From positions 1 through 27,488 of IMG/VR virus record IMGVR_UViG_3300031773_000030: DNA of 27,488 bases; one strand, written 5' to 3'. Numbering within the stretch: the stretch's first letter is position 1; the number at the start of each line of letters is the position of its first letter. A program made the position numbers and the translations under genes. Of the stretch, positions 1 through 27,488 are shown piece by piece. Origin of the DNA: a virus. The notes beneath the pieces were generated by a model. That model saw only the letters and a program-made list of their open reading frames with translations, did not search any database and was not told where the DNA came from.

Positions 1-321
1 GGTAGTGCCGTATGTATACTGATTTAAGTTATTTGAACCACCTGAACGATTAGTTATACCTGTTACGTTTCGATCAAGAGCCTTACGAAGAGCAAGTCGA
101 ATACGCTGACCACGCTCTTTACCAAACTCATCTTTTACTACGATAGGGGAATCTGCCTTACGCTCGTAAGGATCTTCTCCGCCATCTTCCTTCTTCATCA
201 ATCCTGCTTTGTTGAAAAACAACTCCCCTTGAGTCTGAACATGCATTTTAGATGAAAATAAAATGTTCACTAAGGGGTCAGCTAAACCTGCGGTGCTACC
301 TGCACCTGTTACAAATGCCAT
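1..321 (-). CDS. Major capsid protein, N-terminal part (probable N4gp56-like family)
   Basis: The reading frame stays open for 107 codons from the ATG at 321 to the window edge, so the gene is truncated at its 3' end. The start has a good ribosome site (AGGAAGG) a few bases upstream. The protein begins MAFVTGAGSTAGLADPL. It contains a phrase of the type F-F-N-K-A-G-L-M followed by ...I-V-V-K-D-E-F-G-K-E-R-G-Q-R-I-R-L-A-L, which resembles the N-terminal region of N4gp56-type phage capsid proteins (capsid entering a Gly-rich, 'GdrI..L' stretch). It is the last gene of a small terminase, large terminase, portal, scaffold-like, coat series, the same order as in P22, which supports the coat assignment. 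The family call rests on remembered sequence character and context, not on a search. Confidence 0.7.
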   Translation of the reverse strand, partial: MAFVTGAGSTAGLADPLVNILFSSKMHVQTQGELFFNKAGLMKKEDGGEDPYERKADSPIVVKDEFGKERGQRIRLALRKALDRNVTGITNRSGGSNNLNQYTYGTT

Positions 322-346
322 TCTTTTACCTTCCTAACGAATTAAC

Positions 347-1258
347 CTACGCACCTTCATATAACGCACGTAGCATTGTGTTTCGCTCGTCTGGTTTCAT
401 ATTACTAACTGCCCTTTGAACTGCATCTCCCTCAAGAGACCTGAGCCAGTTAATCTTATCCCCAATCGGAGCGTTATTGCTTGGCCTTGATGTGGCCGTA
501 CGATTCGTTGGAGCCGTTCCCTGTTGTCCCCGTTGTCTACCAGTAAGCCCTTCTTTTCGGGCCTCATTGGTTTCTGAAGCCATTAACCGTGTTCTAAGAG
601 ATGGGACTCCCCATATTGCTTCCTCTACAGCAGTATCGTTGTAGCGAAAAGCTCCTGAAGAATCTTCAGCCCCGTATTCGGGGCCCCACTTCTGTCCTAC
701 ACGTTTTACAACTTCATTGAGTTCTGGTTCCGAAACATCTCCAACGTGATTCGCAACATAGTCGCGTACCATGCGTAGGTTATCCTGCACAATGCGATCT
801 TTTTGCGATTGACTGGCAATTTGACTTTGAGTCTCAGCCTTCAGGCTTTCTGTCTGCTGAGACAGTTCAGTCTTTAAATTATCGCCATATTCTTTCAATA
901 AATTTGCGATTCCACGCTTGTAGCCTTTTTCGTCTTCAATAGGGTCAGGGATATTTTCCATAGCACTATCTAAGTCGAAAGTAGTCTGCACAGCGTCAAC
1001 GGCTCCTTTATTGTTAGGTGCAATCTGATCAACGACCTTGTTGAGCAAATCGTTTACTTCTTTTTTTTGCTCTGAAATCTCTTGATCTCGTTGCGTTTGC
1101 GACTTCTGCCAGTCTTTCTTGTTCTTATGGTCAGCTATCGCTTGACGGACATCAATCTCTTCTCCGTCTATCTGAACTTTATCAGGAATATGTTGGTCTG
1201 TAGAGTTCGCATCTTGCGATTGCTCCTGTGACTCATCTTCTTGAAATACCTCAGACAT
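347..1258 (-). CDS. Probable capsid scaffolding protein
   Basis: A 303-residue protein, very hydrophilic, with an acidic Glu/Gln/Asp/Ser-rich N-terminus (residues 1-30), a long charged helical middle rich in Gln, Lys and Glu (about 50-175) and a low-complexity Thr/Arg/Gly/Asn segment near 240-265. No catalytic motif is visible. Scaffolding proteins of tailed phages are typically acidic, helical and encoded immediately upstream of the coat gene, as here; the coat start follows 25 bases after this stop. The start codon has a near-perfect AAGGAGGAG ribosome site, consistent with high expression. The function is inferred from composition and position. A head-completion or internal head protein is the main alternative. 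Confidence 0.65.
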   Translation of the reverse strand: MSEVFQEDESQEQSQDANSTDQHIPDKVQIDGEEIDVRQAIADHKNKKDWQKSQTQRDQEISEQKKEVNDLLNKVVDQIAPNNKGAVDAVQTTFDLDSAMENIPDPIEDEKGYKRGIANLLKEYGDNLKTELSQQTESLKAETQSQIASQSQKDRIVQDNLRMVRDYVANHVGDVSEPELNEVVKRVGQKWGPEYGAEDSSGAFRYNDTAVEEAIWGVPSLRTRLMASETNEARKEGLTGRQRGQQGTAPTNRTATSRPSNNAPIGDKINWLRSLEGDAVQRAVSNMKPDERNTMLRALYEGA

Positions 1259-1348
1259 CTTACTCCTCCTTATTTAGACTTGATTAAGATATTCTCAACC
1301 AACTTACCCGTTAGGGGGTGACAAGAAGTATCCATCTCAGTAGTCTGG

Positions 1349-1927
1349 TTATGCAGTAACTTCACTGCTTGGTTTATATCTTGGTTTAAGTTCTTCATAG
1401 TAATTATCTTTATTTGCATCTCTCACTATAAATTCTGCCGCATCTAATTCAAAATGGTAAGGATCTACAATCCTTCCAAACCAATCTTTTGTCCCACAAT
1501 GTGGGCAAGGAAAATGTGGTAAGCACATTCCTACCTTTCTTTTTTTGTCAGCCCATCCAGTTAATCCACACTTCCAACAGGTACGGATCGTAGACCACGG
1601 GCCGATAATGGCTACCTCGCTATCTCTGTATTTAATCCATGCATACCCTGCTGGTACTTTATCTTTCCACTGACGAGTCCAGTTTAAAGATATATCCCAT
1701 CGCTTTCCATCGTCTCCGCCAAATTGAGCTTCTACTATCCCCCTATCTCTACTGCTTTCAGACTCTTTATCTGAAAGTGTAGGGTCAAGGGTCAGGTCAT
1801 AGGGTAATGTTTGCACTACAACCTGTATAGCCCTTTTAAAGGTAATATCTGCCTCTGGAAGCTCTTCTTCATACATGTCTTCCAGATCAGCATCTACTGC
1901 CAATACCTTATCGCTTAAATCACTCAT
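1349..1927 (-). CDS. Unknown head-region protein with a zinc ribbon
   Basis: 192 residues with an acidic N-terminus. The middle is not recognised. A C-terminal zinc-binding segment has Cys117-x2-Cys120 and Cys141-x2-Cys144, with Cys135 and His138 between. The paired CxxC knuckles are what the sequence shows; metal binding is inferred. It sits between the small basic protein and the scaffold-like gene in the late operon, with a strong GAGGAGGG ribosome site. The 90-base gap before the scaffold gene holds nothing recognisable. It could be a head-tail connector, decoration or DNA-contacting morphogenesis protein; no specific role can be assigned. Confidence 0.7.
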   Translation of the reverse strand: MSDLSDKVLAVDADLEDMYEEELPEADITFKRAIQVVVQTLPYDLTLDPTLSDKESESSRDRGIVEAQFGGDDGKRWDISLNWTRQWKDKVPAGYAWIKYRDSEVAIIGPWSTIRTCWKCGLTGWADKKRKVGMCLPHFPCPHCGTKDWFGRIVDPYHFELDAAEFIVRDANKDNYYEELKPRYKPSSEVTA

Positions 1928-1975
1928 TCCCTCCTCTTTCTTCTACGAGCCGTTATCATGTACTTCTGGAAGTCT

Positions 1976-2146
1976 CTATCGACCTCTGCCATAACTGTAA
2001 CTTCTTGCCTTGACTTTGGCCTTTACTTTTGTTTTAGCCTTGTTTTTTGGGGCAGAAGCTACAGACTTATACCCACTTGTTTTTGTCTTCATCCCCGAAA
2101 CGGGTTTCTTTTTTTTCATTCTGGTCATTGCTCCGTAGCCTGCCAT
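1976..2146 (-). CDS. Small Lys/Arg-rich basic protein
   Basis: A 56-codon gene reading ATG (2146) to TAG (1976), with an AGGAG ribosome site just upstream of the start. The product begins MAGYGAMTRMKKKKP and is dominated by Lys, Ala, Ser and Thr, with alternating Lys-Val-Lys-Ala and a Ser-Tyr-Ser-Tyr-Gly-Arg-Gly-Arg tail. It has no acidic residues at all. It begins 11 bases downstream of the portal stop and lies in the head operon. Such composition suits a nucleic-acid-binding or head-internal protein, but that is inference. Confidence 0.65.
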   Translation of the reverse strand: MAGYGAMTRMKKKKPVSGMKTKTSGYKSVASAPKNKAKTKVKAKVKARSYSYGRGR

Positions 2147-2156
2147 TCAATTTCTC

Positions 2157-4331
2157 CTATATCGGTTGTTGAGGTGGAACTGGAGGACCTTCTGGAGGAA
2201 GCCCCTGTGGCGGTATGCCTTGCTCTGGTGGACCTTGAGGTGGAACACCTTCAGGTGGTGGACCTTGAGGCGGAGCCCCTTCAGGCGGTGCCCCCTGTTG
2301 AGGTTGCTGACCTTGTTGAGGCTGTTGAGATGCTTGCACTTGCATTTGTAATTGTTGCATTACGGTCTGTATTAATTCTTGAGGGTCCATACCTATCTGC
2401 TTTGCGGCTTCTTCAAACTGCCCCATTAACTGCTGACCCATATCTCCCTGTTCCATTGCCTGCAACAACATCTCTTTATTCGGAGCATCCATCAGTTCAA
2501 GTGCCCATGAAGCGGAGGCAGGTCCTACTGCCTGCAAGATCATCTGAGCAAATTCCATACGTTCCTGTCTTGAGCGGTCTCTCTCTGTATCCAACTCAAG
2601 CCTTACACGTTTCAAGTCAAAACGATTAACTGTGTCAGCGTTAAGCACCATCGTATCGGCTTCTTCTCCGTCTGGAGTCACCAAAGTTAAAGGTTGCCCT
2701 GTTTCGGGGCTTATCATAGGCACTCCCGTTTGTTCGTCAACGGCAGGCTGTAATCCATACTCAGCGGCTATTTCAGCCATACTATTACCCACGAACAGGG
2801 TTTTATCTTCTTTGTTTTCCTGATCCGTTATCTCCATGACTCGACTGCCTCGCATAAACTGTAAAATGTTTCTCATACGAAGCATAGTTGCTCTTTTTAG
2901 TCCACTTTCCAAGTGTCTACGTGGCATTGTGGTGAGTAGGTCTGTTGCAGATTGCAAAGATTGAATACCAATTCCAGACGTTGCATAAGGCATACTCCCT
3001 CTCTGCACATCATAAACGCCACTAACTTTGTCTTTAATTGAAGATAAAAGCTGATAACCAGACTGAAAAAGGTCAGACCCTGTAGCACGGCCTCCCTCAA
3101 CCCGAGGACCTGAAAAGCTTGGGAAAGGTCGGAATATCTGCATTGGATAGCGTCCAATATTCTTTAACTTTTCTTCATCTTCTCGGGGCAGACTGCCTTT
3201 TTCGGATACTACATAGTTTGAACCTGCAATCATCATCTGCTCTAACCAACGTGCTAATGTTCGATTGATCAGGTCTTGCATCCCTACAAGATAGTCGATC
3301 TCGCCTTTCGCATGAGATCGGTCACGTAATCTAACGTAACTGAAAAAAGCAAACGGATATTGGTTATGCCCACCGTTCGTCTGGCAGTAGACACTATTTT
3401 CCCTACTAACTGTTGTATCATTTACAACCACTGTCTCCATTAACTCTGCTATTCTTACCCTCACCTTAGTAAGCTCTGCTTGCCTTTCGGGTGGAAGAGT
3501 GTCAAAGTCTTCTTGTGTTATATTGCGATCTTCTCCAGTTTCATAGTCTGTAATCGTTGCATTCTCCCCATCGTCACGCTGATAGCGAACTTCAAACTTA
3601 TAAATTTTTTCATACATCGTTTTTACATACGCCATCTCATCAGGACTTGAAATGCTTTGCCCCATCGTGCCTGCCTGAGACCCACCGCCTGCCCTTCTTC
3701 CGTATTCTTTGAAGCGAGAATCCTCAGAAGTGTCAAGAAAGAAGTCAGGGTAATCAGACTCTACATGGTCAAGTCCGTAAACTTCTTTTATGTAGTCAAC
3801 TTTTCGGGGCTCAAAATGTATTATCCAATCAGCATCCTCTCGTTGCCAAGACCGAGCCGCAGGGTCCCAGACTACATAGCGAGGGTCTACCCAACGTGCT
3901 TCGGGAAGTCCCATACCATCTTCTAAGTCTTGATTCCACCCCTCAAACAACACTCCTTCGCCTGTAAAAAAGAAATCTTGTATTACATCTTCAAGGTCGT
4001 TATGGTAGTTCTCTTCAGCGTCTCTTGTATATTGCAGTAAGTCTACCATCATCTTTGCATACTGATGGTCTTTCCCAAAACGCCCTACAGGATTAATGAC
4101 AGGAGCCGCTTCTAAAACACGGTTCACCATCTGATCCATGTCACGCCTGATTACATTCGCAACTATAGGCATAACACGAAAACGCTCGTTTTCGCTCATG
4201 TTTTGGAATTGTCTACTGGCGTAATACGACCAAGCTCTACGTGCTTCCGTAGCCCATTCCCCTGCCTCGGCTACCCCGTCCTTTAGTCGCTCGTTACAAT
4301 TAACGGCATGATCGTCTTTTGTTTTTGCCAT
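2157..4331 (-). CDS. Portal protein (P22-like)
   Basis: 724 residues, about the size of P22 (725) and N4-type portals. The protein forms the dodecameric ring at the capsid vertex through which DNA is packaged and to which the tail attaches. The assignment rests on length, on position between large terminase and scaffold/coat, and on portal-like N-terminal character: long helical segments, a 'DVIQDFFFTGEGVLF' stretch near 120-135, and 'WVDPRYVVWDPAARSW' near 147-162. The last 60 residues or so are an unusual Pro/Gln/Gly repeat tail (PPEG/PPQG units) after a Gln-rich helix. The ribosome site is weak (AAGGAAAA about 20 bases upstream), unlike its neighbours, and the leader contains three hairpins. 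Confidence 0.85.
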   Translation of the reverse strand: MAKTKDDHAVNCNERLKDGVAEAGEWATEARRAWSYYASRQFQNMSENERFRVMPIVANVIRRDMDQMVNRVLEAAPVINPVGRFGKDHQYAKMMVDLLQYTRDAEENYHNDLEDVIQDFFFTGEGVLFEGWNQDLEDGMGLPEARWVDPRYVVWDPAARSWQREDADWIIHFEPRKVDYIKEVYGLDHVESDYPDFFLDTSEDSRFKEYGRRAGGGSQAGTMGQSISSPDEMAYVKTMYEKIYKFEVRYQRDDGENATITDYETGEDRNITQEDFDTLPPERQAELTKVRVRIAELMETVVVNDTTVSRENSVYCQTNGGHNQYPFAFFSYVRLRDRSHAKGEIDYLVGMQDLINRTLARWLEQMMIAGSNYVVSEKGSLPREDEEKLKNIGRYPMQIFRPFPSFSGPRVEGGRATGSDLFQSGYQLLSSIKDKVSGVYDVQRGSMPYATSGIGIQSLQSATDLLTTMPRRHLESGLKRATMLRMRNILQFMRGSRVMEITDQENKEDKTLFVGNSMAEIAAEYGLQPAVDEQTGVPMISPETGQPLTLVTPDGEEADTMVLNADTVNRFDLKRVRLELDTERDRSRQERMEFAQMILQAVGPASASWALELMDAPNKEMLLQAMEQGDMGQQLMGQFEEAAKQIGMDPQELIQTVMQQLQMQVQASQQPQQGQQPQQGAPPEGAPPQGPPPEGVPPQGPPEQGIPPQGLPPEGPPVPPQQPI

Positions 4332-4408
4332 TTTTATTTTGTGCCCGTTTTCCTTTTCAACTCTTCAAGTATGTTTAACAACTCTGCTATCATCTTAAAT
4401 GCCCCTGC

Positions 4409-4514
4409 CCTCGGGAATGCGGCATCACCCCCGAGGACACAAAAAAAGCCACGGTTGAGGCGATGCCGTGGCCCAAAACTACCTACATGCGATGCTAAGG
4501 AGGGATAGCACCGC
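4409..4514 (-). other. Three tandem hairpins upstream of the portal gene
   Basis: In the 222-base gap between two minus-strand genes the sequence can form three hairpins: 4489-4514 (9-base arms gcgatgcta/tagcaccgc with one mismatch that is a G-U pair in RNA, and a loop that reads CCTCCT on the minus strand, i.e. complementary to a Shine-Dalgarno), 4448-4472 (GCCACGG/CCGTGGC, the terminator listed separately) and 4409-4436 (CCTCGGG/CCCGAGG). They are seen directly; the role as leader, processing signal or attenuator is inferred. A 19-codon frame (ATG at 4393) lies just before the portal start but has no ribosome site. Confidence 0.5.
4440..4472 (-). terminator. Rho-independent terminator, minus strand
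   Basis: Read on the minus strand there is a 7-base-pair GC-rich stem, GCCACGG with CCGTGGC (4466-4472 and 4448-4454), an 11-base loop, and then seven consecutive T residues (A run 4441-4447 on the plus strand). This is the classic intrinsic terminator layout. It lies between the unknown 4554-5429 gene and the portal gene, so it would reduce or gate read-through from the packaging genes into the head genes. Confidence 0.7.
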
Positions 4515-4553
4515 AATAGATTCTTAAATAATATATTCAACTCTGTCAACCCC

Positions 4554-5429
4554 CTAATTAAAAATAGAGCTTTCAATAGCCTTCTTTTCTTCGTCACTTA
4601 ACCCTGTATCTATCCCTGCCTGCCACAACCTAACCGAGTCCTCTGCGGCTAATTCAGCTTTTATTTCTTCCGCATCATCAGCGTCAAGCATTTCTTCATA
4701 ACCGTCACTCTCCTCTATATCTCTCACCATGAACGTGTAGTCCCAAACCTGCATTGCCGCACAAATTAAGGCTACCGCCCTTACAGGGTGTGCAAGATGA
4801 GAGTTTTGAAAAAGCTTGCAATGATCGTTTATCTGTAATTCGTTTCTTGCCAGTAAGGTTTCTACCAACTGCTTACCGTATTCCTCGTCATCTCCCATTG
4901 GAGGGGTGTCCATCAGGGCAAGGGTAAGGTCGTTTGATGTGTATGTAGGGAACCAAGACTTATAATCCACGGGGTCAATATTGCTGTCATACACACATAA
5001 TCCCTCTGTAGATCTAAGGAATTGCATAAAGGGAGGTTGATTTGGAATGGTTATCCCCATGTCAACCTGATATAAATCTTTTAAACTAACGGAGGCAATT
5101 CTCAGGTCATGCATTGTGGGGTTTGTTACTTTGGCAATATCCACACCGTCTATCTCTGTGTAGAATAAATCTTTATACCTGCTAACTACATCTTTATCCC
5201 AATCTTCAGGATCTAACGCCTGAGCCTCATCTAAGACGATTTTAGGTCTGGGCTTTTGCCGTGGATCATTATCGTAAACCTCTCCCACTACGCAGGCATA
5301 CCCTGCTTCATTTCCCTTTGGAGGAATGATCCCCATCCACACACGGGTGTATATATTCCAACCATTACCCTCATCTATCTCTACTAATCCATGATCTTTT
5401 CTTTTTCTTACTTTAACTGAAGTGTTCAT
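4554..5429 (-). CDS. Unknown protein in the packaging operon
   Basis: 291 residues if started at the ATG at 5429, which is preceded by a G-rich ribosome site (AGGGGGG) at good spacing. The frame is open 23 codons further upstream, but that part overlaps the neighbouring gene and is less likely to be translated. The protein is acidic, begins MNTSVKVRKRKDHG and ends with a helical Asp/Glu/Ala-rich region. No known family is recognised. It overlaps the preceding gene's end by 17 bases, which suggests translational coupling, and is followed by a terminator. Confidence 0.75.
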   Translation of the reverse strand: MNTSVKVRKRKDHGLVEIDEGNGWNIYTRVWMGIIPPKGNEAGYACVVGEVYDNDPRQKPRPKIVLDEAQALDPEDWDKDVVSRYKDLFYTEIDGVDIAKVTNPTMHDLRIASVSLKDLYQVDMGITIPNQPPFMQFLRSTEGLCVYDSNIDPVDYKSWFPTYTSNDLTLALMDTPPMGDDEEYGKQLVETLLARNELQINDHCKLFQNSHLAHPVRAVALICAAMQVWDYTFMVRDIEESDGYEEMLDADDAEEIKAELAAEDSVRLWQAGIDTGLSDEEKKAIESSIFN

Positions 5430-5661
5430 TAAATCCCCCCTGCCAAAATTCATAAAGCGGTGTAGGCGTTTCTGCTTCGCTAAGATAGTATGTCGCACCG
5501 TTATTTAACTCTACAACGGGGCCTCCATTTCTCTTCCCTGACATCGGCTTTATATCGACAATTTGTTGTTTATATATCCATTGCAGAGTGCCGTTTGCAA
5601 GTTCTACAATAATTTTAGGATTCGGATTCGTAGACAATGATAGGAGTCCCTTCTCCTGCAT
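5413..5661 (-). CDS. Small unknown protein
   Basis: 82 residues, overlapping the upstream gene by 47 bases and the downstream gene by 17. The ATG start has no convincing ribosome site. A TTG at codon 9, downstream of an AGGAGAAGGG stretch, is an alternative start. The protein has beta-strand-like alternation (KIIVELANGTLQWIY, PVVELNNGATYYL) suggestive of a small beta-barrel. It is not recognised. The tight overlaps and matching strand support a real gene. Confidence 0.55.
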   Translation of the reverse strand: MQEKGLLSLSTNPNPKIIVELANGTLQWIYKQQIVDIKPMSGKRNGGPVVELNNGATYYLSEAETPTPLYEFWQGGFNEHFS

Positions 5662-5887
5662 AAAGGCAGGCTATGTTATGGTCAAACCACTCGCAAGCTC
5701 CTTCATAGTTTACATCCATGTCTTTCATTAACAAGTCCATAATACGATTAGCACTGTAAACCACAAGGCCATCATTAGGGTATTGGCCTCCAGTTCCGAT
5801 AATTGCACCATCCAAACCGTCAAATGTAATAGCATCTTCTCTAATTGCTTCGATATCCAATTCAACCTGCGACTCCCTTTGCTTCAT
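5615..5887 (-). CDS. Small phage protein of a widespread unknown family
   Basis: 90 residues with a strong AAGGAGG ribosome site. The C-terminal half has the pattern ...ANRIMDLLMKDM...ACEWFDHNIACLYAGEGTP..., which resembles small proteins found in many phages, where a short 'A..YFE.N..GAY.GE.TP' ending is common. Their function is unknown to me. It overlaps the end of the large terminase by 26 bases, placing it in the same transcript. Confidence 0.7.
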   Translation of the reverse strand: MKQRESQVELDIEAIREDAITFDGLDGAIIGTGGQYPNDGLVVYSANRIMDLLMKDMDVNYEGACEWFDHNIACLYAGEGTPIIVYESES

Positions 5888-7313
5888 TTGATAACCTCCT
5901 TATATGGCGTGAAGGAGCCCAGTTTTTTAGTTGCCCTGCTCCTTGCATGTCTTCTAATAACCTGCCCATTAAACTTAAAACATCTACTTGGTCATCGTTT
6001 TTACCTGCGTCAAATCTAAGCATTTCCAATCTTAAATCCTCCAACCACGGAGCCCCACGCAAGAAATATACTTTTCCAGAAGACATCCTTGCCTGTATCG
6101 CCCTTGCACGGGATCGCTTGTCGAACCTACTGGCAAAAGGAGTCCTAACGCAATACGACCTTCTTTCCCGTTGTCGCATGTTAATATATGGATCAAGAGA
6201 AGATCTGATTTGCCCTGCTTCTTCCGCCCATTGAATAGGCTTCCATTTGTCTACTAAGTCCAGAAATGCTTCTACCCATACATCGGAAACAGTTTGCCCT
6301 CTCCACCAATCAAGTATGTATAAATTATCTGCATCATCTACTCCACACACTCCATGCACGGTGTAATCGCCTTCTCCGTCTTTTGTAGCGTAATCACTTG
6401 CTCCATATAATCTTAAATTTTCTGGAGCCTCTTTTACGGTTTTGAACCAGTCGGCCAGAAAGTAACCCCCCTCTTCCGCTTGGGGATTTTGTTGGTATAA
6501 CGCACTCCAGTCACGGGACCCAATAACAGATTTAATTTGCAATAAGCGGTCTTCAGGATACCAGTCACTCCAAAGAGCTTCTCCTCTTTTTCTTCCTAAA
6601 AGGTCGTTGTCTTCTGCAAGGGCAGGAAGACTTATAACCTCCCACTTATCTCCACCATCATCCTCTTCGGCAATAAGTCTCCCTGCAAGATCATCATCGT
6701 GCCAACGGGTCTGAATAACCACAATGGCACCTTCAGGCATAAGACGGGTGTAGAGAACAGAACGATACCAATCCCATATTCGGTTTCGTATCGTTTCTGA
6801 GTCAGCTTCTTGACGGTCTTTTATCGGGTCATCAACTATGGCAAGATTGGCCCCTCTTCCCGTGATCGCCGTCCCTACGCCCGCCGCAATATATGCACCT
6901 CCTGTCTTTAGATGCCAACGATTTGCGGCCTGAGAGTCTTCGCTAAGTTTGGCATCGGGGAACACCTTGCCGTATACTCCACTGGAAACAAGGTTTCTTA
7001 CTTCACGCCCAAAGTCGGAAGACAATTCCGAGTTATAAGACGCAGATATAATTTGTGCTTTAGGATTCCTACCAAGATACCACGCAGGGAATCTACGGGT
7101 AGCTAATTCGCTTTTAGTATGACGGGGAGGGCAAAAAATCATTAATCGTTTACAATCACCAGACTCTACGCGCTGTAACGCACTTGCAATAACCTGATGG
7201 TGTGCCCCTACTTCAAAATCTGGTTTAGTCAGGGTCACAAAAGCCATAAGCTCCTCTCGGGCTTTACGCCTTTCCAATAAAGCAAGAGCCGCTTCTTCGG
7301 GGCTAATTGACAT
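5862..7313 (-). CDS. terL: Terminase large subunit (packaging ATPase/nuclease)
   Basis: 483 residues, the usual length. The protein powers DNA packaging into the prohead and cuts the concatemer. The N-terminal ATPase has a Walker-A-like CPPRHTKSE (61-69), as in terminases with a non-canonical P-loop, and a Walker B LAIVDD (157-162). 'QTRWHDDDLAGRL' (201-213) matches the coupling region of this family. The C-terminal nuclease shows GASDYA (Asp307), WAEEAGQI (about 362-369) and a final Asp cluster in DDQVDVLS, giving the acidic residues of an RNase-H-like site. The start overlaps the end of the SEC-C gene by 11 bases and has only a weak GAGAGA ribosome site, which suggests coupling. Confidence 0.95.
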   Translation of the reverse strand: MSISPEEAALALLERRKAREELMAFVTLTKPDFEVGAHHQVIASALQRVESGDCKRLMIFCPPRHTKSELATRRFPAWYLGRNPKAQIISASYNSELSSDFGREVRNLVSSGVYGKVFPDAKLSEDSQAANRWHLKTGGAYIAAGVGTAITGRGANLAIVDDPIKDRQEADSETIRNRIWDWYRSVLYTRLMPEGAIVVIQTRWHDDDLAGRLIAEEDDGGDKWEVISLPALAEDNDLLGRKRGEALWSDWYPEDRLLQIKSVIGSRDWSALYQQNPQAEEGGYFLADWFKTVKEAPENLRLYGASDYATKDGEGDYTVHGVCGVDDADNLYILDWWRGQTVSDVWVEAFLDLVDKWKPIQWAEEAGQIRSSLDPYINMRQRERRSYCVRTPFASRFDKRSRARAIQARMSSGKVYFLRGAPWLEDLRLEMLRFDAGKNDDQVDVLSLMGRLLEDMQGAGQLKNWAPSRHIRRLSNEAKGVAG

Positions 7314-7650
7314 CAGCGTCTCTCACTTTAAGCTCATTACAGCACTTCTTATACTTCCTTCCACTACCACAGAAACAAGGATCGTTCCTGCCAATACCTA
7401 AGTCCCTAATGGCTTTTGCGGAATGCACCGTAATACTATCAGGGCCTTCTTCTTTTAAAAAATTTAATATCTCTTTCTTATTAACTCTTTTACAGTCGTA
7501 TGTTTTAAATCCAATATCGTTTGCAATAGCATCAAGGGCACTGGATATAGTCGTTGTATCCTTTGCAATGTCCACATCTAACTCAAAGGTGATTACTGTG
7601 GGCTCATCCTCGTCAGGCAGTGTGCCTTTCATCATCCATGTTTTTTTCAC
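7303..7650 (-). CDS. SEC-C zinc-motif protein between the terminase genes
   Basis: 115 residues, starting at a GTG (7648-7650) with GGGAG a suitable distance upstream. The C-terminus holds a textbook SEC-C motif, GRNDPCFCGSGRKYKKCC, with zinc ligands Cys92, Cys94, Cys103 and Cys104. This motif is known from the SecA tail and from many small bacterial proteins, where it binds zinc and contacts SecB or ribosomes. The N-terminal 80 residues are unrecognised and acidic. Its position between small and large terminase is unusual and suggests a packaging accessory or an embedded extra gene. Confidence 0.8.
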   Translation of the reverse strand: MKKTWMMKGTLPDEDEPTVITFELDVDIAKDTTTISSALDAIANDIGFKTYDCKRVNKKEILNFLKEEGPDSITVHSAKAIRDLGIGRNDPCFCGSGRKYKKCCNELKVRDADVN

Positions 7651-7690
7651 ACAAGACTCCCATTCTAAATGGTTAGCAGGCCAAGGATCT

Positions 7691-8092
7691 CTATAAATCT
7701 TCTTCCGCTTCCACTACTCTTAGTTGTCCTTTTATGATACTCTCAAGGTCGGTATCCGACATGGCAGTTGCCTCTCCACGATCTTCTTCGATGGACATGT
7801 CAACTGCTTTCCTTTGAGGATAAACATACTTAGCCAGTTCACGCAAGGCCGATAATTGAGTTTGAACATCGCTGTTCGGGTCCACGGCAATCCGTGCCAT
7901 CCCTTCTAAGGGGTCAACTGTCATACCTAATTGCTCTTCAACCTGACGGAGCTTTTCAGAGGCACTCACCTTACTGCCTTTATTGCGACTCCCCTTCTTA
8001 CGTCCTACGGCTTTACCTGCTACGAACTTACCAGACTTAGGATCTCTCCCTTCCTGATACTGTTCCTCCCATTGTGGGTCTGCATTACTCAT
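7691..8092 (-). CDS. terS: Probable terminase small subunit
   Basis: 133 residues with an AAGGAG ribosome site. The N-terminus contains a basic 'KFVAGKAVGRKKGSRNKG' stretch (about 22-40), like the 'GRPKGSRNK' region common in phage small terminases and associated DNA-binding proteins. It is followed by helices, an acidic central patch and an acidic C-terminus. The small subunit recognises viral DNA and loads the large subunit. Position one gene upstream of the large terminase supports the role; sequence identity alone would be weak evidence. Confidence 0.65.
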   Translation of the reverse strand: MSNADPQWEEQYQEGRDPKSGKFVAGKAVGRKKGSRNKGSKVSASEKLRQVEEQLGMTVDPLEGMARIAVDPNSDVQTQLSALRELAKYVYPQRKAVDMSIEEDRGEATAMSDTDLESIIKGQLRVVEAEEDL

Positions 8093-8217
8093 GTTGTCTC
8101 CTTAAATCAAAAAGTTATGTGCGATATGTATGGGTGGGTCCCTATGCATGTAGCTCCTTCACTGCTTTTTTTCGGTTTTGTGGTATCCCCCCACATGTAT
8201 CATGGGTCGAGGCATGT

Positions 8218-8246
8218 ATAATAATCGCGTAAACATTATTAGGCAA
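8218..8246 (-). promoter_or_regulatory. Candidate leftward promoter for the packaging/head genes
   Basis: On the minus strand TTGCCT (8246-8241) and TATTAT (8223-8218) are separated by exactly 17 bases, 4/6 and 5/6 matches to the sigma70 elements. It lies in the 242-base gap 8093-8334, which otherwise lacks a convincing gene. A 15-codon frame (8149-8102) with an AAGGAG just upstream lies between this promoter and the small terminase and might be a leader peptide; I do not call it as a gene. Confidence 0.4.
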
Positions 8247-8334
8247 CCATCGACTTGCCGACATCAGCCATACACAGCGATATCCACCATGTATAGCCCA
8301 GTCAGTTAGTAGCGATAATACCACATATCGTTAG

Positions 8335-8616
8335 TTAACTGGTTAGCCTGTCCCATAGCCCAGACTCCGCAGGTCGATCAGCCTGAAGCTCACGTAGCTG
8401 GCCTCTCACTATTCTCAATTCTTCACTTTTGACCCTTACCTGATGTGCCAGTGCAGTCACCTCACACTCCAGTAGATATCGCTCCCTATCCGCCCTTGAC
8501 AATATCTCCAGAATTTTTCCATATGAGGTCACCTCATCTTGCATCCTATCGGTCAGTGCTGACCTTAAATCCCCCTGAGCCGTGCGAGCCTGTGGCTCAG
8601 TATTCTGCCTATTCAT
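8335..8616 (-). CDS. Small coiled-coil protein
   Basis: 93 residues, Glu/Arg/Leu-rich, with a heptad-like pattern from about residue 15 to 80 (RYLLECEVTALAHQVRVKSEELRIVRGQLRELQ), predicted here as a coiled coil. A modest AGGAT ribosome site precedes the ATG. It is the first leftward gene after the divergent control region, so it could be an early leftward or regulatory gene rather than a structural one. No family is recognised. Confidence 0.55.
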   Translation of the reverse strand: MNRQNTEPQARTAQGDLRSALTDRMQDEVTSYGKILEILSRADRERYLLECEVTALAHQVRVKSEELRIVRGQLRELQADRPAESGLWDRLTS

Positions 8617-8713
8617 GTGTATATCCTATGTTTTTGTTACTTTCTAAGGTTTCTGTGGTTTATCAGGTTAATACATGGCTATGCGTTGTCAATCCCCTCT
8701 AAGCCCTCTAACA

Positions 8714-8777
8714 GCCTGATACAGGCCATACTGATAGTGTATACATATGGCAGTGGCCTTTTATGCCTGTTACAGGC
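8714..8777. promoter_or_regulatory. Twin inverted repeats, candidate operators
   Basis: Two copies of GCCTG-N3-CAGGC occur at 8714-8726 (spacer ATA) and 8765-8777 (spacer TTA), 51 bases apart start to start, close to five helical turns. A third symmetrical element, CCCTTT-T-AAAGGG, follows at 8783-8795. They lie between the leftward and rightward gene blocks and 90-150 bases upstream of the rightward promoter. On the minus strand a TTGACA (8692-8687) also occurs here, without a good -10. The repeats fit a dimeric repressor or activator, possibly looping. Confidence 0.5.
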
Positions 8778-8868
8778 TATAGCCCTTTTAAAGGGGTCTT
8801 GATTCATATATATATGCATCCCAATTATGGGCATATCAAATTATTTTCATGTCTATGCAAAAAAGTTC

Positions 8869-8897
8869 TTGACTTGTCTAATTGACTGCCTTAAGTT
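8869..8897 (+). promoter_or_regulatory. Rightward promoter at the head of the early block
   Basis: TTGACT (8869-8874), a 17-base spacer and TAAGTT (8892-8897). The -35 and its following bases (GTCTAATT) match the promoter at 10566, which supports a real site even though the -10 is poor. The first gene starts about 40 bases downstream. Confidence 0.5.
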
Positions 8898-8936
8898 TCT
8901 CTATGTCATCGCAGTTAATTTTTTTAGGGAGTCAAC

Positions 8937-9047
8937 ATGAAGCGGATCACACCACAGGCTGAACTGGTCAAGGTAGCAAAGCTCGCAGGTTACGAATTAG
9001 GCACTCTACTCGTAGGTATCGCACTATCCATCGCAGGGCTAATCTAA
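8937..9047 (+). CDS. 36-residue small membrane protein
   Basis: ATG at 8937 preceded by AGGGAGTCAAC, the same leader found before several other genes of this block. The product starts MKRITPQAELVKVAKLAG and ends in one hydrophobic stretch (about residues 21-36, LGTLLVGIALSIAGLI) that could span a membrane. It is first in the early block. Its function is unknown. Confidence 0.6.
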   Translation: MKRITPQAELVKVAKLAGYELGTLLVGIALSIAGLI

Positions 9048-9059
9048 GGGGTCAACATT

Positions 9060-9593
9060 ATGAGCAATTTATTCGACAAGATCAGCAAGGTCATCAGCAT
9101 TCTCACCTCAGAACGCACGGTCACTAAGACCGACCGCTCGACCAAGGACTACGACATCAACTGCAATGGCACTTACATTTGGTTTTTTACCGAATCACCG
9201 CAAGATGAGAGACTGAAATTTCTTGATTTCGACCCTAAAAACGGCATACGTTTCTTCGCAGGCATCCAGACTGTCGATGGTAGTTACCGTGATGTGTGGG
9301 GAGACTGCTTAGACCCCGACAGCTTGTCGGATGCTGAAAAAATAGAGTTAGCTGACTGGATCAGGAGCAATGGTCACGAATGGCGTTGCACGGATGAGGA
9401 TGGGGAATTGCATGGCAAGGGGTTCTATTATGGTGATGACGATGAGTCGCTGTTCGCCCCGCAGGAGTTGATCCAGTGGAATACTGGCGGAACCTGTATA
9501 GAGATCAGGGAACGCAAATACAAACTGATTGAGGATGAGGATGGGACTGTCAGTCTCAAAAAAGACGGCATAGAGGGATGGTCATACGTCTAA
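9060..9593 (+). CDS. Unknown acidic early protein
   Basis: 177 residues, acidic, with many Asp/Glu clusters in the second half and a Trp/Tyr-rich character. It starts 12 bases after the preceding stop with an AAGGGGTCAAC ribosome region. The N-terminus (MSNLFDKISKVISILTSER) is a short amphipathic helix. No domain is recognised. It is a plausible host-modulating early protein, by position only. Confidence 0.8.
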   Translation: MSNLFDKISKVISILTSERTVTKTDRSTKDYDINCNGTYIWFFTESPQDERLKFLDFDPKNGIRFFAGIQTVDGSYRDVWGDCLDPDSLSDAEKIELADWIRSNGHEWRCTDEDGELHGKGFYYGDDDESLFAPQELIQWNTGGTCIEIRERKYKLIEDEDGTVSLKKDGIEGWSYV

Positions 9594-9600
9594 TATCTTG

Positions 9601-9664
9601 AGGGGTGGATGGGGGTGATGAGCCCCTGTCTATTAAAAGGCAGTCTGGGTCCCAAGCCCCAGAC
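9601..9664 (+). other. Paired intergenic hairpins (element A)
   Basis: Between two genes there is a G-run/C-run hairpin (GGGG at 9612-9615 with CCCC at 9623-9626) followed by TATTAAAAGG and a perfect 7-base-pair hairpin, GTCTGGG (9643-9649) with CCCAGAC (9658-9664). No T run follows, so it is not a classical terminator. The layout recurs at 11741 and 14838. Confidence 0.5.
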
Positions 9665-9691
9665 AATACACACCAACAGGGAGTCAACCTT

Positions 9692-10555
9692 ATGTTTCAG
9701 ACCATCATCAGTATCCTCAAAAATCTTGTCGGCATCGACAAGCCACTCGCATGGTGCAGTGCAGGTGCATCCGATTTTGCGGAAGGTAAAAACGGATGGA
9801 GCTACACTATCACCGCTACCCATGCCAATGCCCTCGACATCTACGGAGCCTACACAGCAAGTATCCGCATCCCATCCTACTCTGACATCGACCTTGAAGA
9901 GGGTGGAGTTCGGTTGCAGTCCCAGACGGGGTTCCGTTCGGAGGCGGATGCTAAGGCATGGATAGATGAATACCGTGCGGAGTGGGCGAGCAATAAATAC
10001 CTTGAGCTTGCGGAAATTTTACGGACTCAAGTTTTGGTTTTTATTCGCACGGGCTCTGCTGAGGCACTCTCAGCATTCGGCAGTCGTGATCATTTTACGG
10101 ACTATTGGCATAACCGCTGTCGATTATTAGTCGGAGTGCCCATACTTGAGGGGCACTGGACTAAGGATCACCTCTACACGTTACAGCAATTCGTGTTGAC
10201 CCGTGCATGGCATGAGTTTTCCAAATACACCGACACGGAGGCCAATACCCATCAGCACCGCTGTTTAGTGGGTTTGGAGGGCCGTGAGGAATGTCGATAC
10301 CATACGGAGATAGCCTACAAACTCGCCCACCTGATCAATCTCGCAGAGTCGATATTGGGTCAGCCCCAGTCCCGTGCAGTCGTGGAGCATAGCGAGGCTA
10401 TCGTAGTGACTGAGCGTGGTAGGTCGCAGTCGGCCAGTGCCCATGTAGAGATCCCAGAGTATTTCGATGCCAAGCCTCACGATATATCCGTAGAGGAATT
10501 GGACTGGGAACGTCAGCCCTGCAAACTCTCGACACACAGTCTGTATGCCGCCTAA
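9692..10555 (+). CDS. Unknown 287-residue early protein
   Basis: The frame is open from 9605, but the ATG at 9692 has the block's typical CAGGGAGTCAAC ribosome region, while earlier starts lie inside a hairpin element; the later start is chosen. The protein begins MFQTIISILKNLVGIDKP, has a predicted mixed fold, and contains a His/Cys-containing middle (HQHRC, REECRYH at about 189-210) that might bind metal. No family is recognised. It is followed by a promoter and the long noncoding stretch. Confidence 0.8.
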   Translation: MFQTIISILKNLVGIDKPLAWCSAGASDFAEGKNGWSYTITATHANALDIYGAYTASIRIPSYSDIDLEEGGVRLQSQTGFRSEADAKAWIDEYRAEWASNKYLELAEILRTQVLVFIRTGSAEALSAFGSRDHFTDYWHNRCRLLVGVPILEGHWTKDHLYTLQQFVLTRAWHEFSKYTDTEANTHQHRCLVGLEGREECRYHTEIAYKLAHLINLAESILGQPQSRAVVEHSEAIVVTERGRSQSASAHVEIPEYFDAKPHDISVEELDWERQPCKLSTHSLYAA

Positions 10556-10565
10556 AGTGGGGGAC

Positions 10566-10594
10566 TTGACAAGTCTAATTTAGTTTCGTATGTT
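10566..10594 (+). promoter_or_regulatory. Strong rightward promoter
   Basis: TTGACA (10566-10571), 17 bases, TATGTT (10589-10594). The -35 is embedded in a 13-base inverted repeat GACTTG-A-CAAGTC (10564-10576), which could be an operator. It reads into the long noncoding region that follows. Confidence 0.65.
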
Positions 10595-11040
10595 TGTATG
10601 GTAGTTCGCAGTATTGATCTTTGAAAATCGAATAAAGGCAGTAGGTTCGGAGGCGTGATAGACACTGAGCGATCAGGGTCGCGTCCTCTGGGGCGATCAG
10701 CACGGGGCAACGGCCTCGCACTCAGGCGATACCAAGAGGTTGATGAGAGCGTAAGGTGACGGGCTCAGTAGTCGGGCTGACGTAACACTGCCGACAAAAT
10801 TTTATCCACACTATCAGGAGGGACATCACGGTCTATTCAAATTAGTGCTACGGCAACACGTGAGGGACTACTGGTATCCACCCATCGCACATGCGACATA
10901 CCTAATACGGCTCAAGCCGATAACTGTATATAGTCTGACGAGATCAGCACGGCATACAGGGCGTAACGGTTCAAGGGGTAGGCCATACCAGTAGGTAAAC
11001 GCATAGGACGGTCCCAATGCCGTCCACCACCCATATCGGG
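10595..11040 (+). ncRNA. Candidate large structured noncoding RNA or leader
   Basis: About 450 bases with no convincing gene, starting right after the promoter at 10566. Two long-range stems are visible: GACACTGAGC (10661-10670) with GCTCAGTAGTC (10763-10773), ten pairs and one bulged A; and CTACTGGTAT (10868-10877) with ATACCAGTAG (10985-10994), ten perfect pairs. Inside or beside them are CCTCTGG/CCAAGAGG (10685-10691 with 10732-10739, one bulge), GTCGG/CCGAC (10771-10795), TCGC-ACAT-GCGA (10885-10896), CGGC-TCAA-GCCG (10908-10919) and GGACGG/CCGTCC (11006-11025). GATCAGCACGG is repeated at 10695 and 10942. A consensus DnaA box, TTATCCACA, lies at 10802-10810. The RNA could end within this interval or continue into the next gene as a leader. 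No known RNA family is recognised. Confidence 0.55.
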
Positions 11041-11051
11041 AGTCAATTTTT

Positions 11052-11219
11052 ATGAATGAGTTACACGTCTTTCTTTTGTTTTTCACCGTAACATGCACGG
11101 GTTTTATGATTCGGGCATGGATTCAGGAGTTCAAAAAATTACGCAGGAATCATCTCAGCAAATTATACGCAGAGTGCGGTTATACAGGGTCAGGCTCACA
11201 ATTCACGGAGGGTAATTAA
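11052..11219 (+). CDS. 55-residue protein with an N-terminal membrane segment
   Basis: ATG at 11052, with CGGGAGTCAA upstream (the same leader as other genes here). The product has one hydrophobic stretch at residues 4-20 (LHVFLLFFTVTCTGFMI) followed by a basic, then polar tail, which fits a single-pass membrane protein. The stop abuts the next ATG. Its function is unknown. Confidence 0.6.
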   Translation: MNELHVFLLFFTVTCTGFMIRAWIQEFKKLRRNHLSKLYAECGYTGSGSQFTEGN

Positions 11220-11435
11220 ATGAGTAATTTAGCAATACTGAAATTGACGCAGATTGCGTCAGCATTAGAGGCAATACAGGCGGAGGCTCAAGAGGCTTTT
11301 GAGTCTGCCACTACCGAAAAAAACCCCATACTATGCACTCTGGCGTATCGCACCTGCGTCTTAGATACACAGGATAACATCAGCAACCTACAGCTACGCA
11401 TTGCTAACGCACTTAAATCACTGGAGACTAACTAA
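11220..11435 (+). CDS. Small helical protein
   Basis: 71 residues, Ala/Leu/Glu-rich, almost wholly helical in appearance, with a ribosome site CGGAGGG. It starts directly after the previous stop and shares its final A with the next gene's ATG (TAATG). It is unrecognised; the close packing supports translation as part of an operon. Confidence 0.75.
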   Translation: MSNLAILKLTQIASALEAIQAEAQEAFESATTEKNPILCTLAYRTCVLDTQDNISNLQLRIANALKSLETN

Positions 11436-11731
11436 TGAAAAAATTTGAAACTGGAGCTTATATTGATAACGGGGACGGGGTGTGGAGTAATCAAGGTTTG
11501 TTTATGCGTTTTTGGAGTATGTGTCGAAATTTTAAAATTGATCGGTCAGACTTACCGTATCCTACAGAGGCTGATACAATTAATAATCATCCTGACGTTG
11601 ATGGAGTCTTCAATAAATTCATCGGGGCGTTGAATTCTGATAAACGCACGAAAGACGGGCACTACTGGGGATGGAGTGATGTCGAGAGCGGAGTGTTTGG
11701 CTACTGGGAGACAGACCCTGAGTTAGCATAA
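11435..11731 (+). CDS. Small unknown protein
   Basis: 98 residues, Trp/Phe/Asp-rich, with 'DGHYWGWSDVESGVFGYW' near the C-terminus. It overlaps the previous stop by one base (TAATG), so translation is probably coupled. No family is recognised. A hairpin pair follows. Confidence 0.75.
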   Translation: MKKFETGAYIDNGDGVWSNQGLFMRFWSMCRNFKIDRSDLPYPTEADTINNHPDVDGVFNKFIGALNSDKRTKDGHYWGWSDVESGVFGYWETDPELA

Positions 11732-11740
11732 CCTGAGAGG

Positions 11741-11790
11741 CAGGGGGGTGACCCCCTGTTAAAGGACAGCCCCCGTCTCAAGTCTGGGGC
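11741..11790 (+). other. Paired intergenic hairpins (element B)
   Basis: A perfect 7-base-pair stem CAGGGGG (11741-11747) with CCCCCTG (11752-11758) capped by a GTGA loop (a GNRA tetraloop in RNA), then TTAAAGG, then a second hairpin GCCCC (11769-11773) with GGGGC (11786-11790). No U tract follows. The next gene, the SNF2 helicase, starts 20 bases after. Confidence 0.55.
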
Positions 11791-11809
11791 ACATTCAAGG
11801 AGATTTATT

Positions 11810-13813
11810 ATGAGTAAAGAATTTGACATTCGACTGGTCAAATCGGGCAGTCGATACGAGGCACGATTCGATTTCGATTATTCGACCAAGGATTTTGTCA
11901 AAAATAATGGGTTTCGTTTCGACCCTGACAAAAAAACTTGGTGGACGCAGAAACTTGACGTAGCCCAGAAATTAGCCCCCTACGCCACGGAGGCGGTCCT
12001 ACGGGACTGGGAGGCAGTAGGCAAGGCATCGAAAGCCACTACGAGGGCAAGTAGGGCTACAGAGAGCGATTTTGAGGTTCCATGCCCCGAAGGATTATCC
12101 TACCTACCCTATCAACTCGCAGGCATCGAATTCATCGCCAGTCGCACTGCAAGCCTGCTTGCTGATGAGATGGGATTAGGCAAGACAATTACGCTCATAG
12201 GAGCATATAATTGGCTTACTCAACATGACCCAAAATTTGACGGGTCAGCACTCATCGTATGCCCTGCATCGCTCAAATTAAATTGGGAGCGCGAGCTACG
12301 TAAATGGTTAACTGTAGAGCGTAAGATTCATATTATTAATGGCTCTGCCAAACCCCCTGCTGATGCAGATATCTACATCATCAATTATGACATATTGAGC
12401 AAGCATAAGAAATTTCTGGATTCAAAACGATGGGGTTTAGTAGCCGTAGATGAGGCACATTATCTGAAGTCACCCAAAGCGAATCGCACTAAGCAAATAT
12501 TTGGATTCAGTAGTCGCACGGTCAAGTCGAAACAATATGCTCCGATCAGGGCATACAAAAAAGTTTTGATGACGGGCACTCCGATCACTAATCGACCTGT
12601 CGAGCTATGGCCTCTATTGAACTATTTAGATGACAAATATTGGGGGCTCAAGGTTTCAAAATCTCACTACGAAAAACATTTCTGTAACGCTCACAACAAT
12701 GGCTTTGGGTGGGACAATAAAGGTTCGGCCAATCGAACCGAATTGAGCCAGAGACTCAGAGAGAGCGTGATGATTCGCAGACTCAAATCTGAGGTGTTGA
12801 CTGACCTCCCAGATAAACAGCGTCAGGTCATCGAACTACAGGCCACTAAATCGGATCAGCGATTGATTGATAAAGAGTACGCCAAACTCAAAGCAGTCAT
12901 AGAGCAGGCACGGGTTAATGATACGGACGTTGATTTTGAGCAGTCGGTTAAGGAGTTGACGGGGTCATCGGTTGCATTCACCGAAATGGCACATGAGCGG
13001 AAACTGATAGGACTTCAGAAGGTCGATAGAGTTATCGAACATGTTTATCAGGTCGCTAAAGAGCATCCAGTAGTCGTATTCGCATGGCATGTTGATGTGA
13101 TCGACAAAATAGTCGATACACTCCGCCTCAATAGTATTTCGACAGTCAGGGTGACTGGAGATACTCCGCAGGATCAACGTCAGGTCGGAGTCGATGCTTT
13201 CCAAAATGGCGATGCAAGGGTATTCGTTGGCAACATTCAGAGTGCAGGCGTTGGTCTAACACTGACGGCCAGTAGCCATGTAGTATTTGCAGAGAATAAC
13301 TGGACACCTGCAAGTATCTCGCAGGCTGAAGACCGCTGTCATCGAATTGGCCAGAAGGATTCGGTATTGGTTCAGCACCTTGTTATCGAAGGCTCACTGG
13401 ACGCTCAGATAGCAAAAACGGTATGTGCCAAACAGGAATTGATCAGGGATACACTGGACGTGGATCACGGGGGACGTAAGGCGGTCAAGCCTGCCGTGTT
13501 CAAGGCTCCCGTAAACCGCCCTGTAACGCCTCCGAAGGTCCAGAGGGGCAATACCCCTACCGACACCCCGATCATCTCTGAGACGAGCCGTGAGGCGTGT
13601 CTAACGGCACTGGGGACACTGAGTGCAAACTGCGATGGAGCCCACGCTAAGGACGGCATGGGATTCAACGGACTTGACACAGATTTTGGCAAGTCTCTTG
13701 CAAGGGCAACACGGTTGTCTGACAAACAGTATCAGCACGGTAGCAAGTTAGTCCGTAAGTATCGCAGGCAACTACCTGATGCACTGGTAGACCTCGCATT
13801 AGGCATCAACTAA
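11810..13813 (+). CDS. SNF2-family DNA translocase/helicase
   Basis: 667 residues. The SNF2 motor is complete: motif I DEMGLGKT (119-126), motif II DEAH (214-217), motif III LMTGTP (253-258), and motifs V-VI with GVGLTLT and AEDRCHRIGQ (about 475-520). The N-terminal 50 residues (FDIRLVKSG...FRFDPDKKTWWT) look like the small DNA-binding module found before SMARCAL1-like motors. The last 70 residues (CDGAHAKDGMGFNGLD...) are a separate module recurring in phage and plasmid proteins. Such motors remodel protein-DNA complexes or reanneal forks; here that would be recombination or replication support, or countering host DNA-binding proteins. The ribosome site is AAGGAG. Confidence 0.9.
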   Translation: MSKEFDIRLVKSGSRYEARFDFDYSTKDFVKNNGFRFDPDKKTWWTQKLDVAQKLAPYATEAVLRDWEAVGKASKATTRASRATESDFEVPCPEGLSYLPYQLAGIEFIASRTASLLADEMGLGKTITLIGAYNWLTQHDPKFDGSALIVCPASLKLNWERELRKWLTVERKIHIINGSAKPPADADIYIINYDILSKHKKFLDSKRWGLVAVDEAHYLKSPKANRTKQIFGFSSRTVKSKQYAPIRAYKKVLMTGTPITNRPVELWPLLNYLDDKYWGLKVSKSHYEKHFCNAHNNGFGWDNKGSANRTELSQRLRESVMIRRLKSEVLTDLPDKQRQVIELQATKSDQRLIDKEYAKLKAVIEQARVNDTDVDFEQSVKELTGSSVAFTEMAHERKLIGLQKVDRVIEHVYQVAKEHPVVVFAWHVDVIDKIVDTLRLNSISTVRVTGDTPQDQRQVGVDAFQNGDARVFVGNIQSAGVGLTLTASSHVVFAENNWTPASISQAEDRCHRIGQKDSVLVQHLVIEGSLDAQIAKTVCAKQELIRDTLDVDHGGRKAVKPAVFKAPVNRPVTPPKVQRGNTPTDTPIISETSREACLTALGTLSANCDGAHAKDGMGFNGLDTDFGKSLARATRLSDKQYQHGSKLVRKYRRQLPDALVDLALGIN

Positions 13814-13819
13814 TCAACG

Positions 13820-13843
13820 GGCAGGGGGACTGACCCCCCTGCC
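13820..13843 (+). other. Intergenic hairpin (element C)
   Basis: A perfect 9-base-pair stem GGCAGGGGG (13820-13828) with CCCCCTGCC (13835-13843) and a 6-base loop, seven bases after the helicase stop. It is similar to the first hairpin of element B. No T run follows, so it is more likely a 3'-end stability or processing element than a simple terminator. Confidence 0.6.
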
Positions 13844-13865
13844 TTCACTCATAGGAGGAATCACC

Positions 13866-14156
13866 ATGAGTAAAGAAAATATCATAGCATACACCATTCG
13901 AGAATCCGTCAGCGGTAACTACTACACCATACTGAGCGATACTCCCTACAATCCGTCCCACATAGACATGCCCTCCCAACCTAACTGCATTGCGTTGGGC
14001 CCTAATCGTCAGCCCCACTATCAATTCGACATGTGGGATGAGGACACTCAGGACTATTGGGATTACTGGATAGTCGCACGGATCGAAATTGAGGATATTG
14101 ACATAGAAGATTTACCTATAATCACACCACACCCTATCATCACGGAGGATTCATAA
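13866..14156 (+). CDS. Small acidic unknown protein
   Basis: 96 residues with an AGGAGG ribosome site. Acidic, with Trp/Tyr/Asp clusters (DMWDEDTQDYWDYW) and an Ile/Asp/Glu-rich C-terminus. It overlaps the next ATG by one base. Not recognised. Strongly acidic small early proteins of phages are sometimes DNA mimics; this is inference only. Confidence 0.75.
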   Translation: MSKENIIAYTIRESVSGNYYTILSDTPYNPSHIDMPSQPNCIALGPNRQPHYQFDMWDEDTQDYWDYWIVARIEIEDIDIEDLPIITPHPIITEDS

Positions 14157-14518
14157 TGGCATCAATATTTCCAATACGATCATCGCAAGGCGTTCGCAAT
14201 CTGGATGGGTCACGATATACCCACTGGATCAGGGTAGTACCGCCCGAAACACTGGACGCTACGGAGCGGATGCAAGCATGGGACTATCACGGTCCAGAGC
14301 CTACCCTCCAACAACTACAACAGGCAGTAGGAGGGCTTATCGAACTCACACGTTCATACATTCAAGGGGAGGCCGTCCCGACCATCGTCAATGAGGAGGG
14401 ATTGTTTACTGAGCGACATAACGACCTGATATGGCGTGAGGTCGATGACCCAAGCAAACAACCATGGGAGGCTCTGCACGGCACGGTTTTATTGTTTTTA
14501 CGAGGCGATCTTAGTTAG
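14156..14518 (+). CDS. Small unknown protein
   Basis: 120 residues, coupled to the previous gene through a TAATG overlap, with a helical middle and no visible catalytic motif. No family is recognised. It ends just before a promoter region and a short inverted repeat (CTTAG/CTAAG). Confidence 0.75.
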   Translation: MASIFPIRSSQGVRNLDGSRYTHWIRVVPPETLDATERMQAWDYHGPEPTLQQLQQAVGGLIELTRSYIQGEAVPTIVNEEGLFTERHNDLIWREVDDPSKQPWEALHGTVLLFLRGDLS

Positions 14519-14535
14519 CCCTAAGTATGGCCGAT

Positions 14536-14564
14536 TTGACAAGACTTGTTTTTATAACTATCTT
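14536..14564 (+). promoter_or_regulatory. Rightward promoter
   Basis: TTGACA (14536-14541), 17 bases, TATCTT (14559-14564). The -35 is followed by AGACTTG, partly symmetrical (CAAG-A-CTTG) and similar to the promoter at 10566. The next gene starts 49 bases downstream. Confidence 0.6.
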
Positions 14565-14612
14565 TAGACATCAATTATTAATTTTTTAATCCACCCAACG
14601 GAGGGTAACAGC

Positions 14613-14825
14613 ATGGCAGATTTAACGATAGAAAGAAATTATGACATAGCAGTAGAATTTAACTGCGGAGAGTATGTCGAAGCGGATGAATGTGAAGATG
14701 ATTACAATGGCACTATCACTGTGAAACTTGAAGCTACTCTTGAAGAGTTTTTAAACAAGCAGGCTCAGGAGACTTACGGATGCGACTGGGAGGATTTGGT
14801 CAATCCAGATGAAGATGACGAGTAG
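14613..14825 (+). CDS. Small highly acidic protein
   Basis: 70 residues with a GGAGGG ribosome site and its own promoter. It has about 21 Asp/Glu against few Lys/Arg, with the acidic run at both the middle and the C-terminus (NPDEDDE). A beta-strand-like pattern appears near residues 30-45. It could be a DNA mimic or inhibitor of a host nucleic-acid-binding protein, but no family is recognised. Confidence 0.75.
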   Translation: MADLTIERNYDIAVEFNCGEYVEADECEDDYNGTITVKLEATLEEFLNKQAQETYGCDWEDLVNPDEDDE

Positions 14826-14837
14826 TTTGGTGATGGG

Positions 14838-14893
14838 TCTTGCCTCACCCTACGGGGCAAGATTAAACCGCAGGGAATGTCCAAAGCCATTCC
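14838..14893 (+). other. Paired intergenic hairpins (element D)
   Basis: TCTTGCC (14838-14844) pairs with GGCAAGA (14856-14862), extendable to nine pairs with one G-U and a 7-base loop. After ATTAAAC comes GGAATG (14874-14879) with CATTCC (14888-14893). A short T run (14900-14903) follows, so partial termination is possible. The layout matches elements A and B. Confidence 0.5.
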
Positions 14894-14919
14894 GCCACTT
14901 TTTACTGGGAGTCTAAATT

Positions 14920-15546
14920 ATGTTTAATGCAGTATGTAGAACTGAAGGTACGATATCAAAAGGCTCTTGGGCTTACGGCATCAGGTCTATCAAGGCCAGT
15001 GACCTGCCAAGATGTCGGGGTGACTGGGAGTCCAGAGAGTTTGTTAAAAAAGTTCAGTCGCACATACCAAAAATCAAACCACGTAGGAATTACTGGTGTG
15101 GGCCTTACGCTATGGCCGTCCTGACCAATACGAGTTACGAGGAGGGGTTAACGCAGGTCTGGAAACACGACCCGTCATCACGGTCAATAGGCATGGTCAA
15201 GGGAGTCTGGAATAGCACTATGCAGAAAGCCTTGAAGACCTTTTTTAAATGCAGGCGAATAGCGAACCTTCAGCAGATTGCTACGGGCTATAACATCTGG
15301 GAGTCGGAGGAATGGATGGACGCTGTAGGCAACGATAGTGTCCCCACCCTTGCCCGTTGGCTGAAGACTCGTAATCGGAAGACGGTCTACCTGATCAACA
15401 TCACAGGACACTACATCGTGGTCGCAGGTGATAAATGGATCGACAATAATACCATGCGTTGGCAGTCGATTAATGTTTGTAAATATCGCAAGAAACGAGT
15501 TCAAAATGTGTTCCCCATTAAGCCATTAGGAGGCGGTGAAAAATGA
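14920..15546 (+). CDS. Papain-fold cysteine-peptidase-like protein
   Basis: 208 residues with a GGGAGTC ribosome region. The sequence shows a possible catalytic triad: Cys60 in YWCGPYAMA at a helix start, His164 in ITGHYIVVAG on a strand, and Asp175 in KWIDNN. That arrangement (Cys-Gly-Pro, later G-H-Y-I-V-V, then D) is typical of C39-like and related papain-fold peptidases. There is no secretion signal or transporter domain nearby, so it is probably cytoplasmic. In this early block it might process a phage protein or attack a host factor, but the target is unknown. A non-proteolytic amidase or transglutaminase-like activity is possible. Confidence 0.65.
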   Translation: MFNAVCRTEGTISKGSWAYGIRSIKASDLPRCRGDWESREFVKKVQSHIPKIKPRRNYWCGPYAMAVLTNTSYEEGLTQVWKHDPSSRSIGMVKGVWNSTMQKALKTFFKCRRIANLQQIATGYNIWESEEWMDAVGNDSVPTLARWLKTRNRKTVYLINITGHYIVVAGDKWIDNNTMRWQSINVCKYRKKRVQNVFPIKPLGGGEK

Positions 15547-15704
15547 AAAGATTATTGTCCAAAGTTGTTGTATGCCTATTGAGAAAGGTGTCTGTAATTG
15601 CCCTGAATGAGAACTGCTCAGAATATGATGTAGTTGAAATCGACTACGACCCATCCACTCAGAGAATCGAAATACATTTCGATGAAAATAGGGAGACATT
15701 TTAA
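15543..15704 (+). CDS. 53-residue unknown protein
   Basis: ATG at 15543 overlaps the preceding stop (ATGA). The product starts MKRLLSKVVVCLLRKVSVI, a basic/hydrophobic helix, and has an acidic, beta-like C-terminal half. The stop overlaps the next ATG (TAATG). The two overlaps are the evidence for translation. Confidence 0.6.
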   Translation: MKRLLSKVVVCLLRKVSVIALNENCSEYDVVEIDYDPSTQRIEIHFDENRETF

Positions 15705-16087
15705 TGATTAATATCGGCAATGCTGAGGCAGTCCTATCCAACGAACACGGAGTCAATGATAGAGTCTGGGAGGAGGATAACCCCCATCAATTCAGGAAGC
15801 GAACCTCAAGAGTTCTTTTACTCCCGTCCGACCTCTACTACGCCATTCAGTTGGAATGGAGAGGGGGGAAAAATGACCGTAGAATTATCTGGGATGGAAC
15901 GATGCAACAATTAGACATCCACAATAAGGAGATTTGGATATATCCCGTCAGTCGCACGAGAGTCGAACGCAAATACAATTCGCTGTTTTGGACCAATACT
16001 GATTATGCTGACCCACTGAATGATTATTCGGTTGCATTTACGGCATGGGATACCGCAGTTAAACTCGTAGACATAGGAGGTGAATAA
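15704..16087 (+). CDS. Unknown early protein
   Basis: 127 residues, overlapping both neighbours through TAATG junctions, with a TAGGGAG ribosome site. Rich in Trp, Tyr and Arg. No domain is recognised. Confidence 0.75.
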   Translation: MINIGNAEAVLSNEHGVNDRVWEEDNPHQFRKRTSRVLLLPSDLYYAIQLEWRGGKNDRRIIWDGTMQQLDIHNKEIWIYPVSRTRVERKYNSLFWTNTDYADPLNDYSVAFTAWDTAVKLVDIGGE

Positions 16088-16425
16088 TGTATGCAATAGC
16101 CGTATCGAACGGAGAGCGAGTCAGGGATGGGTGGAAATATACATTCTCAAAAGTTTTTAGTGCCCCCCGTAAATCGACACTCGCTACTATGATTGTTGAT
16201 AGTTTCCCCGAATGGAGGGATAGGGAGATACTCGTTATGTCCTCTAAGCCTAAGCACCTGACCGATGTCAGGTTCAATAGGATTGGCATGGTGCGTAATC
16301 GGGACACGCTCAGGATCAGCGATAGTGAAAAGTATTTTGTTGCATGGTATAGCGTCACCAAATCTCATGGCGGTGAGATTACAGTTGAACGTAAATGGTC
16401 AACACCAACAGGCTACGTAGCATAG
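16087..16425 (+). CDS. Unknown early protein
   Basis: 112 residues, basic, coupled to the previous gene (TAATG) after an AGGAGG ribosome site. A beta-rich pattern and a KYTFSKVFSAPRKSTLATMIVDSF segment resemble a small alpha/beta domain, but nothing specific is recognised. Confidence 0.75.
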   Translation: MYAIAVSNGERVRDGWKYTFSKVFSAPRKSTLATMIVDSFPEWRDREILVMSSKPKHLTDVRFNRIGMVRNRDTLRISDSEKYFVAWYSVTKSHGGEITVERKWSTPTGYVA

Positions 16426-16458
16426 TCATTTGACATAACTAAGTCGAGGAGATATATT

Positions 16459-16632
16459 ATGAGCGTCACTGGATTGCAACACAAAAAATCTATTCACAAA
16501 ACAGCGAAGAAAATCAGAGGACAAAAAGCAAATCGCTACAAAGACTTTTGGTCAGCCAGAGATTCAGGTAGCCCAGAGAAATACAGTCGAAAAAACAAAC
16601 ACAAAAATACTGGAGGGTATTTAGATGATTAA
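16459..16632 (+). CDS. 57-residue Lys/His-rich basic protein
   Basis: ATG at 16459 with GAGGAG upstream. The product starts MSVTGLQHKKSIHKTAKKIRG and is very basic, with His/Lys repeats, then a short acidic end. It overlaps the next gene by eight bases. Nucleic-acid binding is possible by composition. No family is recognised. Confidence 0.65.
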   Translation: MSVTGLQHKKSIHKTAKKIRGQKANRYKDFWSARDSGSPEKYSRKNKHKNTGGYLDD

Positions 16633-16864
16633 CGGCAAGGAAGATTCAATAACTGAAATAAAAAAATGGTTAATCGTAGCCCATAATGCGATTAACCATA
16701 TCACCGTGATCAATCTGAATAGCGAGAACGATGACAAAATTCATAACACTATCCACGATTGCCGTAACAAACTCGCTTCGATTGATATTTACATTGACGA
16801 GAAGGAAGCGGGCAAAATCAACTACCTCAACACCACGGGAGACCTAACCGATGTCGAACAATAA
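16625..16864 (+). CDS. Small helical protein
   Basis: 79 residues with a TGGAGGG ribosome site and overlaps at both ends. Predicted two-helix character with Asn/Ile/Asp-rich sequence. Not recognised. Confidence 0.7.
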   Translation: MINGKEDSITEIKKWLIVAHNAINHITVINLNSENDDKIHNTIHDCRNKLASIDIYIDEKEAGKINYLNTTGDLTDVEQ

Positions 16865-17546
16865 AACGCCACAAACTGGACTCGTTTATCATCACAGAAT
16901 ACACAACCCTGACAAGTCGGGTGCGTTATATGACACGCTACACTCAGGACTTGAAGAGGGCTTTGGATTAAAGGATACTCTAAAGCATCAGGGTATAACA
17001 TCGAAGCCTACCACATATGGACATCGTAGTGGGGCATCGTGGTCTGACGGAACTGGAGACTGGCACACGAATGGCGTATCAGCGTTTAAAACATCAGCCC
17101 TAAGAAAACAGAAAAGACATATCACTACCCCCAGAGAATACCCGTCACCTAAAGACGGTGAACAGGTAGATTCGATGGTCGAGGATTTAATTTGGACTCT
17201 TAACGATTTAGAATGGGAAGCTTGTGCAATTTACTTTACTGGATTAGATGAATTTGAATACACTCAGGGTAAAGAAATTTCAAGGGCTAACTTCACCTTA
17301 GAGGACGGGAGGTCTCTCAGTGTAGATGCTCACTCACTTTTCTATTTACTCAATGCTTGTGAGCCTACCTACATGCGACATACAGGTCAGAGGGGAGCCC
17401 CTATTATATTTTTTAACGTATGGCACCCTGCATTAATACACGAAGACATCATTGATTCATCGGTAGCTATACTGGCTCCGATACAGGCTAAGGGAACTAT
17501 AAACGAACCAAAATCCCCATCCATATTAAAGAGAAAGGGTGTCTAA
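16851..17546 (+). CDS. Unknown 231-residue early protein
   Basis: Overlaps the previous gene by 14 bases. Residues 1-85 are polar and His/Gly-rich. The part from about 100 on has an alpha/beta look (EQVDSMVEDLIWTLNDLEWE, APIIFFNVWHPALI). No catalytic motif is identified. It ends with a basic tail. Confidence 0.8.
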   Translation: MSNNKTPQTGLVYHHRIHNPDKSGALYDTLHSGLEEGFGLKDTLKHQGITSKPTTYGHRSGASWSDGTGDWHTNGVSAFKTSALRKQKRHITTPREYPSPKDGEQVDSMVEDLIWTLNDLEWEACAIYFTGLDEFEYTQGKEISRANFTLEDGRSLSVDAHSLFYLLNACEPTYMRHTGQRGAPIIFFNVWHPALIHEDIIDSSVAILAPIQAKGTINEPKSPSILKRKGV

Positions 17547-17713
17547 TGAATAATATATCTCGCATCAATCCCAATGACGAGCCTGATTATGATAGGGGTT
17601 TTGTTACTAATGGGAGCTTTCAGTGGAAGGCTAAAAAAGAGGTCGATCCAGACGTTGCTTATGACGATTATCGAATCGAACAAGCCGAAAAGGCTTCGCC
17701 AAAAGACAATTAA
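17546..17713 (+). CDS. 55-residue unknown protein
   Basis: ATG at 17546 overlaps the previous stop (TAATG). Polar and Asp/Tyr-rich with no hydrophobic core, likely small and partly unstructured. It ends 15 bases before the next ATG. Confidence 0.6.
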   Translation: MNNISRINPNDEPDYDRGFVTNGSFQWKAKKEVDPDVAYDDYRIEQAEKASPKDN

Positions 17714-17728
17714 TTGAAAGGGTATAAC

Positions 17729-18082
17729 ATGACTTTAATTTTAAATAAAAAAATAAAGGACGGATGGGCTACACTGGGGTGTAGTATTTTTGAGGATGCA
17801 AGAAATATATTCCACGACAATCCAAAACTAAAAGAGATTTGTTTTTATGACCGCTCTAATATCGAAGGTTTTCGGGGGGAATGGGAAAGCCGTCTTGAGA
17901 TTGACCGTTGCGGTGATTACAAAATTTCTAATTATTTAATTGGAACAGAGAGCGAGTCAGATCCCCACACGGGCTCCGTCTCTGATATTATAGACTGGGA
18001 TGTCAGCCATGTGGAGATCGGGCTTTACGAGCCCGTTTTAGGCGATTCTGAGGGCATTGAGAGAGAAAGGATAAATCATTAA
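17729..18082 (+). CDS. Unknown early protein
   Basis: 117 residues from the ATG at 17729, chosen over an in-frame TTG at 17714 because AAAGGG sits at the right distance. Mixed alpha/beta composition (ICFYDRSNIEGFRGEW), acidic. It overlaps the next start by one base (TAATG). No family is recognised. Confidence 0.75.
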   Translation: MTLILNKKIKDGWATLGCSIFEDARNIFHDNPKLKEICFYDRSNIEGFRGEWESRLEIDRCGDYKISNYLIGTESESDPHTGSVSDIIDWDVSHVEIGLYEPVLGDSEGIERERINH

Positions 18083-18345
18083 TGGCGAAGGGTAAATCGA
18101 AAGACGATTTAGAGGCAAGAATTACGGAACTTGAGAATATTGTCACCGCATACTCAAACTATTCAGGCGATCTTATTACGATCATTACGAAAATGAAAGA
18201 GTATTTAGGGGGCAAAGACATGAAGATGAATGATACACTCAACATCAATGGTATACTTGGCAGGGAGATAGCCAAGCGAATCCAAAAAAGACTTGATGAA
18301 ACTTCAAAAACTTTTCACAATAAAATTCAAGGAAAGCAGGTGTAA
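18082..18345 (+). CDS. Small coiled-coil protein
   Basis: 87 residues with heptad-like leucine/isoleucine spacing at the start (LEARITELENIV) and a basic C-terminal helix. Coupled to the previous gene. It may oligomerise. No other feature is visible. Confidence 0.7.
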   Translation: MAKGKSKDDLEARITELENIVTAYSNYSGDLITIITKMKEYLGGKDMKMNDTLNINGILGREIAKRIQKRLDETSKTFHNKIQGKQV

Positions 18346-18347
18346 GA

Positions 18348-18686
18348 ATGCAAAACAAAAAAGGTAGCTTACTAATGTCGTGTCATCAGGTTCCATTGGC
18401 AGAGTTTTTCGGTATATCACTCAGTAGACTTAATCAGATTTCGACACAACACGGACTGGGATTTATTGAAGGGGGCGGTAGACGGTATACCACTGCGGAT
18501 ATTGAAGAGCTACGATTGATCAGGCTAAACACCAGAATGGGGAACCCTAACTGGGTTAAGGGTAAGCCTCAACCTCATCGCCAGAAAAAGACAGACAACG
18601 GTGCTGTTTTGTCCTCTGAACAGGGATCAAATACCGTTAATGCTCCGTGGCAACCCAAACAGGGTGACGTAGTAACCAGTGAATAG
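18348..18686 (+). CDS. Helix-turn-helix DNA-binding protein (MerR/excisionase-like)
   Basis: 112 residues. Residues 16-60 read VPLAEFFGISLSRLNQI...GGGRRYTTADIEELRLI, the pattern of MerR-type and Xis-type winged helix domains (helix-turn-helix, wing with the R-R-Y turn, then a D-I-E-E-L helix). The C-terminal 45 residues are basic then polar and look unstructured. No effector domain is present, so it could be a phage transcription regulator, an excisionase-like protein or a DNA-bending factor. Starts with an AGGTG site two bases after the previous stop. Confidence 0.6.
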   Translation: MQNKKGSLLMSCHQVPLAEFFGISLSRLNQISTQHGLGFIEGGGRRYTTADIEELRLIRLNTRMGNPNWVKGKPQPHRQKKTDNGAVLSSEQGSNTVNAPWQPKQGDVVTSE

Positions 18687-18840
18687 ACGTATTGAGACTT
18701 TATGTAAAGCTTTAGGGAATAAATGCGACCCTGATGATACAGAACAGTCCGATTTTTGTTGCTATATGAGAATGTTTTACCTTGTAGCGGAACTTATTGC
18801 AATTATAGCTATTGTTTCTAATGCAATTCATCAGTGGTAA
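18679..18840 (+). CDS. 53-residue membrane protein, GTG start
   Basis: GTG at 18679 overlaps the previous stop by eight bases. Residues 1-30 are polar and carry several Cys; residues 34-50 (LVAELIAIIAIVSNAI) are one membrane helix. The ribosome site is weak. Likely a small inner-membrane protein. Confidence 0.5.
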   Translation: MNRRIETLCKALGNKCDPDDTEQSDFCCYMRMFYLVAELIAIIAIVSNAIHQW

Positions 18841-18848
18841 GGGTTATA

Positions 18849-19001
18849 ATGGACAAAATAAAACGTATAATTTTTTCTCCTCCCCTTTTAGGGGTATATA
18901 TTATTTTACTAATTTATGTGGCCTTTAAAAGGCTTATACCCTTTCGCAAAAAACGTGCCAAGCAAATCGAAGATGAAATAGACTTATCTCACGTAATCTG
19001 A
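18849..19001 (+). CDS. 50-residue membrane protein
   Basis: ATG at 18849, eight bases after the preceding stop. Hydrophobic residues 7-26 (IFSPPLLGVYIILLIYVAF) form one membrane span with basic residues following (KKRAK), so the C-terminus probably faces the cytoplasm. It ends one base before a promoter -35. No ribosome site is obvious, so coupling is likely. Confidence 0.5.
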   Translation: MDKIKRIIFSPPLLGVYIILLIYVAFKRLIPFRKKRAKQIEDEIDLSHVI

Positions 19002-19030
19002 TTGACAGGTATTCGACTTATGGCTATACT
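19002..19030 (+). promoter_or_regulatory. Strong promoter for the SSB/replication genes
   Basis: TTGACA (19002-19007), 17 bases, TATACT (19025-19030): a perfect -35 and a near-perfect -10, the best match in the window. A 108-base leader follows with a possible stem, AGTTAC (19038-19043) with GTAACT (19076-19081), before the SSB-like gene. Confidence 0.75.
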
Positions 19031-19138
19031 TGAAGTCAGTTACACCACTGCACGGGAGTCATCAGCAGTAAATTCGTAACTTATAAACTCAGGACTCGGC
19101 CATAGTGGCTCATTGTCCGTAATCGTAAGGAGGGCTTT

Positions 19139-19657
19139 ATGCCAGTTATAGCACAACTACCTCGTTCAGGCGGAGGAGATTTCACTCCATTATCAGCAGG
19201 ATACCACGATGGAGTGTTTAAATCTGTGGAAGTAAAAACTTTTGACCAAAAGAATTTCAACACGGGAGCCCCTGAGAAAGTCGATAAATTGGTTATCGAC
19301 TTTGAATCTCATACCGATCCTCCAGTAGATGGTAAACCTGCTATCGGCAAAATGTTTGTCCGATTGGCCTACGGAGATCGGGCTCACCTCACTATACTGC
19401 GTTCAAGGTTATTGGGACGTAATCCTTCAGGCGATGAGGCGTATGATATTAGCTCCGAAGAATTTGAAGGTAAGAAGGTTAAGGTTCTCGTTAAGCAGAG
19501 GACATCCCGTCAGGGTAGGCTGTATGCCGATCTTGATCCTACATCAGTAACTCCAATGGGAGACGGTGCAACGCCTCAAGCATCTGAGGCTGTTGAGGCC
19601 GTCACAAAAGCCTTGGACGGTGAACAGGTCGAGGATAGTCAGGACATTCCGTTTTAA
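19139..19657 (+). CDS. ssb: Single-stranded DNA-binding protein (phage SSB-like)
   Basis: 172 residues with an AAGGAGGG ribosome site. The C-terminal tip reads DSQDIPF, the acidic-plus-Phe tail by which bacterial SSBs recruit partners. The body is beta-rich with OB-fold-like spacing, followed by a low-complexity acidic linker (about 140-165). Phage SSBs of this size coat the unwound strand for primase/helicase and recombination. The assignment rests on the tail, on size and on being next to RusA and the primase-helicase; the OB-fold itself is inferred. Confidence 0.65.
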   Translation: MPVIAQLPRSGGGDFTPLSAGYHDGVFKSVEVKTFDQKNFNTGAPEKVDKLVIDFESHTDPPVDGKPAIGKMFVRLAYGDRAHLTILRSRLLGRNPSGDEAYDISSEEFEGKKVKVLVKQRTSRQGRLYADLDPTSVTPMGDGATPQASEAVEAVTKALDGEQVEDSQDIPF

Positions 19658-19663
19658 TGACAT

Positions 19664-19741
19664 GGGGTAGAGATAATGGTCTGGGCATGGTTGACTCCCG
19701 AGTTCAGATTTTACGTGAGTGGGTGGCTCATTCTCTACCCC
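19664..19741 (+). promoter_or_regulatory. Long inverted repeat upstream of the resolvase start
   Basis: GGGGTAGAGA (19664-19673) is the exact reverse complement of TCTCTACCCC (19732-19741), enclosing 58 bases that contain a smaller GACTC/GAGTT hairpin (19692-19703). The second arm is directly followed by TATTTTT and then the ATG of the RusA gene, with no Shine-Dalgarno. It could be a terminator-like element, an RNA switch controlling RusA translation, or a protein site. Confidence 0.6.
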
Positions 19742-19748
19742 TATTTTT

Positions 19749-20129
19749 ATGATCACCCAAGAAATCGAATTACCGTGGGGGTTCCCCACACTGAACGACC
19801 TACTAAACATCACAGCCCGTCACTGGTCTCAACGACATAAATCAAAAAAGCAATGGCAAGGAGTTTGCAAGATTGCCATAAGACAAGGCAAGCTAAAACC
19901 CCTTGCAGGGGCAGTGGATGTTACCTTCATCTTCTTCCCTCCCAATGCACGTAGAGACCCAGATAACGCTTCAGCGGTAGTACGTAAGTTTATGCTTGAT
20001 AGTCTTCAGGAGGAGGGGATTATTGAGCAGGATAACTGGCGAGGGATTGCAGGACTGCATGACCGATTTGAAGAGCCAGATAAAGATAACCCACGCATAA
20101 TTATGAGGATTAAAGGTGAGAAAAAATGA
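19749..20129 (+). CDS. rusA: RusA-family Holliday junction resolvase
   Basis: 126 residues from the ATG at 19749. The family signature is clear: RRDPDN (68-73), KFMLDSL (80-86) and a later DN-WRGI (95-100), the acidic residues that bind metal at the cleavage site. RusA cleaves four-way junctions and is common in phage replication modules. The start lacks a ribosome site and follows a long inverted repeat; an upstream GTG at 19719 is in frame but also unsupported. It overlaps the next gene by four bases (ATGA). Confidence 0.85.
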   Translation: MITQEIELPWGFPTLNDLLNITARHWSQRHKSKKQWQGVCKIAIRQGKLKPLAGAVDVTFIFFPPNARRDPDNASAVVRKFMLDSLQEEGIIEQDNWRGIAGLHDRFEEPDKDNPRIIMRIKGEKK

Positions 20130-22060
20130 GCAAATATAGCATTACCCCTTCGGGAGATTTTAATTTTATAGAGGTTGCATTAGGGCACATATCCAAGCGA
20201 GGGCAAGTCCTACCTTTAGACACTGCACTGACAGAGATTAATAAATGCAGGGAGGCAGGTGAGCCTGCATTCCGTAGCATCCATTGCTTTAACAGCGACT
20301 TTAAAAAGCATGTCGATACACATAAATCTGTTCGGGGATATTTCGGTCCCAGTTTTTCTCCGTTTCTAACATTCGACATTGACGATAGTGACATTGAAGG
20401 TGCAACCCTAACGGCACAAAAATTTGTCAAGGGATTGATAGACGGATATGGGGTTCCATCAAAATATATTATTGTATGGTTTTCTGGTCAGAAAGGTTAC
20501 CACATACAACTACCCTCTCAATTATTTGGCGGATGGAAAGCCGACCAAAAACTACATGTCAAACTGCGTAAACTGGCAGAGACCCTTGCCCGTGGTCATA
20601 ATATTGATACTTCGATCTATGACCAGAAACGATTGCTCCGTATTGGAGGGACACGACATGACGTAACAGGTAGGTTTAAATCTCATATCACAACAGAAGC
20701 TTTTTTACAATTAAAAACTGATCGTCTGCCCTATCTGGGAACTGAAAAACCAGACCTATCATTTATCCCAGATGTCAAGCAGTGCAAACCCATAGAATCT
20801 CTTGAGGCGGTATGGATTGACATCTTACAGAATGCCTCAAAACCTGCGAGTAAACAGGTGACTACGGTTGACTATCAATCCTTCGATGGGAGCTTCCCTA
20901 CGAGCCTATCTGAGGGGGATGGTAGAGACAACCGATTCTATTACAAAGCTCGACAACTACGGGACTGGGGAGTCCCTGCATGGGAGGCCAGAAACATATT
21001 AGAATTATGGGACGGCCAGTGCGACAACCCCCTCACAGATACGAATGGTGAGAATATCCTGATGGATAAAATACGATCAGCTTATGGATCAGATGCTGAA
21101 CTGGACGATGAGGGTATTGTAGTTCACTCTGGACTTGAAGCAGTCAATGCGTATGAGAGTTATCTCGACAACCCAAGTGCGTCTATATCTACAGGCTTTA
21201 ATATGATAGACAATATGCACCGCAAGCTTCGCACGGGAGAGGTTTGTGTGATGTTAGGCAAAACAGGTTCAGGCAAAACAGCGTTAGCTTTAAATATGTT
21301 ACGTAACATGGCACTGAATAACCATCGTTGTATTTTCTTTAGTCTTGAGATGACCTTACACAGGGTAGTCGAACGCCAGATAGCCATAGAGTTGAATAAG
21401 ACTGCTGATGAGGTAGAGAAAGACTTTGCTTCTCTACGGAAACAGGTTCACCACATCCCGTGGTGGAGCAATTATCATATTTGCAGTCAGTCAGCGATGT
21501 CGATGAAACAGATAGAGGATACAGTTCAACGGACATCAGCTATGCACGGAGATGTAGATGTGGTATGTATCGACTATCTGGGATTGATTCGCAGTGCTAA
21601 TAACAGTAGCAGTGTGAGTAGTTATTCGGCTGTGTCAGAGATTGCTTCCGCATTAAAGAATGTGGCAAAGCGTTGCGGTATTGCCATTATCGTATTAGCT
21701 CAGGTAGGCAGGCAACATGGGCAAGACGGTGATGTTCCGCTAACCTTGACCGCAGGTCGTGATTCGGGGGTAATTGAGGAGGGGGCTGATTTGGTCTTAG
21801 GAGTCCATCGACCTGAATTAGGGGCAGGTGATAGGACGATGGGCGTTCAGGTCTTAAAGAGCCGAAAGGGGACGATACACGCCAGTTCTGACCATGCTTT
21901 GTATCCTTGGCACGGACCAAGCTTTCGCGTTCAGAATGTGGCTCTGGATAGATCAAATTTAGGAGACAAAAAATCACTGTTCTGCACCCCAATAGAAGAC
22001 CTACCAAAAGATAGTCCGATAAAAAAAATCATAACCAAATTTGATGGGGAGAATGCGTAA
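20126..22060 (+). CDS. Primase-helicase: AEP-type primase fused to DnaB-type helicase
   Basis: 644 residues. The N-terminal part carries an archaeo-eukaryotic primase signature: LTFDIDD (Asp84 and Asp86), FSGQKGYH (His126) and IDTSIYDQKRLLRIGGTRH (161-178), the three AEP motifs. A linker (about 260-320) resembles the PriCT-type helical domain (GDGRDNRFYYKARQLRDWG). The C-terminal half is a DnaB-like RecA motor: Walker A GKTGSGKT (376-383), FFSLEM with Glu406, Walker B VVCIDY (477-482), AQVGRQ with Gln524 and an arginine-finger-region KSRKG. It would synthesise primers and unwind DNA at the fork. T7-type enzymes use a TOPRIM primase instead, so this combination is noteworthy. Confidence 0.88.
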   Translation: MSKYSITPSGDFNFIEVALGHISKRGQVLPLDTALTEINKCREAGEPAFRSIHCFNSDFKKHVDTHKSVRGYFGPSFSPFLTFDIDDSDIEGATLTAQKFVKGLIDGYGVPSKYIIVWFSGQKGYHIQLPSQLFGGWKADQKLHVKLRKLAETLARGHNIDTSIYDQKRLLRIGGTRHDVTGRFKSHITTEAFLQLKTDRLPYLGTEKPDLSFIPDVKQCKPIESLEAVWIDILQNASKPASKQVTTVDYQSFDGSFPTSLSEGDGRDNRFYYKARQLRDWGVPAWEARNILELWDGQCDNPLTDTNGENILMDKIRSAYGSDAELDDEGIVVHSGLEAVNAYESYLDNPSASISTGFNMIDNMHRKLRTGEVCVMLGKTGSGKTALALNMLRNMALNNHRCIFFSLEMTLHRVVERQIAIELNKTADEVEKDFASLRKQVHHIPWWSNYHICSQSAMSMKQIEDTVQRTSAMHGDVDVVCIDYLGLIRSANNSSSVSSYSAVSEIASALKNVAKRCGIAIIVLAQVGRQHGQDGDVPLTLTAGRDSGVIEEGADLVLGVHRPELGAGDRTMGVQVLKSRKGTIHASSDHALYPWHGPSFRVQNVALDRSNLGDKKSLFCTPIEDLPKDSPIKKIITKFDGENA

Positions 22061-22467
22061 TGAAAGGCGATGAAGACTTCATAACAGTTAGAAAATTACA
22101 AGGCAATGATCGGGGGGAATCTTTTTCAAAAAATGGATACAAGAATAAACACGTATCTACCACAGATGAATCCACCCCTTTGAGAAGATTGGCCTCAGAG
22201 GTTATATTTAAAGCTATAAAAGACTACAAGAAGTCTCGCCTTTTCCCTGAGAGTAAACGGGCTCAGAGAGATGCTGTAGGGGCTCTTGAGTTTTTAAAAA
22301 ACACAGAAAGTCCGTGGCATAGAATATTAGATTTAAAGTCTGGAATATTCCACGACATGGCCGATAAAATTGAAAGAGATATAGAAAAGGAACTTAAATC
22401 ACTGGAGGATTTACCGTCATGGTGGAAGGATACCATGCCTAAAAGAGGGGAAAACAATGACAACTGA
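22060..22467 (+). CDS. Unknown protein of a phage replication-module family
   Basis: 135 residues, coupled to the primase-helicase by TAATG. The middle (LRRLASEVIFKAIKDYKK...KRAQRDAVGALEFLKN..SPWHRILDL) resembles small helical proteins encoded near replication genes in many phages (A..FL....W pattern), whose role I do not know. The N-terminus is polar and disordered-looking. Confidence 0.65.
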   Translation: MKGDEDFITVRKLQGNDRGESFSKNGYKNKHVSTTDESTPLRRLASEVIFKAIKDYKKSRLFPESKRAQRDAVGALEFLKNTESPWHRILDLKSGIFHDMADKIERDIEKELKSLEDLPSWWKDTMPKRGENNDN

Positions 22468-22873
22468 TCTTTATGGTCGCAAAGAATACGCATCTAAAAA
22501 TTTTAAATGGAAAGAGTTTTATTGTAGTAAAGCCAAGCATCTTTTAGTTAGTGATCTAACTTTATTCCATATAGAATTACTTCAACAGCTAAGATCTGAA
22601 TATGCAAGCACACTGCTTATAAACTCTGGATACCGTAGTCCTGAACATAATAGGGCGATAGGTGGAGCAGAAAAATCAATGCATCTTGAGTTTGCTACGG
22701 ATATTGCACCTCACCCTGACAGTAATCATGTGTCAGTGCTTGACTTTCTTGCCAGTAAGGCAAAGCGATTAGGCTTTACAGGGATTGGTAGGTATGATAC
22801 ATTTATCCACCTTGACTGTAGAAAGTTTATAGGCAGAGAAGAAGCAGAATGGGATTATAGATCGTCAAAGTAA
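22457..22873 (+). CDS. M15-type peptidoglycan peptidase (endolysin-like)
   Basis: 138 residues. INSGYRSPEHNRAIGGA (55-71), SMHLEFATD (74-82) and FIHLD (116-120) are the three marks of M15 D,D/L,D-carboxypeptidase-like enzymes, with His76, Asp82 and His118 as likely zinc ligands. Such proteins cleave cell-wall peptides; phage examples are lysins. Two oddities: the zinc motif has H-x5-D instead of the usual H-x6-D, and the gene sits in the replication block without an adjacent holin or spanin. It overlaps the preceding gene by eleven bases. Confidence 0.85.
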   Translation: MTTDLYGRKEYASKNFKWKEFYCSKAKHLLVSDLTLFHIELLQQLRSEYASTLLINSGYRSPEHNRAIGGAEKSMHLEFATDIAPHPDSNHVSVLDFLASKAKRLGFTGIGRYDTFIHLDCRKFIGREEAEWDYRSSK

Positions 22874-22874
22874 T

Positions 22875-23023
22875 GGCGAGTAGCGATGGGGATTGATCGC
22901 CCTATTGCCGTGACCTCGCTTAGAGCGGAGAGGCCGTGATTATAGATCCAACACTTGGGATAGACTCAAGAGGGTCTTGGGGAGCATGGCTTCTCCGCCA
23001 CACCATTTAACTGGAGGGTTAAT
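22875..23023 (+). other. Hairpin-rich 150-base intergenic region
   Basis: No gene is visible. It can form GGCGA (22875-22879) with TCGCC (22897-22901), CCTCGCT with AGCGGAGAGG nearby, and CAAGA-GGG-TCTTG. GATTATAGATC occurs at 22853-22863 (in the lysin gene) and again at 22938-22948, and CCGTGA occurs twice around 22908 and 22934. It resembles elements A-D in being a structured gap between genes. Confidence 0.4.
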
Positions 23024-23479
23024 ATGCCACGAACAGCGTCTGTAAGACTTACCAAAAAAATGTTACCGCCTCATGTACAAGAGTATGTGCCAGATGATTT
23101 ACAGGATTCCGACTTACCGTTATGGTATGCGGCTTTTGAAACAGGTAGAGCCTCAGTCGAGCCCTTACATGTCAAGGAGAGGCGTATAACTCCACCAGTA
23201 GAGGAGATGCCCGTCACTACAGAGGTTAACTACGGAGACCCTGAACCTTTTGTCGAACAAAAAGGACCTGATGAGGATAGTGTCTTTTCGGAGTTACTTG
23301 ACTTTGTAAAAAACAATCACCCCGTAATAGACGTTGCACTGTTTGCAGAGGTTGCACGTAAAGAAAAAGAGATAAACAGTTGGATAAAAAATAAATCTTT
23401 ACCATCAGGCAGGTTGATAAGTATGATGGTAGAGTCAGTTGTTGAAAAAATACCGACCTTAATTAAGAAGAGAAAATGA
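23024..23479 (+). CDS. Unknown 151-residue protein
   Basis: Starts with a GGAGGG ribosome site. The N-terminus is basic (MPRTASVRLTKKM), the middle is Pro/Glu-rich and probably disordered (about 45-85), and the C-terminal third is helical with an Asn/Lys/Ser-rich end. No family is recognised. It overlaps the next gene by four bases. Confidence 0.75.
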   Translation: MPRTASVRLTKKMLPPHVQEYVPDDLQDSDLPLWYAAFETGRASVEPLHVKERRITPPVEEMPVTTEVNYGDPEPFVEQKGPDEDSVFSELLDFVKNNHPVIDVALFAEVARKEKEINSWIKNKSLPSGRLISMMVESVVEKIPTLIKKRK

Positions 23480-23589
23480 TTATCATTGTAAAATTTCAAT
23501 GTCCTGCATGTGGTTTAAACACGCAAGAAAGTTGGTCATGTAAACTAACATGCCGTAAGTGTGGGACAACATTTACGTGCGATGAATAG
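23476..23589 (+). CDS. 37-residue zinc ribbon
   Basis: ATG at 23476 overlaps the previous stop (ATGA). The product contains Cys9-x2-Cys12 and Cys26-x2-Cys29 plus Cys22 and Cys35, a minimal zinc ribbon. Such proteins often bind nucleic acid or RNA polymerase. The stop is eight bases before the next ATG. Confidence 0.6.
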   Translation: MIIIVKFQCPACGLNTQESWSCKLTCRKCGTTFTCDE

Positions 23590-23597
23590 GAGGATTT

Positions 23598-23954
23598 ATG
23601 CTAACTAATTTTGAAGATATGAAAAACCCAGAACCTGAAGCAAAGAAAGTTCAAGACTTAATACTGACTGGCATTAAGGCTCGTAAGAAAAGCAACCCTG
23701 TGAAGTCTAAGAAGATCGAAGACTCACTAAAGATACAAGGTCCTACAGTGAGAACTGTTATTAAAAACCTAAGACGCAAAGGTCACCCTATAGTGTCTAC
23801 ATCGAAAGGGTATTGGTATGACGGCAACTGGAGCGAGATGGACAAGACAATCGAAAGCCTACGGCAACGAGGGACTTCGATATTAAAAACAGCAAATGAA
23901 CTCGAGAAAGCTCATATAGATTACAGAGAAGCCGTAGGAAAGTTCTACACATAA
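23598..23954 (+). CDS. Winged helix-turn-helix protein, last gene of the plus block
   Basis: 118 residues with an AGGAGG ribosome site. Residues 35-75 read KSKKIEDSLKIQGPTVRTVIKNLRRKGHPIVSTSKGYWY, a typical winged helix in which a recognition helix is followed by a wing ending in a G-Y-W. A helical C-terminus (ILKTANELEKA) may dimerise. It is a candidate phage regulator or a DNA-binding replication factor, and a candidate binder of the GCCTG-N3-CAGGC repeats. Confidence 0.7.
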   Translation: MLTNFEDMKNPEPEAKKVQDLILTGIKARKKSNPVKSKKIEDSLKIQGPTVRTVIKNLRRKGHPIVSTSKGYWYDGNWSEMDKTIESLRQRGTSILKTANELEKAHIDYREAVGKFYT

Positions 23955-24203
23955 TTTCCTACGTGGGGTAAGTGGTTATGGATTTTTCCACAAATGACCG
24001 TTACGTGGATAAGGCAAGCTTTCCTCCAAAAGCGGAAACTGGTTAACCGATTTTTTCCTCTATAATTATTGAGTTAACACATCAGTAATTCGGCTGATGA
24101 AAATTTACCACCAAATAAAAATGTGTAAATGTTTCCATGTATTACGCCTTATGACATAAACTTAACTACTCATTTAGTTATGACGGCATGTCCACGTAGG
24201 AAC
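23955..24203. other. AT-rich noncoding region, candidate replication origin
   Basis: About 250 bases without a gene. It holds TTTTCCACA (one mismatch to a DnaA box) near 23985 and CGTGGATAA (24004-24012, inverted, one mismatch), a TATAAT (24061-24066) in an AT-rich stretch, and a hairpin CATCAG (24080-24085) with CTGATG (24094-24099). These features fit, but do not prove, an origin or a regulatory site at the end of the early block. Confidence 0.3.
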
Positions 24204-24241
24204 AAAAAAAAAGAGGGGAGGCCGATAAGCCTTCCCTCTTT
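24204..24241. terminator. Terminator between convergent genes, acting mainly leftward
   Basis: A 13-base-pair stem, one G-U pair, AAAGAGGGGAGGC (24210-24222) with GCCTTCCCTCTTT (24229-24241) and a six-base loop. On the minus strand the stem is followed by a T run (six or more, A run 24204-24209 on the plus strand), which makes a strong leftward terminator. Rightward, only a short T tract follows. It separates the early plus genes from the leftward genes. Confidence 0.85.
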
Positions 24242-24279
24242 CATTCGTTATATAACAAGCGTTTTTATGTCATATAACT

Positions 24280-24597
24280 CTACACTACTGAATCACTATC
24301 TGTTGATTCCATTAAGGTCTTTTTATCTTCGATGAATCTTTTCATAAGGTCAGCATTGCTATTATCACCGTTCAATACCTGATTACAGAAAGACCATATC
24401 TCAAGAGAAATCAATGCCGAAGTTTTAAATATATCAACAGGGTCTTCCTCACATTCAGGATCTTCATTCCCTAATGACACCTGTTCAATAAAGTCTATAC
24501 CCACACTTAGCTCGTATGCGAATCTTGATATCAATGTCTTCATATCTGAGCTATGATTGGCAATCTCAGTTGGTATATGTAATTTGTCAGTTGACAT
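24280..24597 (-). CDS. Small acidic unknown protein
   Basis: 105 residues from the ATG at 24597, with GAGG upstream; a GTG three codons earlier is less likely. Acidic, helical, no family recognised. It is the last gene before the terminator in the leftward operon. Confidence 0.65.
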   Translation of the reverse strand: MSTDKLHIPTEIANHSSDMKTLISRFAYELSVGIDFIEQVSLGNEDPECEEDPVDIFKTSALISLEIWSFCNQVLNGDNSNADLMKRFIEDKKTLMESTDSDSVV

Positions 24598-24598
24598 A

Positions 24599-24805
24599 TT
24601 ATTCACCCTCTTTTTCTTCTTCCCCCTCCTCTTCTTCTATGGGAGGTGACACCTCATTAAAGGCCGCAATGGCTCCATTTAATCGCTCAAGATTAACGGT
24701 TAGAGCCTGTATTTCCTGAGTTTTTATTTGGATACTTCCTGCCGTTTCTTGCCTTTGAGCCAAAAGTAAATTCCTTCGGTCTTCTATTGCTTTTTCTTCT
24801 AACAT
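24599..24805 (-). CDS. Small coiled-coil protein with acidic tail
   Basis: 68 residues with a GGAGGAGGG ribosome site. A helix with heptad-like leucines (LEEKAIEDRRNLLL, IQALTVNLERLN) and a Glu-rich C-terminus. Its role is unknown; possibly a tail or lysis accessory. Confidence 0.65.
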   Translation of the reverse strand: MLEEKAIEDRRNLLLAQRQETAGSIQIKTQEIQALTVNLERLNGAIAAFNEVSPPIEEEEGEEEKEGE

Positions 24806-24840
24806 ATTCCCTCCTCCGTTGTTTGACAGTTAAAGGCTTC

Positions 24841-25122
24841 TCATTTAAAAAGTTTCTTCCAATAGCTCGCCCAATGTGAGGGCCAAATTTTGCCCCCAAT
24901 ATAACGCAAACTTAATCTCCAGACCACCCATGATAATGCAGTTAGTGGTATCCAATACTCAGGACGCACATGCATATAACTAATAAACGCTAATGGTGTA
25001 TAAAAAGATATCCATTTAACGGTATGTCTCTTCCACCAACCTTCGCTTTTCATCCATGCATCTCTTAGTGCGTCAAATAGGCACACAAATAAAACCAATG
25101 TAATCGCAATTAATTCAGCCAT
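24841..25122 (-). CDS. Small membrane protein, three segments
   Basis: 93 residues with an AAGGAG ribosome site. Hydrophobic segments are at about 3-20, 37-52 and 56-76, with basic residues between, ending Trp/Lys-rich. The size and topology resemble holins, but holins are a diverse group and there is no adjacent lysin here, so the assignment is open. Confidence 0.65.
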   Translation of the reverse strand: MAELIAITLVLFVCLFDALRDAWMKSEGWWKRHTVKWISFYTPLAFISYMHVRPEYWIPLTALSWVVWRLSLRYIGGKIWPSHWASYWKKLFK

Positions 25123-25133
25123 GATACTGCTCC

Positions 25134-26060
25134 TTACATAGCCCTTGAGGGCGTAATAGATATTTTAGTATTTCGATCTTCAGTATACTCTTTACTGAGA
25201 TCTAAGTAATACCCTCCCATTGGCCGAGGTTCAAGCCCTTTTTCGTGCCACCAACCAGAGGACTCTTCAAACTCGTTTTTGTAGGTAGCTAACTGTAAAT
25301 GCCACTGCATATCCTGATAAGGAATACCTTTATTGGTTATCCTCTCTCTGCATATTTCCATCTGCCAACTCTGGTGTATATGCCCACTACAAACAATATC
25401 TGCGTCAGGCACGTAGACCGCTCGTTTAACAGCGTTAAGAGTTCCTTTACTGGAACCGCCTCCACCGCCAGATCCATGGGTATACCAAAGCTTAACCGTT
25501 TGGTAGGGGCTGTATTTCCTAACTGAAGTAGGTCTATTATCTTTTTTCATAGCCCTAATAAATATCCAACCAGAATACCCCATAGGCATTATGTTTGCCC
25601 CCGTGCGGAGGTTTAACTGTTGGCATACAGCACTGATTAAACTGAACTCTGTGATCCTTCTAACGGAAGACTCATGGTTCCCCTCAGAGATCATAGCAAT
25701 GTGATGTGCGTAAGGCTCTAAAAAACTTACCGCTTCATCGACTAAAGCATTTAAATAATTACTTGTTTTTAACTCTGGCCGTAGTGATCCTTTACTTCCC
25801 CTCTTATCGTTCCGTCCCTGCATAGCATCAAAAAGATCTCCAAAGAAAAACACTGCACCATTACAATCTACTATTTCATCTAAATGCTTTTTTAATAAAT
25901 CTCTTTGGCAATATTCACTGTCAATATGCTGATCGGAGGATAGTAATACTCTGTAATTCCAATTTTCTCCGTTTGCAATAACATCATGTGCAAGGCACTT
26001 ACTTGACATTTTATATGTCGAAAGACCCTTTAAATCCTTGCCCATTTTTGACTTAGCCAT
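25134..26060 (-). CDS. Metallophosphoesterase
   Basis: 308 residues. The calcineurin-like motifs are in order: SSDQH (Asp43, His45), GDLFD (Asp75), GNHE (Asn128, His129), YTHG (His195) and GHIH (His227, His229), which bind two metals. Gly-rich 'GSGGGGGSS' follows YTHG. Such phage enzymes hydrolyse phosphate esters or act as nucleases, or remove phosphate from nucleotides. The substrate is unknown. It overlaps the preceding gene through TAATG. Confidence 0.85.
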   Translation of the reverse strand: MAKSKMGKDLKGLSTYKMSSKCLAHDVIANGENWNYRVLLSSDQHIDSEYCQRDLLKKHLDEIVDCNGAVFFFGDLFDAMQGRNDKRGSKGSLRPELKTSNYLNALVDEAVSFLEPYAHHIAMISEGNHESSVRRITEFSLISAVCQQLNLRTGANIMPMGYSGWIFIRAMKKDNRPTSVRKYSPYQTVKLWYTHGSGGGGGSSKGTLNAVKRAVYVPDADIVCSGHIHQSWQMEICRERITNKGIPYQDMQWHLQLATYKNEFEESSGWWHEKGLEPRPMGGYYLDLSKEYTEDRNTKISITPSRAM

Positions 26061-26299
26061 TATGGTAAGATGTCTTCGATAACCGCCTTCGCTTCAAGTC
26101 CTTGTTTTGCTACCTTCCCCACACTTATAGCCAGTCTTTCCGCTTCTTCTGGAGATACATTCCCGTCAGCTACAGCCCCTTCATACTGATCAGTTAGTGC
26201 ATTGACGGCAACTATCACATCCTTCACTTCATTGATAGCACCTTTAAGCTTCTTTGCTTTAAGGGCAACCTTAAAACCTGTTGATATTGCTCCAAACAT
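26060..26299 (-). CDS. Small helical protein
   Basis: 79 residues. Begins MFGAISTGFKVALKAKKLKG (basic amphipathic helix), then helical, with 'DGNVSPEEAERL' reminiscent of an EF-hand-like loop or of small phage proteins with a 'DG.VS.EE' turn. Coupled to the phosphoesterase. Its function is unknown. Confidence 0.7.
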   Translation of the reverse strand: MFGAISTGFKVALKAKKLKGAINEVKDVIVAVNALTDQYEGAVADGNVSPEEAERLAISVGKVAKQGLEAKAVIEDILP

Positions 26300-26313
26300 A
26301 TCTACTCTCCTTA

Positions 26314-26724
26314 TTATCCTACATTGTTATCGCCATTAGGCGTTTCGGATTCCTTATAATAATCTTTAGGGTCAAGCTTAGGGAGTGGACGCTCTATATT
26401 CCTTGAAGATATCTCTTTGTTTTCTAAGGCTAATTTCGTGCCTCCAGTTATAACCCCATCTCTAAACGAATATAGGTAAAAAACAACTTTAATAGCACCT
26501 ATCCTTGTGATCCGCCCTACCCTACCATCTAATATAACAATATCATCTTCGTTATACTCATTGCCTAAATTCAAAAAACATCCTGCTACTACATTCTCTA
26601 TAGTGCTTTTAAAAAACAGTAAAGCAAATAAAATTATAGACATCCATGCATATTCTGAAATTAACTGAGCAAGACCAGATTGCTGACCGAATGTCTCTAA
26701 ACTTTTTATTGCTTCTGTTTCCAT
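26314..26724 (-). CDS. Miniature MscS-like membrane protein
   Basis: 136 residues. A membrane segment (about 26-38) leads into a helix resembling MscS TM3 (KSTIENVVAGCFLNLG, 39-54) and then a beta domain (DIVILDGRVGRITRIGAIKVVFYLY, 61-85) with a later turn and an R-N-I/E ending. This is the pore-lining helix plus beta domain of small-conductance mechanosensitive channels, without the upper helices and cytoplasmic cage. It may assemble into a membrane pore or gate. The family call is by pattern. Confidence 0.65.
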   Translation of the reverse strand: METEAIKSLETFGQQSGLAQLISEYAWMSIILFALLFFKSTIENVVAGCFLNLGNEYNEDDIVILDGRVGRITRIGAIKVVFYLYSFRDGVITGGTKLALENKEISSRNIERPLPKLDPKDYYKESETPNGDNNVG

Positions 26725-27146
26725 TATTCGTGAGCCGCCCTTGCCATAAATCCTACGATTGAAGTCATCACTACGACCATGACCCCGTAGACCTGTTCAG
26801 CCTGCCACCAATCAGCCCATTGTGACCCCCCGACATAGCCTACCACATCAAATGTTTGATACAAGATTTCCGTCATCACCGCTCCGATTGCGGCAAACTT
26901 ACTGGCGTTTGCGGCATTCTTTGTAGCTAACTCTTTTTTGGTTAATTGTAAACGGAACGTCTTATTCGTAGCTTTGACTTTTTTAACTTCTTTACGGGTC
27001 TCAAGAAGCTCTGCCCGACTTTCTTTGCCTACAATGTTTTCTGCTTTTACTTCACTCCGTAATGCTTTGATTTCCTCAACAGCTTGGACATATAAACGCC
27101 TTTGTCGCTCCGCTGATGGAATATTTTCAGGATCTGGATAGTTCAT
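26724..27146 (-). CDS. Coiled-coil protein with C-terminal membrane segment
   Basis: 140 residues from the ATG at 27146 (AGGAG ribosome site). Residues 10-75 are charged and helical (coiled coil), and the last part has two hydrophobic stretches, the second at about 115-135 (VYGVMVVVMTSIVGFM). It may be a tail-anchored membrane protein. Coupled to the MscS-like gene by TAATG; possibly a partner of that channel-like protein. Confidence 0.65.
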   Translation of the reverse strand: MNYPDPENIPSAERQRRLYVQAVEEIKALRSEVKAENIVGKESRAELLETRKEVKKVKATNKTFRLQLTKKELATKNAANASKFAAIGAVMTEILYQTFDVVGYVGGSQWADWWQAEQVYGVMVVVMTSIVGFMARAAHE

Positions 27147-27205
27147 CAACAACTCCTAATAGAGTTGCCGATCTCCTTTAGTTTAAATGTTAACATTGCA
27201 ATGTT
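27146..27205. promoter_or_regulatory. Palindrome and possible 16-codon leader
   Basis: AACATTGCAATGTT (27192-27205) is a perfect 14-base palindrome that overlaps the ATG of a 16-codon minus-strand frame (27196 to 27146). That frame has AAAGGAG upstream and its TGA overlaps the next gene's ATG. It might be an operator and a leader peptide; chance is possible. Confidence 0.3.
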
Positions 27206-27211
27206 TCTCCT

Positions 27212-27488
27212 TTACCACGGACAATCTTTTTTACGTGGCTCGTTTTTGCTACCTTCGAGTATCCTATCCAACTCTAATTTATAAGCCTCGTCATTAAACT
27301 TAGTCTCTATTTGCGCGTATAGAGCAGGGGGACACCCTGTTAAAGAATCAAACTCAACGAATTCCCCCTTCGCTTTAGCTGATGGATCAGTGCTTCGCGC
27401 AACGATAGAACTGTATATTGTATCCGTCCCATCCGTAGCAGTGACAGTATACGATATATCAATGATATAATTCTCTTCGTCTTCACCA
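27212..27488 (-). CDS. Unknown protein, C-terminal part
   Basis: A frame open from the window edge to the TAA at 27212, so the start lies outside. The visible part is 91 residues, acidic, with a beta-strand-like start (NYIIDISYTVTATDG) and a helical end (LYAQIETKFNDEAYKLELDRIL). No family is recognised. A strong AAAGGAG lies just after it for the following frame. Confidence 0.65.
   Translation of the reverse strand, partial: GEDEENYIIDISYTVTATDGTDTIYSSIVARSTDPSAKAKGEFVEFDSLTGCPPALYAQIETKFNDEAYKLELDRILEGSKNEPRKKDCPW

Follow-up and report, generated by a model that had tools for sequence, protein, structure and literature searches.

A predicted type-P5 twister ribozyme with an enlarged P1 domain behind an rRNA-type boxA in a tailed-phage leader

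The window analysed here (27,488 nucleotides of viral DNA, IMG/VR record IMGVR_UViG_3300031773_000030) contains a flagged interval, at positions 10566-11040, which consists of three parts, a promoter with a boxA, a variable leader and a twister, rather than forming a single large RNA of an unrecognised type. On sequence grounds, its 3' part (10859-11025) is almost certainly a twister ribozyme, for which self-cleavage is predicted, and the element at 10614-10634 is very probably a boxA of the rRNA type, as judged by its identity with rRNA leaders. The ribozyme architecture, its covariation, its placement before ATG codons and the identity of the boxA with rRNA leaders were obtained by computation. 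The best explanation for these features, and in our opinion a likely one, is a leader with an rRNA-type boxA combined with twisters that would cut a polycistronic transcript before its genes, the boxA acting through Nus binding. The coordinates of all features are provided in Table 1.

Table 1. Position and characteristics of the elements described in the window.
Feature	Position	Strand	Basis or remarks
Promoter TTGACA-N17-TATGTT	10566-10594	+	10 of 12 consensus positions; transcription start about 10601
rRNA-operon-type boxA (putative) TTGATCTTTGAAAATCGAATA	10614-10634	+	20 of 21 positions identical in L005
Variable leader segment	10635-10858	+	Holds the first long stem; about 225 nt; fold z about -0.6
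Type-P5 twister ribozyme (predicted)	10859-11025	+	Descriptor match, covariation, 3'-half covariance model
Twister P2	10859-10861/10999-11001	+	CGU/ACG
Twister GAGGG	10862-10866	+	Conserved L1
Twister T1 pseudoknot	10864-10866/11013-11015	+	GGG/CCC
Twister P1	10868-10877/10985-10994	+	Second, perfect long stem of the first-pass annotation
P1 enlarged into a 127-nt multibranched domain	10868-10994	+	z -3.1; 1 of 200 shuffles equally good
Twister UAA	10996-10998	+	Context of the predicted cut, between U and AA
Predicted self-cleavage site, between U and A	10996-10997	+	Homology with the twister U-A site (PMC5408937)
Twister T2 pseudoknot	11002-11003/11018-11019	+	CA/UG
Twister P4	11006-11011/11020-11025	+	Hairpin GGACGG-UCCCAAUG-CCGUCC
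55-aa gene, one apparent membrane segment	11052-11219	+	Shine-Dalgarno GGGAG; ATG 26 nt past the ribozyme; first gene downstream of it
Type-P5 twister	9597-9664	+	Rfam 36.6 bits (cut-off 37.6), E 2.6e-6; precedes the 287-aa gene
Canonical type-P5 twister	11732-11787	+	Rfam RF02684, 44.7 bits, above the cut-off; only RNA reported by Rfam in the window
Type-P5 twister, probable fourth	14829-14893	+	E 3.9e-5 (3'-half model); full descriptor with covarying T1; below the Rfam threshold

The 27.5-kb window comes from a tailed phage whose portal is of the P22 type, and the top match of its terminase among named phages was Pseudanabaena phage Pam1 (53% identity). Late genes are located on the minus strand as far as about 8.6 kb, while the other gene block begins at about 9.06 kb and is on the plus strand. 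The flagged interval is flanked by a 287-aa gene, ending at 10555, and by the 55-aa gene, whose positional counterpart in the related phage L005 (terminase 88% identical to that of the window) is a gene of 50 aa. The upstream gene had been listed as an ORF of 316 aa (9605-10555) with its start inside a twister; its true start is likely the ATG at 9692 (287 aa) and not 9605. The contig of an 85% relative (IMGVR_UViG_3300030107_003096) stops at the position equivalent to 10535, short of the ribozyme site, and a close homologue of exactly the 10859-11025 ribozyme was not found. Searches for closer relatives via the 55-aa protein, the helicase alone or DnaB yielded nothing useful. With respect to coding capacity, the description of the interval as noncoding is sustained: none of the ORFs of at least 25 aa inside it has a convincing start, and a coding region was rejected on this basis.

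Along 10859-11025 the order of elements is CGU-GAGGG, P1, UAA-ACG, CA and the P4 hairpin, which matches that of the Rfam twister at 11732-11787, and P1, P2 and P4 are arranged in the type-P5 order with the right spacing. The conserved nucleotides of L1 and L4 (GAGNG, UAA, UCNCAA and the closing G-C of P4) are all present. The L1-L4 pseudoknot T1 pairs the three G with the three C, and in the L2-L4 pseudoknot T2 the pairing of CA with UG is a compensatory replacement of the usual GC with GC; AC with GU occupies this place in three other twisters. Rfam did not report this stretch, nor anything else in the flagged interval, at any E up to 5, and its gathering cut-off, which is a detection threshold and not a structural feature, was not reached by 10859-11025, which is attributed to the length of the 127-nt P1 insert and to a T2 of CA/UG instead of GC/GC. 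The first-pass annotation had recognised no known RNA family in the interval, a statement that fails for the 3' part, which we assign as a putative type-P5 twister with a long P1 insert.

A first twister descriptor found 10859-11025 and 9597-9664 in the window and gave no match in 200 whole-window shuffles, and the whole descriptor was likewise never matched when the region was shuffled 40,000 times. In its relaxed form, in which two T1 pairs had to match and were allowed to covary, it had four matches in the window, one of them at 14829-14893, compared with zero in 3.3 million strand-bases of other retrieved DNA. No match was obtained in Pseudanabaena phages Pam1 and Pan3, Microcystis phage Mwe-JY13 or CBW1004C-Prop1. 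Covariation was analysed in 15 type-P5 twisters, taken from the window phage, from its relatives and from three further contigs that carry a helicase gene, and aligned as ribozyme cores with trimmed P1 loops; a plain MAFFT alignment of the full ribozymes misaligned them. In this set 98.6% of the pair cells were standard and 16 of the 19 pairs varied on both sides, with the covariation in P2, T2 and part of P1 being partly circular, because the descriptor required those pairings. The covariation score was equalled in none of 500 shuffles, and no slide came near it. In addition, the middle T1 pair, not demanded by the first descriptor, covaries in step between G-C, A-U and U-A across the set. 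A covariance model of the 3' half, constructed from nine other twisters with the candidate left out, recovered both the candidate, with an E of 0.015, and the 14829 site, with the value given in Table 1. By itself, the 3' half of 10859-11025 scores weakly.

Beyond the flagged copy, the window phage has at least two and probably three more type-P5 twisters. The canonical one is located 700 bases downstream of the flagged ribozyme, between a 98-aa gene (ending at 11731) and a gene for a SNF2-type helicase (ATG at 11810), and that at 9597-9664 shows compensatory changes in the relative L002. In the 14829 site T1 carries a compensatory change (GAUGG/UCCAAA), one pair being U-A versus G-C in all 15 others, and the ATG of a 208-aa gene (14920) lies 26 nt later. 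Phage L005 contains five type-P5 twisters, all on one strand, and they precede the same SNF2-type helicase gene as in the window. Fourteen of the 15 twisters are followed, after 15-38 nt, by the ATG of an ORF that has a Shine-Dalgarno sequence (the exception, 111 nt), and those at 9597 and 11732 of the window and at 7017 and 3636 of L005 start within a few bases of the preceding stop codon. Given that each twister stands just before a gene, it is suggested that the phage cuts its own messages, and this placement would look like the pattern expected of processing sites in a polycistronic transcript. We therefore regard intercistronic message cutting, through predicted cleavage, as the probable function of these twisters.

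The first-pass annotation had considered some 450 nt of the interval as one structured RNA whose regularity was unlikely by chance. This was not confirmed, as the whole 475 nt gave a z of -0.42, with 32 of 100 shuffles folding equally well, and the 5' half about -0.6; the fold signal is confined to the 3' domain 10868-10994, which does fold better than its shuffles (Table 1). Both long stems noted there exist in the sequence. The one now assigned to P1 is a perfect 10-bp helix, and the other (10661-10670/10763-10773), with 10 pairs and one bulge, is unsupported, as is the 5' half in general. The repeat GATCAGCACGG was also correctly reported, with two copies in the interval. Neither stem nor repeat is decisive alone, because a single perfect 10-bp stem, and likewise a single 11-mer repeat, arises in 2.6% of shuffles. 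The middle segment of 225 nt did not resemble the L005 leader significantly (equally good matches arose in 76 of 500 shuffles), and a homology between this segment and the P1 insert was discarded since it was not above shuffles. Other candidates were also rejected: a single large RNA of the GOLLD/ROOL kind, given the absence of an Rfam match and the whole-length z; a group I intron, suggested by a resemblance of AUAUAGUC, on which Rfam was equally silent; and a hammerhead in the 5' half (TTGATGAGAGCG...), whose expected GAAA partner was absent by eye and which had no Rfam match.

The 127 nt of the enlarged domain include P1 itself, and other twister copies carry a short loop at this place. In L005, the type-P5 twister at 5487-5384 has a smaller structured P1 insert, and it is possible that this copy is an intermediate toward the large domain of the window. 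Protection of the 3' end of the leader, a spacer and a sensor are candidate roles for the enlarged P1; the insert could also slow or block the folding of the ribozyme. It must be considered that twisters with large P1 inserts escape standard models.

The promoter proposed in the first pass is among the two best sigma-70 matches between 9000 and 14000 and is conserved in L005, which has in common with the window CTTGACAAGT, a TAT[GC]TTT box and a distance of 19 nt from the -10 box to the boxA. The -35 box sits in CTTGACAAG (10565-10573), a near-perfect palindrome of 9 bases kept in L005 at about 8676-8667 (minus strand), which could be a repressor operator. The first-pass annotation had mentioned neither the rRNA-type boxA nor the further ribozymes ahead of neighbouring genes.

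The boxA occurs once in the window. Its pattern TTGATCTTTGAAAATYGAATA, common to the 5' ends of the leaders of the window and L005, was present at 29 places in the 84,980 genomes searched, in which about 0.2 would be expected by chance (our estimate from base counts). Eight of these 29 matches (in 8 genome records) precede a 16S gene of the same strand by 88-150 nt. Another has an rRNA spacer position, past a 16S gene and behind a tRNA-Ile; many of the remaining matches are clostridial loci of different context. The 21-nt element was also observed in Clostridium and its phages (L122, L125, L128-L130, L134, L137, L146, L149-L151), where GTACGGTA or ATGCGGTA and a TATAAT-like box often come after it. 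The core GATCTTTGAAA agrees with the gamma-proteobacterial consensus GYTCTTTAANA at 9 of 11 positions (PMC5725501). In another phage (L113/L118) TTGATCTTTGAAAATYGAATA lies 14 nt after a TATAAT box and precedes about 600 nt without a clear gene; this leader (L118, 9267-9915, minus strand) has the promoter-boxA order of the window and is even longer, and neither a twister nor an Rfam match was found in it. In the window, L005 and L118 alike the boxA is placed shortly after the promoter and inside the transcript. Its role in rRNA operons is disputed between antitermination and ribosome assembly (PMC5725501, PMC4807359).

In the mechanism that we propose, the flagged interval would serve as 5' leader to a transcription unit of the phage that starts at about 10601. 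The rRNA-type boxA, within the first 35 nt, would recruit the host NusB/S10 (Nus factor) complex, with which RNA polymerase would traverse the extended untranslated leader and continue into the genes that follow. As soon as transcription had passed position 11025, the type-P5 twister would fold and cut its own strand between U10996 and A10997. One product would be a leader RNA of about 396 nt that has the P1 domain at its 3' end and a cyclic phosphate as terminus. The other would be a separate message starting with AAACGCA, in which the P4 hairpin comes after a few bases and is followed by the Shine-Dalgarno and ATG of the 55-aa gene. That the interval might be a leader of this small membrane protein gene had already been considered in the first pass, and this possibility is upheld. 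The other twisters would act on this transcript or on ones that overlap it, cutting shortly before the following gene, between 9634 and 9635, between 11760 and 11761 and probably between 14864 and 14865. As a result, the polycistronic transcript would be divided into defined segments, in each of which a hairpin at the 5' end would closely precede the ribosome-binding site, and message stability or stoichiometry may be affected. More tentatively, early expression in this phage lineage might combine rRNA-style antitermination at a true rRNA boxA with twister arrays cutting before many gene groups, the one large P1 domain serving to regulate or protect the leader once it is released.

It has to be weighed whether the main product is instead the leader of about 396 nt, as a stable noncoding RNA bearing the boxA, with its 3' end trimmed and protected by the P1 domain of the twister, and serving for example as a decoy for host NusB/S10. 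This would fit a leader with its own strong promoter and boxA, a product closed at its end by a stable helix of 10 or more pairs and the still longer L118 leader of the same promoter-boxA order. However, the middle 225 nt lack both a folding signal and sequence conservation between the window and L005, unlike a selected RNA product, and the other twisters sit between coding genes, where no such leader RNA exists, so that we consider this reading unlikely. Even less probable is a natural allosteric ribozyme, in which the enlarged P1 would be a ligand- or protein-sensing domain switching cleavage. The insert is structured beyond chance and directly on P1, and L005 has its smaller structured insert at the equivalent place; yet no conservation of the insert is known, and a sensor there would be expected to have weak leverage because P1 is reported as dispensable for twister cleavage (PMC5408937). 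The smallest probability of all, a very slight one, we give to chance resemblance, that is, an untranslated leader of the usual sort, in which a hairpin lies close to the ribosome-binding site and 10859-11025 is no ribozyme. The silence of Rfam and the modest E value of the 3'-half model would be in keeping with it, but the absence of descriptor matches in shuffled and background DNA and the further twisters of the same phage, at equivalent positions relative to genes, argue against it. Cutting of a polycistronic transcript behind a boxA-bearing leader is accordingly the reading that we prefer.

Twisters are widespread, and why they are enriched close to phage genes has been described as still unknown (PMC10085705). 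In this regard, several twisters of the same orientation per phage, nearly all 15-38 nt before a start codon, point to the cutting of polycistronic phage messages, and the presence of an rRNA-type boxA alongside them suggests that host machinery for rRNA transcription is borrowed by the phage for an untranslated leader. The lambda nut and HK022 put sites are antitermination leaders. As in these, an early cis RNA signal in the phage transcript would act on RNA polymerase; the window differs in that its boxA is of the rRNA type, and neither an N homologue nor put-like stem-loops were recognised, no boxB or N-type protein having been identified with it. The boxA of rRNA leaders, the NusB/S10 site, shares the 21-nt identity and the location close behind a strong promoter, whereas that of the window stands in a phage leader before small phage genes and a ribozyme, and not before rRNA. 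With type-P5 twisters (RF02684) the flagged copy has in common the P2-GAGNG-P1-UAA-P2'-T2-P4-L4 order, the U-A site and the double pseudoknot, and differs in the 127-nt branched domain in place of the P1 hairpin, in the CA/UG of T2 and in being silent to Rfam. In phage T7, RNase III cuts the polycistronic early mRNA between genes, just before ribosome-binding sites. The transcript of the window is likewise predicted to be cut between genes, by a self-cleaving RNA instead of a host enzyme, and its predicted ends are 5'-OH and 2',3'-cyclic phosphate.
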